64,000 nt of DNA, from assembly GCF_000224085.1 (NCBI RefSeq), contig NC_015945.1, forward strand, positions 3,774,501-3,838,500, written 5' to 3'. Below the pieces are notes generated by a model. That model worked only from the letters and a program-made list of their open reading frames with translations, ran no database searches and was not told where the DNA came from. The stretch comes from Allomuricauda ruestringensis DSM 13258 (lineage in GTDB: Bacteria; Bacteroidota; Bacteroidia; Flavobacteriales; Flavobacteriaceae). The position numbers and the translations under genes were made by a program. Positions 1-64,000 of this stretch are shown here, one piece after another (within the stretch, counting starts at the first letter, position 1; each line of letters starts with the position of its first letter).

Positions 1-1097
1 TAAAATCCATACTTTCCGCATTGGAAATACGAATCAACAACGTTACGGAGTCTGGACTGGGCCTTACCATACCAACATACAGGGTAGATGTTACCAGAGA
101 GGTTGATGTGATCGAGGAGATTTTAAGGGTTTATGGTTACAACAATATTGATTTTAAGGAAAAACTGAACGCCTCCATTGCCAAATCATCACGTTTTGAA
201 AACTACAGGATTCAAGATGTGATCGGAGATACATTGGCCGCGAAAGGGTTCTTTGAGATTATGACCAATAGCCTGGTCTCGTCCGATATTGCTTCAGAAG
301 ATGAAAGCGCCGTACAGATGTTGAATCCGCTGAGTTCAGATTTATCTGTTCTTAGAACATCAATGCTACATTCTGGGCTTCAAACGGTCAGCTACAACCA
401 CAACAGGCAAAAAACAGACCTCAAGCTGTTCGAGTTCGGTAAAACCTACCACAAAGTGGGTGGAAATCACCAAGAAAAACAGCACTTAGCCATTTTCATT
501 TCTGGGGAACGCACACAAAGTAGTTGGGCCGTTGCCTCAAGAAGGTCAGAGTTTTTCTATTTAAAAGGTATTGTAGAGAATGTTTTTGAGCGTTTGGGCA
601 TAAGGGATATTGACACAAAACCACTAACGGACTCGGATTTTGCCGAGGGAGTTTCCTATGTGAAGAACGACAAGGTTTTGGTGTCTTTGGGACTGGTCGG
701 AAAGACAGCTCTAAAGCGATTCGACATTAAGCAAGAGGTATTTTATGCTGATTTGGATTGGGATGCCATTCTGGAATGTGTCAGCACCCAAAATATAGCT
801 TTCAAGGAAATTCCTAAGTTCCCAGAGGTAACAAGGGATTTTGCTTTGTTATTGGATGATTCCGTTTCTTTCCAAAAAGTGTACGACATAGCCTGGAATA
901 CCGAGAAAAAACTGCTTAAAAAGGTAAACCTGTTCGATGTGTATACTGGTAAAAACCTTCCTGAAGGAAAAAAATCCTATGCGGTGAGCTTTACTCTAAT
1001 GGACGATAAAAAGACTTTGACAGACAAGCAAATCGAAAAGATAATGGGTAAACTATTGTCGCAATACCAAAAGGAATTGGGGGCGGAACTTCGCTAA
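1..1097 (+). CDS. pheT: Phenylalanyl-tRNA synthetase beta subunit, C-terminal part (5' end outside window)
   Basis: The reading frame is open from the window edge (first full codon at base 3), so the gene is cut at its 5' end. It is the beta chain of the alpha2-beta2 PheRS that charges tRNA-Phe in the cytoplasm. Visible are the B5-type segment (VTREVDVIEEILRVYGY), the core that resembles a class II synthetase fold but lacks catalysis in this subunit, and a C-terminal FDX-ACB anticodon-binding domain beginning near PEVTRDFALLLD. About 360 of the usual roughly 800 residues are present. The stop TAA at 1095-1097 directly abuts the stop of the convergent fasciclin gene. Identification is firm. 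Confidence 0.95.
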   Translation, partial: KSILSALEIRINNVTESGLGLTIPTYRVDVTREVDVIEEILRVYGYNNIDFKEKLNASIAKSSRFENYRIQDVIGDTLAAKGFFEIMTNSLVSSDIASEDESAVQMLNPLSSDLSVLRTSMLHSGLQTVSYNHNRQKTDLKLFEFGKTYHKVGGNHQEKQHLAIFISGERTQSSWAVASRRSEFFYLKGIVENVFERLGIRDIDTKPLTDSDFAEGVSYVKNDKVLVSLGLVGKTALKRFDIKQEVFYADLDWDAILECVSTQNIAFKEIPKFPEVTRDFALLLDDSVSFQKVYDIAWNTEKKLLKKVNLFDVYTGKNLPEGKKSYAVSFTLMDDKKTLTDKQIEKIMGKLLSQYQKELGAELR

Positions 1098-1628
1098 TTA
1101 CATTTGTGCAGGTAGGATAACACTATCAATTTCGTGAACCACACCTTCATTTTCTAATTTTAGATCGGCCGCTGTGATTCTAGCAGTATTGCCAATGGGG
1201 TCGGTGAGCACAATATCATACCCATCCAAATGTGCAGTTAATTTTTTCCCCTGAACGGTTGTGAAACTGGCCATTCCATTGCCTCTTCCAATGGCACGCA
1301 ACATACGGGAAGCCGTAAGTTGCCCAGCAACAATATGGTAAGACAGCAAAGATTTTAAGGCCCTTTTATCTTCCGATTTGATCAATTCCGCTATTTTATT
1401 GTTCGAAAATTTCTCAAAGGCGGCATCTGAAGGTGCAAAAATGGTAAATGGACCTGATTTTTGAAGCAAAGCACCCAATTCGGTGGCGTTTACAGCACTC
1501 AATAAAATTTTATGATTGTCCAGCTTACTGGCGTATGATAATGCGTTGGAAGTATTTTGAGCAGTAGTCGTATAAATAGAAAAAGCCAAGCAAAGGCCGA
1601 GCAAAAATTTTGTTACGGGGGTACTCAT
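1098..1628 (-). CDS. Secreted fasciclin (FAS1) domain protein
   Basis: 176 residues. An N-terminal signal peptide (hydrophobic FLLGLCLAFSIYTTTA, cleavage likely after TTTAQ) is followed by one FAS1 domain. The two FAS1 landmarks are visible: GPFTIFAPSDAAFEKF and the later VVHEIDSVILP region. FAS1 domains serve in adhesion or ligand binding outside the cell; the precise role here is unknown. The single-domain size is ordinary for bacterial FAS1 proteins. It ends back to back with pheT with no room for a separate terminator. No transmembrane anchor or lipobox is present, so a periplasmic or released protein is expected. Confidence 0.88.
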   Translation of the reverse strand: MSTPVTKFLLGLCLAFSIYTTTAQNTSNALSYASKLDNHKILLSAVNATELGALLQKSGPFTIFAPSDAAFEKFSNNKIAELIKSEDKRALKSLLSYHIVAGQLTASRMLRAIGRGNGMASFTTVQGKKLTAHLDGYDIVLTDPIGNTARITAADLKLENEGVVHEIDSVILPAQM

Positions 1629-1784
1629 AAAGTTGGTCGAATTTTAGGGCTTGTTCTTTTTAGTATGCTTATACGATTAACTACCAAAAACTTCGATAAG
1701 ATACATTTTTTTTAATGATATCACTCACATTTTTTACCCCTAAAATCCATTTAACACAAACTTAACATTGTGTTTTTCTGACAA

Positions 1785-4232
<2,448 letters not shown>

Positions 4233-4321
4233 CTAATTTTAAAACGCATATTTAAACGATGTAAAATAACCGTTCAGCAACATTTAACTACCCCTTAACA
4301 AGTTTAGCTTCTTGGGTTGCT

Positions 4322-4329
4322 TACTTTTG
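4322..4329 (+). promoter_or_regulatory. -7 box (TACTTTTG) of the thioredoxin-fold lipoprotein gene
   Basis: Exact TAnnTTTG match only 8 bases before the ATG at 4338. It rules out the in-frame TTG at 4317, which lies upstream of the predicted transcript start, and implies either a nearly leaderless mRNA or use of the next ATG at 4356. No convincing -33 TTTG was seen. Confidence 0.4.
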
Positions 4330-4337
4330 GTTGTCAA

Positions 4338-5744
4338 ATGAATCGTTCCCTGTATATGGTAAGATTTTTACTCGGCCTCACCTTAATGTCAACTTTTGTA
4401 TCGTGCTCTGATTCTTCAGAAAGCGGTTCCTCAGTTTTTTTTGGTGGTGAAATTGTAAATCCGACTAGCGATTATGTGGTACTTTACCACAACGATTCTT
4501 ATGTGGATTCCGTAAAGCTCGACGATAAAAACCACTTTTCTTTCAACTTGAATAACATTGAGGATGGGCTCTATCATTTTGATCATGCCCCAGAACTTCA
4601 GTATGTATACTTGAGCCAAGGCGACAGTCTTTTGGCCCGCTTGAACACTGTAGAGTTTGATGAATCTTTGGTGTTCTCGGGAACAGGTAGCGAAATCAAT
4701 AACTTTTTGATAGAGATTTTCTTAGCCACCGAAAAAGAGGAACCGATCATAAAAAGGTATTACAGCCTAGATCCTGAAGGTTTTAGTAAAAAGATAGACT
4801 CCTTGCATGCCCTAAAAATCAAACAGCTTGAAGAGTTGTCAACGGACAATTTGCTCTCAACCAAAGTTTTGGCCATGGCAGAGGCTTCCATAGATTACAA
4901 CACCTATATCAACAAAGAAAAGTATCCCTTCTATCACAAAAAGGAAACTGGTGAGGAAACCATTCATGAACTTGGGGATGATTTTTATGGTTATCGAAAA
5001 AGAATAGACTTCAACAATAAGGACCTTACCTATTTTAGGCCCTATTTTGATTTTATGAAGTGGCATTTTGGCAATATGTCCTACATGATATGTTTGGAAG
5101 ATTGCTCCACGGATAAGAAACCTGTAAGTGACCGTCTGCACTTTAACAAGCATAAACTTGCCCTAGTGGATAGTTTGGTGAACCAAACAGAGCTTAGGGA
5201 CATTCTTTTTAGGAACGTTGCCGTGGACTACCTACTACGGGAACACAACCCAAGTAAAGAGGCCACTATTTTTATTGATAAGTTTAAATCCCTCTCCACC
5301 AACGAGGAGCACAAGGAAGAAATTGAACTGTTGTACAACGGCATCAAAAACTTACAGCCAAACACAACACTTCCAGACATCATGGTCAAAAATTTTAATA
5401 ACGAAGAGGTCTCTCTAAAAGATTTGGCCAATAAAAGGAAGAGTACCGTATTCTATTTTTGGACCGCCGACCAAAAGAGACACTTTATTAATGTAAACAA
5501 GCATATTATTACTCTGGAGGAAAAATACCCACACTACAACTTTGTAGGCATTAACCTAAGAACCAGTCACTCGCAATGGAAACAACTTATGGACGAGTAC
5601 AAGCTGGACAAAAACAAGCAATTTTACGGGGAAAACTTCAAAGAACTACAAATGGCCATGATCATTGACGGGCTCAATAAGTGTGTTATTGCAAAAGACA
5701 CAGTAGTAGTTGATGGCTTTGCCAACCTTTTCACTTCTTTATAA
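4338..5744 (+). CDS. Thioredoxin-fold (AhpC/TSA-like) lipoprotein lacking the CxxC
   Basis: 468 residues. A lipoprotein signal peptide ends in the lipobox FVSC. The N-terminal part (about 30-110) looks like the beta-rich DUF4369-type domain that precedes TlpA-like proteins in Bacteroidota; a helical middle follows, and the last 130 residues form a thioredoxin-like domain starting at TTLPDIMVKNFNNEEVSL. Where active members have WASWCxxC, this one reads FYFWTADQKRH, with no cysteine pair, so thiol-disulfide exchange is not expected. Start chosen at ATG 4338; ATG 4356 (MVRFLLGL) would also give a good signal peptide. A hairpin follows the stop. Role unknown. Confidence 0.75.
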   Translation: MNRSLYMVRFLLGLTLMSTFVSCSDSSESGSSVFFGGEIVNPTSDYVVLYHNDSYVDSVKLDDKNHFSFNLNNIEDGLYHFDHAPELQYVYLSQGDSLLARLNTVEFDESLVFSGTGSEINNFLIEIFLATEKEEPIIKRYYSLDPEGFSKKIDSLHALKIKQLEELSTDNLLSTKVLAMAEASIDYNTYINKEKYPFYHKKETGEETIHELGDDFYGYRKRIDFNNKDLTYFRPYFDFMKWHFGNMSYMICLEDCSTDKKPVSDRLHFNKHKLALVDSLVNQTELRDILFRNVAVDYLLREHNPSKEATIFIDKFKSLSTNEEHKEEIELLYNGIKNLQPNTTLPDIMVKNFNNEEVSLKDLANKRKSTVFYFWTADQKRHFINVNKHIITLEEKYPHYNFVGINLRTSHSQWKQLMDEYKLDKNKQFYGENFKELQMAMIIDGLNKCVIAKDTVVVDGFANLFTSL

Positions 5745-5749
5745 ATAAA

Positions 5750-5786
5750 AAAACCCCGAATTTACATTCAGGGCCTCTTTTTAAAT
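5750..5786. terminator. Bidirectional terminator between convergent genes
   Basis: Stem CCCGAAT (5755-5761) pairs with ATTC-A-GGG (5766-5773, one bulged A), with an A-run on the left and a T-run on the right, so it can terminate transcription from both sides (lipoprotein gene and transaldolase). Confidence 0.7.
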
Positions 5787-5803
5787 TTTTTCTAGATTCC
5801 TTA

Positions 5804-6460
5804 TTAGGAATTTCCTTTTTTGTAATCTTCCAGAAACTTGGCCAAACCAATATCGGTCAATGGATGTTTCAACAATCCATCAATAGAAGATAGTGGACCT
5901 GTCATAACATCGGCGCCCAATTTAGCGCAATCGATCACGTGCATGGTGTGGCGGATGGATGCAGCCAATATTTCGGTTTCAAATCCGTAGTTATCATAAA
6001 TTAAACGGATTTCTGCGATTAGGTTAAGACCGTCTGTGGAAATATCGTCCAATCTTCCCAAGAAAGGGGAAACATAATTGGCACCTGCTTTGGCTGCCAA
6101 TAAGGCCTGACCCGGCGAGAACACCAAAGTACAGTTGGTACGGATACCCTTATCCGAAAAATATTTCAATGCTTTTACACCATCTCTGATCATGGGAACC
6201 TTCACCACAATTTGCTCGTGCAGTTCAGCTAGTTCCTCGCCTTCTTTGACCATTCCATCAAAATCGGTGGCCACTACTTCGGCAGAAACATCTCCATCAA
6301 CAATATTGCAGATGTCCACGTAGTGCTTTAAAATATTATCTTTTCCGGTAATACCTTCTTTCGCCATAAGGGAAGGATTGGTGGTTACACCATCCAACAC
6401 ACCCAGTTCTTGGGCTTCCTTAATTTGATCAAGGTTGGCAGTATCAATAAAAAACTTCAT
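5804..6460 (-). CDS. Transaldolase / fructose-6-phosphate aldolase family (small type)
   Basis: 218 residues, the length of the short TalC/FSA class rather than the 310-residue classical transaldolase. Begins [16 protein letters not shown] and has [13 protein letters not shown] near residue 25, the Schiff-base Lys region VKVPM near residue 85, and [21 protein letters not shown]. It exchanges dihydroxyacetone units between sugar phosphates in the non-oxidative pentose phosphate pathway, in the cytoplasm. Bacteroidota commonly use this short form as their transaldolase. Sequence alone does not separate transaldolase from F6P aldolase activity, so no symbol is given. Convergent with the upstream lipoprotein gene. 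Confidence 0.9.
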
Positions 6461-6499
6461 TTCTAAGTATTTATAAATTGTTCACTAATACGTGTAAAA

Positions 6500-7309
6500 T
6501 TACAACTTATAATGGTTGAGGAGTAATTTTTCGTAGACTTTGTCGGGTAATATCTTCTTTAACCTAAGGGAAAACTTTTGCAAAAATGCTCCGACAGGGT
6601 TGTGTACTTTTGGTTTTTCCTGGTTGATGATTCTATGTACGGCCTCAGCTACCTGTATAGGGTCTCCCCCACTATCCACATCGTTATTAATGGCTTTTAA
6701 GGTTTGAGAATACCTTTCTTCGTAGGCCGAACCTTCTATTACGGGGGAATGGTACCTGCCCGATGCAATGTTTGTTGCAAAATCCCCTGGCGCCACATTG
6801 GTTATAGTGATGCCAAAATCCTTGGTCTCCATACGCAACGCTTCGGTAATAAGTCCTAAAGCACCTTTGGTGGCGGAATAAAATCCGCGATAAGGCAACC
6901 CCATATATCCGGCAATGGATGTTATATTGATGATGGCTCCCCCACCCTGTTTGCGCATTTGTGGCAAAACGGCCTTCATCACATGTACGGGGCCATGAAA
7001 ATTAGTATCAAAAACATGAAGTATTTCCTCGTGTGGTGTTTCTTCAATAGGACCTGTAATGCCAACACCTGCATTGTTGATCAACACATCCAATCTGTTT
7101 TCTTTGGAAATTACATAGGAAACTGCCTTTTGAATGCTTTCCACATCCTTTACATCCAACTGAACAAGTTCAAAATCCTTAAAATCGGGATAGTTTTTTG
7201 GATTGCGTGTAGTACCATAAACGGTAAATCCTTTTTGGGTCAAATATGTTCCGATGGATTTACCAATACCTGAAGAACCGCCGGTGATCAGTACAATTTT
7301 TTTATCCAT
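6500..7309 (-). CDS. SDR-family oxidoreductase
   Basis: 269 residues from the ATG at 7309 (MDKKIVLITGG). Classical short-chain dehydrogenase: cofactor motif TGGSSGIGKSIG near residue 9, NNAGVG near 85, catalytic Ser in ITSIAG and YSATKGALG (Tyr-x3-Lys). Substrate unknown; the C-terminal tail (LQKFSLRLKKILPDKVYEKLL) resembles lipid- or steroid-type SDRs. An upstream in-frame ATG at 7342 would overlap the 3' end of the SRP RNA gene, so the shorter start is chosen. Only 28 bases separate it from the SRP RNA, and it has no clear promoter of its own, so readthrough from the SRP RNA promoter is possible. Confidence 0.88.
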   Translation of the reverse strand: MDKKIVLITGGSSGIGKSIGTYLTQKGFTVYGTTRNPKNYPDFKDFELVQLDVKDVESIQKAVSYVISKENRLDVLINNAGVGITGPIEETPHEEILHVFDTNFHGPVHVMKAVLPQMRKQGGGAIINITSIAGYMGLPYRGFYSATKGALGLITEALRMETKDFGITITNVAPGDFATNIASGRYHSPVIEGSAYEERYSQTLKAINNDVDSGGDPIQVAEAVHRIINQEKPKVHNPVGAFLQKFSLRLKKILPDKVYEKLLLNHYKL

Positions 7310-7337
7310 GATCATCTGATTTTTGGGTACAAAAAAA

Positions 7338-7431
7338 GGCAAGCTACCTACATCGCACCGCTACGACCACATACCCTTGCTGCGTTCCCGCCCTGGGGGA
7401 TTCTGCAGGAGCTGGTCGTGTAGGACTTGCC
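7338..7431 (-). ncRNA. ffs: Signal recognition particle RNA, small bacterial type
   Basis: Read on the minus strand, the RNA begins GGCAAGTCCTAC and ends GTAGGTAGCTTGCC, so the ends pair into a long stem. The apical domain contains CCCAGGGCGGGAACGCAGCA, the Bacteroidota version of the SRP domain IV that binds Ffh. The 3' end runs directly into seven Us (7331-7337), giving a built-in terminator. It forms the Ffh-RNA particle that delivers membrane proteins to the translocon. An excellent promoter sits immediately upstream. The ends are estimated from the pairing and may shift by a few bases. Confidence 0.92.
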
Positions 7432-7436
7432 GACTG

Positions 7437-7466
7437 CAAATATACGACCTTTTATATTTGTGACAA
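7437..7466 (-). promoter_or_regulatory. Promoter of SRP RNA (-33 TTG, -7 TATATTTG)
   Basis: On the minus strand TATATTTG (7437-7444) matches TAnnTTTG exactly and stands 5 bases before the first base of the RNA; TTG at 7464-7466 is 19 bases further up. Spacing and position are ideal for a Bacteroidota sigma-A promoter, and it anchors the 5' end of the RNA. Confidence 0.75.
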
Positions 7467-7743
7467 TCCCAATTCATTCTTAATTTCGGTGTTTTGGATC
7501 AATAGCGTCCTAAACGTTTTTTATACCCAGCCTTGTATTTTACTAGTGATACCAGTATATCAAGAGGGTAAGGGGGGATTTTTAGGCCGCTGACTTATGA
7601 CTTCAAGACTTAAGACGTATGACTTATATGTTTTGTAACACACAAAACATCAATATATTATCTAGGCTCAGTCATATATCTTATGTCCTACAGTCCTATG
7701 TCAAAAATATTTTGGACATTATCAGTTTTAGGATTAACAACTT
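7445..7743. other. Gene-free stretch with short repeats
   Basis: About 300 bases without a coding frame. It carries a run of related phrases (GACTTATGA, GACTTAAGAC, GACTTATATG near 7591-7630), a perfect 9-base inverted repeat ATGTTTTGT/ACAAAACAT at 7628-7650 with a 5-base loop and no T-run, and the start region of the next gene. No RNA gene recognised apart from the SRP RNA and its promoter at the left edge. Confidence 0.5.
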
Positions 7744-8808
7744 ATGATACAAGCAATAAGAACAATGGGCAAACTTTTTTCTATAACCGGGGTATTGCTC
7801 TTCTTTTTGGGCTGCGGTGGCAATGCCGATCCTGCCAAGCATTTTTCCATTCAGTTGGAAAACAAAAATATACAGCAAAACCAGCAAGTGGGTGTGACAC
7901 TGAAGAACAAAAAGGACATTGAAATTTCCGATCTTCGTTATTATATGGACGGGAAAGAATTACTCGTTGAAAACGGAAAACTGACCTTGGATCTACCAAC
8001 TTTGGGAAACAAAACCTTGGTGGCCAAATTCAATATTGAAGAACAAGCCGTAGAAGTTGAAAAAAAACTAAGATTACTGGCTGCCGCTGCCCCAGAAGTA
8101 TATACCTACGAAATCATAAACAGTTATCCGCACGATACGGGGGCTTACACACAAGGACTGGAGTTTTACAAGGGAACACTTTATGAAAGCACTGGTAAAC
8201 GAGGCGCTTCAACAGTGAGGAAAGTAAATTTTGAAACTGGGGAGGTGGTTACCAATATTCCCATGGACGATTCCGTATTTGGAGAAGGCATCACTATAAT
8301 GAACGATAAATTGTACCAACTTACTTGGCAAAGTGGCATGGGGTATGTGTACGATATCTCCAACTTGGAAAAGATAAAAAACTTTACCTATGGTAAAAGT
8401 CGTGAAGGTTGGGGGCTCTGTAACGATGGCAAAAAAATATTTAAAAGCGATGGTACTGAAAAAATATGGTTCCTAGATCCAGAGACCTTGGAAGAACAAG
8501 GCCATATTGAAATCGTGACCAACAAATCCATATTTAACAGCGCCAACGAACTGGAATATGTAGCTGGTAAAATCTATGCCAATGTGTACCAAAAAGAAAG
8601 TATGATGATCATTGATGCCACTTCCGGTGCCATAGAAGGGGTCATTAATTTTGGTGGCCTTAAAAACAAAGTAAGCAAGGGACCTGAATGGGACGAAGGA
8701 AATTCCGTGCTAAACGGTGTAGCTTATCACCCAGAAAGAGAAACCTTTTTTGTTACCGGCAAAAACTGGGACAAGCTTTTTGAGGTGAAAATCCGTAAAA
8801 AGGACTAA
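7744..8808 (+). CDS. Glutaminyl-peptide cyclotransferase, lipoprotein
   Basis: 354 residues. Signal peptide with lipobox LLFFLGC, then an N-terminal beta domain of about 80 residues of unknown role, then the glutamine cyclotransferase beta-propeller (YEIINSYPHDTGAYTQGLEF, GEGITIMNDKLYQLTW, GWGLCNDGKKIFKSDGT, NGVAYHPERETFFVTGK). The plant-type enzyme family converts N-terminal Gln or Glu of peptides to pyroglutamate; here it would act in the periplasm on exported proteins. The ATG at 7744 gives a somewhat long n-region; ATG 7768 (MGKLFSITG) is an alternative start. Its TAA overlaps the ATG of the thioesterase gene (TAATG), so both are cotranscribed. Confidence 0.88.
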   Translation: MIQAIRTMGKLFSITGVLLFFLGCGGNADPAKHFSIQLENKNIQQNQQVGVTLKNKKDIEISDLRYYMDGKELLVENGKLTLDLPTLGNKTLVAKFNIEEQAVEVEKKLRLLAAAAPEVYTYEIINSYPHDTGAYTQGLEFYKGTLYESTGKRGASTVRKVNFETGEVVTNIPMDDSVFGEGITIMNDKLYQLTWQSGMGYVYDISNLEKIKNFTYGKSREGWGLCNDGKKIFKSDGTEKIWFLDPETLEEQGHIEIVTNKSIFNSANELEYVAGKIYANVYQKESMMIIDATSGAIEGVINFGGLKNKVSKGPEWDEGNSVLNGVAYHPERETFFVTGKNWDKLFEVKIRKKD

Positions 8809-9197
8809 TGAAAAACTACTCCGAAGTTTTTGATGTAGTCCCAGATGATTTGGACGACCTAAACCATGTAAACAATATTAGGTATGTGGAGTGGATTCAG
8901 GATATTTCCAAAAAGCACTGGATGCAGGTTGCTCCCAAAGACATTCAAAAATCCATGATATGGGTGGTTCGGCACCACAGCATTACCTACCACAAATCTG
9001 CCGTATTGGGCAATACCATTAAAATAAGAACCTATATTAAAAGCAACAAAGGGCCCATTTCTACCCGTGTGGTAGAAATTAAGAACGATAATACCGATGA
9101 GCTATTGGTTAAATCGGTTACCGAGTGGTGCTTGTTGGATGCAAAGACTTTCCGCCCCAAAAGGGTTCCTGGGGAAATAAAGGTGTTATTTGAATAA
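8808..9197 (+). CDS. Acyl-CoA/acyl-ACP thioesterase, hot-dog fold
   Basis: 129 residues with the 4-hydroxybenzoyl-CoA thioesterase pattern: VVPDDLDDLNHVNNIRYVEW, where the Asp-x-x-x-His-x-Asn stretch carries the catalytic region, then a helix and IKIRTYIKSNKGPISTRVVEI strands. It would hydrolyse acyl thioesters in the cytoplasm; the chain length or aryl specificity cannot be read. One-base overlap with the preceding cyclotransferase gene shows translational coupling, although no functional link between the two is obvious. A second member of this family lies at 30188. Confidence 0.85.
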   Translation: MKNYSEVFDVVPDDLDDLNHVNNIRYVEWIQDISKKHWMQVAPKDIQKSMIWVVRHHSITYHKSAVLGNTIKIRTYIKSNKGPISTRVVEIKNDNTDELLVKSVTEWCLLDAKTFRPKRVPGEIKVLFE

Positions 9198-9428
9198 TTC
9201 AAAATAAACTACATCCATTACTTGTTTTAAAAAAAATTATTAACTTCAGGACATTGAAAAAGTAAAAATCGTGGACTTTTATCTTACCTCAACCTCATAG
9301 TCGGTTTTTATTTTTCAATATTCTCAACCTCAACATAATTTAATATAGCCTAGTTTGATTTATCTCAGAGAGGAAACCTATGCTCAAAATTTTAAAAGAA
9401 GGCAATTATTAACCTAAATCTTTTATCT
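9198..9428. other. Upstream region of the RiPP-like island
   Basis: 231 bases, strongly AT-rich, between the thioesterase and the small precursor gene. No exact TAnnTTTG box could be placed; TATTTTTC (in the stretch near 9310) and TAGTTTGA (near 9350) are imperfect candidates. A 10-codon ATG frame at 9379-9411 (MLKILKEGNY) could be a leader but is probably chance. Confidence 0.4.
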
Positions 9429-9563
9429 ATGTCTAAATCAGATGAATTTAAAGTTGAGGAACTTGAACAGCGCCTTGAGATGGCAAAATGGTCGAACACC
9501 TCAAAAGCCGCATGCACTAGTGGTGATTGTAGAGGATACATCGGTTTTAAAGTTTCAATTTAA
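9429..9563 (+). CDS. Putative RiPP precursor peptide (44 aa, Cx4C core)
   Basis: Starts at ATG 9429 and stops at TAA 9561-9563. Residues 1-21 form a charged, probably helical leader (EFKVEELEQRLEMAKW), and residues 22-44 a polar, small-residue core with Cys29 and Cys34 (AACTSGDCRGYIGF) and a short tail KVSI. This split between an acidic leader and a Cys/Ser/Thr/Gly-rich core is typical of precursors of ribosomally made, post-translationally modified peptides. It has no signal peptide. It is followed by a strong hairpin and then by genes for an isoprenoid enzyme and a PqqD/M50 protein, which fits a precursor-first operon. I do not recognise a named precursor family. Modified residues (Cys, Trp21, Ser/Thr) and leader cleavage point are unknown. 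Confidence 0.7.
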   Translation: MSKSDEFKVEELEQRLEMAKWSNTSKAACTSGDCRGYIGFKVSI

Positions 9564-9577
9564 TCGATGGTTTTATT

Positions 9578-9606
9578 CAACAATGGGGTCATTGACCCCA
9601 TTGTTG
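9578..9606 (+). promoter_or_regulatory. Perfect hairpin after the precursor gene
   Basis: CAACAATGGGGTC (9578-9590) pairs perfectly with GACCCCATTGTTG (9594-9606) around a 3-base loop. It starts 14 bases after the precursor stop codon. No T-run follows, so full rho-independent termination is unlikely; a partial terminator, or a 3' stabiliser that raises precursor mRNA over the enzyme genes, fits better. Confidence 0.75.
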
Positions 9607-9635
9607 CCATAACAAAGATCAATTATTCTGTAGGT

Positions 9636-10817
9636 ATGTTGTCAAAAAAAATATTCATTTATCCCCTGCTATTATCAGTTTGGACATTGTCTTCACAAGT
9701 TTTGGTTGATTCAGTTTCAAAGGCTCCAGTACCTTATGTTGAAATTTTCAACAATAGTAAAATAGGTACCATATCCGATGAACAAGGAAGGTTTTCTTTG
9801 GAAATGTTCAATCCAACAGATAGTGTTTTCTTCAAACATCTAACATACTTAAACATTGAAGGTACGGCCAATGAGTTTTATCCAAAAGACACCATATTTA
9901 TGGGTCCCCAAGCAATAGAGTTAAATGAGGTTTTCATAAATAGCTTCAATGCTCGAGATAGTGTAAAAAAAGCAGTATTACTGGCAAAAAAAAACCATCT
10001 TACAAGCACATACAAAACTATGGGCTTTTATAGAGAATATGTCAAAGAGGAAGGTGATGGAGTTTTTCTTGCAGAAGCCTCTTATGTCGGAAGTGTTGAA
10101 AATTCAAAAAAGGGAATTGACTATCAGATTAAAATTTTAGAAGGCAAAAAAACTGAAAACCTTTCCACTCTTGGAATCAACCTAGAGGGCGGCCCACAAA
10201 GACTGTTTGAAATGGGTGATATAATAGCTCAGGAAAACCTACTTTTTGACAAATCCAAAATCGATGAGTTTCAGTTTAATCTCGTTGCTATTAAAAATAA
10301 AGATGGTGACAAGATATATGAAATCAACTTTGAACCAATAACCAATAATTTGGAAAATAATCTTATGGGCACCATATTCTTGGAAGCGGGCAATCTATCA
10401 TTCGTTGAATTTTGTGCAAAACGAGACCCTGTTAAATTGAGGCAATTAGGGAAAATAGTAGAGGCTCGAACTAAAGATAAAAAGTCTCCCGCTCCAAATT
10501 TCAATTTAGTTCAATCGGAATTGATGCTCCGTTTTAGGAAAGAAAGCGGTAAGCAAATTCTAAGTTTTATAAAAATATTCAATCAACTTATGGTTCCCCA
10601 AAAGAGCAAATATTTTTTAATAGACATTAATGCCGCCACCTTAATAACTTCAATAAGTACCAATAAAAAACAAATCAAAACAAATTATAATCCTGAGCAA
10701 TCATTTGGATATGAACTTGACAAAGTGCCTCAAGGAGTTTCTTGGAGACCTGACTACACCATATATTTTGGGGAAACCGAAAAAAAAATTCTGAATGATA
10801 TTACTAGAAAAAAATAA
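9636..10817 (+). CDS. Secreted carboxypeptidase-regulatory-like domain protein
   Basis: 393 residues from ATG 9636 (MLSKKIFIYPLLLSVWTLSS). A longer frame starting at 9567 would run through the hairpin and lack a signal peptide, so it is rejected. After the signal peptide comes a CarboxypepD_reg-like beta domain (about 20-90: VLVDSVSKAPVPYVEIF, GTISDEQGRFSL, IELNEVFIN), then a 300-residue beta-rich region starting YKTMGFYREYVKEEGDG that is shared by many Bacteroidota envelope proteins of unknown function. No TonB-dependent barrel follows. Located between precursor and synthase genes, it may bind, sense or help export the product; that is inference. Confidence 0.7.
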   Translation: MLSKKIFIYPLLLSVWTLSSQVLVDSVSKAPVPYVEIFNNSKIGTISDEQGRFSLEMFNPTDSVFFKHLTYLNIEGTANEFYPKDTIFMGPQAIELNEVFINSFNARDSVKKAVLLAKKNHLTSTYKTMGFYREYVKEEGDGVFLAEASYVGSVENSKKGIDYQIKILEGKKTENLSTLGINLEGGPQRLFEMGDIIAQENLLFDKSKIDEFQFNLVAIKNKDGDKIYEINFEPITNNLENNLMGTIFLEAGNLSFVEFCAKRDPVKLRQLGKIVEARTKDKKSPAPNFNLVQSELMLRFRKESGKQILSFIKIFNQLMVPQKSKYFLIDINAATLITSISTNKKQIKTNYNPEQSFGYELDKVPQGVSWRPDYTIYFGETEKKILNDITRKK

Positions 10818-10865
10818 TTCAATCTCAAAAACCCAATCCAATGATATGAAAAAATGAATTGAGAA

Positions 10866-12803
10866 ATGCTAAAACAGACCTACTTATTGCAGGATGATTC
10901 GGCCTTAAAGGACAAAATTTTTCAAAAAACAAAGCTTCGTCTTTCATCCGCAGCCCTTCCTGCAAAAATTATTGATGCTATCGTAAGCATGGGATTTGTC
11001 CTAGAAAACCCCGATTATTATATTTCTTACCCTTACCTGTTCAAAGATGCTTTTGCAGTGGATGATGAAACTCTGGACTTGCTTTCCGTGGCCGGTTTTC
11101 TTTACTACCGATCAACGATGGCCATTGACGGTGTATTTGATAATAAAAACAGTGATGGCTCTTTTGACCAATACATCATTGCGAATATCTGTCAAGAGCA
11201 GACTATAGCAATTCTATCAAGGATTTTGGGCGGCAACAAAGTATTTTGGCAATCATGGACCAGACGGAAACTGGAATATATTAAAGCATACCAAATTGAT
11301 TTTAATCCAAATAATGAAATAAAAACCTTCGATGAATTTTTACAACTGGCTGATTTAAAATCAGCTATAGGCAAGATTAGCTTGGATGCCCTCAACATCC
11401 TGTCCACACCAAAAACAGATAGAATTGTTTATCAAAACCTTCTTGATTCACACCGTTATTTTTATGGAGCCTTTCAAATTTTGGACGATCTCTATGATTT
11501 TGAGGAGGACACCATTTCTGGACAGGCCAATGTGGCAAGAACAATCTTGTTTAGAGAATATCCCAATAGCATAAAATATCCATTAAAGGAACAAAAGGAA
11601 TGCATCTACACAAAAGGAATTGCCGATTTGTTGTATGACAAAGCATTGGGGTTTATCGACAAATCTCTTGTTGGTATAGAAAAATACAATGTTCCCAGAT
11701 GGAAATCAGAAATCCAATCACTGCATAATACAATTGTTATACATAGGTCCAACGTTTTTGGTTACTTATTTCACTCCAAAAAGAAACAAATCAATGATTA
11801 CGACAAGAAAGAATTCACCAGTCAAAAGGACAGTATACAAAGTGCAAAACTCTACCTTGAAAGAAGCTTTGTAAATGATAATGGTTGGAAGGATTACTTA
11901 AATGGAGCGGGAGTTAGTGATGTTTGGGTGTCTTACTTTGTTCGTTTCTTTTACCATGAAGCATTTCCCGATGACAGAATCCTTGAAAATGGAGACCCTC
12001 ATTTGTCACTAAAGTCCGAATCGGGGAAAAGACCTTTATTGGGATATAATAAATATTGGATTCCAGATGCTGACACAACTTCATTCTATATCCTCTCAAG
12101 GTATATTCATGATGGGGTAATTGAAAATGAAGTTTTAGAGGAGTGGCTTGGATACCAAAACAGAGATGGTGGATTTAGAACCTACAATAACGATGAGCAG
12201 CTTTATGCATCCCTTAACGACAAATCAGCTTCAGATGTTTCAGGTTGGCTCAGTTCCCATTTTTGTGTCAGTGCAGTTGCATTTTATGCCATGTGCCGAT
12301 TGAACCTTGAAATAGAGCGAAAATCAGCTTTAAGAGGATATTTATTGAATAGTATAACAAATGGATATTATCAATCTTATTGGTGGTGCTCTCCGGTTTA
12401 TGGCCTTTCATTTATAGTTCTATCCTGTTCTGTTGAAAATGACAAACCCTTGTTGGAATACTCCGTTGATCTTATTAAGGATGAATTTCAAAAAAATCCG
12501 GACCTGAAAGAGAATTCTTTTTTTTCCGGCCTTGTACTTTATGCACTTTCCAAAACCCCGAAAAAAGCGAAAATGGCCAAAGACCTGTGCATTATGCTCA
12601 AAGAACAATTGATTAACAGTCAAAAAAAGAATGGTTCTTGGGGTCCAAATTTAAGCCTAAGGATTCCTAGTCCCTCAATTATAAATACAACTGAAGTTAA
12701 TAATTGGTCAACAGGGACAATAGGAACTAACATTATACTAGAAGACTTCAACTGCCTTTTTTCAACTGCTGTTTCAATGGCGGCATTGGAGAGCACGATA
12801 TAA
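10866..12803 (+). CDS. Fusion: class I isoprenoid synthase-like domain + class II terpene cyclase-like domain
   Basis: 645 residues, no signal peptide. Residues 60-310 form an all-helical isoprenoid-synthase-like domain with two Asp motifs: DGVFD (88-92, first-motif position, second Asp replaced by Gly) and DDLYDFEED (207-215), followed by GQANVAR. Residues 330-645 resemble the alpha-barrel of squalene/terpene class II cyclases: SDVWVSYFV, the general-acid motif DADTT (401-405, DxDD/DxDTT type) and two QW-like repeats, QNRDGGF (431-437) and QKKNGSW (586-592). Class I domains ionise or couple prenyl diphosphates; class II domains protonate and cyclise them. In this operon it could prenylate the precursor, as ComQ does to ComX, and cyclise the chain, or make a separate terpene. 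The gene lies 48 bases after its neighbour and 1 base before the next. Confidence 0.75.
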   Translation: MLKQTYLLQDDSALKDKIFQKTKLRLSSAALPAKIIDAIVSMGFVLENPDYYISYPYLFKDAFAVDDETLDLLSVAGFLYYRSTMAIDGVFDNKNSDGSFDQYIIANICQEQTIAILSRILGGNKVFWQSWTRRKLEYIKAYQIDFNPNNEIKTFDEFLQLADLKSAIGKISLDALNILSTPKTDRIVYQNLLDSHRYFYGAFQILDDLYDFEEDTISGQANVARTILFREYPNSIKYPLKEQKECIYTKGIADLLYDKALGFIDKSLVGIEKYNVPRWKSEIQSLHNTIVIHRSNVFGYLFHSKKKQINDYDKKEFTSQKDSIQSAKLYLERSFVNDNGWKDYLNGAGVSDVWVSYFVRFFYHEAFPDDRILENGDPHLSLKSESGKRPLLGYNKYWIPDADTTSFYILSRYIHDGVIENEVLEEWLGYQNRDGGFRTYNNDEQLYASLNDKSASDVSGWLSSHFCVSAVAFYAMCRLNLEIERKSALRGYLLNSITNGYYQSYWWCSPVYGLSFIVLSCSVENDKPLLEYSVDLIKDEFQKNPDLKENSFFSGLVLYALSKTPKKAKMAKDLCIMLKEQLINSQKKNGSWGPNLSLRIPSPSIINTTEVNNWSTGTIGTNIILEDFNCLFSTAVSMAALESTI

Positions 12804-12804
12804 A

Positions 12805-13986
12805 ATGAATAAAAAAGCAGACAAAATACCACTTAAATCATCTTGTATCTCAATATGTGAAATAGGAGATAAATTTTTGCTCCACGAAACTAATCATGGC
12901 CATCGCATTAGGGTCAATCAAACTGTAATCAGACTATTGGAACTTGTGGACGGGAAGTCCAATATAGACTACATAAGAGAGCAAATGAGCTCTTACGGTT
13001 CTTTTTCCAATGATGAAATTCATAACCTTTTATATCATACTTTGGGCAAGTTTGGCTTTATTGTTAATGGGAATGTTGAGGTCATTAAAATCAATAAGCC
13101 AGAATACCTTAAATTGAGCCTAACTTTGCTCAGTGAAGAAAAAGTATCTTTTATAGCAAGATATTTAAAATGGCTTTTTTCAAAGAATTCTTTTTTTACT
13201 GTTTTTTTTCTTTTATTTCTCACTTTGCTATATGTTCAATACAATTATTTTGATAGGGCATTATATTTTTTAGAAACCATGACGATGAAAGAATGGTTAG
13301 GAATAATTTTGTTTGCAGGTGCAAGCCTTTTTTTCCATGAGTTTGGACATGCCTCTTCTTGCAAGGCATTTGGAGCAAAACCTGGCGGGATAGGTTTTGG
13401 TTTTTACCTATTGAGTCCTGTAATGTATGCTGACGTATCTGATATATGGAGATTACCTGTTAAAGAAAGAATAATAGTGAATCTATCTGGTATTTACATG
13501 GAAATGCTATTGAGCGTTCTATTGTTTGGAGTATATATACTTACCAAAGACCTATGGTTTTTGGTGTTAACCTCTTTCTGTTTTTTATCACTTTTTGCTA
13601 ATCTTAATCCATTTTTAAAATATGATGGTTATTGGGTTCTTTCGGACTTAACTGGATGTCACAACTTAAGAAAACAATCAAACTTTCACCTTAACAGTTT
13701 ATTGAAAAGTCGTGGCAAAATGGAAAAAAACAACATTTTACTAGCCCTATATGCCGCCATTGCCAATATAATGATAGTTACCTTTATTATTATTGTTTTA
13801 ATTACCGATTCAACTGGACTTATCGATTTTCCGAAAAATTTGTTTCAGACCGTGACCTCATTATTCGGTACAGAAAAACAGTTTTTCATTAAGGACATTT
13901 ATCCTCTCTTGGTACCTACAATTTTTTATTTCATCTTAATCAAATTGTTGTTTGTGAATGTCAAGAAATTTTTTAGAAAAGTATAA
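12805..13986 (+). CDS. PqqD-like domain fused to M50 site-2 membrane protease
   Basis: 393 residues. Residues 10-90 look like a PqqD-type RiPP recognition element (HGHRIRVNQTVIRLLELVDG, then a helical FSNDEIHNLLYHTLGKFGFIV). The rest is a polytopic M50 protease: zinc motif HEFGH (178-182) inside a membrane helix and the third-ligand motif NPFLKYDGYW (268-277), with other membrane segments at about 130-147, 165-177, 226-247, 250-267, 315-335 and 370-388. Such proteins occur in peptide-maturation clusters, where they may bind the leader and cut the peptide in or at the membrane. It starts one base after the synthase stop, so cotranslation is likely. Its AT content is visibly higher than that of the housekeeping genes. 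Confidence 0.82.
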   Translation: MNKKADKIPLKSSCISICEIGDKFLLHETNHGHRIRVNQTVIRLLELVDGKSNIDYIREQMSSYGSFSNDEIHNLLYHTLGKFGFIVNGNVEVIKINKPEYLKLSLTLLSEEKVSFIARYLKWLFSKNSFFTVFFLLFLTLLYVQYNYFDRALYFLETMTMKEWLGIILFAGASLFFHEFGHASSCKAFGAKPGGIGFGFYLLSPVMYADVSDIWRLPVKERIIVNLSGIYMEMLLSVLLFGVYILTKDLWFLVLTSFCFLSLFANLNPFLKYDGYWVLSDLTGCHNLRKQSNFHLNSLLKSRGKMEKNNILLALYAAIANIMIVTFIIIVLITDSTGLIDFPKNLFQTVTSLFGTEKQFFIKDIYPLLVPTIFYFILIKLLFVNVKKFFRKV

Positions 13987-14725
13987 CAATAGTGGTGTTG
14001 CAAAATATATTCAAAGTAGTGTTCATCGCTTTGGATGGAATAGAATGTTTTTTCTATGTTTTGTCCTGTTTGCCAACTGTATTGCTGCACAAAAAAATGA
14101 AGTGTTACATGGTAAGATAACTAACAATGAAGCCCATGGTATCCATATTCTGAACGCAACCCAGAATGTAGGCACTATTACCGATGACTCAGGAAACTTT
14201 TCCATTTCTGCCAAAAAACACGATACGATAATTTTCTCGGCCATAAACCTTGAACCGTTGAAATTGATTGTTACCGATAGGGTTTTGGAAATCGAACTGA
14301 ACATTACATTAGATCAAAAGGTTATTGAATTGGATGGCGTCACCCTTAATCCATATGGACTGACAGGTTCTCTTTCCAAGGATGTTTTGAACATCCCAAA
14401 CCCCATAACAGCAGAATCCCTCAACCTTCCCAACTCCTCCACCCCTATCATAACATCTAATCAAAGAAAATTATACGAGGCTGATAGCGGTAATTTTATA
14501 GAGTTATATGGTAGTTTTCCGGAAGCTGGCATTGCTATCAATCTACATAAAATTTTAAATAGAGTGTCGGGAAGAACAAATAAAATCAAGAGAATAATCA
14601 ATTATGAAAAAGGAGAAGAAATTATAAATCAGCTTAATACAAAATTCAAGCATCTTTATCCAAATCTAACTGAATCCGAAACCTATAATTTGGCTTTGAT
14701 AGAGTTTTATAAAAAATACGATTAG
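13958..14725 (+). CDS. Carboxypeptidase-regulatory-like domain protein
   Basis: 255 residues if started at ATG 13958, which overlaps the M50 gene by 29 bases; ATG 14045 (MFFLCFVLFANCIAAQKN) gives a cleaner signal peptide and may be the real start. Mature protein: one CarboxypepD_reg-like domain (VLHGKITNNEAHGIHILN, GTITDDSGNFSI, ELDGVTLNPYGL) followed by a 130-residue tail ending NLALIEFYKKYD. This single-domain form with the same tail style is common in flavobacteria, function unknown. It closes the island operon. Secretion by Sec to the periplasm or outer membrane is expected. Together with the 9636 product it frames the two enzyme genes. Confidence 0.7.
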   Translation: MSRNFLEKYNNSGVAKYIQSSVHRFGWNRMFFLCFVLFANCIAAQKNEVLHGKITNNEAHGIHILNATQNVGTITDDSGNFSISAKKHDTIIFSAINLEPLKLIVTDRVLEIELNITLDQKVIELDGVTLNPYGLTGSLSKDVLNIPNPITAESLNLPNSSTPIITSNQRKLYEADSGNFIELYGSFPEAGIAINLHKILNRVSGRTNKIKRIINYEKGEEIINQLNTKFKHLYPNLTESETYNLALIEFYKKYD

Positions 14726-15239
14726 AAGGATGGTATAGGTTGATTCATCCCCATACTACCCAACAGACTAAAAAAACCTACCGGCGTAATCCTAAAGATC
14801 AAACAAAATCAAAGTTTTGAAAAGCTGTTTTATTCATTTTTAATAAAAAAGCTGTGCATTTCATCGAATTTTAAACGAATATTTGAAAAAGCACCAACCA
14901 AAATTTTGATGCCCACGCAACAAATCGTAATATAGTACATAACCAAAACGCAAACTAAACCTATTTGTTCAACCAATTAAATGCAAAACACCCCCTTTTT
15001 ACATTTTATATTTCCCTTGATTTGATTCTATAGAAAACAGTTCTTTTTTCGCAGTTGAATATGATGTGGAACAAGCACGCTAAACTTTCAAATTTGGTGT
15101 TGTTATCCGTGTTTTAACGATTTTTTATAAGGAATTGTAGGAAAAAAGCCCATTTTAGGGAGAAACCCATAGTTTTTTTAAGGGAAAACTGCAATGAGTT
15201 TTTTTTCTACGTTAGTAACTTGCAGTCAGCATTTTGCAC
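14726..15239. other. AT-rich gene-free stretch
   Basis: 514 bases between the island and the LytTR regulator gene. Only very short ATG frames (at most about 18 codons) occur. No clear terminator, no exact TAnnTTTG box and no recognisable RNA were seen. Composition stays as AT-rich as the island, so the island's right edge may extend through here. Confidence 0.45.
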
Positions 15240-15974
15240 ATGGAATACACCTATAACATAATCGACTCGGATGCCTCCTCAAAGCTTCAGTTGCAGCTTT
15301 ATTTGGAAGAGTATGAAGACTTGGTTTGTGCCAGGGTGGAAACCAATGCATCGGCAGGGCTCAATTCCATTTTAAAATACAATCCAGACCTTGTACTTGT
15401 CAATCTTGGGGAAGGTGGTATGGATTACTTTCAAATGGTTACGGAACTGAACCAGTACATGCAAAGCCTTCCTATTATAATAGGATATGCCAAATCAAAA
15501 AAATATGCCTACAACGCCATTAAATGTGGTTTTTTTGATTATTGGATCCTGCCCCACAACGAGTTCGATATACGCAAAACAATGCTGCGCTTAAGAAAAC
15601 TGCACCCAAAACAGGAAACTCCGTCCACGATTTGCTTAAAATCTTACAAGGATTACCGGTATTTGGACACCAAAAACATTCTATACCTAAAATCTGATAA
15701 TAACACCACGGATTTCTTTATGAAAGATGGCAGTGTGATAAGCGCCTTTAAAACCTTAAAATCTTTTGAAGATAAACTCCCCAAGGACTTTATCCGCGTG
15801 CACCAGAGTTACATTCTCAATAGCCGCTATGTATCGCGAATCAATTATGGAAAATCCATTTGCAGTTTAAATTATGGGCGAGAGGAAGAGCTTCCTTTCT
15901 CCAAAACCTATAAAGATAAGATAGACAGCTTAAAGGAAATGCTCTCCAAAACGGCCACAAAGGCCCTTAATTAG
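15240..15974 (+). CDS. LytTR transcription regulator with degenerate receiver domain
   Basis: 244 residues from ATG 15240. Residues 1-120 have a receiver fold, but the phosphoacceptor position reads LVLVNLGEGG, Asn55 instead of Asp, and the conserved Lys region reads DYWILPHN, with Leu104 in place of Lys. Residues 130-240 are a LytTR DNA-binding domain (YLDTKNILYLKSDNN, FIRVHQSYILNSRYVSRI). The protein should therefore bind DNA without canonical phosphorylation. No LytS-type kinase lies next to it; the next genes encode a tiny lipoprotein and a TPR kinase with its own LuxR-type partner. Its target may be nearby, but no LytTR-type direct repeats were found by eye. Confidence 0.85.
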   Translation: MEYTYNIIDSDASSKLQLQLYLEEYEDLVCARVETNASAGLNSILKYNPDLVLVNLGEGGMDYFQMVTELNQYMQSLPIIIGYAKSKKYAYNAIKCGFFDYWILPHNEFDIRKTMLRLRKLHPKQETPSTICLKSYKDYRYLDTKNILYLKSDNNTTDFFMKDGSVISAFKTLKSFEDKLPKDFIRVHQSYILNSRYVSRINYGKSICSLNYGREEELPFSKTYKDKIDSLKEMLSKTATKALN

Positions 15975-16112
15975 CAAAATTCTTGCAGATCATACAAGAA
16001 TACTAGCAGATTACACAAGAATACTATCCCCTTACCAAAAATACCCGAGCCACTAAAAATGCCACATACTTTAGCGGTACAAACTTAACATTCATACCTA
16101 AAACCTAACATT

Positions 16113-16286
16113 ATGAAAAAAGTATTTAGCATTTTAGCCATGGCATTATTAACAGTTGGTTTCTACTCTTGTGAAACCGAAACCGACGTACAGGAAACCG
16201 AAGCGTTGTTCGAGCAACTAACGGTAGACCAGAACGCTACGGATGACGATGAGATGGAGACAGATGGTAGAGGAGATAATGAATAA
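16113..16286 (+). CDS. Small acidic lipoprotein (57 aa)
   Basis: Starts MKKVFSILAMALLTVGFYSC: a lipoprotein signal with lipobox FYSC at Cys20, leaving a 38-residue mature part that is very acidic (ETETDVQETEALFEQ, then NATDDDEMETDGRGDNE) with a single Arg. The good signal peptide, ATG start and position in a gap between two regulators support a real gene. A terminator 270 bases downstream would end its transcript. Function unknown; a surface-exposed signal peptide or a ligand of the neighbouring kinase are possibilities only. Confidence 0.6.
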   Translation: MKKVFSILAMALLTVGFYSCETETDVQETEALFEQLTVDQNATDDDEMETDGRGDNE

Positions 16287-16300
16287 TTAACCATATATTC

Positions 16301-16534
16301 TTGAGCAGCATAACCAATTTAATTCGAAATATTTTTTTATCGCTGATTTTGTTAGGGATGTTCTTTTATCAAAAAGATGAACCACTAATCAACGATAACA
16401 CCACCAAATGGAACCAAATCGACTTTTTGAAGAATCATCAAAAAAGATTACTTAAGCACCGAATAAACATTGGTTTTTCAAAACAAAGTGCAATCAGGCT
16501 TCAACAAAGTACCAATGATGGCCGCCAACCCTAG
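16301..16534 (+). CDS. Possible small membrane-anchored protein (77 aa, TTG start)
   Basis: A 77-codon frame starting at TTG 15 bases after the small lipoprotein stop. It has one hydrophobic stretch (NIFLSLILLGMFFY) near the N-terminus and a basic remainder (HQKRLLKHRINIGFSKQ). It ends just before the terminator at 16557, so it would form a two-gene unit with the lipoprotein. No family recognised, no ATG until 16358, and no repeat structure; it may be a chance frame. Confidence 0.35.
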   Translation: MSSITNLIRNIFLSLILLGMFFYQKDEPLINDNTTKWNQIDFLKNHQKRLLKHRINIGFSKQSAIRLQQSTNDGRQP

Positions 16535-16556
16535 TTTGGAAATAAAAATATAACTC

Positions 16557-16590
16557 AGCCCCAAACCTTGACGGATTTGGGGCTTTTTTG
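16557..16590 (+). terminator. Rho-independent terminator
   Basis: AGCCCCAAA (16557-16565) pairs perfectly with TTTGGGGCT (16576-16584), 10-base loop, followed by a run of six or more Ts. It separates the small-lipoprotein unit from the kinase gene. Confidence 0.85.
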
Positions 16591-16607
16591 TTACCTTGGA
16601 TTTATAA

Positions 16608-18707
16608 TTGAACCAAATCAGCTTGAAAAACGGAGCCTTCATACTAATGCTAATACTTTTTTGGGGATGCGCCAGACAAAAACCTAAAGAGAAAGTAACT
16701 TCCAGCCCACAGATAGACTCTATTCAAGAACTGTTGTCTATCGCCAAAACAGCCAAAGAACTATCATTGGAAGATCGCAAAGCGTATGTAAAAGAAGCCG
16801 AATCCAAGGCCATGGAGTTATCTAAGGACAGTGTTCAACTGGAACAGCTATCCAAGATTTCCCTAGTGTATATGAGACTTAAAGACTCGCTTGGTTTTAG
16901 AAAGTCGAACGCGCAACTTTTAAAATTATCCGAAGAAGCCGGTGCAGACAAAACATTGGGGTACTCCTATTGGGACCTAGCAGGTTTTTTACAATCCTAC
17001 GGCGTTATGGACAGTGCTTTTTATCACTATAAAAATGCATTAAATAGCTTTGAGCAATTACCCGTGGATTCTACCTCGCAATCGCTTAGAGGTCGAATGC
17101 TATATGGTATGGCACGGGTTCAAGATTCCTATAAAGATTATTTGGGAGGGGAAATCAGTGCTACCGCTGCCATTAAAATATTTGATGAATTAGAAGATGA
17201 ATACAGGCTATATAATGCTTATAATGTCTTAGGTGTTCTGGCCAATGGTTTAGGGGATTCCGATAAATCCCTCAAATCTTACGAAAAAGCAAGGGAATAT
17301 CTTGATAAATCAGATATTGCCAATAAAAGAAACCTACTTTGGAAAAACCAAAATAATATTGCTAGTGTTTATTTGAACGCAGGGGATTTTGTAAAAGCTA
17401 AAGAGGCCTATAAAGAATTACTTTCCGATAAAGATTTAAAAGAGGAACTGCCCGGCACATACGAAAAAGCACTGGGTAGCTTGGCATATCTCATTCTTAA
17501 AGTTGATAAGGATGAAGAACTGGCCGAGGAACTTTTAAATGAAGCTTTTGCCATTAATTCTGCAACCAAAGACTTATACGACAGGGCCCGACTCAACTAC
17601 TTTTATGCCGAAATCTTGGCCGCCAAAGGAGATAGTGCACAAGCCATAGCGCAAGCCAAGGAATCCTATGTCGTTGCCAAGGAAACCTATAACAACGACC
17701 GTTCGTTGGATGCATTGCGGTTGTTGACCAAGTTGGACACGGCCAATGCCAACTCTTACGCGGAAGAATATTACCAACTCAACGAAACCATTAAAGTTGA
17801 GGAACGTACCAAAAGGGACAAGTTTGCCCGAATCCGAATGGAAACGGATAATATTATTGAGGAAAACCAAATCCTTACCAAGGAAAAACAAATTTGGGTG
17901 GGAGCTTCCCTACTGCTCGTTTTGTTCGGGACAACCGCTATGATCATTGTTTCGCTCTATGTAAGCAACAGTCAGCTAAAATTTAAACAGAAACAGCAAG
18001 AAAGCAACCAGGAAATCTACAACTTAATGCTTTCGCAACAAGGAAAACTGGAAGAAGGAAAACAATTGGAGCAAAAACGTATTTCCGAAGAACTGCACGA
18101 TGGTATTTTGGGTGAAATGCTCGGGATCCGTTTAATATTGAGCGGCCTAAACGAGCGCGAAGATCAAGCTTCCATTGAGCAACGTGCAGCCCTTATCGAG
18201 AAGCTACGAGAGTTGGAAGAAGAAATACGGACCATTTCCCACGAGCTGAACCACGCTTCGTATGAAAAATTTCATAATTTTATCGTGTCGCTGGAAGATA
18301 TGATCCAGGGCATCGAAAAATCTTCTGGCATTTCGTGTTCCTTTACCTATAACGACAAGGTTCCTTGGGACAATTTGTTGGGAGACATCAAGATCAATGC
18401 TTACAGGATTATACAAGAATCGCTCAAAAACTGTGTTAAACACGCAAAATGTCAACATGTGTCCATTTCGTTTCAAGCCATGGACAATCAATTAAAACTC
18501 GTTATTACAGATGACGGCGTTGGGTTTGACATCAACAGAAAAAAGAAAGGAATTGGCCTTAGGAACATTATTTCAAGAACAAAAAAGATACAAGGAGTCC
18601 TGGATATTGACAGTGAATCCGGAAAAGGCACTACCATTAAGGTAACCATCCCTGTTAAATACGTGGAATTGCAAATTCCCGAGAAAACAAATGCATTAAA
18701 CGCTTAA
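16608..18707 (+). CDS. TPR-containing sensor histidine kinase (NarL-type, HisKA_3), lipoprotein-like N-terminus
   Basis: 699 residues using the TTG at 16608; ATG 16647 is the next start but would cut the signal sequence. The N-terminus FILMLILFWGCARQ has a lipobox-like WGC. Residues about 50-400 are tetratricopeptide repeats (SLKSYEKAREYLDKS, AYKELLSDKDLKEEL), a coiled-coil follows, one membrane segment lies at about 427-450 (IWVGASLLLVLFGTTAMII), then HisKA_3 with ISEELHDGILGEMLG (His497) and an HATPase domain (GIGLRNIISRTKKIQG, GKGTTIKVTIPV). This is the common Bacteroidota type in which periplasmic TPRs sense an unknown signal. The response regulator follows 28 bases later. Confidence 0.88.
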   Translation: MNQISLKNGAFILMLILFWGCARQKPKEKVTSSPQIDSIQELLSIAKTAKELSLEDRKAYVKEAESKAMELSKDSVQLEQLSKISLVYMRLKDSLGFRKSNAQLLKLSEEAGADKTLGYSYWDLAGFLQSYGVMDSAFYHYKNALNSFEQLPVDSTSQSLRGRMLYGMARVQDSYKDYLGGEISATAAIKIFDELEDEYRLYNAYNVLGVLANGLGDSDKSLKSYEKAREYLDKSDIANKRNLLWKNQNNIASVYLNAGDFVKAKEAYKELLSDKDLKEELPGTYEKALGSLAYLILKVDKDEELAEELLNEAFAINSATKDLYDRARLNYFYAEILAAKGDSAQAIAQAKESYVVAKETYNNDRSLDALRLLTKLDTANANSYAEEYYQLNETIKVEERTKRDKFARIRMETDNIIEENQILTKEKQIWVGASLLLVLFGTTAMIIVSLYVSNSQLKFKQKQQESNQEIYNLMLSQQGKLEEGKQLEQKRISEELHDGILGEMLGIRLILSGLNEREDQASIEQRAALIEKLRELEEEIRTISHELNHASYEKFHNFIVSLEDMIQGIEKSSGISCSFTYNDKVPWDNLLGDIKINAYRIIQESLKNCVKHAKCQHVSISFQAMDNQLKLVITDDGVGFDINRKKKGIGLRNIISRTKKIQGVLDIDSESGKGTTIKVTIPVKYVELQIPEKTNALNA

Positions 18708-18735
18708 ATCCCCCAAATAAAGCAATAAACCTACC

Positions 18736-19404
18736 ATGAAAACACTGAGAATATTAGCCATAGATGATCATGAAATGACCATGCTCGGGTATAAGTTTAT
18801 ACTCGAAGGCATAGAGTTTGAAGGCCATAATATTATTGTGGATACCGCTACATCTTACCAAACAGGTAAAAAACTTATTGAGGACTCTGTAAATACGTTC
18901 CAGTATGATATTTTGTTCTTGGATGTACAATTGTTTGCACCAAACGAGGAACAACCCTACACAGGGGAGGACTTGGGCATCTTGGCCCGGAAAATTGTTC
19001 CTGAAAGCAAGATTGTGTTCATGTCGTCTTTCAGTGATAATTTTAGGATCAACAGTATACTAAAATCCGTTGACCCGGATGGGTATTTGGTAAAAACGGA
19101 CATAGACCCCAAGACCCTCGAAGATGCGGTGAAGACCATTATGCTAGACCCTCCCTATTATTCATCCAAAGCACTTGGTGCCATTAGAAAAAAAATGGCC
19201 AACGACCTCGAAATTGATGAAAAAGACAAACAGATACTTTACCACCTTTCCAAAGGAACCAAGAACAAAGACCTGGAGAAATTCATCAGGCTCTCCCCCT
19301 CCTCCATTGAAAATAGAAAACGGCATTTAAAAACCTTGTTCGGCACTGAGAACGAAAATGATATGGCCCTAATATTGGCTGCCAAAAACAGAGGCTTGAT
19401 TTAA
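18736..19404 (+). CDS. LuxR/NarL-family response regulator
   Basis: 222 residues. Receiver domain 1-135 with acidic pocket IDDHEM, phosphoacceptor Asp in ILFLDVQLF and the Lys in YLVKTDI; an insertion (APNEEQPYTGEDLG) follows the phosphoacceptor strand. The C-terminal 65 residues are a helix-turn-helix of the LuxR type (LSKGTKNKDLEKFIRLSPSSIENRKRHLKTLFG). It should be the partner of the TPR kinase 28 bases upstream. Targets unknown; the palindromic promoter just downstream is an obvious candidate. Confidence 0.9.
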   Translation: MKTLRILAIDDHEMTMLGYKFILEGIEFEGHNIIVDTATSYQTGKKLIEDSVNTFQYDILFLDVQLFAPNEEQPYTGEDLGILARKIVPESKIVFMSSFSDNFRINSILKSVDPDGYLVKTDIDPKTLEDAVKTIMLDPPYYSSKALGAIRKKMANDLEIDEKDKQILYHLSKGTKNKDLEKFIRLSPSSIENRKRHLKTLFGTENENDMALILAAKNRGLI

Positions 19405-19409
19405 AAAAA

Positions 19410-19442
19410 TTGACAATTGTCATATAACGAACAGTATATTTG
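19410..19442 (+). promoter_or_regulatory. Promoter with a palindromic operator-like site
   Basis: TATATTTG (19435-19442) matches the -7 consensus exactly; TTG at 19410-19412 lies 22 bases upstream. The perfect 12-base palindrome TGACAATTGTCA (19411-19422) overlaps the -33 position. It would drive the orphan gene at 19580 with a leader of about 130 bases. Confidence 0.55.
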
Positions 19443-19579
19443 TGGCTTGATTAAACCTAAAAAATCGTAAAAATCTTACAAACAAAAGGAAAACCCCAGA
19501 ATTTTTAAGGATTATCTGCAATCCTATAAAAAAGATTCATCCTAACTTTATGTTGAAAGAAAATTAGAATTCTATCAGC

Positions 19580-20248
19580 ATGGCTTTCCCCAATAAAAAC
19601 AATGGTAAAAACAACCATCTAGGCCCAAAAGTTTTTCAGGCCACAGAAGGTTTAGATGACTTTATAAAGGATCTGGAAAGATACTTTTTTGCAACTGCGA
19701 AGCTTAAATGCAAGCAAGATGTTTTGAACAACCGTCTGGATTTGGTGGTGGAACTACATTTTAATTTTAGTATTTCTGATTGTCTTCGCCATTTTAATAA
19801 CGGTGATTGGAGCGGTTACACTATTACCGAAGAAAGTAAATCCGATATGTGCATGACAATGGCAAATGCATTGAAAAAATTAAACGAAAAAAGCACCTAT
19901 CCCGCCGATATTATGGAAACATCCCTTCATTTTACAGATACTTCCATTGTCATATCCAGACTCTATCCAAATAGCATTCCAGAACATTTGGGGAAAATAA
20001 TATCAATGATCAATCAACACTTTATATATTTCACCAAAGGGTTGACTGAGATGCCCTATGAAATTTTTGTTCCGATTTTTGAAGATAATACTTCCATACT
20101 TTCCAAACAACCAAGCACAAGCAATAAATGTGGATATTATAACTATTGGGGGCTATACTTTTTTGATAAAGGACAAGAACACGAAGCCTTAATATACTCC
20201 CTTAGAAAAAAGAAATTTTACGAAGAGAATATTTTCCTCTTTGAGTAG
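19580..20248 (+). CDS. Unrecognised protein, 222 aa
   Basis: Starts MAFPNKNNGKNNHLGPKVF. Predicted soluble, no signal peptide or membrane segment. Contains a KDLERYFFATAKLKCKQDVL stretch, a central SLHFTDTSIVISRLYPNS strand pair and a C-terminal YYNYWGLYFFDKGQEHEALIYSL. Nothing identifies a family. It has its own promoter with a palindrome and stands alone between the LuxR-type regulator and the convergent glyA, 16 bases from the glyA stop. A target of the adjacent kinase/regulator pair is plausible but untested. Confidence 0.6.
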   Translation: MAFPNKNNGKNNHLGPKVFQATEGLDDFIKDLERYFFATAKLKCKQDVLNNRLDLVVELHFNFSISDCLRHFNNGDWSGYTITEESKSDMCMTMANALKKLNEKSTYPADIMETSLHFTDTSIVISRLYPNSIPEHLGKIISMINQHFIYFTKGLTEMPYEIFVPIFEDNTSILSKQPSTSNKCGYYNYWGLYFFDKGQEHEALIYSLRKKKFYEENIFLFE

Positions 20249-20264
20249 AATCCACTAGCAAATA

Positions 20265-21539
20265 CTAAACACTGAACAAAGGTCGCGATTTCATTAAATC
20301 GTTGACCTTTTGTTTTATACCAGCTATTTTTTTCTCGTTTTCGGCATCGGTGATAATTTCATCGATAAACCCAACAATGGTCTCCATATCTTCTTCCTTG
20401 AGGCCTCTAGTAGTGATAGCGGATGTGCCAAAACGCACTCCAGATGTTATAAACGGCGATTTATCATCAAACGGAACCATGTTTTTGTTGGCCGTAATAT
20501 CTGCCTTGACCAACACTTGTTCGGCTTCCTTGCCCGAAATATTCTTGTTTCTAAGGTCAATCAACATCATGTGATTGTCCGTTCCACCGGAAATTACTTT
20601 GTAATCCTTGTCCATAAAGGCTTTGGCCATGGCAGCGGCATTTTTCTTAACCTGAACCATATAGTGTAAATATTCATCGGTAAGTGCTTCTCCAAAAGCA
20701 ATGGCTTTCGCGGCTATAATATGTTCCAAAGGTCCGCCTTGGTTTCCTGGGAATACCGCCAAATCCAACAAACCGGACATTTTTCTTAGGTTTCCGTTCT
20801 TTAGTTTGATACCAAACGGATTTTCGAAGTTCTCGCCCATTAAAATTAGGCCTCCACGGGGGCCACGCAAGGTTTTGTGCGTAGTGGTGGTAACAATATG
20901 GCAATGTGGAATGGGGTCGTTCAAGATTCCCTTGGCAATCAATCCGGCAGGGTGTGAAATATCGGCCAAAAGCAAAGCCCCAACACTATCCGCAATTTCT
21001 CGGAAACGCTTAAAATCCATATCCCTGGAATAAGCGGATGCCCCAGCAATAATCAATTTGGGCTTTTCCTTATCTGCAATCTCTTGAATTTTATCATAGT
21101 TCAACAAACCCGTTTCCTCGTCCACGCCATAAAAAACAGGGTTGTATAATTTTCCGGAAAAATTGACAGGGGAACCATGGGTAAGGTGACCTCCGTGCGA
21201 CAAATCAAAACCTAAAATGGTATCTCCCGGGTTTAGGCAGGCATGATAAACCGATGCATTGGCCTGTGAACCCGAGTGCGGCTGAACGTTGGCATAAACA
21301 GCCCCGAACAATTCCTTGGCGCGGTCAATGGCCAATTGCTCTACTTGGTCCACCACTTCACAACCACCATAATAGCGCTTCCCAGGGTATCCTTCGGCAT
21401 ATTTGTTCGTAAGTACGGAGCCAGCGGCTTCCATTACCTGTGGACTTACAAAGTTTTCAGAAGCTATCAGTTCAATACCTTCCAACTGTCTGTCCTTCTC
21501 TTGCGCTATCAGTTCAAAAATCTTGTGGTCTCGTTGCAT
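20265..21539 (-). CDS. glyA: Serine hydroxymethyltransferase
   Basis: 424 residues from ATG 21539 ([11 protein letters not shown]); an ATG three codons upstream at 21548 is also possible. Full-length PLP enzyme: [34 protein letters not shown], the PLP-lysine motif [14 protein letters not shown] and QGGPLEH. It converts serine and tetrahydrofolate to glycine and methylene-tetrahydrofolate in the cytoplasm, the main source of one-carbon units. No unusual residues. Convergent with the orphan gene on its 3' side. Confidence 0.97.
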
Positions 21540-21793
21540 GTTGCCCATTGTTTAATTAAGGGCGTAAAATTACGAATTGAAAGGGGATTTTCATTCATAA
21601 AAAAACAATTGGAACTTAATTTTATTAAACGACAATTAACAATTTTTAAAACAATCCATTCCCCCTACTACTATTGGTTTTTCAAGCTTTTTAGCCAAAA
21701 TATACTACCGTCCACGCTTTTTCGTTTAAAGATTAAGGATTTTTGGCACAGCTATTGAATTCCCAAAAATACCAATCCATAAAGTTGACCAGT

Positions 21794-22978
21794 ATGAAAA
21801 GATTTATACTCTTAACCGCAATTATTGTTTTAAGCGCCTGTAGCGGCGTAAAGAAAACCCAAGAGGCCCTGAACACGGGCAATTATACCGCGGCAATGAA
21901 CAAGGCCATTAAAAACCTGACCGAAAACAAGACCAAAAAGGGCCATCAGGAATACATTGTTTTACTTGAAGAGGCTTTTGCCAAGAATACGGCAAGAGAG
22001 CAACAGGAAATTGCTTTTCTTCAGAACGATGGCAACCCTGCCAATTTGGAAACCATCTACAACAAATATTTACAGTTGAAGCAAATTCAACAACGTATTC
22101 GACCTTTATTGCCTTTGTACATTAATGATGAAGGCAGAAATGCGGAGTTCAACTTTGTGAACTACGACAATCAAATTTTAAATACCAAGGACGATCTTGC
22201 CGAGCACTTGTATCAAAATGCTACGAACCTATTGGAATCGGCCAAATACAAAGCGGATTACAGGGCCGCCTACGAGGATTTAAAATATTTGGAGGAAATA
22301 AATCCGGGCTATCGCGAAACAGCTGCCAAAATGGATGAAGCCTATAACAAAGGGTTGGAATTCGTAAGAGTCGAAATTGCAAACCAAACAGAACAGATTA
22401 TCCCAGAGCGTTTGGAATCGGAACTTTTGGATTTTAATGCTTTCGGAATCGATAACTTCTGGTTGCAGTACCACACCAATCCGCTTTCCAATGTCAAATA
22501 TGATTACGCCATGAACTTGGATTTTATGGAAATCAATGTCTCCCCAGAACGAATCAACGAAACACAGGTAATCAAGGAAAAACAAATTAAAGATGGATGG
22601 GAATATCTATTGGATCGTGACGGCAACGTGGTAAAAGATAGTTTGGGCAACAAGATAAAAGTGGACAAAATGCGGACCGTTACTTGTAAATTGTTCCAGT
22701 TTACCCAAACCAAGAGCGCACAAATTGGGGCCAAAGTAAGTTTCACAGACTTGAGGAACGGGCAGGAAATCAATTCCTATCCCCTATCCAGCGAATTTAT
22801 ATTTGAGCATATTTTTGCCAATTACCAAGGGGATAAAAGAGCTTTGGAAGATGATTTAATGTTGTACCTCAATGCTCGGGAAGTTCCTTTCCCATCCAAC
22901 GAGCAAATGGTCTATGATGCAGGTGAAGTCCTTAAATTGCGTCTCAAGAGCATCGTCTCCAAATATCAGTTCAACTAA
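21794..22978 (+). CDS. Lipoprotein with TPR-like N-terminal region
   Basis: 394 residues from ATG 21794 (MKRFILLTAIIVLSAC), a clean lipoprotein signal with lipobox LSAC; the frame opens earlier at 21743 but without a signal. Mature residues 20-200 are helical with TPR-like spacing (ALNTGNYTAAMNKAIKNL, YKADYRAAYEDLKYLEEINPGY), followed by a beta-rich part (VIKEKQIKDGWEYLLDRDGN). Likely an envelope protein of unknown role; similar proteins are frequent in flavobacteria. A stem-loop repeat follows directly. Confidence 0.8.
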   Translation: MKRFILLTAIIVLSACSGVKKTQEALNTGNYTAAMNKAIKNLTENKTKKGHQEYIVLLEEAFAKNTAREQQEIAFLQNDGNPANLETIYNKYLQLKQIQQRIRPLLPLYINDEGRNAEFNFVNYDNQILNTKDDLAEHLYQNATNLLESAKYKADYRAAYEDLKYLEEINPGYRETAAKMDEAYNKGLEFVRVEIANQTEQIIPERLESELLDFNAFGIDNFWLQYHTNPLSNVKYDYAMNLDFMEINVSPERINETQVIKEKQIKDGWEYLLDRDGNVVKDSLGNKIKVDKMRTVTCKLFQFTQTKSAQIGAKVSFTDLRNGQEINSYPLSSEFIFEHIFANYQGDKRALEDDLMLYLNAREVPFPSNEQMVYDAGEVLKLRLKSIVSKYQFN

Positions 22979-22984
22979 AAATAA

Positions 22985-23040
22985 TGTCACATCGAGCGCA
23001 GTCGAGATGCTTTAAGTTCTCGACTGTGCCCGAAATGACA
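22985..23040. repeat. Dispersed stem-loop repeat, compact copy
   Basis: Ends TGTCACATCGAGCGCAGTCG and CGACTGTGCCCGAAATGACA form an imperfect inverted repeat around a short centre. Sits between the lipoprotein stop and the convergent ytxJ stop, where it could act as a 3' hairpin for both. Same family as the copies at 36226, 48165 and 57626. Confidence 0.75.
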
Positions 23041-23059
23041 TAAACTTCTTTGTTTTTAT

Positions 23060-23449
23060 TTATAGGTACTGTGTAAAATCCGTATCCGCAATGGCACCGT
23101 GCGAAGTGTGAAAAACAACCTCGCCATTTTTTAACACCAATAATTGGGGAGACTCGTGCCGAACACCAAACTTATCTTCGATTGCATTGGATACATCCCT
23201 GTGATGCTGAATCGTCAAAAAATAAAGGTCAATATCCAAGTCTGTGTCATATCCCTCCGTAAACATATTCAACACCATTCTGCTGATGCCGCACGTACTG
23301 GAGTGTTTGTAAATCACTTGCGTTTTACTTTTTGAGTTTTCCGCAATCGCTTCCAACTGATCCATAGATTCCAATTGAATCCATGGCAATTCCTTCTTTT
23401 CCTTTACGGTTTTATCCTTCTTCCCGAAGACACTGTCAAATATTCCCAT
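23060..23449 (-). CDS. ytxJ: YtxJ-family bacillithiol-linked redox protein
   Basis: 129 residues. Thioredoxin-like fold with the single-cysteine motif HSSTCGISRM near residue 50 in place of CxxC, then LDIDLYFLTIQHHRDVSNAI and a cis-Pro region HESPQLLVLKNGEVV. The family is a putative monothiol bacilliredoxin that removes bacillithiol from proteins under oxidative stress, in the cytoplasm. A -7 box ends only 4 bases before the ATG, so the mRNA should be leaderless or nearly so. Confidence 0.85.
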   Translation of the reverse strand: MGIFDSVFGKKDKTVKEKKELPWIQLESMDQLEAIAENSKSKTQVIYKHSSTCGISRMVLNMFTEGYDTDLDIDLYFLTIQHHRDVSNAIEDKFGVRHESPQLLVLKNGEVVFHTSHGAIADTDFTQYL

Positions 23450-23453
23450 GTTG

Positions 23454-23485
23454 CAAATTTACAGCTTAAGTCGTAAGCAAACAAA
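23454..23485 (-). promoter_or_regulatory. ytxJ promoter (-33 TTTG, -7 TAAATTTG)
   Basis: On the minus strand TAAATTTG at 23454-23461 is an exact -7 match, TTTG at 23482-23485 is spaced 20 bases upstream. The -7 box lies 4 bases before the ATG, pointing to a leaderless transcript. Confidence 0.6.
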
Positions 23486-23591
23486 AAGCTTATAACTGAC
23501 GAAATGTCCTGTGTTTGTTGAATTCACAAGACATTTTGACGGTGTGGGTGCATTGGTAAGATTGTTGACATACTAGAGGAAAACGATAACT

Positions 23592-26192
23592 ATGAACTTT
23601 AATAATTTTACAATAAAATCACAAGAAGCCATTCAAAGGGCCCAGCAATTGGCCCAAGAATTTGGGCATCAACAAATCGAAAACGAACATTTGTTCAAGG
23701 CCATTGCCGAGGTCGATGAAAACGTGCTCCCCTTCATTTTGAAAAAACTGAATGTCAACACCAACCTCATCAATCAAATATTGGACAAGGAACTCCAAAG
23801 CTTTTCAAAAGTAACAGGAGGAGACATTATGCTTTCCAGAGAGGCTGGAAAAACGGTGAACGAAGCCAATATCATCGCCAAAAGCCTTGGGGATGAATAC
23901 GTTTCCGTTGAGCACTTGTTATTGGCCATTTTCAAGTCCAAAAGTAAAATCGCTCAAATACTAAAAGATCAGGGCGTAACCGAAAAAGATTTGAAAGCAG
24001 CCATTCAAGAACTGCGCAAAGGGGGCAAAGTCACTTCGCAAAGTGCCGAGGAAACCTATAACTCGCTGGACAAATACGCAAACAACCTCAACCAAATGGC
24101 CGATAGCGGTAAATTGGATCCTGTAATCGGTAGGGACGAGGAAATCCGTAGGGTTTTGCAGATTTTGTCCAGACGTACCAAGAACAACCCGATGCTTGTG
24201 GGTGAACCCGGAGTGGGTAAAACCGCCATTGCCGAAGGTTTGGCACACCGAATCATTCAAGGAGACATACCCGAAAACCTTAAGGACAAGGTCATCTATT
24301 CTTTGGATATGGGAGCGCTCATTGCTGGAGCCAAATACAAAGGTGAGTTTGAGGAGCGTTTAAAAGCTGTGATCAAAGAGGTAACTTCATCAGACGGGAA
24401 CATTGTGCTCTTTATTGATGAAATCCACACTTTGGTAGGTGCAGGTGGCGGACAAGGCGCCATGGATGCCGCAAACATCCTAAAACCTGCCTTGGCCCGT
24501 GGTGAACTTAGAGCTATCGGAGCAACTACATTGGACGAGTACCAAAAGTATTTCGAAAAAGACAAGGCCTTGGAGCGTAGGTTCCAAAAGGTCATAGTGG
24601 ACGAACCCGATACCGAGAGCGCCATTTCCATCCTAAGGGGTATTAAGGAAAAATATGAGGCACACCATAAGGTTCGCATTAAGGATGATGCCGTAATTGG
24701 GGCCGTAGAGCTATCCCAACGCTACATCACCAACAGATTTTTGCCCGATAAAGCCATTGACCTTATGGACGAAGCAGCTTCCAAACTTCGAATGGAAATC
24801 AACTCCAAACCTGAAGAATTGGATGTACTCGACCGTAAAATAATGCAGTTGGAGATTGAATTGGAGGCCATCAAAAGGGAAAACGACACTTCCAAGTTGA
24901 AAACGTTGAATTTGGATTTGGCCAACCTTAAAGAAGAACGAAATGAAATCTTTGCCAAATGGGAAAGTGAGAAAACCGTGGTGGACAACATCCAAAAAAC
25001 CAAAGAGGATATTGAAAACTACAAAGTAGAAGCCGAACGTGCCGAACGAAACGGGGATTACGGAAAGGTAGCGGAATTGCGCTACGGTAAAATAAAAGAG
25101 TCCCAAGAAAGATTGGAAAAACTGCAAGATGAACTTGCTGAACAGCAAACCGCGGGCACTTTGATAAAAGAAGAAGTGACCTATGAGGATATTGCCGAGG
25201 TTGTGGCCAAATGGACAGGAATTCCCGTGAACAAGATGATGCAGAGTGAACGCGAAAAATTATTGCAACTGGAAGACGTGCTGCACAAACGCGTGGTAGG
25301 CCAAGATGAGGCCATAATCGCCGTTTCCGATGCTATCCGAAGGAGTAGAGCGGGCTTGCAGGACGCCAAGAAACCTATCGGTTCGTTCCTGTTCCTAGGT
25401 ACTACAGGAGTTGGTAAAACCGAGTTGGCCAAAACCTTGGCCGCCTATCTGTTCGATGATGAAAATTCCATCACACGGATAGATATGAGCGAATACCAAG
25501 AACGTCACTCCGTGAGCCGTTTGGTAGGTGCGCCTCCAGGATATGTGGGTTATGATGAAGGCGGACAGTTGACCGAAGCGGTGCGTAGGAAGCCCTATTC
25601 TGTCATCTTGTTGGATGAGATTGAAAAAGCACATCCGGATACCTTCAACATTCTATTGCAAGTGTTGGACGAAGGTAGGCTGACCGACAACAAAGGTCGT
25701 GTGGCGGATTTCAAAAACTCCATCATTATTATGACCAGTAATATGGGCAGCCACATTATTCAAGAGAAGTTTGAAGATGCCGTAGACTTGGAAAGCGCTT
25801 CGGAGTCAGCACGGATAGAAGTTTTGGGATTGCTGCGTAAGACCATCAGACCCGAATTCTTGAACCGTATTGACGATATCATTATGTTTACTCCGTTGAG
25901 CAAATCGGACATCAAAGATATTGTAGGACTTCAATTGGACAACTTAAAGAAAATGTTGACCAAGCAAAACATCACCTTGGATGCCACCGAAGAGGCAATA
26001 GACTATTTGGCAACAAAAGGTTTTGATCCACAATATGGTGCCCGACCTGTAAAAAGATTAATTCAGAAAGAGGTTTTGAACAACCTTTCCAAAGAGTTGC
26101 TCTCAGGAAAAATAACTGCTGATAGCATCGTACTCTTAGACTCTTTTGATGATCAATTGGTATTTAGAAATCAAGATGAACTTGTAGAGTAA
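23592..26192 (+). CDS. clpB: ATP-dependent disaggregase chaperone ClpB
   Basis: 866 residues, normal ClpB length. N-terminal Clp-N domain (NNFTIKSQEAIQRAQQLAQE), AAA-1 with Walker A GEPGVGKTAIAEG and Walker B VLFIDEIHTL, a long coiled-coil middle domain (about 400-520, the ClpB hallmark that ClpA and ClpC lack or shorten), AAA-2 with GTTGVGKTELAKTLA and VILLDEIEKAHPD, and a C-terminal small domain. Hexamers rescue aggregated proteins with DnaK. No CIRCE or HrcA site is visible upstream. A strong terminator follows. Confidence 0.97.
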   Translation: MNFNNFTIKSQEAIQRAQQLAQEFGHQQIENEHLFKAIAEVDENVLPFILKKLNVNTNLINQILDKELQSFSKVTGGDIMLSREAGKTVNEANIIAKSLGDEYVSVEHLLLAIFKSKSKIAQILKDQGVTEKDLKAAIQELRKGGKVTSQSAEETYNSLDKYANNLNQMADSGKLDPVIGRDEEIRRVLQILSRRTKNNPMLVGEPGVGKTAIAEGLAHRIIQGDIPENLKDKVIYSLDMGALIAGAKYKGEFEERLKAVIKEVTSSDGNIVLFIDEIHTLVGAGGGQGAMDAANILKPALARGELRAIGATTLDEYQKYFEKDKALERRFQKVIVDEPDTESAISILRGIKEKYEAHHKVRIKDDAVIGAVELSQRYITNRFLPDKAIDLMDEAASKLRMEINSKPEELDVLDRKIMQLEIELEAIKRENDTSKLKTLNLDLANLKEERNEIFAKWESEKTVVDNIQKTKEDIENYKVEAERAERNGDYGKVAELRYGKIKESQERLEKLQDELAEQQTAGTLIKEEVTYEDIAEVVAKWTGIPVNKMMQSEREKLLQLEDVLHKRVVGQDEAIIAVSDAIRRSRAGLQDAKKPIGSFLFLGTTGVGKTELAKTLAAYLFDDENSITRIDMSEYQERHSVSRLVGAPPGYVGYDEGGQLTEAVRRKPYSVILLDEIEKAHPDTFNILLQVLDEGRLTDNKGRVADFKNSIIIMTSNMGSHIIQEKFEDAVDLESASESARIEVLGLLRKTIRPEFLNRIDDIIMFTPLSKSDIKDIVGLQLDNLKKMLTKQNITLDATEEAIDYLATKGFDPQYGARPVKRLIQKEVLNNLSKELLSGKITADSIVLLDSFDDQLVFRNQDELVE

Positions 26193-26217
26193 GTTCTCAA
26201 AATAAATTTCAGTCAGG

Positions 26218-26255
26218 AAAACCTCTCCCATAGCTTTTTGGGAGAGGTTTTTTTA
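26218..26255 (+). terminator. Strong rho-independent terminator of clpB
   Basis: AACCTCTCCCA (26220-26230) pairs perfectly with TGGGAGAGGTT (26239-26249), 8-base loop, followed by a run of Ts to 26254. Confidence 0.9.
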
Positions 26256-26264
26256 TGAAAAATT

Positions 26265-26381
26265 CGTCATTTCGAGTGGTTTTTTGAACTGCAAGTCAAA
26301 AAAATGTATCGAGAAAAGAATTTTTTAAAGTATCAACCTCGCTCTCGATACTTCTCCTTCTGAAAAAACACGAACTGACGG
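26265..26381. repeat. Dispersed stem-loop repeat, long copy
   Basis: Left end CGTCATTTCGAGTGG, right end CACGAACTGACGG, inner arms TATCGAGAAAAGAA and CTCTCGATACTTCTC. Very similar to the copy at 38621-38738, which has the same ends and inner arms; the pair defines a long subtype of about 115 bases. Confidence 0.75.
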
Positions 26382-26486
26382 TTTTTTTATTTCTTTCACA
26401 ATCTTAAACCATATCCTTAGAAATTCGCAATAATCAATGCCTGTAATATATAAATCCTTATTTTAGCCCAAAACCATATCCTAAAT

Positions 26487-27800
26487 ATGCCACTAATCAT
26501 TGCCGTTCTAGGTATTTTTCTGCTTTTCTTACTCATCGCAAAATTTAAACTCAACGCCTTCCTATCCTTCATTATCGTATGCCTCTTTGTAGGTATTTTT
26601 CAAGGAATGGAACTGGAAAGTTTAGTGAACTCCATTCAACGAGGTATCGGGAATACCTTAGGTTTTCTGGTTCTAATTCTGGGACTGGGTGCTATGTTGG
26701 GGAAATTGGTCGCCGATAGTGGCGCCGCACAACAAATCACCACCCAACTTGTAGCCAAGTTTGGAGTAAAGCACGTACAATGGGCAATGGTGGTTACGGG
26801 ATTTATCGTGGGAATACCGATGTTCTATTCCGTAGGCTTCGTTATTTTAATTCCTTTGGTTTTTACCATAGCATTTTCCACGGGACTGCCCTTACTCTAC
26901 GTAGGATTGCCAATGCTGACTTCTTTATCGGTCACACATGGGTACCTTCCTCCCCACCCTGCTCCTACGGCCATCGCAGCCATGTTTAATGCGGATATTG
27001 GAAAAACATTATTGTACGGACTTATCGTAGCTGTTCCCGCTATCATCGTGGCAGGTCCTTTATTTGCCCGTACCATTAAAAATATAGAAGCCAAACCCCT
27101 AAAGGAATTTTACAATGCCGAACCTATACCAGAAGAGGAACTCCCATCCACAGCAGTAAGTATTTTAACTGCGCTCTCCCCTATTATTTTTATTGGGATA
27201 GGCATCGCAGCAGAACAATTCTTGGAAGAAGGCTTGTTGCAGAACATACTAGTCTTTATTGGTAATCCAGTAATTGCTTTGCTGCTATCCGTGCTCATTG
27301 CCATCTATTCTCTGGGATTGGCCAAGGGCAAGGAAATGGGTGATTTAATGAATTCGCTTTCCACCTCGGTTTCCAGTATTACGATGATTCTATTGATTAT
27401 TGCAGGGGCCGGAGCTTTAAAAGAAGTTTTGATAGATAGTCAAGTGAGCGATTATATCGCCAATAGTTTAAAAGGTTCGAGTGTTTCACCATTAGTGCTT
27501 GCTTGGCTCATAGCCACCGCCATTCGTGTAAGTGTAGGGTCCGCCACCGTAGCAGGGCTCACTGCAGCGGGTATTGTACTACCTTTGGCTTCGGGCACAG
27601 GTACAAGCCCAGAATTAATGGTACTGGCCATTGGTTCCGGAAGTTTGATGCTCTCCCATGTCAACGATACAGGTTTTTGGATGTTCAAGGAATATTTTAA
27701 CCTGTCCGTCAAAGAAACGCTCTCCACTTGGACCGTCATGGAAACCTTGGTTGGTATTATGGGACTCTTGGGCGTTTTGGCAATCAACAGTATAATCTAA
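26487..27800 (+). CDS. GntP-family gluconate / D-serine type H+ symporter
   Basis: 437 residues, hydrophobic throughout with 12 or so predicted membrane segments. GntP-family features: MLGKLVADSGAAQQI, the PPHPAPTAIA loop in HGYLPPHPAPTAIAAMFN, and SGSLMLSHVNDTGFWMFKEYF near the end. The family imports gluconate, related sugar acids or D-serine (DsdX). The operon partners RidA and an M19 dipeptidase point to an amino-acid-type substrate, whereas a gluconokinase gene 15 kb away (42658) would fit gluconate. Substrate unresolved. Confidence 0.88.
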   Translation: MPLIIAVLGIFLLFLLIAKFKLNAFLSFIIVCLFVGIFQGMELESLVNSIQRGIGNTLGFLVLILGLGAMLGKLVADSGAAQQITTQLVAKFGVKHVQWAMVVTGFIVGIPMFYSVGFVILIPLVFTIAFSTGLPLLYVGLPMLTSLSVTHGYLPPHPAPTAIAAMFNADIGKTLLYGLIVAVPAIIVAGPLFARTIKNIEAKPLKEFYNAEPIPEEELPSTAVSILTALSPIIFIGIGIAAEQFLEEGLLQNILVFIGNPVIALLLSVLIAIYSLGLAKGKEMGDLMNSLSTSVSSITMILLIIAGAGALKEVLIDSQVSDYIANSLKGSSVSPLVLAWLIATAIRVSVGSATVAGLTAAGIVLPLASGTGTSPELMVLAIGSGSLMLSHVNDTGFWMFKEYFNLSVKETLSTWTVMETLVGIMGLLGVLAINSII

Positions 27801-27811
27801 CGATACAATTT

Positions 27812-28279
27812 ATGGAAAAATCACCATCGCAACGTTTGGAGGCGTTAAACCTCCAATTACCTCCTGCCCCACCACCTGCAGGAGTTTATCGACCTGTTTT
27901 AGTGGTAGGCAACTTTTTATATGTGTCAGGTCAAGGCCCTGTTAATCTCGATGGCTCTCTGATGACCGGTAGAGCCGGCGATGACCTCGATGAAGAACAG
28001 GCAAAATTGGCAGCCAGACAAGTCGGTTTGACCATGTTGTCCACCATTACCACTCACTTTGGCAGTTTGGACAAAATCAAAAGAATGGTGAAAGTATTGG
28101 GAATGGTAAATTGCACTCCAGATTTTGGCAAGCACCCCTATGTGATCAATGGTTTTAGTGAATTAATGGCGGATGTCTTTGGACAAGAAAACGGTATCGG
28201 GGCACGGAGTGCCGTAGGTATGATGCTCCCCAACAATATTGCCGTAGAAATTGAAGCTATTTTTGAACTTCACCCATAA
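27812..28279 (+). CDS. RidA/YjgF-family protein
   Basis: 155 residues from ATG 27812 (MEKSPSQRLEAL), 11 bases after the permease stop; a frame opening earlier overlaps the permease and is not needed. Visible: NFLYVSGQGPVNLDG, EEQAKLAARQVGLTMLSTI, RMVKVLGMVNCTPDF and RSAVGMMLPNNIAVEIEAIF with the Arg that binds the substrate carboxylate in RidA. RidA enzymes hydrolyse reactive enamines/imines produced by PLP-dependent dehydratases, in the cytoplasm. This longer subgroup (about 155 residues) often sits with amino-acid catabolic genes. Confidence 0.85.
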   Translation: MEKSPSQRLEALNLQLPPAPPPAGVYRPVLVVGNFLYVSGQGPVNLDGSLMTGRAGDDLDEEQAKLAARQVGLTMLSTITTHFGSLDKIKRMVKVLGMVNCTPDFGKHPYVINGFSELMADVFGQENGIGARSAVGMMLPNNIAVEIEAIFELHP

Positions 28280-28288
28280 AGACAGCAT

Positions 28289-29353
28289 ATGTTCGTATTT
28301 GATGCGCATCTAGACCTTGCCATGAATGCCTTGGAATGGAACCGCGACCTTACCCTGCCCGTTTCGGAAATAAGGGAACGTGAACAAGGAATGATCGATA
28401 AACCCGACCGTGGCAAGAACACCGTTTCCCTTCCGGCTATGCGAGAAGGCAATATAGGCCTTTGCATGGCCACACAAATTGCTCGTTTCGTAAAAAAAGG
28501 AAGTCCAATCCCTGGTTGGAATTCACAGCATCAAGCTTGGGCACAGACCCAAGGGCAATTGGCGTGGTACAAAACCATGGAAAAGGCCGGTGAGATGGTT
28601 CAAATCAAGGACAAGGAAGGTTTGGAGAAACATCTCAAACTTTGGAACAGCGATGAACCCAAAAAGCCCATTGGATACATTTTAAGTTTAGAAGGTGCCG
28701 ATTCCATTGTGGACTTGAGCTACTTGGAACAATCTTACGAATCCGGGCTCAGGGCTATTGGTCCCGCTCATTATGGGCCGGGAATTTACGCCCATGGAAC
28801 GGATTCCGTTGGCGGCATTGGGCAAAAGGGTCGTGAGTTGCTCAAAAAAGTGGAGGAACTCAACCTAATTTTGGATGCCACCCACTTATGCGATAAGAGC
28901 TTTTGGGAAACTATGGATGTGTACAACGGTCCCGTTTGGGCGAGCCACAACAATTGCAGAGCATTGGTGGACCACAACCGCCAGTTTTCCGATGAGCAAA
29001 TCAAGGAACTTATCCACAGAAAGGCTGTAATCGGTGTTGCTTTGGATGCCTGGATGATGGTTCCCAATTGGATTCGGGGAAAATCAACCCCAAAAGAAAT
29101 GAATGTAACCCTGGAGATTGCGGTGGACAATATTGACCATATCTGTCAATTGGCAGGCAACACCAATCACGTTGGTATTGGAACCGATTTGGACGGTGCT
29201 TTTGGGAAAGAACAGAGTCCATGGGATTTGGAAACTATCGCAGACCTTCAAAAAATTCCAAATCTTTTGAGAAAAAGAGGCTATAGTAATTCGGATATTG
29301 AGAAAATCATGAATCAAAATTTCATCAATTTTTTAAGAAAAGTTTGGTCCTAA
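28289..29353 (+). CDS. Membrane dipeptidase-type peptidase M19
   Basis: 354 residues, no signal peptide, so probably cytoplasmic. Begins MFVFDAHLDLAMNALEW, the first zinc motif (His-x-Asp), bridging Glu in YILSLEGADSI, zinc His residues in LDATHLCD and WASHNNCRALV, and the C-terminal GIGTDLDGAFG. Renal-dipeptidase-type enzymes cleave dipeptides with L- or D- residues at the C-terminal side. Nine bases after RidA and in one operon with the permease, suggesting uptake and breakdown of a D-amino acid or L,D-dipeptide; this is inference. Confidence 0.88.
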   Translation: MFVFDAHLDLAMNALEWNRDLTLPVSEIREREQGMIDKPDRGKNTVSLPAMREGNIGLCMATQIARFVKKGSPIPGWNSQHQAWAQTQGQLAWYKTMEKAGEMVQIKDKEGLEKHLKLWNSDEPKKPIGYILSLEGADSIVDLSYLEQSYESGLRAIGPAHYGPGIYAHGTDSVGGIGQKGRELLKKVEELNLILDATHLCDKSFWETMDVYNGPVWASHNNCRALVDHNRQFSDEQIKELIHRKAVIGVALDAWMMVPNWIRGKSTPKEMNVTLEIAVDNIDHICQLAGNTNHVGIGTDLDGAFGKEQSPWDLETIADLQKIPNLLRKRGYSNSDIEKIMNQNFINFLRKVWS

Positions 29354-29525
29354 TTGTTGAATTGAATCAGACGCCTTATGAACAAGTGGGAAAAATACCT
29401 TTCCCAAGCCTAAAATTTCACTCCAGAGAGCAAGGAACATGTTAAAATAGGGGCTTTTACCCAGTTAAATACCAAACAGTATTTGATTTTTTATATCTTA
29501 GATTCGACCAACAGTAACCCACAAG

Positions 29526-30140
29526 ATGACCAAGAAAGCAGAAAAAACCACCGCTTACATTATTGAGACCGTGGCCCCCATTTTTAACAAGCACGGCTAT
29601 ATTGGTACAAGTATGAGCGACCTTACCGAGGCCACAGGCCTTACCAAAGGTGCGATTTACGGGAATTTTGAAAATAAAGAAGCCTTGGCCCTTTCGGCAT
29701 TTGAGCACAATCGAAACGTATTGCTTGAAACCATTGATAACAAGCTGGAAATCGGTGTAAAAGCATTTGATAAATTGTTTTGCTTATTGAGTTTTTACAA
29801 ACAATACGATATGTTTACACTTCCCTTGGGTGGATGCCCCATATTAAATGTTGGGGTAGATGCGCAAGCCAACAATAAACTTCTATCGGCAGCCGTAAAG
29901 GAAACCGTCAAAGAAATTGAAGGTAAAATTGCCCTTGTTTTGGAAAATGGAGCCAATAAAGAAGAAATCCGTTTGCCTGTGCCTCCCTTACAATTTGCCA
30001 AACAACTGTTCACTATGATTCAAGGAGCGGTAGCGATGAGCACTATTACTCAGGACCGAAAATATTTGGTCAACACCATCACCTACTTGGAGTATTTGGT
30101 GAAGCAGGAGCTGAAGAAAAAAGCTAACTTAGATTTTTAA
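29526..30140 (+). CDS. TetR/AcrR-family repressor
   Basis: 204 residues. N-terminal HTH 8-55 (YIIETVAPIFNKHGYIGTSM, TEATGLTKGAIYGNFENKEAL), C-terminal ligand domain with a conserved GGCPILNVGVDAQANNKL. Likely controls its own operon, for instance the thioesterase 48 bases downstream. No clear operator palindrome was noticed in the 170 bases upstream. Ligand unknown. Confidence 0.88.
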   Translation: MTKKAEKTTAYIIETVAPIFNKHGYIGTSMSDLTEATGLTKGAIYGNFENKEALALSAFEHNRNVLLETIDNKLEIGVKAFDKLFCLLSFYKQYDMFTLPLGGCPILNVGVDAQANNKLLSAAVKETVKEIEGKIALVLENGANKEEIRLPVPPLQFAKQLFTMIQGAVAMSTITQDRKYLVNTITYLEYLVKQELKKKANLDF

Positions 30141-30187
30141 TCCATAGTTTTTTTAGAGAATGATGTAAACAAGCTAAAGAATATTAA

Positions 30188-30625
30188 ATGATAGATAATA
30201 ATTCCAATAGCTATGCGACACTTGAACTTCCTGTACAATGGAGTGACATGGATGCTGCACAACACGTAAACAATACGGTATATCTACGGTGGATAGAATC
30301 CGCACGCATACAGATGTTTCGAAAAATGCAGGAAGGTAAGTTAGAGTTTGGGAAAGTTATCCCAATCCTGGCTTGGCAAGACTGTAAATATATTTTTCCG
30401 GTTACCTTTCCCGATCAGGTTGTTATTACTTTAGACGTAATAGAATTGCTGGAAGATAGGGTTCTTTGCGAGGGGAAAATCCATAGCAAAAAGCATGAGC
30501 GAATTGTAGCCATATCCAAAACGTTGTTAGTTGCTTTTGATAGAGAAGAATCAAAAAAACAACAATTGCCTCAAAAATGGAGAAAATCGTTCACTGACTT
30601 TTATGGAGACTCTATTTTGAAATAA
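30188..30625 (+). CDS. Acyl-CoA thioesterase, hot-dog fold
   Basis: 145 residues. LPVQWSDMDAAQHVNNTVYL carries the 4HBT signature; VVITLDVIELLEDRVLCEGKI forms the central strands. Probably hydrolyses acyl-CoA in the cytoplasm; specificity unknown. Located 48 bases after the TetR gene, likely cotranscribed. It is not closely similar to the thioesterase at 8808 beyond the family motif. Confidence 0.85.
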   Translation: MIDNNSNSYATLELPVQWSDMDAAQHVNNTVYLRWIESARIQMFRKMQEGKLEFGKVIPILAWQDCKYIFPVTFPDQVVITLDVIELLEDRVLCEGKIHSKKHERIVAISKTLLVAFDREESKKQQLPQKWRKSFTDFYGDSILK

Positions 30626-30673
30626 ACTTAAAGTTTAATTAAATAAAGGATGTAATTCTTTTTTGAGTATAGT

Positions 30674-30755
30674 TGTCATTCCGACAGAGCGAAGCGACGA
30701 GGAATCTCCTATCCTTGAATCTGGGAAGAGATTTCTCACTATGTTCGAAATGACA
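30674..30755. repeat. Dispersed stem-loop repeat, GTCATTCCGACAGAGCG subtype
   Basis: Left end GTCATTCCGACAGAGCGAAG then GACGAGGAATCTC, right end GAGATTTCTCACT and GTTCGAAATGACA. Nearly the same left 35 bases recur at 37194, so the two share a subtype. Confidence 0.8.
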
Positions 30756-30768
30756 CGATACCTTAAAA

Positions 30769-32172
30769 TCAATTTCCCTTCACACGGAATATCCAAGTTT
30801 TATCCTCGTATTTTCCAAAAAACTTACTATCCCGGGCCTTTCTTGCCTCTTCCATGGTGTTGTAGCGCTCCAAATACACGTAATTGTATTTATTGAAGCT
30901 CCTGTAAAAAGACTTTGGTTCCAGTCCTTTTTCTCTGAGGGTCTTCATAAAATTATTGAAGTACTTTTTAGTTCCGTACACATTGGCAATCAAATAGAAA
31001 CCGGGCTCTAGACCGTCCTCGCTTTCTACCTCTTCATATCTTTCGTTGGGTAGCACGGCTACTTTTTGGTTCTGTAGGCTAGCGATACTGTCTTTTACGC
31101 GTTGTAATTCCAGTTGTTCGTTAATTCGCTGTACTTCGGCCAAAGAATCCCTTTCACGTTGCAATTGTCTTCTTGCTTCGAGTTCTCTTTGTTCTTGCTC
31201 CCTGCGCTGTTGTTCGATTTCTTCTTCCCTTCGATTTAGCTCGGGCAGTACTTTTTCTTTTGATTTTGTTTTCCCAAAGTGATAGGAAGCAATAATTTCG
31301 ATAGTGGCATCTTCTTCACTCAATGCGCTATCCGTGCCAAATTCCATAAGTCCACCAACTGAAAATGCATTGGAAATTGTAATGCCCAATCCACCAGAAG
31401 GTCCATAAAAACTATTATATCCGCCTTGAACCCAAAACTTTGACGTCGAGAACAATCCGTTCAACCCAAATTGGGTATCACCGTTGGGAACTGATTTAAG
31501 GTAAAGCACAGGACGAACGTAGCTGCTACCGAGGCTTTGGGACAACATTAAGGGAAAATCATTACTAAGGGTTCCAGTAACGCTTTGAAAGCTCTCTATA
31601 CTTTCTCTATTATTTCCAGAAACGTTAAAACCAATGGCATTCTCAAAAGCCAATCCTACACTAAATTGGTTGACCGACAAACGTAATCCAGGTGAAAATC
31701 GAACTTTAAAACCTTCCAAATCTTCCAAAGCTACGGGGTCTACCTCATCTCCTTGAACAAATTGTTCATCCGCAACGGTCTGTTGAAAAGCAAATGTATT
31801 GAGTCCTGCCATTAAGCTCACCCCCTCATCCAATTCAAAAGTCTGGGCAAAATTCAAATTACCTCCCGTGTAGAGAAATAACCCTGTATTGTGTTGCAAA
31901 AAGCCGACCGAGGCAACCGAAGCTGTATTTAATTGATGCGTGTAATTGGCAAAAATGGATGTTGGGTCACCATCTATACTTTGCCATTGCCAACGGGTCC
32001 AAACGGAAAGGGAATTGGGGTTGTTCCAATCCAGCGCATAAGTTGGATTGAACAAACTGGCATTGAATTGCGTCAAAGAATGTTGCCTAAAATCTGATGG
32101 CAACGCAGATTCCTGCCCCCAACTTAGGGTGCAAATTACCATTGTAAACAAACAAACCAGAAACCTTGGCAT
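30769..32172 (-). CDS. PorP/SprF-family outer-membrane protein with coiled-coil and SPOR-like C-terminus
   Basis: 467 residues. Signal peptide to about residue 19 (CTLSWGQ). Residues 20-305 match the type IX secretion PorP/SprF family (FRQHSLTQFNASLFNPTYA, SVGFLQHNTGLFLYTGGNLN, GGYNSFYGPSGGLGITI), a beta-barrel-like domain. A charged coiled-coil follows (REEEIEQQRREQEQRELEAR, about 315-375), and the last 80 residues look like a SPOR-type domain (GFYLIANVYGTKKYFNNFM, NYVYLERYNTMEEARKAR). SPOR domains bind denuded peptidoglycan, so the protein could tether a T9SS-associated barrel to the cell wall. Confidence 0.82.
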   Translation of the reverse strand: MPRFLVCLFTMVICTLSWGQESALPSDFRQHSLTQFNASLFNPTYALDWNNPNSLSVWTRWQWQSIDGDPTSIFANYTHQLNTASVASVGFLQHNTGLFLYTGGNLNFAQTFELDEGVSLMAGLNTFAFQQTVADEQFVQGDEVDPVALEDLEGFKVRFSPGLRLSVNQFSVGLAFENAIGFNVSGNNRESIESFQSVTGTLSNDFPLMLSQSLGSSYVRPVLYLKSVPNGDTQFGLNGLFSTSKFWVQGGYNSFYGPSGGLGITISNAFSVGGLMEFGTDSALSEEDATIEIIASYHFGKTKSKEKVLPELNRREEEIEQQRREQEQRELEARRQLQRERDSLAEVQRINEQLELQRVKDSIASLQNQKVAVLPNERYEEVESEDGLEPGFYLIANVYGTKKYFNNFMKTLREKGLEPKSFYRSFNKYNYVYLERYNTMEEARKARDSKFFGKYEDKTWIFRVKGN

Positions 32173-32214
32173 ACGAGAAAATGGAAATTAAACGTTACTT
32201 TTAAAACTGATTAA

Positions 32215-32222
32215 CAAAAATA
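32215..32222 (-). promoter_or_regulatory. -7 box (TATTTTTG) of the PorP/SprF gene
   Basis: Exact TAnnTTTG match on the minus strand, 42 bases before the start codon. No clear -33 TTTG. Confidence 0.4.
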
Positions 32223-32244
32223 CACGGGAACTTTGAATAGAACT

Positions 32245-32769
32245 ATGCGAACCATCAAACCTCTAATCGCCCTTGCAATTATACTCGTTGGATGTATTGG
32301 CTGCAAAAAAGATACGAAAATTGGGGAAGACCCCGTTATTTCCACCTTCTATTTTATTCGCCATGCCGAAAAAGACAGAACCGACCCAGAAAATCCAGAC
32401 CCGGAACTTAACCAAAATGGATTGGACAGGGCAATTCGATGGGCAGAGGTGTTCGACCCCATTCCTTTGGATATGGTTTATTCCACGAATTATGAGCGCA
32501 CTCAAATGACAGCTGCCCCAACATCTATAAAAAAAGACATCGACATAAAATATTATGATCCAAACGCTTTGGATATTGAAGAGTTTAAACTTGCAAACGA
32601 GGGTAAAAATGTGCTAGTGGTAGGCCATAGCAACACAACCCCCATGCTCGTAAACAAAATAATAAGCTTAGAAAAATACGACCAGATGGACGATACGGAT
32701 AACAGCAGCCTCTTTATTGTTCGGATTATTGATGGAGTGCCCACTGATATCCGTCTAAAAATGGACTAG
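32245..32769 (+). CDS. Histidine phosphatase (phosphoglycerate mutase-like) lipoprotein
   Basis: 174 residues from ATG 32245. Lipobox IGC or GC-like in LVGCIGCKK. Catalytic motif FYFIRHAEKD with the phosphorylated His, and the second His in VLVVGHSNTTP. Small histidine phosphatases of this extracytoplasmic type dephosphorylate unknown metabolites or proteins. Its stop codon TAG overlaps the stop of the convergent DUF6503 gene within the palindrome CTAG. Confidence 0.87.
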   Translation: MRTIKPLIALAIILVGCIGCKKDTKIGEDPVISTFYFIRHAEKDRTDPENPDPELNQNGLDRAIRWAEVFDPIPLDMVYSTNYERTQMTAAPTSIKKDIDIKYYDPNALDIEEFKLANEGKNVLVVGHSNTTPMLVNKIISLEKYDQMDDTDNSSLFIVRIIDGVPTDIRLKMD

Positions 32770-33509
32770 TTTTTCTCGACAGAAATGTTTTTGAGTTCTA
32801 TTTTTGATAATAGTTCCAACCCGCCCTCGTTGTATTGCTGACCGATTTCCAAAATTCCTGAGGAATCATTTTTAGGTTTGTAGTTTTCATAATCCACAAA
32901 ACGGATACCTTTTACGTAACGCTCATTATAGGCTTTCCTGAAACGTTGCCCTCCCCCATCCGCATGAAAGTCATAAGCTAAGTAAGTGGGTTTAAAAGTC
33001 TTCAAATCAAACCAATACAAGTAAGTATCTTCAAAGTCATCGCCCCCGCCCTGTTGGTCAAAAGTGACTTTTACTTTGTAATATTCCTTGTCTTCAATAG
33101 TTTCTTTGCCCAAAAGCTCTTTGTTAACGGCAGCATCATTTAACCCATAGGGCAATCGCACAAAATAGTGTACGGAATTTATGGAGTTGGCGTATTTCAC
33201 CGCCATGGTATCGTGGACCATGACCAAAGAATCGTTCATATAACGCTCAAAGTCATCACCGCGCTTGATATCTATAATGGTTGTGGAGTCCAAATCGGAT
33301 ATTCTTTTAAAAACACGTTGACCATCAATACTTTCTGAAACATAGGTCTTGTCCCGGAAATCAAAAGTTACTTTGTGATCGTCGAACAACTTTCCTCCAC
33401 TATCGGCAATGGAATTGTCAATAATTGCTTGGGCCGTCAAGGCTTTCTTTGGTTCTTGTTTGCATCCAATGGCTAAAACAAGCATTAGGGGGATTAAAAT
33501 TTTTTTCAT
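32766..33509 (-). CDS. DUF6503-like lipoprotein
   Basis: 247 residues from ATG 33509 (MKKILIPLMLVLAIGC), lipobox AIGC. Mature protein is beta-rich with LTAQAIIDNSIADSGGKLFD, RVFKRISDLDSTTIID and TYLYWFDLKTFKPTYLAYDF. It resembles the outer-membrane-lipoprotein-sorting-like fold of Bacteroidota DUF6503 proteins; function unknown. Divergent from smpB. The earlier in-frame start at 33545 would add a hydrophilic stretch before the signal and is rejected. Confidence 0.7.
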   Translation of the reverse strand: MKKILIPLMLVLAIGCKQEPKKALTAQAIIDNSIADSGGKLFDDHKVTFDFRDKTYVSESIDGQRVFKRISDLDSTTIIDIKRGDDFERYMNDSLVMVHDTMAVKYANSINSVHYFVRLPYGLNDAAVNKELLGKETIEDKEYYKVKVTFDQQGGGDDFEDTYLYWFDLKTFKPTYLAYDFHADGGGQRFRKAYNERYVKGIRFVDYENYKPKNDSSGILEIGQQYNEGGLELLSKIELKNISVEKN

Positions 33510-33575
33510 GAGTTGGTTTTGGTACTTATTCGTAAAATCTACCATAACATTACAATTTTCTTGGCAAAGAGTTTA

Positions 33576-33583
33576 TATTTTTG
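33576..33583 (+). promoter_or_regulatory. -7 box (TATTTTTG) of smpB
   Basis: Exact TAnnTTTG, ending 6 bases before the ATG at 33590, so smpB mRNA would be leaderless. It also overlaps and excludes the in-frame TTG at 33581. Confidence 0.45.
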
Positions 33584-33589
33584 TCCACG

Positions 33590-34051
33590 ATGCAGAAAAA
33601 TATCAATATAAAAAATAGAAGGGCCCGATTTGATTACGAAATATTGGACACCTATACGGCAGGTATTGTTTTGGGTGGTACCGAAATAAAATCACTCCGA
33701 TTGGGCAAAGCTTCCATTTCACAAAGCTTTTGTGAATTCAATGACAAAGGCGAACTTTTTGTTGTCAACATGCAGATTGATGAATACAGTCACGGAGGAC
33801 ATTACAACCATGCCCCAAAGGCTGTACGTAAACTGCTGCTCAACAAGCGTGAACTAAAAAAGCTTCAAAAGGAGGTGGCCGCCACGGGCCTCACCATTGT
33901 TCCGCTCAAAGTTTTTATAAATGATAGAGGTCTAGCCAAAATGAACATTGGCCTAGCCAAGGGTAAAAAACTATACGACAAACGCGAAACCATTAAAAGT
34001 CGGGACAGCAAGCGAAACTTGGACCGAATCAAAAAGAGTTTCAACAACTAA
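33590..34051 (+). CDS. smpB: SsrA-binding protein
   Basis: 153 residues from ATG 33590 ([19 protein letters not shown]). Typical Smp[21 protein letters not shown], the [10 protein letters not shown] stretch, [20 protein letters not shown] and a basic tail [15 protein letters not shown]. It delivers tmRNA to stalled ribosomes for trans-translation. The tmRNA gene itself is not in this window. Confidence 0.96.
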
Positions 34052-34498
34052 AATTGTTGGGGTATTGGAAGTCTGAAGTCAGTATACAGTGCGCAGTCAG
34101 CAGTAATTCCTGCCTTTAATGTTTGCCTGCCTGCCGTTCCATGTTTCAAGTTTCAGGTTACTGCCCACTACGTTATTTTGTTATTGAGTTATCGCCTTCT
34201 TCATACTACTTCCTATTTGATGCTCGATGTCAGAAATCGGAAGCACGAAGAAAAAGTTCAAGAGCACAATCTATTCGTGGTCATTAGTGAAATCCGTGTC
34301 AATTATAACCAATCGTCATTCCGAACTCGTTTCGGAATCCCATAAGAGTGAGACCCTGAAACCAGTTCAGGGTGGCGAGATTTCTCACGCTCCCGTCGGT
34401 TGGTTCGAAAATGACAAGATTGTTCGATCACTAAGTTACTGCAACTGCCAACTGCGTACTGCTTACTGCACATACATGGTCAATTAAACAGTTAGCTA
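34052..34498. repeat. Gene-free stretch with two repeat styles
   Basis: 447 bases. At 34081-34110 an ACTGC-style phrase in one orientation (CAGTGCGCAGTCAGCAGT), at 34437-34470 the opposite orientation (CAACTGCGTACTGCTTACTG), and between them a copy of the GTCATTCCG...CGAAAATGACA stem-loop repeat at 34314-34416 with an inner pair GAGACCCTGAAACC / GGTGGCGAGATTTCTC. The spurious frames here are low-complexity translations of the repeats. Confidence 0.65.
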
Positions 34499-35140
34499 TC
34501 AATTCTTGTCTTCCAGCAAAGGAACAAATCGGAAAGACCCAAATTCCTTTTTCTCAAACTCTTTTTCTGACTTTCTCTCGAACAAGGTCATAATCTGTTC
34601 ATCCACTCCAACAGGAATTACCAACCTACCCCCTACTTTCAATTGGGACAATAGTGGTCTAGGTACCTCGGGAGCGCCCGCTGTCACAATGATCCCATCA
34701 AAAGGAGCTTCTTCAGGCAATCCTTTGTAGCCATCGCCAAAAATCATTTTCTTGGGACGATAATGCATTTTATTGAAAAACAATCGGGTTGTCTTAAACA
34801 ATTCCAATTGACGCTCAATGGTGTACACCTTCGCCCTTAAATGTAACAGAACAGCTGTTTGATATCCGCTTCCCGTACCAATCTCCAATATTTTGGCATT
34901 GGGTTTCACCTCCAACAATTCACTTTGGAAAGCAACGGTGTATGGTTGGGATATGGTTTGGTCCGCACCAATGGGAAACGCTTTATCCTGATAAGCGTGG
35001 TCCTCAAAACCACTGTCCAAAAACAAATGCCTCGGAATAGTTTTTATGGCTTCCAATACTTTTTTGTCCGTAACTCCCTTGGCAGCAACAATCTCGGCCA
35101 AGTTATTCCGCATTCCCTTGTGCTTGTGCGTATCCTTCAT
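34499..35140 (-). CDS. pcm: Protein-L-isoaspartate O-methyltransferase
   Basis: 213 residues. SAM-binding motif LEIGTGSGYQTAVLL near residue 84, preceded by the PCMT signature QDKAFPIGADQTISQPYTVA, and GAPEVPRPLLSQLKVGG later. It methylates isoaspartyl residues in aged proteins to start their repair, in the cytoplasm. N-terminus MKDTHKHKGMRNNLAEIV is as in flavobacterial homologues. Divergent from the oxidoreductase gene at 35255. Confidence 0.93.
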   Translation of the reverse strand: MKDTHKHKGMRNNLAEIVAAKGVTDKKVLEAIKTIPRHLFLDSGFEDHAYQDKAFPIGADQTISQPYTVAFQSELLEVKPNAKILEIGTGSGYQTAVLLHLRAKVYTIERQLELFKTTRLFFNKMHYRPKKMIFGDGYKGLPEEAPFDGIIVTAGAPEVPRPLLSQLKVGGRLVIPVGVDEQIMTLFERKSEKEFEKKEFGSFRFVPLLEDKN

Positions 35141-35206
35141 CGTCTGTAGTCTGGTGGCACGAATTTATAAAGTTCCCCCAAATATCAACGTAGTTCCGTT
35201 CAAAAT

Positions 35207-35239
35207 TTTGTGGAAACTGCCATCATATCCGTATTTTTG
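35207..35239 (+). promoter_or_regulatory. Promoter of the Gfo/Idh gene (-33 TTTG, -7 TATTTTTG)
   Basis: TTTG at 35207-35210 and TATTTTTG at 35232-35239 are spaced 21 bases, both exact. The ATG at 35255 is 16 bases downstream, which rules out the earlier in-frame start at 35210. Confidence 0.65.
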
Positions 35240-35254
35240 ACAAAAACAGGTAAT

Positions 35255-36220
35255 ATGCTAAAAGTTGGTGTCCTGGGAGCAGGACATTTAGGAAAAATAC
35301 ACCTAAGGCTCTTAAACCAATCGGACAAATACGAACTCGTTGGATTTTATGATCCAGACGAGATAAATGCTAAAAAAGTAGCTGCTGAATTTGGTTATTC
35401 CCACTACGAAAATATCAACAATTTGATTGACACTGTAGATGTTGTTGATATTGTAACGCCAACCTTATCCCATTTTGATTGTGCCAAAAAATCCATCGAA
35501 AAAGGCAGGCACATTTTCATAGAAAAGCCTATTACCAACACGCTTGAAGAAGCTGAAGAACTGCTAGAGCTCTCTAAAAAACACGGTGTAAAAGGCCAAG
35601 TAGGCCACGTGGAGCGCTTTAATCCCGCATTTTTGGCCGTGAAAGACAAAATCGAGAACCCCATGTTCATCGAAACGCATCGTTTGGCGGAATTTAACCC
35701 CAGAGGCACGGATGTCCCCGTAGTATTGGACCTGATGATCCACGATATTGATGCGATTTTGAGCGTGGTGCCTTCGGAAGTGGAGAAAATAAACGCAAGT
35801 GGCGTTTCCGTAATCAGTCAATCGCCCGATATCGCCAATGCACGCATCCAGTTTAAAAATGGTTGTGTCGCCAACCTTACTTCCAGCCGTATTTCGTTGA
35901 AAAATATGCGTAAGTCACGCTTTTTTCAACGGGACGCTTACATTTCTGTTGACTTTTTAGAGAAAAAGGTGGAAGTGGTAAAAATGAAGGATGCACCCGA
36001 AAACCCTGGAGATTTTGATATGATTCTTCAAAATGCCGAAGGAGAAAAGAAACAAATCTATTTTGAAAACCCTGAAATAGATGTCAACAATGCCATTTTG
36101 GACGAATTGGAAACTTTTGCCGACGCCATCAACAACGATACTACCCCAATCGTGAGTTTGGAACAAGGAACCAACGCTCTCCGAGTGGCCCTTCAGATAA
36201 TTGAGTCTTTTAAAGATTAA
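35255..36220 (+). CDS. Gfo/Idh/MocA-family oxidoreductase
   Basis: 321 residues. Rossmann motif VGVLGAGHLGKIHLRLL at the N-terminus, then DVVDIVTPTLSHFD and the characteristic IFIEKPITNTLEEAEELL; the middle has VLDLMIHDIDAILSVV with the His/Asp pair. NAD(P)-dependent sugar or inositol-type dehydrogenases and biliverdin-reductase-like enzymes share this fold, so the substrate is open. Its own promoter is well supported, and a compact repeat follows the stop. Confidence 0.88.
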   Translation: MLKVGVLGAGHLGKIHLRLLNQSDKYELVGFYDPDEINAKKVAAEFGYSHYENINNLIDTVDVVDIVTPTLSHFDCAKKSIEKGRHIFIEKPITNTLEEAEELLELSKKHGVKGQVGHVERFNPAFLAVKDKIENPMFIETHRLAEFNPRGTDVPVVLDLMIHDIDAILSVVPSEVEKINASGVSVISQSPDIANARIQFKNGCVANLTSSRISLKNMRKSRFFQRDAYISVDFLEKKVEVVKMKDAPENPGDFDMILQNAEGEKKQIYFENPEIDVNNAILDELETFADAINNDTTPIVSLEQGTNALRVALQIIESFKD

Positions 36221-36225
36221 TAGGT

Positions 36226-36258
36226 GTCGTCATTCTCGACTGCGCTCGAATTGACGAC
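36226..36258. repeat. Dispersed stem-loop repeat, minimal copy
   Basis: GTCGTCATTCTCGACTG followed by CGCTCGAATTGACGAC: a 33-base copy reduced to the two ends (GTCGTCA/TGACGAC). It sits between two plus-strand genes and could act as a transcript hairpin. Confidence 0.75.
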
Positions 36259-36278
36259 ATTTTTTTAAACAACAAACT

Positions 36279-37166
36279 ATGAAAAAAATAGCAGTGATCG
36301 GCGCGGGGACCATGGGCAACGGTATTGCCCATGTTTTCGCACAAAATGGTTACAAAGTAAATCTGGTGGACATTGCACAGGCATCTTTAAATAAAGGCTT
36401 GGCGACCATTACGAAAAATTTGGACCGTATGATTGCCAAAGAGGTAATCGACGAGGCCAAAAAAGAGGCAACCCTAGCCAACATTACCACATACACCGAT
36501 TTAAAAGATGGTGTTTCCGATACGGATTTAGTTGTTGAAGCTGCCACGGAGAACTTGGATATTAAACTGAAGATTTTTGAAGATTTGGATGCAATCTGCA
36601 AAGCAGAAACCATTTTGGCCACCAACACATCTTCTATTTCAATAACTAAGATTGGTGCTGCAACAAAACGTCCAGAGAAAGTAATTGGAATGCACTTTAT
36701 GAATCCTGTTCCAATTATGAAATTGGTCGAGATCATACGTGGATATAGCACATCGGACGAAGTAACGGAAACCATTATGGAACTTTCCAAAAAATTGGGC
36801 AAAACTCCAACAGAGGTAAACGATTACCCGGGATTTGTGGCCAATCGTATTTTAATGCCGATGATCAATGAATCCATTGAAACCCTGTATAATGGGGTTG
36901 CTGGTGTTGAAGAAATTGATACCGTAATGAAGTTGGGTATGGCGCATCCCATGGGGCCACTTCAATTGGCCGATTTTATTGGATTGGATGTATGCCTTTC
37001 CATTTTGAACGTAATGTATGATGGGTTCAAAAACCCAAAATACGCCCCTTGCCCCCTACTCGTTAATATGGTGATGGCCGGCAAATTGGGCGTAAAATCA
37101 GGTGAAGGTTTTTATGATTATTCCGAATCCAGAAAAGCTGAAAATATTTCCGTTCAATTCAAATAA
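36279..37166 (+). CDS. 3-hydroxyacyl-CoA (3-hydroxybutyryl-CoA) dehydrogenase
   Basis: 295 residues. NAD-binding VIGAGTMGNGIAHVFAQNGY at residue 5, LATNTSSISITKIG, the catalytic His in VIGMHFMNPVPIMKLVEII and Asn in GFVANRILMPMINE; C-terminal helical domain with HPMGPLQLADFIGLD. Oxidises 3-hydroxyacyl-CoA to 3-ketoacyl-CoA with NAD in fatty-acid or butyrate metabolism. Stand-alone form (not fused to enoyl-CoA hydratase). A repeat copy follows the stop. Confidence 0.93.
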   Translation: MKKIAVIGAGTMGNGIAHVFAQNGYKVNLVDIAQASLNKGLATITKNLDRMIAKEVIDEAKKEATLANITTYTDLKDGVSDTDLVVEAATENLDIKLKIFEDLDAICKAETILATNTSSISITKIGAATKRPEKVIGMHFMNPVPIMKLVEIIRGYSTSDEVTETIMELSKKLGKTPTEVNDYPGFVANRILMPMINESIETLYNGVAGVEEIDTVMKLGMAHPMGPLQLADFIGLDVCLSILNVMYDGFKNPKYAPCPLLVNMVMAGKLGVKSGEGFYDYSESRKAENISVQFK

Positions 37167-37193
37167 GATTCAAAGAACTTGGTTGTCATTCCG

Positions 37194-37270
37194 ACAGAGC
37201 GAAGCGACGAGGAATCTCATAACCTTAAATTTGTTTTGTAATGAGATTTCTCACTGCGTTCGAAATGAGA
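37194..37270. repeat. Dispersed stem-loop repeat, GTCATTCCGACAGAGCG subtype
   Basis: Left end identical over about 35 bases to the copy at 30674 (GTCATTCCGACAGAGCGAAG, then CGACGAGGAATCTC), right end GAGATTTCTCACTGCG and TTCGAAATGAGA. Confidence 0.8.
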
Positions 37271-37351
37271 AAAAAACACTAAATATTTTTAAAATTAAAG
37301 TAGCAATAATAAATCGCAGGGCAGGTGCCCCTTTAACTATATAACGAATTT

Positions 37352-38587
37352 ATGGCCATTGTAAAGCCTTTTAAGGCCATTCGCCCTACAAAGGACAAAG
37401 CATTTTTTGTAGCATCACGCTCCTACGAAGAGTATTCCAAAGAGGAATTGAAAGCGGTATTACAGTACAACCCTTTCTCATTTTTACACATCATCAACCC
37501 TGGGTTCAAGTTTGAAAAAACCATCAAAGGAAAGGAACGTTTTGGCCTTGTTCACAATCGGTATTTGGAGTTTTTGGAGGAAAACATCTTTCAAAAAGAC
37601 GATGAACCTAGCTTTTATCTATATCAAATTGAAAAAGATGATTTTAAGAGCTTGGGGTTCTTTTGTGCCTGCAGCGTGGATGATTACCGAAATAACGTCA
37701 TTAAAAAGCACGAAGATACCATTCAGGATCGAGAAGAGCTTTTTGCGGACTATTTGCATACCGTAGGGTTCAACGCAGAGCCCGTTTTAATGACCTATGA
37801 GGACAATGCGCTGGTTGATGAAATCTTTCAACGTAAAATTGAACGGCAGCCAGAATACGATTTTACCACAACAGATAGAGTGAACCATAAACTTTGGAAG
37901 ATTTCGTATCTCGAAGGGATTGAAAAACTGGAAAAGGCCTTTGGCGACCTCAATGCGCTCTATATTGCCGATGGACATCACCGTAGTGCATCATCGAGCT
38001 TATTGGCTGATCTAAAAAAGTCTGAAAACAACGACCATACCGGTGAGGAAGCCTACAACTATTTTATGGCCTACCTTATTCCCGAATCACAAATGAGGGT
38101 CTTTGAGTTCAACCGTATGGTAAAAGATTTAAACGGATTTTCTAAAAAAGAATTCTTAATTCGACTGGATGAACATTTCAGAATAGAAAAAAGAGAGGAC
38201 GGACTGTCCAAACCATCCAAAAAGCATGAATTCAGTATGTGTTTGGAAGGTGAGTTCTACACCCTTCATTTTCGAAAAACCAATCATGAGTTTACCGATG
38301 CGTTAAGCAAATTGGATACTCAAATCCTTTACAAAACCATTCTGGAACCTATTTTGGGCATCACAGATTTAAGAAATGACAAACGGATTTGCTACGGGTA
38401 TGGCAAAAACAACCTTATTCAGATGAAAGATTTAGTGGATTCTGGCAACTATGCCGTCGGTTTTAGCCTAGTTCCCACCACTATTGAAGAAATTAAGGCA
38501 ATAGCCGATGCAGGTTTGGTAATGCCCCCAAAAAGCACGTATATTGAGCCTAAGCTCCGTAGCGGGCTAGCTATTTATGAATTATAA
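37352..38587 (+). CDS. DUF1015 family protein
   Basis: 411 residues, soluble. Recognisable DUF1015 landmarks: VKPFKAIRPTKDKAFFVASR at the N-terminus, YLYQIEKDDFKSLGFFCACS, and the strongly conserved ALYIADGHHRSASSSLLADL. The family is widespread, related to putative phosphotransferases of serine metabolism in some annotations, but I would not assign an activity from this sequence. No linked serA/serC genes here. A long repeat follows the stop. Confidence 0.85.
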   Translation: MAIVKPFKAIRPTKDKAFFVASRSYEEYSKEELKAVLQYNPFSFLHIINPGFKFEKTIKGKERFGLVHNRYLEFLEENIFQKDDEPSFYLYQIEKDDFKSLGFFCACSVDDYRNNVIKKHEDTIQDREELFADYLHTVGFNAEPVLMTYEDNALVDEIFQRKIERQPEYDFTTTDRVNHKLWKISYLEGIEKLEKAFGDLNALYIADGHHRSASSSLLADLKKSENNDHTGEEAYNYFMAYLIPESQMRVFEFNRMVKDLNGFSKKEFLIRLDEHFRIEKREDGLSKPSKKHEFSMCLEGEFYTLHFRKTNHEFTDALSKLDTQILYKTILEPILGITDLRNDKRICYGYGKNNLIQMKDLVDSGNYAVGFSLVPTTIEEIKAIADAGLVMPPKSTYIEPKLRSGLAIYEL

Positions 38588-38620
38588 ATTTTAAAACACA
38601 GTACATTTTGATAAAAAATT

Positions 38621-38738
38621 CGTCATTTCGAGTGGATTTCACGACAGCATGAGTGAAATTTGTATCGAGAAAAAGAATTTTTATCTAAAAAAGTTCTCGA
38701 TATGATTTTTCGTTCCTCAAAATCACTCGAACTGACGG
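38621..38738. repeat. Dispersed stem-loop repeat, long copy
   Basis: CGTCATTTCGAGTGGATTTC at the left, CACTCGAACTGACGG at the right, inner arms TATCGAGAAAAAGAA and GTTCTCGATATGA. Closest relative is 26265-26381. Confidence 0.75.
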
Positions 38739-38787
38739 TTTTTGACCATAATATTATCAAAATACACTCACTACGAGTAATTTTATT

Positions 38788-38873
38788 ATCATTCCTGCAC
38801 CCCGTTTATGGAAGGGATAAAAAAGCAGGAATCCATTAACCAAAAAAGATTCCGTATCAAGTGCGGAATGACA
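38788..38873. repeat. Dispersed repeat, TCATTCCTGC subtype
   Basis: TCATTCCTGCACCCCG at the left and AGTGCGGAATGACA at the right, with inner AGCAGGAATCCATTAA. The phrase GGATTCCTGCCTTCGCAGG at 57898-57918 is related. It ends just before the YggS start. Confidence 0.6.
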
Positions 38874-38884
38874 TTAATTAAACT

Positions 38885-39544
38885 ATGTCCGTAAAAGATA
38901 ATATTGACAAAATAAAATCCGAACTTCCCGAAGGAGTCACCTTGGTTGCCGTTTCCAAAACCAAACCCAACGAGGATATTTTGGAAGCCTACGAGGCAGG
39001 ACAACGGGTGTTCGGGGAAAACAAAGTGCAGGAGATGGTCCAAAAATGGGAAGATTTGCCCAAGGACATTGAATGGCACATGATTGGCCACGTACAGCGC
39101 AATAAGGTCAAATACATGGCCGAGTTTGTTTCCTTGATTCATGGGGTGGACAGCCCAAGGTTGTTGAAGGAAATCAACAAACAGGCTAAAAAGCACGACC
39201 GAGTAATTCCTTGTTTACTTCAAATTCATATTGCCGAGGAGGATACCAAATTTGGTCTGGACGAAAAGGAATTGTACGAACTTATCGATTCCGATGCGTT
39301 CAAAGCGATGGCAAACATCAAAATAGTTGGCTTAATGGGCATGGCCACCTTTACGGACGATATGGGTCAAGTGAAAAGAGAGTTTGCCCAGCTCAAATCC
39401 ATGTTTGATACACTTGAAGATAAACAGATGGGTATCTCCATCCTTTCCATGGGCATGAGCGGTGATTATGCAATTGCAATTGAGGAAGGTAGCACTATGG
39501 TACGAATTGGAAGCAGTATATTTGGGGCAAGAAATTATTCATAA
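38885..39544 (+). CDS. YggS-family pyridoxal phosphate homeostasis protein
   Basis: 219 residues. The PLP-lysine motif VTLVAVSKTKPNEDI near residue 22, VFGENKVQEM, WHMIGHVQRNKVKYM and the phosphate-binding end ILSMGMSGDYAIAIEEGSTM. YggS/PLPBP binds PLP and keeps vitamin B6 pools balanced; no catalysis is known. First gene of a five-gene plus-strand operon ending with gluconokinase. Confidence 0.94.
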   Translation: MSVKDNIDKIKSELPEGVTLVAVSKTKPNEDILEAYEAGQRVFGENKVQEMVQKWEDLPKDIEWHMIGHVQRNKVKYMAEFVSLIHGVDSPRLLKEINKQAKKHDRVIPCLLQIHIAEEDTKFGLDEKELYELIDSDAFKAMANIKIVGLMGMATFTDDMGQVKREFAQLKSMFDTLEDKQMGISILSMGMSGDYAIAIEEGSTMVRIGSSIFGARNYS

Positions 39545-39558
39545 ACCATTAATTTTCC

Positions 39559-40893
39559 ATGTACGCCATACTCGACATTGAAAGCACGGGAGGAAAATAC
39601 AATGAGGAAGGCATTACCGAGATTGCCATCCACAGGTTTGATGGGTACCAGATAGTTGACAAATTCATCTGTTTGGTCAATCCTGAAAGGGAAATACAAC
39701 CTTTTGTAGCAAAGTTGACAGGTATCAACAACAAAATGCTACGTTCCGCACCCAAGTTTCACGAAGTAGCCAAACGTATTGTAGAAATAACGGAAGGAAC
39801 TATTTTGGTGGCGCACAATGCCCAGTTTGATTACCGGATCCTCCGAACCGAGTTCAGAAGACTTGGCTACGATTATCAACGAAAAACGCTTTGTACGGTC
39901 GACCTATCCAAACAACTGATACCGGAAGCAGAATCGCATAGTTTGGGGAAATTAGCCCGTTCGCTCGGCATTCCCATGAGTGACAGACATCGTGCCAATG
40001 GCGATGCACTTGCTACCCTGAAACTCTTCAAGTTGTTGTTGAACAAAGATTCGGACAAAAGAATCATCACCGAAGTTATTCGCGAGGAAACGCATGGAGA
40101 ACTTTCGCCAAATCAATTGGATATGGTTTTCAGCTTACCGTCTGAAACCGGCGTGTACTATATGCACGACAAAGATGGGGAAATCATCTTTTTGGGAAAA
40201 ACCAAGAACATCAAAAAAAGAGTGAACCAGCACTTTACCAATGTGGGCAAACTGGCACGGAAACTTCAAAAAGAAACAAAAAAAGTAACATACGAAACCA
40301 CGGGAAGTGAGCTTATAGCCATTTTGAAGGCTTATTTGGAGCAAAAAAAGAACAAACCAAGATACAACCACGTTTCCAATAAAAAACTTTTTACCCACAC
40401 CATAGATTTTAGTCAAAACGGAACCGAACATATTGTTTTGGGGGTAGAAAAAAACAAGTTGCTCGAGCCTAAAAAAATGGCATTTAACGGAACTCAGGCG
40501 GCAAAGAGCTTTTTAAACAAAATATCAGACGAATTTGAGCTTTGCCCTTCCTCTTTGGGAACAGATGTGTCAAGTTATCATCAAGAACCTGTAGGTGCCA
40601 ACGCATTAGCCTGTAACGAAAAAGTACTTTCCGCTTTTGATAGGTACAGCATCCGAAATAAAAATATGGCGTTGATAGACCGCGGCAGGGAAACCGGGGA
40701 GCGCAGTTTTATATTGATCAAAAATGGTAAACTTCAAGGATTTGGTTATGTGGAACTCAACCATCAAATCAATAATATTCATATCTTGGAGTCTATTATG
40801 ACCCCAATGCGGAGTGATGAAAACACTACATTTATCGTAGAAACCTATCTGAGAAAAAACAACCGACTTAAAACCATACCACTAACCCCCTGA
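39559..40893 (+). CDS. DEDDh exonuclease fused to a GIY-YIG nuclease domain
   Basis: 444 residues. N-terminal DnaQ-like 3'-5' exonuclease (1-165): ILDIESTGG with Asp6 and Glu8, LVAHNAQFDYRILR and the His-x4-Asp in DRHRANGDALATL. Residues 190-275 are a UvrC/Cho-like GIY-YIG domain (ETGVYYMHDKDGEIIFLGKT, NIKKRVNQHF). The last 170 residues have no recognised fold. The arrangement suggests DNA repair, with the GIY-YIG domain making an incision that the exonuclease can extend. Only 14 bases separate it from yggS and 3 from the channel gene. Confidence 0.88.
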   Translation: MYAILDIESTGGKYNEEGITEIAIHRFDGYQIVDKFICLVNPEREIQPFVAKLTGINNKMLRSAPKFHEVAKRIVEITEGTILVAHNAQFDYRILRTEFRRLGYDYQRKTLCTVDLSKQLIPEAESHSLGKLARSLGIPMSDRHRANGDALATLKLFKLLLNKDSDKRIITEVIREETHGELSPNQLDMVFSLPSETGVYYMHDKDGEIIFLGKTKNIKKRVNQHFTNVGKLARKLQKETKKVTYETTGSELIAILKAYLEQKKNKPRYNHVSNKKLFTHTIDFSQNGTEHIVLGVEKNKLLEPKKMAFNGTQAAKSFLNKISDEFELCPSSLGTDVSSYHQEPVGANALACNEKVLSAFDRYSIRNKNMALIDRGRETGERSFILIKNGKLQGFGYVELNHQINNIHILESIMTPMRSDENTTFIVETYLRKNNRLKTIPLTP

Positions 40894-40896
40894 TCA

Positions 40897-41745
40897 TTGA
40901 AAGAACACAAGCCACAATCTAAATGGAAAAACAAACTTCATGAAGTTATTTATGAAGCGGACACTCCATCGGGTAAGCTTTTTGACATTGTTCTTTTTAT
41001 CCTGATCATCATCAGTGTTATTTTGGTGATGTTGGAGAGTGTTGATGAATTTGACCAACGCTACCATAAAACCCTGTTGACCCTTGAATGGGTGATTACA
41101 ATTTTCTTCACTCTAGAATACATCGCCCGCTTGATAAGCATCAAAAAACCATTAAAGTACGTTTTCAGTTTTTATGGCATCATTGATTTCTTATCAACAA
41201 TACCGCTTTACCTCTCCTATATATTAGCAGGTTCGCAAGTGTTGTTGGCAGTAAGGGCGTTCCGCTTACTACGGATTTTCAGGATACTGAAACTCGTTAA
41301 ATTTATGGGCGAAGCTTCCCAATTGCAGTCAGCTTTAAAGGCCAGTCGGGCCAAAATTGCAGTCTTCATCTATGTGGTTTTGATTTTATCCGTGATCATG
41401 GGTACATTAATGTATCTTGTTGAAGGAGACAAGGCAGGTTTCACCAGTATTCCAAGGAGTATTTATTGGACTATAGTTACGCTCACCACCGTTGGGTATG
41501 GAGATATTGCACCACAGACTAATTTGGGCCAACTTCTCGCCACGGTAATCATGATTTTGGGTTACGGAATCATTGCCGTACCTACCGGAATCGTTACTGC
41601 GGAATTTACCCGCAACAAAAAAAACAAAGAGGTAGATGACAAAAGTGTTTTAGTGCATGTAAACACCCAAGCCTGCCCCAGTTGTAGTATAGAAGGGCAC
41701 CGAGACGATGCTACGCATTGCTTTAATTGTGGACATCCGCTATGA
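40897..41745 (+). CDS. Voltage-gated-type potassium channel with C-terminal zinc ribbon
   Basis: 282 residues starting at TTG 40897 (MKEHKPQSKWKNKLHEVIY); no ATG occurs until inside the first helix. Six transmembrane segments with an S4-like helix (LLAVRAFRLLRIFRILKLVK), a pore loop with the selectivity filter TVGYGD and a final membrane helix. The cytoplasmic end carries four cysteines, CPSCSIEGHRDDATHCFNCG, a rubredoxin-like zinc ribbon that could sense metal or redox state. The stop overlaps the miaA ATG (ATGA), so the two are translationally coupled. Confidence 0.88.
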   Translation: MKEHKPQSKWKNKLHEVIYEADTPSGKLFDIVLFILIIISVILVMLESVDEFDQRYHKTLLTLEWVITIFFTLEYIARLISIKKPLKYVFSFYGIIDFLSTIPLYLSYILAGSQVLLAVRAFRLLRIFRILKLVKFMGEASQLQSALKASRAKIAVFIYVVLILSVIMGTLMYLVEGDKAGFTSIPRSIYWTIVTLTTVGYGDIAPQTNLGQLLATVIMILGYGIIAVPTGIVTAEFTRNKKNKEVDDKSVLVHVNTQACPSCSIEGHRDDATHCFNCGHPL

Positions 41746-42665
41746 GCACAAAAGTTTTATTAGCTGTGGTAGGACCTACCGCCATCGGGAAAACCTCGCT
41801 TGGAATCCAATTGGCGAAGCATTTTGATACTGAAATAATCTCTGCCGACTCCAGGCAGTTTTTTAAGGAAATGGAAATAGGGACGGCTGTTCCGTCCAAA
41901 GAGGAATTGAACGAGGCACCCCACCATTTTATACAGCACAAAAGTATTTTTGAACCCTATTCCGTTGGTGATTTTGAGAAAGAAGCCATTAAGCTGTTGG
42001 ATGGTTTATTTCAAAAAAAAGATATTGCCGTAATGGTAGGCGGTAGTGGCCTGTATGTTGATGCGGTTGTATCCGGATTGGATGAATTTCCGGAGGTTAA
42101 CCCAAAAATAAGGGAATTGTTGAATCAAAAACTAGAGGAGCAAGGATTGGAAAGTCTTCAAAAAGAATTGAAGCAAAGAGACCCCGACTATTACAAAACT
42201 GTTGATCAGGACAACCCTCATAGGCTGATTCGAGCTTTGGAGGTGTCCATAGCCGCCAACAAACCTTACTCATTGTTCTTGGGCCAACCCAAAACCGGAA
42301 GGGGCTTCAAAACGCTTTATATTGGTATTGAAGCACCAAGAGAAGTTGTTTATGAGCGGATAAATGCCAGGGTGGACCTTATGATGAAGGTCGGATTGCT
42401 GGAGGAAGCTGAAAAACTATATCCTCACAGAAAACTGAACGCCTTGCAAACAGTTGGTTACAAAGAACTTTTTGAATATATTGATGGGCATTGCAGTTTA
42501 GACTTTGCTGTTTCAGAAATTAAAAAAAACACAAGACGATTTGCAAAGCGGCAACTTACATGGTTGCGGAAAAATGAAGCTATTTTGTGGGTACCTTATA
42601 ACGGCGAGCCCGGTCAAGTACTGCAAATGGTTACAGACCAACTAAAAAACAACCTCTATGCCTAA
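41742..42665 (+). CDS. miaA: tRNA dimethylallyltransferase
   Basis: 307 residues from ATG 41742. P-loop VVGPTAIGKTSLGIQLAK, substrate motif SADSRQFFKEMEIGTA and the NPHRLIRALEVSIAANKP region. It adds a dimethylallyl group to A37 of tRNAs reading UNN codons, consuming DMAPP. Four-base overlap with the channel gene and 8-base overlap with gluconokinase indicate a tight operon. Confidence 0.96.
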   Translation: MSTKVLLAVVGPTAIGKTSLGIQLAKHFDTEIISADSRQFFKEMEIGTAVPSKEELNEAPHHFIQHKSIFEPYSVGDFEKEAIKLLDGLFQKKDIAVMVGGSGLYVDAVVSGLDEFPEVNPKIRELLNQKLEEQGLESLQKELKQRDPDYYKTVDQDNPHRLIRALEVSIAANKPYSLFLGQPKTGRGFKTLYIGIEAPREVVYERINARVDLMMKVGLLEEAEKLYPHRKLNALQTVGYKELFEYIDGHCSLDFAVSEIKKNTRRFAKRQLTWLRKNEAILWVPYNGEPGQVLQMVTDQLKNNLYA

Positions 42666-43149
42666 CGGTAAAACTGTGATAGTAGTTATGGGAGTAAGCG
42701 GCTCCGGAAAAACAGAAATCGGAAAACTGCTTTCGCAAAAACTCTCCCGGCCATTTTACGATGGTGATGACTTTCATCCCGTAGCGAACATAAAAAAAAT
42801 GAGCTCTGGGAATCCTCTAAATGACGATGACCGTAAAGAATGGTTGATACAGCTCAATAAATTGGCCATAAAACATCGGGACAAGGGTGCTATAATCGCT
42901 TGTTCTGCCCTAAAAAAGAACTACAGAAGCATTTTACGGGCAGGAATGGGGGATAGCATGGTCTTTGTTTATTTAAACGGGTCTTTTAAATTAATACAAT
43001 CTAGATTGAACAAAAGAAAAGGGCATTTTATGAGTGCTCAACTTTTACAATCACAATTTGATACGCTGGAACCCCCATCCAAAGCAATTACCGTTTCCAT
43101 TGAGCACCCACCAGAAAAGATTGTTGAGGAGATTATGAAAAAGCTTTAA
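42658..43149 (+). CDS. gntK: Gluconokinase
   Basis: 163 residues. P-loop VVMGVSGSGKTEIGKLLSQ and the family motif FYDGDDFHPVANIKKMSSGN, then PLNDDDRKEWLIQLN and IIACSALKKNYRSILR. Phosphorylates gluconate to 6-phosphogluconate in the cytoplasm. No gluconate transporter in the same operon; a GntP-type permease lies 15 kb upstream. A bidirectional terminator follows. Confidence 0.93.
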   Translation: MPNGKTVIVVMGVSGSGKTEIGKLLSQKLSRPFYDGDDFHPVANIKKMSSGNPLNDDDRKEWLIQLNKLAIKHRDKGAIIACSALKKNYRSILRAGMGDSMVFVYLNGSFKLIQSRLNKRKGHFMSAQLLQSQFDTLEPPSKAITVSIEHPPEKIVEEIMKKL

Positions 43150-43160
43150 ATTTTGATATA

Positions 43161-43187
43161 AAAAAAGCCGCCAGAAGGCGGCTTTAT
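43161..43187. terminator. Bidirectional terminator
   Basis: AAAGCCGCC (43164-43172) and GGCGGCTTT (43177-43185) form a perfect stem with loop AGAA, flanked by A and T runs. Separates gntK and the convergent rprY. Confidence 0.9.
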
Positions 43188-43204
43188 ATTGGGGTGAAAC
43201 TTGT

Positions 43205-43921
43205 TTACTGCTCGTTTTCAGCTTTTACAACAAGCCTAAAACCTTCTCCGTGAATGTTAAGGATTTCCACCAAGTCATCTTTTTTGAGATATTTTCTCAA
43301 TTTGGCGATGTACACGTCCATACTTCTGGAAGTGAAATAGTTGTCATCTCTCCAGATTTTGGTCAACGCCAACTCTCTTGGCATCAAATCGTTTTCGTGA
43401 AGTGCCAACAAACGTAACAGTTCGTTCTCTTTTGGAGATAGTTTGATGGGCTCTTCATCCTTATATTTTAAAAAACGAAGTTTGGAGTTCAAATGGAAAT
43501 TTCCAATTTCGAATTCAAATTGCTTGCTATCGGCCAAAGAACTTGAAGCTTTTCTTTGAAGGATAGCCTTCAGCTTCATTAGTAAAACCTCAGAATCGAA
43601 AGGTTTGTTCAGGTAATCGTCTGCTCCCGCTTTGTAACCTTTTAGAACATCCTCTTTCATGGTCTTGGCAGTAAGAAAGATAATCGGAACGTTTTCGTTC
43701 TTCTCACGGATTTCCTTTGCTAAGGTAAATCCATCCTTGTAAGGCATCATTACGTCCAAAATACATACATCGTAGTTGTCTTTTTTGAACTTCTCAAAAC
43801 CTTCCATTCCGTTTTTGGCCAGAACGACATCAAAATCGTTCATGTTCAAATAATCTTTCAGGACAATTCCAAAATTTGGATCGTCCTCTACCAATAGTAT
43901 CTTCTTTTTCTCTGTTTCCAT
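43205..43921 (-). CDS. rprY: OmpR-family response regulator, RprY-like
   Basis: 238 residues. Receiver with acidic LLVEDDPNFG, phosphoacceptor Asp in VCILDVMMPYKDGF, Thr in IFLTAK and Lys in YLNKPFD; C-terminal winged helix (LSPKENELLRLLALHENDLM, SMDVYIAKLRKYLKKDD). Partner of the kinase 9 bases upstream. The order and motifs match the Bacteroidota RprXY system, linked in Bacteroides to antibiotic response; in this organism the signal is unknown. Confidence 0.9.
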   Translation of the reverse strand: METEKKKILLVEDDPNFGIVLKDYLNMNDFDVVLAKNGMEGFEKFKKDNYDVCILDVMMPYKDGFTLAKEIREKNENVPIIFLTAKTMKEDVLKGYKAGADDYLNKPFDSEVLLMKLKAILQRKASSSLADSKQFEFEIGNFHLNSKLRFLKYKDEEPIKLSPKENELLRLLALHENDLMPRELALTKIWRDDNYFTSRSMDVYIAKLRKYLKKDDLVEILNIHGEGFRLVVKAENEQ

Positions 43922-43930
43922 AGTTTGCTT

Positions 43931-45514
43931 TTAAATTAAAGGTAGTTTAATGAAGAAGGTGCTTCCTTTTCCTTTTTCACTTTCTGCATAAACTTCACCT
44001 TGATGATCATCTATAATTCGTTTTACGTAGGCCAATCCTAATCCATGGCCTTTAACGTTGTGTATGTCGCCGGTATGTTCCCGGTAAAATTTTTCAAATA
44101 CTTTTTTGAGCACCGCCTTGCTCATACCTGCTCCTTGATCCTGCACTTTTATAATGATGCTGTTTTTCACCACTTCGGTATATACATCAATTTTAGGCGT
44201 TTCTGGTGAATACTTTACCGCATTGTCCAGAATGTTTACCATCACATTGGTCATGTGCATATCATTCGCCAATACTTCCGAACGTTCGGCATCAAGGTGG
44301 GCGTTTGCATATCCTCCCCTATCCTGTACAATCAGTTCAATGTGGGCGATGGCGTCAGTAATGATATCATGCATATTGACCCTGTCTTTACTAATGTCCA
44401 ACTGGTTTTTTTCCAATTTGGATATTCTTAGTACATTTTCCACCTGTGCATGCATACGTTTGTTCTCATCTCGAATCATGCCCAAATAACGTAACACTTT
44501 TTCCTTGTCCTCAATGGATTTTGGGTTTCGAATTGCCTCTACCGCCAAATTTATGGTTGCAATGGGCGTTTTGAACTCGTGAGTCATATTATTGATGAAA
44601 TCGGATTTGATCTCAGAGATGCGCTTCTGCTTGATCAATTGGTAAATAGCGCTAGAGTATGCCAGCATAATCACCAATGTAAAAACCAGTGACAGTAATG
44701 CCATTCCCATGACCGAACCAAATATGTAGCGCTTCATACTGGGGAATGTTAGCAATAGTGAAAAGTTGGACATTCCTTCACTATCCTTAAAAATGGGTGC
44801 CTTGTACATTTTGGAATCGGAAAATTTAAATTTCCTAGATCGCACTTTGGTGGGGTAACCTTGACTGTACACTCCATATTCATAGTCTATATCTATGTTT
44901 CTATTGCTGAGTTCTTGACTAAGGAGCAGTTCCAATTCTTGATTGGAAACTCGTTTATGAATAGGTTGAATTTTAGCATATTCCATGAAAACGTCTTCAT
45001 ACTGGGCCTTCTCTATGCTGCTGAGGTTCCCGATTTTCGTTATTTTCTCAATGGGGGTCAAATGAGAAATTCTACCATCCAAACCAGACTCTTCCTTGAA
45101 AATTTGTTTGGTTCTTCGGCTTGTAATGTTTTTAAGCGTAGTGGTGTCGTTACCAACTAACGTATTATCAAAGAACGCTGAGTTTATTTTGTAATCTTCT
45201 TCAAGAATTCCATGGGAGTAAAAAAGGATTTCGTCGGAATTGAGGTCCCTTTCCACAAACATAAAATTTTTGAACTGGGCACTTTTCGGCTCACCAATAC
45301 TATCAATCATAGAAGCTATAAGGTCTGAGTAATCCTTCATCTCGCGCTTCTCCACCCTACTCGCTACCTTGTCCAATATGTCCGTGATTGTTCTTGAGAA
45401 TTGTTCCTCTTTATCGTTTATGGATGTACGTATCCAATAAACTTGCACGAAAATTATCCCTAAAAGGGATAAGCTCATAAGGACAACCAGAAGAACGAAT
45501 AGCTTCTTGTTCAT
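43931..45514 (-). CDS. rprX: Sensor histidine kinase, RprX-like
   Basis: 527 residues. Membrane segment 5-27 (LFVLLVVLMSLSLLGIIF), periplasmic sensor region to about 255, second membrane segment 258-282 (FGSVMGMALLSLVFTLVIML), HisKA box NNMTHEFKTPIATINLA, and HATPase with DQGAGMSKAVLKKVFEKFYR and GHGLGLAYVKRIID. It autophosphorylates at the H-box His and passes phosphate to the regulator encoded just downstream. Confidence 0.88.
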   Translation of the reverse strand: MNKKLFVLLVVLMSLSLLGIIFVQVYWIRTSINDKEEQFSRTITDILDKVASRVEKREMKDYSDLIASMIDSIGEPKSAQFKNFMFVERDLNSDEILFYSHGILEEDYKINSAFFDNTLVGNDTTTLKNITSRRTKQIFKEESGLDGRISHLTPIEKITKIGNLSSIEKAQYEDVFMEYAKIQPIHKRVSNQELELLLSQELSNRNIDIDYEYGVYSQGYPTKVRSRKFKFSDSKMYKAPIFKDSEGMSNFSLLLTFPSMKRYIFGSVMGMALLSLVFTLVIMLAYSSAIYQLIKQKRISEIKSDFINNMTHEFKTPIATINLAVEAIRNPKSIEDKEKVLRYLGMIRDENKRMHAQVENVLRISKLEKNQLDISKDRVNMHDIITDAIAHIELIVQDRGGYANAHLDAERSEVLANDMHMTNVMVNILDNAVKYSPETPKIDVYTEVVKNSIIIKVQDQGAGMSKAVLKKVFEKFYREHTGDIHNVKGHGLGLAYVKRIIDDHQGEVYAESEKGKGSTFFIKLPLI

Positions 45515-45578
45515 CGATGTAAAATTAAAAATTTAACATTTAGTAATTTTAGCGTTTAACCAAAACTTAACATAAATG

Positions 45579-46172
45579 TTAAAATTTAGATGCTAAAGCT
45601 AAAAGTTTGAGGTGTAGTTCTTTAACCTTTTTTTGGGTTTTGTCCAATTCAAGGTTTTCTATTGAAAAATTGGTTAAGTCGAGCTTTTGTTCATCTTTCA
45701 ATTGGTTGTTTATCCGATCAACAACAGCTTGCTTTTCAACTTTATCCCTGTCCATTACTCTTTTAATCCGAGTTTCTACAGGTGCTGTTACTAAGATAGT
45801 ACAATCATATTTGTCCTGGGCATCATTTTCAAAAATCAATGCAGTTTCTTGTATTACATAGGGCGATTTTTGACGGTTGGCCCACTCCAAAAAATGTTTT
45901 CGAACGGCCGGATGTACAATCCCATTGAGTTTTTCGAGCAACTCAGGCTCTTTAAACACCTTGTCCGCTATATACGACCTGTTCAGGCCATCATCGCTAT
46001 AAGCCTCTTTACCCAACAAATCCATGATGGCTGCTTTAACTTTTGTTGATGTAGCCATCAACTTTTTGGCCTCCATGTCAGAATCATACACAGGAATGCC
46101 AAGTTCCATGAACATTGTGGCCACGGTACTTTTTCCACTTCCTATCCCTCCTGTGAGTCCAACTATCATCAT
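45579..46172 (-). CDS. coaE: Dephospho-CoA kinase
   Basis: 197 residues. P-loop VGLTGGIGSGKSTVATMF at the N-terminus, VYDSDMEAKKLM, and the VIQETALIFENDAQDKYDCT core. Last step of coenzyme A synthesis: phosphorylation of dephospho-CoA. The start codon overlaps the YbbR-like stop by 4 bases, so they are cotranscribed. CoA synthesis is also represented by coaBC at 51856. Confidence 0.94.
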   Translation of the reverse strand: MMIVGLTGGIGSGKSTVATMFMELGIPVYDSDMEAKKLMATSTKVKAAIMDLLGKEAYSDDGLNRSYIADKVFKEPELLEKLNGIVHPAVRKHFLEWANRQKSPYVIQETALIFENDAQDKYDCTILVTAPVETRIKRVMDRDKVEKQAVVDRINNQLKDEQKLDLTNFSIENLELDKTQKKVKELHLKLLALASKF

Positions 46173-47125
46173 TGCTGTTCCAAAACAAAATTTACAGTGT
46201 TTTCTTCAAGCCTTATATCGTATACTTTTTGTGGGCTTTGTGTAATCTCCAAGAACAAAGTACTACTTTCAGCTCCATTTAATTGCCCATAATCTGCAAC
46301 AATTTCAAAGTCGGAGACCGAAATTTCCTTTAAACGCTCAATAGTCGCCTTGCACAATACCGTTACTGAATTGGGAAAGGTCCTTACTTGGTACCCTTCG
46401 GGAATATTCAGCACTTGCACAGGTACCTCAAAAATCTTTTCTGAAAACTTTGAGACCTTGCCAAAAACCTTTGCCCTACCTACCGAAAAAATACTGTTGT
46501 CCAGTCCTTTTGGGAAAATCAGGGTAACTTCGTTGGAAAAATCGGCATTGACATTGGTTAGTTGTATGGATGATGTTTTTATTGATTTGATGGTATCAAT
46601 TTCATTTTTTGGTCCTTTCACCTCAACCGAATCTGGTGAAACCTTAATTTCCCCATCAAGAATATAGTTTTGCTGAAGCTGTAAATCCACCCTCGCCTGT
46701 ATGGGTATCTTCTTGGAATCCACTTGGTAGAGATCTACTTCCAATTGGTTCCTGTCCAAATCCAAAAGTGATATGTTCTGTGATAATTGCTGATCCATTT
46801 GTTTGATCAACACCTCTTTGCTCAACACAAAATCACCATTTTGGAATTCTACTTCAGAGACATCAATATCAATACGGCGCTTAAAAATTTTATAGTATAA
46901 AAATTGAAAGCCACTGGTTCGGAGTTTGGCCTCAATTTGATCATTTGAATTCTTCCCCAACAACAACGAGTCGGGAAGATTTCGATAATTTAGTGTAAAA
47001 TAGGCCCTTGACTCATACGTTTCAGAAAGGTTGCTGATAAACCAAGCAAAAAAGGAGCACAACAGGAACAACGAAAATACTTTCGCTTTCTTTTGATTGA
47101 GGCCGTTCAATAGCTTTTTTAACAC
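46169..47125 (-). CDS. YbbR-like domain protein
   Basis: 318 residues. One membrane segment near residues 17-33 (VFSLFLLCSFFAWFISNL), then beta-rich repeats of the YbbR type (FTLNYRNLPDSLLLGKN, PDSVEVKGPKNEIDTIKSI, PVQVLNIPEGYQVRTFPNSV). In Firmicutes the YbbR (CdaR) protein modulates a diadenylate cyclase; here the linkage is only with coaE, a pairing frequently kept in Bacteroidota. Two bases separate it from the glycosyltransferase upstream. Confidence 0.85.
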   Translation of the reverse strand: MLKKLLNGLNQKKAKVFSLFLLCSFFAWFISNLSETYESRAYFTLNYRNLPDSLLLGKNSNDQIEAKLRTSGFQFLYYKIFKRRIDIDVSEVEFQNGDFVLSKEVLIKQMDQQLSQNISLLDLDRNQLEVDLYQVDSKKIPIQARVDLQLQQNYILDGEIKVSPDSVEVKGPKNEIDTIKSIKTSSIQLTNVNADFSNEVTLIFPKGLDNSIFSVGRAKVFGKVSKFSEKIFEVPVQVLNIPEGYQVRTFPNSVTVLCKATIERLKEISVSDFEIVADYGQLNGAESSTLFLEITQSPQKVYDIRLEENTVNFVLEQQ

Positions 47126-47127
47126 TT

Positions 47128-48129
47128 TTATTTTTTCTTGAAAAATAGTTTGGGAAACAGTTCCTCTGCTTCCTTATTACTAAAGTTAAGCAACATTGTG
47201 GACTTGAAAAAACCAATTCCATATCCCGTAAATTGGACCAAGGCAGCATAAATGGTTAAAATGGCCACCTTTATGTCTTTGTTCCGTATTAAGGCATCCA
47301 AGAATAAAATTGAAAAATAGAACACGTACAACATCAAGGGCAACCAAAGTCCTATTATAGCCAAGATTATGGCAACGCACATTCCCAGCATAAACAAAGT
47401 TGGAAACCAGTAGGTGGGCTTGGCCGTTCCAGGATGCCATTTATTTAGAATGGGCCGAACCATACCAAATTTATTCACCTGAATATAGAACTTGTTCCAG
47501 TCTATGCGTCTTTTATGGTACACAAAAGCTTTTGGAAACAATCTGGTTTCAAACCCTGCTTTCCAAACCCGGAAGGTAAGGTCTGGGTCTTCGCCTGGAT
47601 GAATTCTGCCAAAACCTCCCGCTTTTTCAAAAGCATCTTTGGAAATGCCCATGTTAAAACTACGAGGTTGAAACTTTCCCACAGTCTTTTCCCCTCCCCG
47701 TATGCCTCCAGTAGTTAAAAAAGAGGTCATTACATAGTTTATGGCCTTTTGTACAGTGGTGAACGAAGCATCGGCTGCATCTGGTCCTCCAAAGCAATGA
47801 ACAAACTCCCTTGCAAGTTCCTTGTCCACTTCGGTCAAATACTGTTTTGGGAGGATACAATCCGAATCCAAAATGATGAAATAATTCCCCTTGGCCTTTT
47901 GCATCCCAAAGTTTCTGGAATCCCCAGGACCTGAGTTTTCTTTGAAATAGTAGGAAATGGTGAGTTTGTCCCGAAACTTTTCCACGACGTCCTCCGAACG
48001 TTCCGTAGAGCCATCTTCCACAATAACCACTTCAAAATCTTTTTGGAAATCTTGTTGCTGAAGACTCTCCAAAAGCTCACGAACTTCTTCTGGCCTATTG
48101 TAAACCGGAACTATTATGGAGAAAAGCAT
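47128..48129 (-). CDS. Family 2 glycosyltransferase, membrane-associated
   Basis: 333 residues from ATG 48129 (MLFSIIVPVYNRPEEV); an ATG two codons upstream is possible. GT-A fold: VVIVEDGSTERSEDVV, the DxD-like ILDSDCILPK, and GEDPDLTFRVWKAGF at the acceptor side. Two or three membrane segments at about 255-285 and near 300 (MLGMCVAIILAIIGLWL). Likely transfers a sugar to a lipid-linked or envelope acceptor. Operon: GT2, YbbR, coaE. Confidence 0.88.
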   Translation of the reverse strand: MLFSIIVPVYNRPEEVRELLESLQQQDFQKDFEVVIVEDGSTERSEDVVEKFRDKLTISYYFKENSGPGDSRNFGMQKAKGNYFIILDSDCILPKQYLTEVDKELAREFVHCFGGPDAADASFTTVQKAINYVMTSFLTTGGIRGGEKTVGKFQPRSFNMGISKDAFEKAGGFGRIHPGEDPDLTFRVWKAGFETRLFPKAFVYHKRRIDWNKFYIQVNKFGMVRPILNKWHPGTAKPTYWFPTLFMLGMCVAIILAIIGLWLPLMLYVFYFSILFLDALIRNKDIKVAILTIYAALVQFTGYGIGFFKSTMLLNFSNKEAEELFPKLFFKKK

Positions 48130-48164
48130 GTTCATTTTTTAAATAGGAACTCTAGAAAGAAGTT

Positions 48165-48241
48165 TGTCAGTTCGAGCGCAGTCGAGAACCTTTAAAAGTT
48201 ATAATTAACAAAAGAAATCTCGACTGCGCTCGATTTGACAC
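48165..48241. repeat. Dispersed stem-loop repeat, classic copy
   Basis: TTGTCAGTTCGAGCGCAGTC then GAGAACC at the left; AATCTCGACTGCGCTCGATT then TGACAC at the right. Arms pair over about 17 bases. Confidence 0.85.
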
Positions 48242-48262
48242 TATTTTTTAATGCAAAGTGGT

Positions 48263-49075
48263 TTACTCCGAAAATTCATCAATAACCTCTTGGCTTACCC
48301 CTGTATTGGAGAACCCTCCATCGTGAAAGAGGTTTTGCATAGTCACCTTTTTGGTCAAATCGGAGAAAAGTGAAACAGTGTAGTTGGCGCAATCATCTGC
48401 TGTGGCGTTGCCCAATGGCGACATTTTTTCCGCATAATTGATAAATCCATCAAATCCTTTTACGCCTTGCCCTGCAGTGGTTGGAGTCGGAGATTGGGAA
48501 ATGGTGTTCACTCTTACTTTATGTTCCTTTCCAAAAAAGTAACCAAAACTTCTCGCCACAGACTCCAAATACGCCTTATTATCGGCCATATCGTTGTAAT
48601 CGGGGAAGGTTCTTTGCGCCGCCATATAGGTTAGGGCAACTATACTCCCCCATTGGTTCATAGCCTCCGCCTTGTAAAGTGATTGCATTACTTTGTGGAA
48701 AGATAGTGCGGATACATCCCAACCTTTCTCGGTAAAGCTGTAGTTCTCGTCTGTATAGTGCCTTCCCTTTCTAACGTTTACGGACATTCCTATGGAATGA
48801 AGCACAAAATCCAATTTTCCACCCAAAATCTCCATGGACTTCTCCACCAAGTTTTTCAGGTCTTCTTCGTTAGTGGCATCTGCGGGAATAATTTCTGAAA
48901 TGGTTTTTCCCGCAAGTTCATTTATTTGCCCCATACGCATAGCGATGGGCGCATTGGTAAGTACAAATGTACCTCCCTCTTCATGAACACGTTCTGCGGT
49001 TTTCCAAGCAATGGAGTTTGCATCCAGAGCTCCAAAAATGATTCCTTTTTTACCTTTTAAAAGATTGTATGCCAT
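48263..49075 (-). CDS. fabI: Enoyl-[acyl-carrier-protein] reductase, FabI
   Basis: 270 residues from ATG 49075 (MAYNLLKGKKGIIFGALD). The earlier in-frame ATG at 49105 falls inside the -7 box and is excluded. FabI landmarks: GALDANSIAWKTAERV, FVLHSIGMS, the catalytic Tyr-x6-Lys in DYNDMADNKAYLESVARSFG and NTISQSPTPTTAGQGVKGFD. Reduces enoyl-ACP in fatty acid elongation. A compact repeat follows the stop. Confidence 0.94.
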   Translation of the reverse strand: MAYNLLKGKKGIIFGALDANSIAWKTAERVHEEGGTFVLTNAPIAMRMGQINELAGKTISEIIPADATNEEDLKNLVEKSMEILGGKLDFVLHSIGMSVNVRKGRHYTDENYSFTEKGWDVSALSFHKVMQSLYKAEAMNQWGSIVALTYMAAQRTFPDYNDMADNKAYLESVARSFGYFFGKEHKVRVNTISQSPTPTTAGQGVKGFDGFINYAEKMSPLGNATADDCANYTVSLFSDLTKKVTMQNLFHDGGFSNTGVSQEVIDEFSE

Positions 49076-49102
49076 AATTTTTTGCAATTGTTGATTGTGC
49101 GA

Positions 49103-49110
49103 CAAAGATA
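49103..49110 (-). promoter_or_regulatory. -7 box (TATCTTTG) of fabI
   Basis: Exact TAnnTTTG on the minus strand, 27 bases before the fabI ATG at 49075. It overlaps the alternative ATG at 49105 and so decides the start. Confidence 0.55.
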
Positions 49111-49155
49111 TTTAAACTATTTGAATGTTAACCCTACACAAATATATAGATTCCA

Positions 49156-49234
49156 GTCATGCTGAACTTGTTTCAGCATCTCATCCATTCAATGGCTTAT
49201 TTAATGAGACCCTGAAATAAATTCAGGGTGACGG
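49156..49234. repeat. Dispersed repeat, GTCATGCTGAACTTG subtype
   Basis: GTCATGCTGAACTTGTTTC, inner AGCATCTCATCC, then GAGACCCTGAAATAAATTCA and GGGTGACGG. The phrase GAGACCCTGAAACCAG at 34350 is closely related, so these belong to the same superfamily. Confidence 0.7.
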
Positions 49235-49273
49235 TCCTTAATTTTAATGGAGAAATTAACATGGAATATAGTT

Positions 49274-50926
49274 CTACTGCAACAGCTCCTTAGCATGGGC
49301 CAAAGCGGATTCGGATAAGGACTTACCACCCAACATTTCTGCCAGTTCTCGCACACGCTCATCAGTGCTTAATTGTTTGATGTGTGTGCTTGTTCCTTCC
49401 GCACCTTCTTCTTTATAGACCTTGAATTGGTAGTTTCCTTTTGATGCGACCTGCGGCAAGTGGGTAATGGAAAACACCTGCATGGTACTGCTCATTTGCT
49501 GCATAATCTCCCCCATTCGGTTCGATATTTCTCCCGAAACTCCAGTGTCAATTTCATCGAACATCATGGTGGGCAGGTTTTCATACTCCGCTAAAATGGA
49601 TTTTATAGTCAACATAATACGGGAAAGTTCCCCGCCTGATGCTACTTTTTTCAGTTCGCCATAATTGGAACCCTTGTTCGCGGAAAATAAGAATACCAAA
49701 TCATCCTTTCCGTTGGTTTTGAACGATTTGGATGGGCTCACCTCAATATTAAACGTAGCTGATGGCATACCCAAAGATGCCAAGTTTGCCTGAAGCCTTT
49801 CGTTCAACTTTGGGATGACGGATTTTCTACCGTCGCTTATTTTTTGCGCCCATGCATCCACTTTTTTGGCGATAGCTGAAACCTCTTCTCTTTTTTCTTT
49901 GATTTTGGACTCAATATTGGCCACGACATCCACTTTTTGAGCTAATTCCTCCCGAATAGCAATCAATTCTGATACCGAATCGGTATGGTGTTTTTTCTGA
50001 AGGTCGTACAATTGTTGTAATTGCCCATTAACCACCTCCAATCGCTCTGGATTGGCTTCCACCTTATCTTTTAATTGTTCCAGTTCAGAAGCGATATCGT
50101 CGGTTTCAATCAATACAGATTGAATCCTATCGCTCAACGATTTATAGTCAGCCCCAAAATCCGTTAAACCTTGAAATGCCCGTTTTAAATCGGTAAGCCT
50201 GCCTACAATGCCCAATTGTTCATCATTCAATAATTGATGTCCCGCGGACAATTGCTCCATAATCTGCTCCACATTGCTCAATTGCTCATATTCGGCCTCT
50301 AACTCTTCCTGCATGCCTTCTTTGAGCTTTGCAGCCTTTAATTCTTCAAGCAAAAAACTGTTGTAATCGTGTTCTTTATCTGCTTCAGTCTGAAAATCCT
50401 CCAACTTTTGAAGCTCCTTGGAAGCCGTTCTCAACTTTTCAAGTTCCTGTGTGTACCCCAAAAGATTTTCCGAGTTATCTGCCAAAGCATCCAACACCTT
50501 CATCTGGAAATCATTTTCGGTAAGGCGCATGGTCTGGTGCTGGGAATGCACATCCACCAATTGGTCGCCCAGTGCCCGCATCACATCCAAAGTAACGGGA
50601 GAATCGTTCACAAACGCCCTGGATTTTCCGCTGGGCAGTATTTCCCGACGAAGAATGGTTTTGTCATCATAATCCAAATCATTATCCTCAAAAAAAGACT
50701 GGAGTTGGTATTTGGACACATCGAACTCTGCTTCTATCACGCATTTTTGTGCCGTATTTTTTAGTGATGATAAATCGGCACGCTTTCCCAATACCATGGA
50801 AAGGCCTCCCAAGAGTATCGATTTTCCTGCCCCGGTTTCCCCAGTTATTGTGGTGAATCCGTTAGAAAACGAAACACTTACATCATCAATCAGTGCATAA
50901 TTTTGGATGGATAGATTTACTAGCAA
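49274..50926 (-). CDS. recN: DNA repair protein RecN
   Basis: 550 residues, the normal length. SMC-like ATPase: Walker A ITGETGAGKSILLGGL at residue 30, a long coiled-coil region from about 160 to 370 (LEAEYEQLSNVEQIMEQL), then signature VASGGELSRIMLTIKSI and Walker B TMMFDEIDTGVSG. It organises double-strand-break repair. No SOS-type operator was noted upstream. Confidence 0.95.
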   Translation of the reverse strand: MLVNLSIQNYALIDDVSVSFSNGFTTITGETGAGKSILLGGLSMVLGKRADLSSLKNTAQKCVIEAEFDVSKYQLQSFFEDNDLDYDDKTILRREILPSGKSRAFVNDSPVTLDVMRALGDQLVDVHSQHQTMRLTENDFQMKVLDALADNSENLLGYTQELEKLRTASKELQKLEDFQTEADKEHDYNSFLLEELKAAKLKEGMQEELEAEYEQLSNVEQIMEQLSAGHQLLNDEQLGIVGRLTDLKRAFQGLTDFGADYKSLSDRIQSVLIETDDIASELEQLKDKVEANPERLEVVNGQLQQLYDLQKKHHTDSVSELIAIREELAQKVDVVANIESKIKEKREEVSAIAKKVDAWAQKISDGRKSVIPKLNERLQANLASLGMPSATFNIEVSPSKSFKTNGKDDLVFLFSANKGSNYGELKKVASGGELSRIMLTIKSILAEYENLPTMMFDEIDTGVSGEISNRMGEIMQQMSSTMQVFSITHLPQVASKGNYQFKVYKEEGAEGTSTHIKQLSTDERVRELAEMLGGKSLSESALAHAKELLQ

Positions 50927-50972
50927 TATTGAAGATTTTACCCGTAAAGATAAACCTCTTTATAGAACTGCA

Positions 50973-51863
50973 CTAGTAATTTATTTCATTCCATGTGCTG
51001 GAATAAAATGGAGCCACTTTATTGAGGGTTTCCTTGAGTTTTACAATGTCCACTTTGGGACCATCGGAGAAGATGTTTTGGATTTCCTCTGATTTTGCAT
51101 CAAAAAAAGTCTGAATCAAAAAGGCATTGGGTCTACGGCTAATGAGTGTTTCAAATAAACGTAGGCTTCCTGCTATAATTTGTTTGCCCGTACTGTTGTT
51201 GTCCGCCAAGATATCGAGTCCTTTTCTGTGGTAATTGTACATGGCGATTCGATATTCCCTAAAGGAATTGCTCAATAGGTTATCCACCAATTCAAAACGG
51301 CTGCGATCACCAGTGTCCTGACTCCATCCGCTATAACTGGAACTTTGTGCCTGTGTTACAATATTTTGGGCCTGACGGTAGAAGTCATTCCCGCCTTCCA
51401 GGGAAAAGGTGTCGGCATCCAACCCTAAAATAATATAGACGTAGTACGAAATAACACCTACTAGATTGGAATCGAAATTGTTTGGATTATACACCAAAGG
51501 TTGAAATTCCTGATACTGAAAATTAAAGGAATTGTCCTTGTAATTAAACACGGGGCTTTCGTAAGTGGTATTGAACACGGGTCTTGTTGACTGAATTTGG
51601 ATATTGGCCTCAAAACGGTCCGATTCGTATTGGGTAACGGTAATGAACATCCGAGCATTTACCCGTTCATTATCGCGATATACCCTGTTCGTCCATTTGC
51701 TTTTGTTCACAAAATCATTGAGGGAACGCTCCAAAGTCCTAAAAATCTGCTGGTTGGTCTGGCCCACTTGATCAGAGTTCACGGTTACCTCACAATTCAG
51801 TTCCTGTGCCGGAAGAGCAAGGGTAACAAGCAATAGAAAAACGGAAAACAGTATTTTACGCAT
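50973..51863 (-). CDS. PorD-like (DUF4835) type IX secretion-linked protein
   Basis: 296 residues. Signal peptide to about residue 19 (LLLVTLALPAQ), then QELNCEVTVNSDQVGQTNQQ, the start typical of DUF4835, FNFQYQEFQPLVYNPNNFDS and a helical end KVDIVKLKETLNKVAPFYSS. The family is annotated as T9SS protein PorD in Bacteroidota. It overlaps coaBC by 8 bases and is downstream of it in the same operon, an arrangement conserved across flavobacteria. Confidence 0.8.
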   Translation of the reverse strand: MRKILFSVFLLLVTLALPAQELNCEVTVNSDQVGQTNQQIFRTLERSLNDFVNKSKWTNRVYRDNERVNARMFITVTQYESDRFEANIQIQSTRPVFNTTYESPVFNYKDNSFNFQYQEFQPLVYNPNNFDSNLVGVISYYVYIILGLDADTFSLEGGNDFYRQAQNIVTQAQSSSYSGWSQDTGDRSRFELVDNLLSNSFREYRIAMYNYHRKGLDILADNNSTGKQIIAGSLRLFETLISRRPNAFLIQTFFDAKSEEIQNIFSDGPKVDIVKLKETLNKVAPFYSSTWNEINY

Positions 51864-53061
51864 GGATTCTGGAGATGATTTCTTCCCAAATATCGGAAGC
51901 CACTTCGGGCTTCGTCTTCAAATCAAACGTTTTTATCTCCGAATTCTTATCTATAAAGGTGATTTTATTCGTGCTGCCTCCAAATCCGGCACCATCATCT
52001 TTTAATGAGTTAAGTACAATGCCATCCAAATGCTTTCTTTTGAGCTTGCCTTTGGCATTTTCCAGTTCGTTCTGGGTCTCCAAGGCAAAACCTACCAAAA
52101 ATTGATTTTTTTTGTTTTCGCCGAGCGACATGAGAATATCCGGAGTACGTTCCAACTCAATGAACATTTCGCCCGCTTTTTTCTTTACTTTTTCCGTTGC
52201 GATGGATTTAGGTCGATAATCAGCTACGGCAGCAGCACAAATGGCAATATCCATGTCTGCATAATGATTATGACATACTTCGTACATTTCTTGTGCAGAG
52301 GTTACCCGTATCAGTTGAATGGAATTGTGGTTGATATTCAAGTGCGTTGGACCTGAAACCAAAACAACCTTTGCTCCCAAATCGCCTGCTTTTTTGGCCA
52401 GCTCAAACCCCATGGTTCCAGTGGAACGATTTCCCAAGAAACGAACGGGGTCAATGGCCTCATGGGTTGGCCCTGCCGTAATCAGTACTTTTTTTCCTGA
52501 AAGCGGGAGTCCTTTGCCCAAATCTTCCTGAATGAACGCTACAATGTTCCCAGGCTCTGCCATACGCCCTTCTCCATGCAAGCCGCTGGCCAGTTCGCCA
52601 GATTCTGCTGGAATCATCGTATTGCCAAAAGATTCAAGTTTATCCAGAGAGTTCTTGGTGGATGGATGTTTGTACATATCCAAATCCATGGCCGGAGCAA
52701 AGTAAACCGGACATTTTGCGGATAGATAAGTGGCCAAAAGCAAATTGTCGCAAGTTCCGTTGGCCATTTTAGATAGGGTGTTGGCCGTAGCGGGGGCAAT
52801 CAGCATAATATCTGCCCAAAGACCGAGCTGCACATGGTTGTTCCAAGAGAGACTTCCATCTTCTTCGTTCACAAAATCCATCAAAACTGGATTCTTGGAA
52901 AGTGTGGACAATGTAAGGGGCGAAACAAAAGAGCTGGCACTCTGGGTCATTACAATTTTGACCTGGGCACCAGCTTTAATCAGTAAACGAACAAGAAATG
53001 TGGTCTTGTAGGCGGCAATTCCCCCGGAAATTCCTAAAAGGATATTTTTACCGCTAAGCAT
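51856..53061 (-). CDS. coaBC: Bifunctional phosphopantothenoylcysteine decarboxylase / phosphopantothenate-cysteine ligase
   Basis: 401 residues. CoaC half (1-180): ILLGISGGIAAYKTTFLVRL, the active-site His in WNNHVQLGLWAD, and PAMDLDMYKHPST. CoaB half (190-401): VLITAGPTHEAIDPVRFLGN, RSTGTMGFELAKKAG. Two consecutive steps of CoA synthesis in one FMN-dependent protein. Three bases after rpoZ and overlapping the PorD-like gene. Confidence 0.95.
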   Translation of the reverse strand: MLSGKNILLGISGGIAAYKTTFLVRLLIKAGAQVKIVMTQSASSFVSPLTLSTLSKNPVLMDFVNEEDGSLSWNNHVQLGLWADIMLIAPATANTLSKMANGTCDNLLLATYLSAKCPVYFAPAMDLDMYKHPSTKNSLDKLESFGNTMIPAESGELASGLHGEGRMAEPGNIVAFIQEDLGKGLPLSGKKVLITAGPTHEAIDPVRFLGNRSTGTMGFELAKKAGDLGAKVVLVSGPTHLNINHNSIQLIRVTSAQEMYEVCHNHYADMDIAICAAAVADYRPKSIATEKVKKKAGEMFIELERTPDILMSLGENKKNQFLVGFALETQNELENAKGKLKRKHLDGIVLNSLKDDGAGFGGSTNKITFIDKNSEIKTFDLKTKPEVASDIWEEIISRIHA

Positions 53062-53064
53062 TTC

Positions 53065-53391
53065 TTAGGCGTCTTTCTCTGTATTCCTGTAGTAAATTTT
53101 ATCCTCCAACCACTCTTGCACTGCCAAAGCGTGTGGTTTTGGCAACTTTTCGTAAAACTTGGAAACCTCGATTTGTTCTTTGTTCTCGAACACTTCTTCC
53201 AAGCTGTCGCTGTATGTGGCGAACTCTTCAAGCTTTTCCAACAACTCCTTTTTTATTTCAGAATTGATTTGGATAGCTCTTTTTGAAGCTATGGAAATAG
53301 CTTCATATATATTTTCGGTTTTTTCGTCAAACTCGTTTCTGTTGAGTGTTACTGTGGAAACCGGGGCCTTGGTGTTTTTCAAATCTTGCAT
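53065..53391 (-). CDS. rpoZ: RNA polymerase omega subunit
   Basis: 108 residues, with the Bacteroidota Rpb6-like form: APVSTVTLNRNEFDEKTENI, YEAISIASKRAIQINSEIKK. Small subunit that helps assemble RNA polymerase. Lies between bamD and coaBC, the standard Flavobacteriia order, 24 bases after bamD. Confidence 0.9.
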   Translation of the reverse strand: MQDLKNTKAPVSTVTLNRNEFDEKTENIYEAISIASKRAIQINSEIKKELLEKLEEFATYSDSLEEVFENKEQIEVSKFYEKLPKPHALAVQEWLEDKIYYRNTEKDA

Positions 53392-53415
53392 GTGCAGTGG
53401 TTTAAAAACTAATTT

Positions 53416-54237
53416 TTATTTGGATAAGGAAGTTGTATATACACTCAATTCCTGTTGAATCGTTTCAGCAAGTTCATCAGCTTCTTTTTTGAATTTCGAC
53501 TCTGGAAAATAGCGCATTAAATTATTATATGAGTCAAGAGCATCTTCCAATCGCTCTTTCTTCTTGTCCATTGTACTGTTCAAAGCCAGCTCTGTAGCTG
53601 CTTCAATTCGGTAATAAAGGGCTTCTTCCCTGTATACCGAACCTGGATTATCAGTTATAAAATTATCGAATGCCGTTATAGCAGAAATCAAAACAGGCAG
53701 GTTAAATTTTCCTAATTTGTTGAATTGTTTCGCTATTTCTATCTGTTTCTTCTCTTTCTTGGTGGTCAGCTCCTTGGCCATGGCATTGGCTTCCTCAAAA
53801 TATTCCGATTCGGAATAATTGTTGATAAAGGTTTGGAGCTTCAACAAGGCTTTATCCGTTTCCGTCTGGTCCAAAGAATATTTTGGAGACAGCATGTAGT
53901 AACTTTTTGCTCCCAAAAAGCTCGCTTCTTGGATTTTATCACTTCGTGGATAAGATTTTATAAAACGTTCGAACTGATAACCTGACAAATAATAATCACC
54001 TTTCTTGAAATAACTGTCGGCAAAAAAGAACATTACCCGCTCTCCTTGGGGTTTACCAACGTATTTGGGCGCAATTTGCTCAAACAAACGAACTGCCCTT
54101 TTATAATCACCCTCGTTGTACAATTTCTCGGCCATATCGTATTTAGCCTTCACATCAGTTTCCTTCAGTACCTTTTGGTACTCGCTACAGGATACAAGAA
54201 GTGCCATTGCACAACAAAAAAGGAGTATTGACCTCAT
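53416..54237 (-). CDS. bamD: Outer-membrane protein assembly factor BamD
   Basis: 273 residues from ATG 54237 (MRSILLFCCAMALLVSC), lipobox LVSC. TPR repeats: KYDMAEKLYNEGDYKRAVRL, RVMFFFADSYFKKGDYYLSG, YQFERFIKSYPRSDKIQEAS. A lipoprotein of the BAM complex that inserts beta-barrels. The ATG four codons upstream (54249) lies only 4 bases from the -7 box, at or before the transcript start, so it is rejected. Confidence 0.92.
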   Translation of the reverse strand: MRSILLFCCAMALLVSCSEYQKVLKETDVKAKYDMAEKLYNEGDYKRAVRLFEQIAPKYVGKPQGERVMFFFADSYFKKGDYYLSGYQFERFIKSYPRSDKIQEASFLGAKSYYMLSPKYSLDQTETDKALLKLQTFINNYSESEYFEEANAMAKELTTKKEKKQIEIAKQFNKLGKFNLPVLISAITAFDNFITDNPGSVYREEALYYRIEAATELALNSTMDKKKERLEDALDSYNNLMRYFPESKFKKEADELAETIQQELSVYTTSLSK

Positions 54238-54253
54238 ATTCAAAAACATTTTG

Positions 54254-54261
54254 CAAAATTA
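54254..54261 (-). promoter_or_regulatory. -7 box (TAATTTTG) of the bamD operon
   Basis: Exact TAnnTTTG on the minus strand. Transcription starting 5-7 bases downstream would begin near 54248, giving a leader of about 10 bases before the ATG at 54237. A T-rich run stands near -33. Confidence 0.5.
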
Positions 54262-54357
54262 GTGATATTGAATGGATATAAAAAAAGAATTTTTACCACT
54301 CAAATGTAAAGGGTACAATAGCCAATCCCCAAGAATTTGGGCAACATTTAACGAATT

Positions 54358-55248
54358 TTAAACACGAGCCCTATCCAGTGACTTTAGCGACACGCTTATT
54401 TTTTCTTTCAATGCAGGGGTTGCCTCAACCAATGGTAGCCTAACAACTGCTCGTGAAATACCTTTGTTTTCAAAGATACTTTTGATGCCTGCTGGATTAC
54501 CTTCCTCAAAAATAAGGGACATTAAAGCTGATAGTTTATGGTGGATTTCATAAGCATCCTTTGAGTTGCCTTCCAAACCCAGTTTGATCATATCCGAAAA
54601 AAGCGTTGGTAATCCCTGGCCCAAAACCGAAATAACTCCGGCCCCACCTGCCAAAACAGTTGGCAATGCCGTGGGGTCGTCGCCAGAAATAATTAAAAAC
54701 CCTTTTGGTTTGTTTTTGACAATCTCACCTATCTGCACCATATCCCCACATGCTTCTTTGATTCCCACGATATTGGAAAAATCACGGGCCAGCCTTAAGG
54801 TAGTTTCGGGCAGCATATTGCTTCCCGTCCTAGAAGGTACATTGTATAGTACAATTGGTATGGGCGATGCTTCGGCAATTACTTTAAAATGTTGGTATAT
54901 GCCTTCTTGCGTAGGTTTGTTGTAATATGGCGATACGGAGAGAATGGCATCAATCTCGGATAAATCCAATGTTTTTAATTCGTTGGCAACAGCCATTGTA
55001 TTGTTGCCTCCCACACCAAGCACCAATGGAAGCCTGCCAGCATTGGCACGCACTACAATATCGACCACCAATTGTTTTTCTGCTTGGGAAAGGGTTGCAG
55101 ATTCGGCCGTTGTTCCCAATACCACCAAATAATCCACACCTCCTTGAATATTGTGTTCAACTATCCTTTCCAATGCATCTACATCTACCGATAAATCTTC
55201 TCTGAACGGAGTTACCAATGCGACTCCTGTTCCGATCAACTGTTCCAT
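54358..55248 (-). CDS. dapA: 4-hydroxy-tetrahydrodipicolinate synthase
   Basis: 296 residues. [49 protein letters not shown], catalytic Tyr in LYNVPSRTG and the Schiff-base Lys in [11 protein letters not shown]. Condenses aspartate semialdehyde and pyruvate in lysine and diaminopimelate synthesis. Four bases after the DUF6913 gene, same operon. Confidence 0.95.
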
Positions 55249-55252
55249 TTGT

Positions 55253-55786
55253 TCAAATTTCGTTTAAGACCTTTAAATACTTTTTCAACTCACTCTTGAA
55301 CAATTTAAAATCATTCAAGGGTATGTTTAAGATTAAATCGTTGACCTTGGAGTCCTGGGCACCTAACCCAACCTTGAGACGAGCGGGGGTTCTCACGGAT
55401 AACAACTTCATCATTAAATTGTCCTCTTCGTAATAATTGACCAACATATCGTATTCCCTGCCCAAAAACTCAAGAACATAGCCGTTCTCTATTTGGCCTT
55501 TCCATCCAAGGTCCTTATCGGAGAACATTTGGATGGCATAAGGTGAATTTTTGTCGTACTCCCGCTTATAGCCAATAATTTTTATAGCGTTGGGCCTTAA
55601 CCCGAACTCATCAATAAGCTCATAAAAGGCCTCCGCTTTCTGGAAATTGTCAACATCCACTATACAGCCAACGCTGGTTATTCCCTTCTCCCTGGTCACA
55701 GACTTTGAGGGCTTTTCCATTTCCCCCTGTAAATATTTAAGCCCGGATTTAACCTTAAATTTGTCTTGGAGTCCTTTCAAAAACAT
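55253..55786 (-). CDS. DUF6913-like protein
   Basis: 177 residues from ATG 55786 ([19 protein letters not shown]). Soluble, with [40 protein letters not shown] and [20 protein letters not shown], as in the uncharacterised DUF6913 family that precedes dapA in flavobacteria. The frame extends far upstream (55990), but that part overlaps the divergent gene and lies upstream of the promoter. Confidence 0.8.
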
Positions 55787-55803
55787 ATTTTTGATGATTT
55801 TTA

Positions 55804-55838
55804 CAAAGGTAAATAATCTACCAAGACGACTTAACAAA
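55804..55838 (-). promoter_or_regulatory. Promoter of the DUF6913-dapA operon (TACCTTTG)
   Basis: Minus strand TACCTTTG at 55804-55811 is an exact -7 match, 17 bases before the ATG; TTTG at 55835-55838 is spaced 23 bases, the upper limit for this promoter class. Confidence 0.5.
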
Positions 55839-55847
55839 GATACGCAC

Positions 55848-56615
55848 GTGAACAATCTAAAATTCAAACAATTTGTTGCATTTGTAACTTTTTGTTTTTT
55901 GATTTCCTGTAAAAATGATACGGGGAAACTTACCGAAATCAAAGGCAAGCAAATTCCCATCAACTCTACCATTGCCCAAACCGATTCCATAGCCAGTTTT
56001 GTGGAACCCTACAAAAAAAGGATCAACGAAGTACTGGACAGTACCTTGGCCTATGCCCCTGCTCCTCTTTTGCTGGACGATGGGGAACGTACCTCTTCCA
56101 TGGGCAACCTAATGGCCGACATTGTTTTTGAGCAGGCTACTCCCATTTTCAACTCTAGATCGGGGGAAAAGTTGGATTTTGTGGTGCTGAATGCCGGCGG
56201 GGTACGTTCCGTAATTTCCGAAGGTAACGTCAGTGCCCGTAATGCTTATGAGGTGATGCCTTTTGAAAATTATATTGAAGTGGTTGAACTAAGTGGTTCC
56301 GCAACAAGAGAGCTTATCAACTTTGTGGCAAAGTCCTCCCGAAGACATCCAGTATCGGGCATACAGATTGTTACTGATAAAAACCGCTCACTTGAATCCG
56401 TAAATATACAAGGACAGCCTTTTGATGAAAACCGAAATTACTACGTGGCCACTTCCGATTATTTGGTAAATGGTGGTCCAAGTGTTGGTTTTTTTGATGA
56501 AATTATTTCAACAACCAAAACCGATTACCTTTTACGAAATGCCATAATCGATTATTTAAAAAAAGTAGATACGCTTAAGGCAGTTGCGGACGATCGCATA
56601 AAAACATTGAACTAG
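55848..56615 (+). CDS. 5'-nucleotidase C-terminal domain lipoprotein (stand-alone)
   Basis: 255 residues starting at GTG 55848 (MNNLKFKQFVAFVTFCFLIS, then Cys): a lipobox LISC. The mature part is only the substrate-binding C-terminal half of UshA-type 5'-nucleotidases (GERTSSMGNLMADIVFEQAT, DFVVLNAGGVRSVISEGNVS, YEVMPFENYIEVVELSG, SDYLVNGGPS). The metal-binding catalytic half is the next gene, two bases downstream. Together they would reconstitute a periplasmic nucleotidase. Confidence 0.88.
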   Translation: MNNLKFKQFVAFVTFCFLISCKNDTGKLTEIKGKQIPINSTIAQTDSIASFVEPYKKRINEVLDSTLAYAPAPLLLDDGERTSSMGNLMADIVFEQATPIFNSRSGEKLDFVVLNAGGVRSVISEGNVSARNAYEVMPFENYIEVVELSGSATRELINFVAKSSRRHPVSGIQIVTDKNRSLESVNIQGQPFDENRNYYVATSDYLVNGGPSVGFFDEIISTTKTDYLLRNAIIDYLKKVDTLKAVADDRIKTLN

Positions 56616-56617
56616 CA

Positions 56618-57529
56618 ATGAAGAGAAGAGATTTTATAACAAATACAACCGCAGCCTCCACCCTTATTGGTTTGGGGGGACTAAGCTTAAGCTCTTGTTC
56701 CAATTTGGGCAAAAAACAAATCACAATACTGCACACTAACGATGTGCACAGCCATATTGACACCTTCCCTTCTTCACACTCTAAATTTCCGAACTTGGGA
56801 GGAATTGCGCGCAGGGCCACTTTGGTGGAACAGATTCGAAACGAAAACCCGAACACCCTTCTTTTTGATGCGGGTGATATTTTTCAAGGAACGCCCTATT
56901 TCAATTTTTATGGAGGTGAATTGGAGTTTAAATTGATGAGCAAGCTCAAGTATGACGCATCCACTATTGGGAACCACGATTTTGACAATGGCATAAATGG
57001 ACTGTTGGCACAGATGCCCCATGCCACTTTTGAAATGATTTCCGCTAACTACGACTTTTCCAATACCGTGATGGATGGTTATGTAAAACCTTATAAAATC
57101 TACATGGTTGATGGTGTAAAAATCGGAGTATATGGTCTTGGTATTGAGTTGGATGGTTTAGTAACCAAAAAACTATATAAAGAAACCAAATACTTGAACC
57201 CATACGAAATTGCCCTAGATACAGAGAAGCAATTGAAAGAGGAAGAACAATGCGATTTGATAGTCTGCCTTTCGCACTTGGGCTACGATTACAAAAATCC
57301 CGAAAGACCGTGTGATACCCGATTGGCACAACAAACCTACCATACCGATTTGATTATTGGCGGACATACACATACCTTTTTGGACAAACCCGATGTGCGC
57401 ACCAACCAAAATGGAAATTCCGTATTAGTGAATCAAGTGGGGTGCTTCGGCATTAATCTGGGTCGAATCGATTTTTATTTCGATACGGACAAAAATGCTT
57501 CTGCTAATGGGGTAAGTATTACTGTTTGA
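56618..57529 (+). CDS. 5'-nucleotidase catalytic (metallophosphoesterase) domain protein
   Basis: 303 residues. N-terminus MKRRDFITNTTAASTLIG has an RR-type export signal with a lipobox-like SSC at 26-28. Catalytic motifs: ILHTNDVHSHID, LLFDAGDIFQGTPYF, IGNHDFDNG, CLSHLGYDY and IIGGHTHTFLD, the full dinuclear metal set. Hydrolyses nucleotides or related phosphoesters outside the cytoplasm. It is a lone N-terminal half; the binding domain is encoded by the gene just upstream, the reverse of their order in UshA. Confidence 0.9.
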   Translation: MKRRDFITNTTAASTLIGLGGLSLSSCSNLGKKQITILHTNDVHSHIDTFPSSHSKFPNLGGIARRATLVEQIRNENPNTLLFDAGDIFQGTPYFNFYGGELEFKLMSKLKYDASTIGNHDFDNGINGLLAQMPHATFEMISANYDFSNTVMDGYVKPYKIYMVDGVKIGVYGLGIELDGLVTKKLYKETKYLNPYEIALDTEKQLKEEEQCDLIVCLSHLGYDYKNPERPCDTRLAQQTYHTDLIIGGHTHTFLDKPDVRTNQNGNSVLVNQVGCFGINLGRIDFYFDTDKNASANGVSITV

Positions 57530-58376
57530 TGTTTGTAAGAAACAAAAATATCAAATAACCTGAGTTCGATTATTGTTATGAAATTAAATATATTGAAAAT
57601 CAGCGGTTTATGATGTCGAAGATTATGTCACTTCGAGCCTTTCGACTGCGCTCAAGATAAACTTAAGTCGAGAAGTCTTTTAAATTTTCGAACTGTTAAA
57701 TAGGTCTCGACTGCGCTCGACCTGACACTTTGGGATTAAAACTCTGATTTACTTTTCATTAACAATCTAACTCAGGTAAATATCTTTTCGAGCGACCGCC
57801 TACCGGCAAAGACAGGTTTCAGGGTCTCACAACCTGTGTCATTCTGAACGAAGCGAAGAATCTCACCAACTTTACTGTTTTGGATCTCTATGAGGATGGA
57901 TTCCTGCCTTCGCAGGAATGACAAACTCAAGCGTCAAGTTCAAGCACTAAGGGAAGAGAAACAATAGCCAAGACCCAAGACTCAAGTTCAGAGTTCAGAG
58001 TTCAGAGTTACGAAGTTATTTGGTTATTGCGCTTTGACACTAATTTCTCAAATTTGCACGAACAGGCATGCTTTTGAACTTCGGGCATCGGGCTTCCAAC
58101 ATCTAGCAGCAAATAACCGAATAACGCAGTGGGCGGTCAACAGTGTCATTTTGAGCGAAAGCGAAAAATCTCCACCTCCTTAATGTCTGGGAAATTCTTC
58201 AATCGATCTGCTCTTTCAGAATAACAGGTACCAAGTGTCAAGTGCAAACATCAAACTCAGGTAACCTAGTAACGCAATAACAGAGTAACCAAGTGACTGA
58301 AAAAACCAAAAAACTAAACCACCGAGAAACCCGAAGGCCTCAGTGGCATGTTTTAAATATAATTTTGCTCACTTTA
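57530..58376. repeat. Gene-free stretch packed with dispersed repeats
   Basis: 847 bases without a gene. Contains a long stem-loop copy at 57626-57728 (TGTCACTTCGAGCCTTTCGA ... CTCGACTGCGCTCGACCTGACA), fragments at 57837-57922 (GTCATTCTGAACGAAGCG ... CGCAGGAATGACA) and 58143-58225 (GTGTCATTTTGAGCGAAAG ... CAGAATAACA), a tandem 7-mer GTTCAGA repeated three times at 57986-58006, and CAGTGGGCGGTCAACAGTG style phrases. It looks like a repeat sink between convergent genes. Confidence 0.7.
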
Positions 58377-60155
58377 TCATGGACAAGGAGTATCCCCAAC
58401 AATGGTCCACCCTTTGTTTATGATCAATGAATTTCTTGCAGCAATAATATCAGGGGTACATAGAATGGCCATACCCGAAGCACCCAACTCTATATCAGTG
58501 GGCATATTAGCCAAATTATTTGCCCAACCCAACAATGTGGCACTATATGCGGAAGGCGTCATTCCTGAATTATTTAACATGACTTCCAGACCATCCACAT
58601 TGTTGATATTCCAATTACCCAAATTTCTATTAAATGACGAGGCTCCAGAGAACATAGCGGTCATTTTCACCACATTGCTTACATCCCAAGTACTGATATC
58701 CCCATTAAAAACATCCGCGAATTGGAACATACCTTGCATATTGGTCACATTGCTCACGTCCCAATTGCTAAGATCTCCGTTAAAGGATTCGGCTTCATAA
58801 AACATATACCTCATATTTGTTACACTTGTTGTATTCCAATCACTAATGTTCCCACTAAAGGAAGTGGCTCCGCTAAACATACTACTCATGTTAGTGACAT
58901 TGCTTACATCCCAACCGTTAAGGTCACTATTAAAAGAAGGAGCGTTATAGAACATAAAACCCATATCCTTCACATTGCCTAACTTTGTGCCCCAAGCATT
59001 TAAATCCTTGTTAAAGGAAGTGGTTCCAGCGAACATACTGTTCATATCAGTAACATTGCTTACATCCCAAGTACTAAGATCTCCATCAAAGGAAACGGCG
59101 CCTCTGAACATTTCGTTCATATTGGCAACATTGCCCACGTTCCATCCGCCGATATCCCCATTAAAGGATTCGGCATTTCGAAACATAAAATCCATCTCCG
59201 TTACATTGCTTACGTCCCAAGTACTAATGTCCCCATTAAAAGAAGTGGCCCCATCAAAAACACTACTCATATTGGTCACGTTGCTCAGTTTTGCCCCCCA
59301 AGCACTTAAATCCCCGTTAAAGGAGGCGGCACCATCGAACATACCGCTCATATCAGTCACGTTGGAAAGATCGGGGACATCCGTGGCATTATAGACCATG
59401 TTTTCACAATCGGCAAAAGCACCCCAAAAACTCTTCCACTGAATGTTGCCCCATTGTTCCAAGCTTAAAAGCTTCGAAGAACTTTCTTCTCCCAAACTAC
59501 CCATTTTAATAGCAGGAAACTCCCCCTGTATGGCCACGGTATAGGTGCCCGATGTGTCGTAAACATGGGTCGGTTTTCCATCTGCATCGGTAAGCTCTTC
59601 CTCCGTGCCATCGCCCCAGTCTATAGCGTAGTTGTAGGAGTAGTCACCGTTAATGCCGATAATAATCTCCTCGCCATCGGTCTCGGTCTTCCAAATGGTG
59701 ATAAAGGAGGTTGGGTCCTCGGCCATGCTCTCATTTACATCCTCCACGGTTATTGTTATTGTGGCCTCGGCGGTCTCCTCTCCATCGGTTACGCTTATGG
59801 TAATAGTGTGCTCCGTGGCGGTCTCGTAGTCCAGTGTCTTGCCCTCGGCGAGGGTGAGCTCCCCTGTTGTGGTCAGCAAAAAGAGGTCATTGTCATTCTC
59901 GGTCAGCTCAAAGGAGAGCCCGTCCCCGTCTGCATCGGTGGCGGTCACCGTGCCGATGATATCGGCATCCGTAATGCTTTCCCCTGCGGTGAACTCCTGT
60001 GCCTCGATTACGGGAGGCGAGTTGGTCTCCTCAACGGGCTCAGGTTCTGGCGTTGGGTTCGGTGCTGGCGGTATAGGGCCATCGTCTTTGCCACAGCTCC
60101 AGAGCATGACCGTGGCCATCAGTGCCACACCTAATTTCCTTTCAATGTGTTTCAT
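58377..60155 (-). CDS. BspA-like (DUF285) repeat surface lipoprotein with cadherin-like and PKD-like domains
   Basis: 592 residues from ATG 60155 (MKHIERKLGVALMATVMLW), lipobox WSC at 19-21. After a Pro/Glu linker (PPAPNPTPEPEPVEE) come a cadherin-like domain (FTAGESITDADIIGTVTATD), a PKD-like domain (YAIDWGDGTEEELTDADGKP) and then at least nine DUF285 repeats of about 25-27 residues (DVSNVTDMNSMFAGTTSFNK). The family is used for adhesion or protein binding on the cell surface. The ending is ordinary, without a T9SS C-terminal sorting domain. Confidence 0.88.
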   Translation of the reverse strand: MKHIERKLGVALMATVMLWSCGKDDGPIPPAPNPTPEPEPVEETNSPPVIEAQEFTAGESITDADIIGTVTATDADGDGLSFELTENDNDLFLLTTTGELTLAEGKTLDYETATEHTITISVTDGEETAEATITITVEDVNESMAEDPTSFITIWKTETDGEEIIIGINGDYSYNYAIDWGDGTEEELTDADGKPTHVYDTSGTYTVAIQGEFPAIKMGSLGEESSSKLLSLEQWGNIQWKSFWGAFADCENMVYNATDVPDLSNVTDMSGMFDGAASFNGDLSAWGAKLSNVTNMSSVFDGATSFNGDISTWDVSNVTEMDFMFRNAESFNGDIGGWNVGNVANMNEMFRGAVSFDGDLSTWDVSNVTDMNSMFAGTTSFNKDLNAWGTKLGNVKDMGFMFYNAPSFNSDLNGWDVSNVTNMSSMFSGATSFSGNISDWNTTSVTNMRYMFYEAESFNGDLSNWDVSNVTNMQGMFQFADVFNGDISTWDVSNVVKMTAMFSGASSFNRNLGNWNINNVDGLEVMLNNSGMTPSAYSATLLGWANNLANMPTDIELGASGMAILCTPDIIAARNSLIINKGWTIVGDTPCP

Positions 60156-60471
60156 AACATTTTTGTTTTTGATTATAAGTATTGGGACAAGATGCGATGT
60201 TCGCGGGAGAGTTTTGGGCACGATCTTACCAATGCCCCGTTTGGATTGATGGATGCAGGGGTTGGGTTGATGGGGAAGTTTGCAGTATGCAGTGGGGAGT
60301 CAAAAAAGTTCAGGCTCAAGCACCAAGTTCAAGAGCGAAGAAAAGAGAGACAAGACCGCTGCGCTTTGGACACAAGAACCAAGACTTCTGAAGTTTGGGG
60401 TTTAGAGTTAGGGGTTATTCAATTACTGCGGACTGCTTACTGCGTGCTGCAAACTGCTTACTGTAAATTGA
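60156..60471. repeat. Gene-free stretch with ACTGC-style inverted phrases
   Basis: 316 bases. GTTTGCAGTATGCAGTGGGG near 60279-60298 faces GGACTGCTTACTGCGTGCTG and AAACTGCTTACTG at 60430-60464 in the opposite orientation, with CAAGTTCAAGAGCG between. Same style as 34081-34470. No gene or RNA recognised. Confidence 0.55.
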
Positions 60472-63675
<3,204 letters not shown>

Positions 63676-63676
<1 letters not shown>

Positions 63677-64000
63677 TACAACTTTTTAAGCATCCAAACC
63701 GGGCAGGAATAATGTCCCGTGTTCCCCATTGGGGCGTCTATATATTCAAAACCGTGCTTTTTGTACAGTTTTTGGGCGGCTTCCATATAGGGCATGGTCT
63801 CCAAATAGCATTGCTCAAAACCAAACTCCTTGGCTTTTTCCAAGCAGACGGCAATCATTTTGGCGCCAAGACCTTTGCCCCTGGCCTCTTCCAAAAAGTA
63901 CATTTTTTGAAGCTCGCAAACATTCCAATCATAGTTGTCCAATTGTGCAACACCGGCACAACCAATAATTCGTCCCTTGTGCTCCACCACAAAGTAAACT
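63676..64000 (-). CDS. GNAT N-acetyltransferase (5' end outside window)
   Basis: The frame is open to the right edge of the window; about 108 C-terminal residues are visible. GNAT core: ELQKMYFLEEARGKGLGAKM contains the acetyl-CoA pyrophosphate loop (RGKGLG), then AQKLYKKHGFEYIDAPMGNT and GHYSCPVWMLKKL. Acceptor unknown. First visible gene of the overlapping operon with prmC, ligA and the 97-residue protein. Confidence 0.88.

Follow-up and report, generated by a model that had tools for sequence, protein, structure and literature searches.

ChrPC and NctPC are the closest described systems. According to the available part of a review (PMC13290415, citing Hubrich et al. 2024), each combines a prenyltransferase with a cyclase domain, prenylates a RiPP Trp and cyclises the attached chain. 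In that text, the trans-IDS-like P domain of ChrPC acts on an internal Trp with a C10-C20 donor and its C domain cyclises the chain, NctPC adds a C20 chain that is then cyclised by an MstE-like cyclase, and Trp is given as the target of all characterised trans-IDS-like peptide prenyltransferases (PMC13290415). ChrPC may, at a guess from its name, come from a related Bacteroidota genus. In the partial accounts compared, ComQ/ComX and PalQ/PalX resemble the locus studied here in that a trans-IDS-like enzyme prenylates Trp in a small peptide, and they differ from it in having no RRE-M50 partner. To our knowledge, neither has a fused cyclase. ComQ possesses the FARM and lacks the SARM in the available text of PMC10853753. 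MstE is a free-standing, monodomain class II meroterpenoid cyclase; judging from the entry titles, it was crystallised with prenyl dihydroxybenzoates and with a product, rather than with peptides. On the protease side, EpeP probably both cuts a RiPP and exports it, as stated in the accessible part of PMC10885120.

The window (the whole 64,000-nucleotide stretch of DNA analysed here) carries, by ORF reading, five genes on the + strand between positions 9429 and 14725, all of which had been listed in a preliminary description. Our best explanation, which we put at about 0.7 from sequence evidence, is a RiPP cluster gained by horizontal transfer and making a lipopeptide with a cyclised isoprenoid (terpenoid): W21 of a 44-residue precursor would be prenylated, the chain cyclised and the leader cut by an M50 protease. 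As far as the review's description goes (PMC13290415), the window is like ChrPC and NctPC in fusing a prenyltransferase and a cyclase for a RiPP Trp; it has both the fusion of a prenyltransferase to an MstE-like cyclase and an adjacent leader precursor with a Trp core. By analogy, the proposed chemistry is of a known kind, because the available text describes both enzymes acting on RiPP Trp, and the earlier statement that no such pathway had been described gives way to this shared enzyme architecture (PMC13290415). Set against the same description, the features that are possibly new are the family of leaders, the pairing with an RRE-M50 protein, a second type of cyclase and the replacement of P by a divergent LpxL-related protein. 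Among the literature matches listed, neither the leader family with an RRE-M50 nor an LpxL-related RiPP enzyme was found, a result that holds for those matches and makes no claim about print at large.

The boundaries of the unit were given by comparison with G384, a genome of the same genus in which the genes flanking the cluster lie just 376 bp apart and encode a thioesterase and a LytTR regulator 81% and 90% identical to those of the window. In the window, the two genes are separated by about 5.7 kb of lower GC content (34.6% in the cluster versus 40.9% in the rest of the window). DNA similarity with G384 ends at position 9178 and restarts at 14855, so that the unmatched stretch 9179-14854, to which no strand applies, marks the extent of the insertion. 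The site is occupied by a different 517-aa ORF in G229, another genome of the genus, and searches with the fusion and M50 profiles gave no match in G384 or G229. Because the empty site bounds it and the profiles are unmatched in both genomes, the five-gene unit is a discrete acquired block. No transporter gene is present within it.

The first gene (9429-9563, + strand) encodes the 44-aa precursor, for which we propose a leader of residues 1-20 and a core starting at W21, the proposed prenylation site, whose codon (9489-9491, + strand) directly follows the leader. The leader is common to small ORFs located beside related enzymes, with the pattern F-x-V-E-E-L-E-x-R-x-E-M, and the core is variable. 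Leader models built by leaving out one locus at a time recovered 14 of 14 tested peptides among 4198 ORFs with E values of 2.3e-4 or better. The window precursor was recovered at E 8e-11, its near relative L070 having been kept in that leader model, and it is the sole leader match in its own genome. The core ACTSGDCRGYIG is also found in L070, which belongs to another family, despite fusion enzymes that are just 39.7% identical, and P0041 keeps the CTSGDC of the core. A hairpin with a 13-bp stem (9578-9606, + strand; -24.1 kcal/mol, z -3.1) follows the precursor stop codon and is a proposed attenuator, which would hold expression of the peptide above that of the enzymes. Of 44 precursors at P loci, 29 are followed by sequence with a fold z below -2, computed over 93 bases from the stop with 60 shuffles per precursor. 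Where precursors form arrays, the fold signal is confined to the last peptide in L069 (six peptides), L124 (three) and L126 (two), while both peptides of L117 and neither of the two in L020 show it.

The 645-aa protein has a two-domain fold, a trans-prenyl-synthase-like part followed by an MstE-like class II cyclase. The fold and motifs of its P domain (10866-11738, + strand) are those of a trans-prenyl-synthase-like prenyltransferase, with a FARM D88xxxD92 (11127-11141, + strand), in which the second Asp of DDxxD is missing, and a SARM D207DxxD211 (11484-11498, + strand). D88, D92, Q204, D207, D208 and D211 are invariant in the 12 rows of alignment A2, and the QxxDDxxD SARM is present in 39/41 P ORFs, the P domain of L071 lacking the pattern. 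P scores 13.2 bits against the 27-bit PF00348 cut-off for canonical trans-isoprenyl diphosphate synthases. In such enzymes, the GKxxRP and RRG stretches are IPP-binding motifs. GKxxRP is found in none of the 41 P ORFs, the window protein included; RRG is missing from the window protein and occurs in one of the 41 (L021), where it lies away from the FARM. The two canonical synthases of this genome carry GGKRMRP/KGKQMRP and RRG, and one of them adjoins a gene that, from its sequence, we take to be lycopene-cyclase-like. Since the IPP-binding motifs are lost in P, chain elongation by this domain is unlikely. The C domain (11814-12803, + strand) combines the MstE fold with a DxDTT acid motif (DADTT, 12066-12080, + strand); its D403 aligns with the acid D109 of MstE, the residue mutated in entries 6sbe and 6sbd. 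The likeness to MstE thus covers fold, motif and acid, and the difference is that MstE is not fused.

One base further on, at 12805-13986 (+ strand), lies the gene for a 393-aa protein with a PqqD/RRE winged-helix fold (residues 7-91) and an M50 site-2 protease part, recognised by fold comparison, with HExxH (HEFGH, residues 178-182, 13336-13350, + strand), a second DG motif and the S2P membrane fold. Foldseek by itself gave the RRE match at E 6e-3 only. Membership of the daptide or epipeptide clusters was considered and rejected: the protease lies far below the equivalog cut-offs of both the daptide HExxH protease NF041824 (128.9 of 300 bits) and the YydH/LiaK epipeptide protease NF058609 (66.8 of 225 bits), the latter standing for the EpeP/YydH kind. 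Epipeptide clusters have a radical SAM gene and daptide clusters have tailoring genes; both are absent from the five genes of the window. A radical SAM gene does overlap the end of the M50 gene in L071 (7304-8797), where an extra modification is possible. The folds thus bear out the preliminary description of a class I plus class II isoprenoid fusion beside a PqqD-like/M50 protease, and its proposal of ComQ-like prenylation of the peptide, with possible cyclisation of the prenyl group, fits the folds and motifs. In the mechanism we propose, maturation proteins would bind the leader, as the RRE fold of the protease suggests. P would transfer a C10-C20 prenyl group from its diphosphate to W21, a step suggested by its family and by the Trp pattern given below, and the C domain would protonate and cyclise the attached chain with D403 as the acid, as in MstE. 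Through its lipid, the peptide would be held at the inner membrane; there the RRE-M50 would cut the leader from the core and may help release, for which EpeP is a precedent.

A close-relative scan of genome contigs with the single fusion protein gave no relative, an alignment scan of the same contigs gave one locus (L018), and a scan of viral contigs gave no relative of the fusion. The fusion profile A1 matched 15 of 397 family genomes; 12 of these 15 loci match P, and 11 of the 12 have an M50 gene. The M50 profile A3 matched 22/395 phylum genomes and 13/397 family genomes at 1e-15; at 1e-30 it matched 4/79 and 28/246 genomes in two further families. With M50 E < 1e-40 and a length below 460 aa, 55 M50 loci were counted; L081-L084 (719, 830, 478 and 393 aa), where P, leader and acyltransferase-like searches all gave no match, seven further M50-profile rows and G920:C23 (four stops inside) fall outside this count. 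P is present in 40 of the 55 loci, a divergent LpxL-related protein in 12, both in none and neither in three (L074, L134, L140); without the 12 P loci that seeded A3, the numbers are 28, 12 and 3 of 43. The exclusivity of P and the LpxL-related protein gives a Fisher value of 1e-9, with kinship of loci ignored. Distances between P proteins and between M50 proteins correlate (r 0.85; 0/5000 permutations as high) over 28 loci chosen among those examined. Because the loci are related to one another, both the Fisher and the permutation values overstate independence.

A leader-model precursor was found in 38 of the 40 loci with P and M50. The exceptions are L073, where a leader-like ORF was recognised by its motif, and L145, which has none. 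Precursor, isoprenoid enzyme and RRE-M50 therefore travel together as had been supposed, and the opposite outcome, fusion homologues consistently lacking a precursor, was looked for and not borne out. All 48 leader-type precursors lie 5' of P and share its strand, and the gap between P and M50 is -94 to +40 bases in 36/40 loci. P is fused to an MstE-like cyclase carrying DxD(T/S) in the window, L018-L021, L070 and L071, and to a cyclase-like domain of a second type, marked by DxDDL(G/A)Q, in L022, L025, L069, L072, L075, L077 and L078; L117, L118, L120, L121 and L143-L145 were assigned to the second type by profile, and in L119 this cyclase is split from P in a neighbouring gene. Stand-alone P occurs in L023, L028-L030, L032, L073, L122-L131, L141 and L142 (in two pieces in L131), and these loci retain precursor and M50 with no cyclase. 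Four loci are outside the unit pattern: L024, L027 and L031 have the class II part only, and L026 has a P fragment with no M50 found. L140 (5338-9932) is a decayed cluster that lacks P and retains a two-piece M50, the remnant of a cyclase and a Trp-bearing leader ORF.

The core Trp was then compared between locus types, leaving out L073 and L137-L145. Every core contains Trp in the 19 loci with a fused or split cyclase (of which L119-L121 are >99% identical), whereas a Trp core of any kind is found in 7/15 stand-alone-P loci and 2/8 P-less loci. Trp lies within six residues of the leader in 17/19, 3/15 and 0/8 loci, respectively. Since the cores of 8 of the 15 stand-alone-P loci are all Trp-less, Trp is not the acceptor across the wider family. 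These Trp-less precursors, of the EFTFY/EFIFY type and often rich in Cys, Pro and Gly, accompany stand-alone P in L122-L125, L129 and L131, as well as in L030 and L032; they are the main exception, and another residue may be the acceptor there. The conserved Trp could instead be a site of leader recognition or cleavage. Extended to the window, W21 would belong solely to the site for the protease or for leader recognition, and another core residue (Cys, Tyr or Ser) would carry the isoprenoid; the Trp-less, Cys/Tyr-rich cores of the same eight loci speak for this reading, but it is improbable given Trp in all fused or split loci, its lack near the leader in P-less loci and the Trp preference stated for all characterised trans-IDS-like peptide prenyltransferases in the available part of PMC13290415. 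In L127, L128 and L130, EFTFY-type precursors end in a Trp after a Gly run, which resembles the C-terminal Trp modified by PalQ.

The two remaining genes encode CarbopepD_reg-like secreted or envelope proteins on the + strand, B1 (9636-10817; ORF open from 9567; domain below the Pfam cut-off) and B2 (14045-14725; ORF open from 13958). B1 relatives of 370-430 aa are found near P in L019, L020, L022, L025, L070 and L117-L121. We would guess that B1 and B2 have an envelope role in export, docking or self-protection. Downstream of the unit lie a LytTR gene at 15234 and, by eye, kinase- and regulator-like ORFs up to 19404. These genes, the ComQ-like fold and the Trp would suit a ComX-like prenylated signalling pheromone with the two-component genes as its sensor, a reading that we consider slightly less probable still than attachment to another core residue: ComQ lacks the SARM in the available text of PMC10853753, whereas the SARM is intact in the window protein and in 12/12 rows of A2. 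The LytTR gene was moreover rejected as a member of the unit, because the two same-genus genomes without a fusion or M50 match carry it, at 90% and 77% identity; it is resident. A 57-aa lipoprotein-like ORF lies 3' of it (16113-16286), and L157 has a similar ORF in the corresponding position (4395-4559).

Least probable is that the fusion works as a standard bifunctional terpene synthase and releases a free terpene, with the small ORF and protease as unrelated neighbours: both domains have terpene-enzyme folds, and class II relatives occur without M50 or leader match in L024, L027 and L031 (adjoining a weakly polyprenyl-synthase-like DUF5685 in L024 and a sub-cut-off DUF5685 in L027), but the lost IPP-binding motifs, the leader-type ORFs of the P+M50 loci and the precursor and M50 kept by stand-alone P without cyclase all argue against it.

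Beyond the terpenoid lipopeptide reading of the window, the P-less loci may point to a wider pattern. The leader model matched in 9/15 of them; in L133, L137, L138 and L085, leader-like ORFs were recognised by motif, and L074 and L080 have none. An LpxL-related gene lies within a few kb of M50 in 12 of the 15 (L076, L079, L080, L085, L086, L132, L133, L135-L139), several with tandem leader-type peptides. Seven of these 12 loci seeded the LpxL-related model; L080 and L086 were already BLAST-matched, and the last three, L137-L139, were added afterwards. Pfam Lip_A_acyltrans places L136 over and L076 just under its cut-off, the rest being tied by BLAST or HMM, and Pfam names no acyltransferase for L079, L085 and L132. 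LpxL enzymes have an HX4(D/E) acid. This acid follows the conserved His in L080 only and is missing in the other 11, and the H-x-G stretch is missing in L086, L137 and L138. Since it lies about 4 kb from M50 and keeps HX4E, the L080 gene may be an ordinary LpxL, and the count excluding it is 11/15. P-less M50 loci with an LpxL-related gene possibly represent an acylated RiPP class.

The window may then belong to a lipid-RiPP platform spread across the Bacteroidota, an idea to which we give somewhat less than even odds. It would consist of an xLExRxE leader class, an RRE-intramembrane protease and an exchangeable lipid-attaching enzyme, namely P alone, P fused to either of two cyclases, or the LpxL-related acyltransferase-like protein. 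Lipidation would serve as a membrane ticket letting the intramembrane protease reach a soluble precursor, and core sequence and lipid could therefore evolve separately. If true, this would explain why an intramembrane protease serves small soluble peptides, and terpene-capped ribosomal peptides would become large, modular and open to mining as a class, with natural leader/core/enzyme combinations in the dozens, some of them Trp-less. It would also provide tools for placing ring-closed terpenes on chosen peptides and make the interchangeability of lipid-attaching enzymes on one leader class testable. Two of the P-less loci have further particularities: in L134, a CAAX-protease (Rce1-like) gene (9652-10410) comes after M50 and a leader ORF, and in L135, fourteen tandem precursor ORFs (6565-8239), most of them near-identical (MNLQELDLQELEQRFEM...), are located 5' of the M50 gene.
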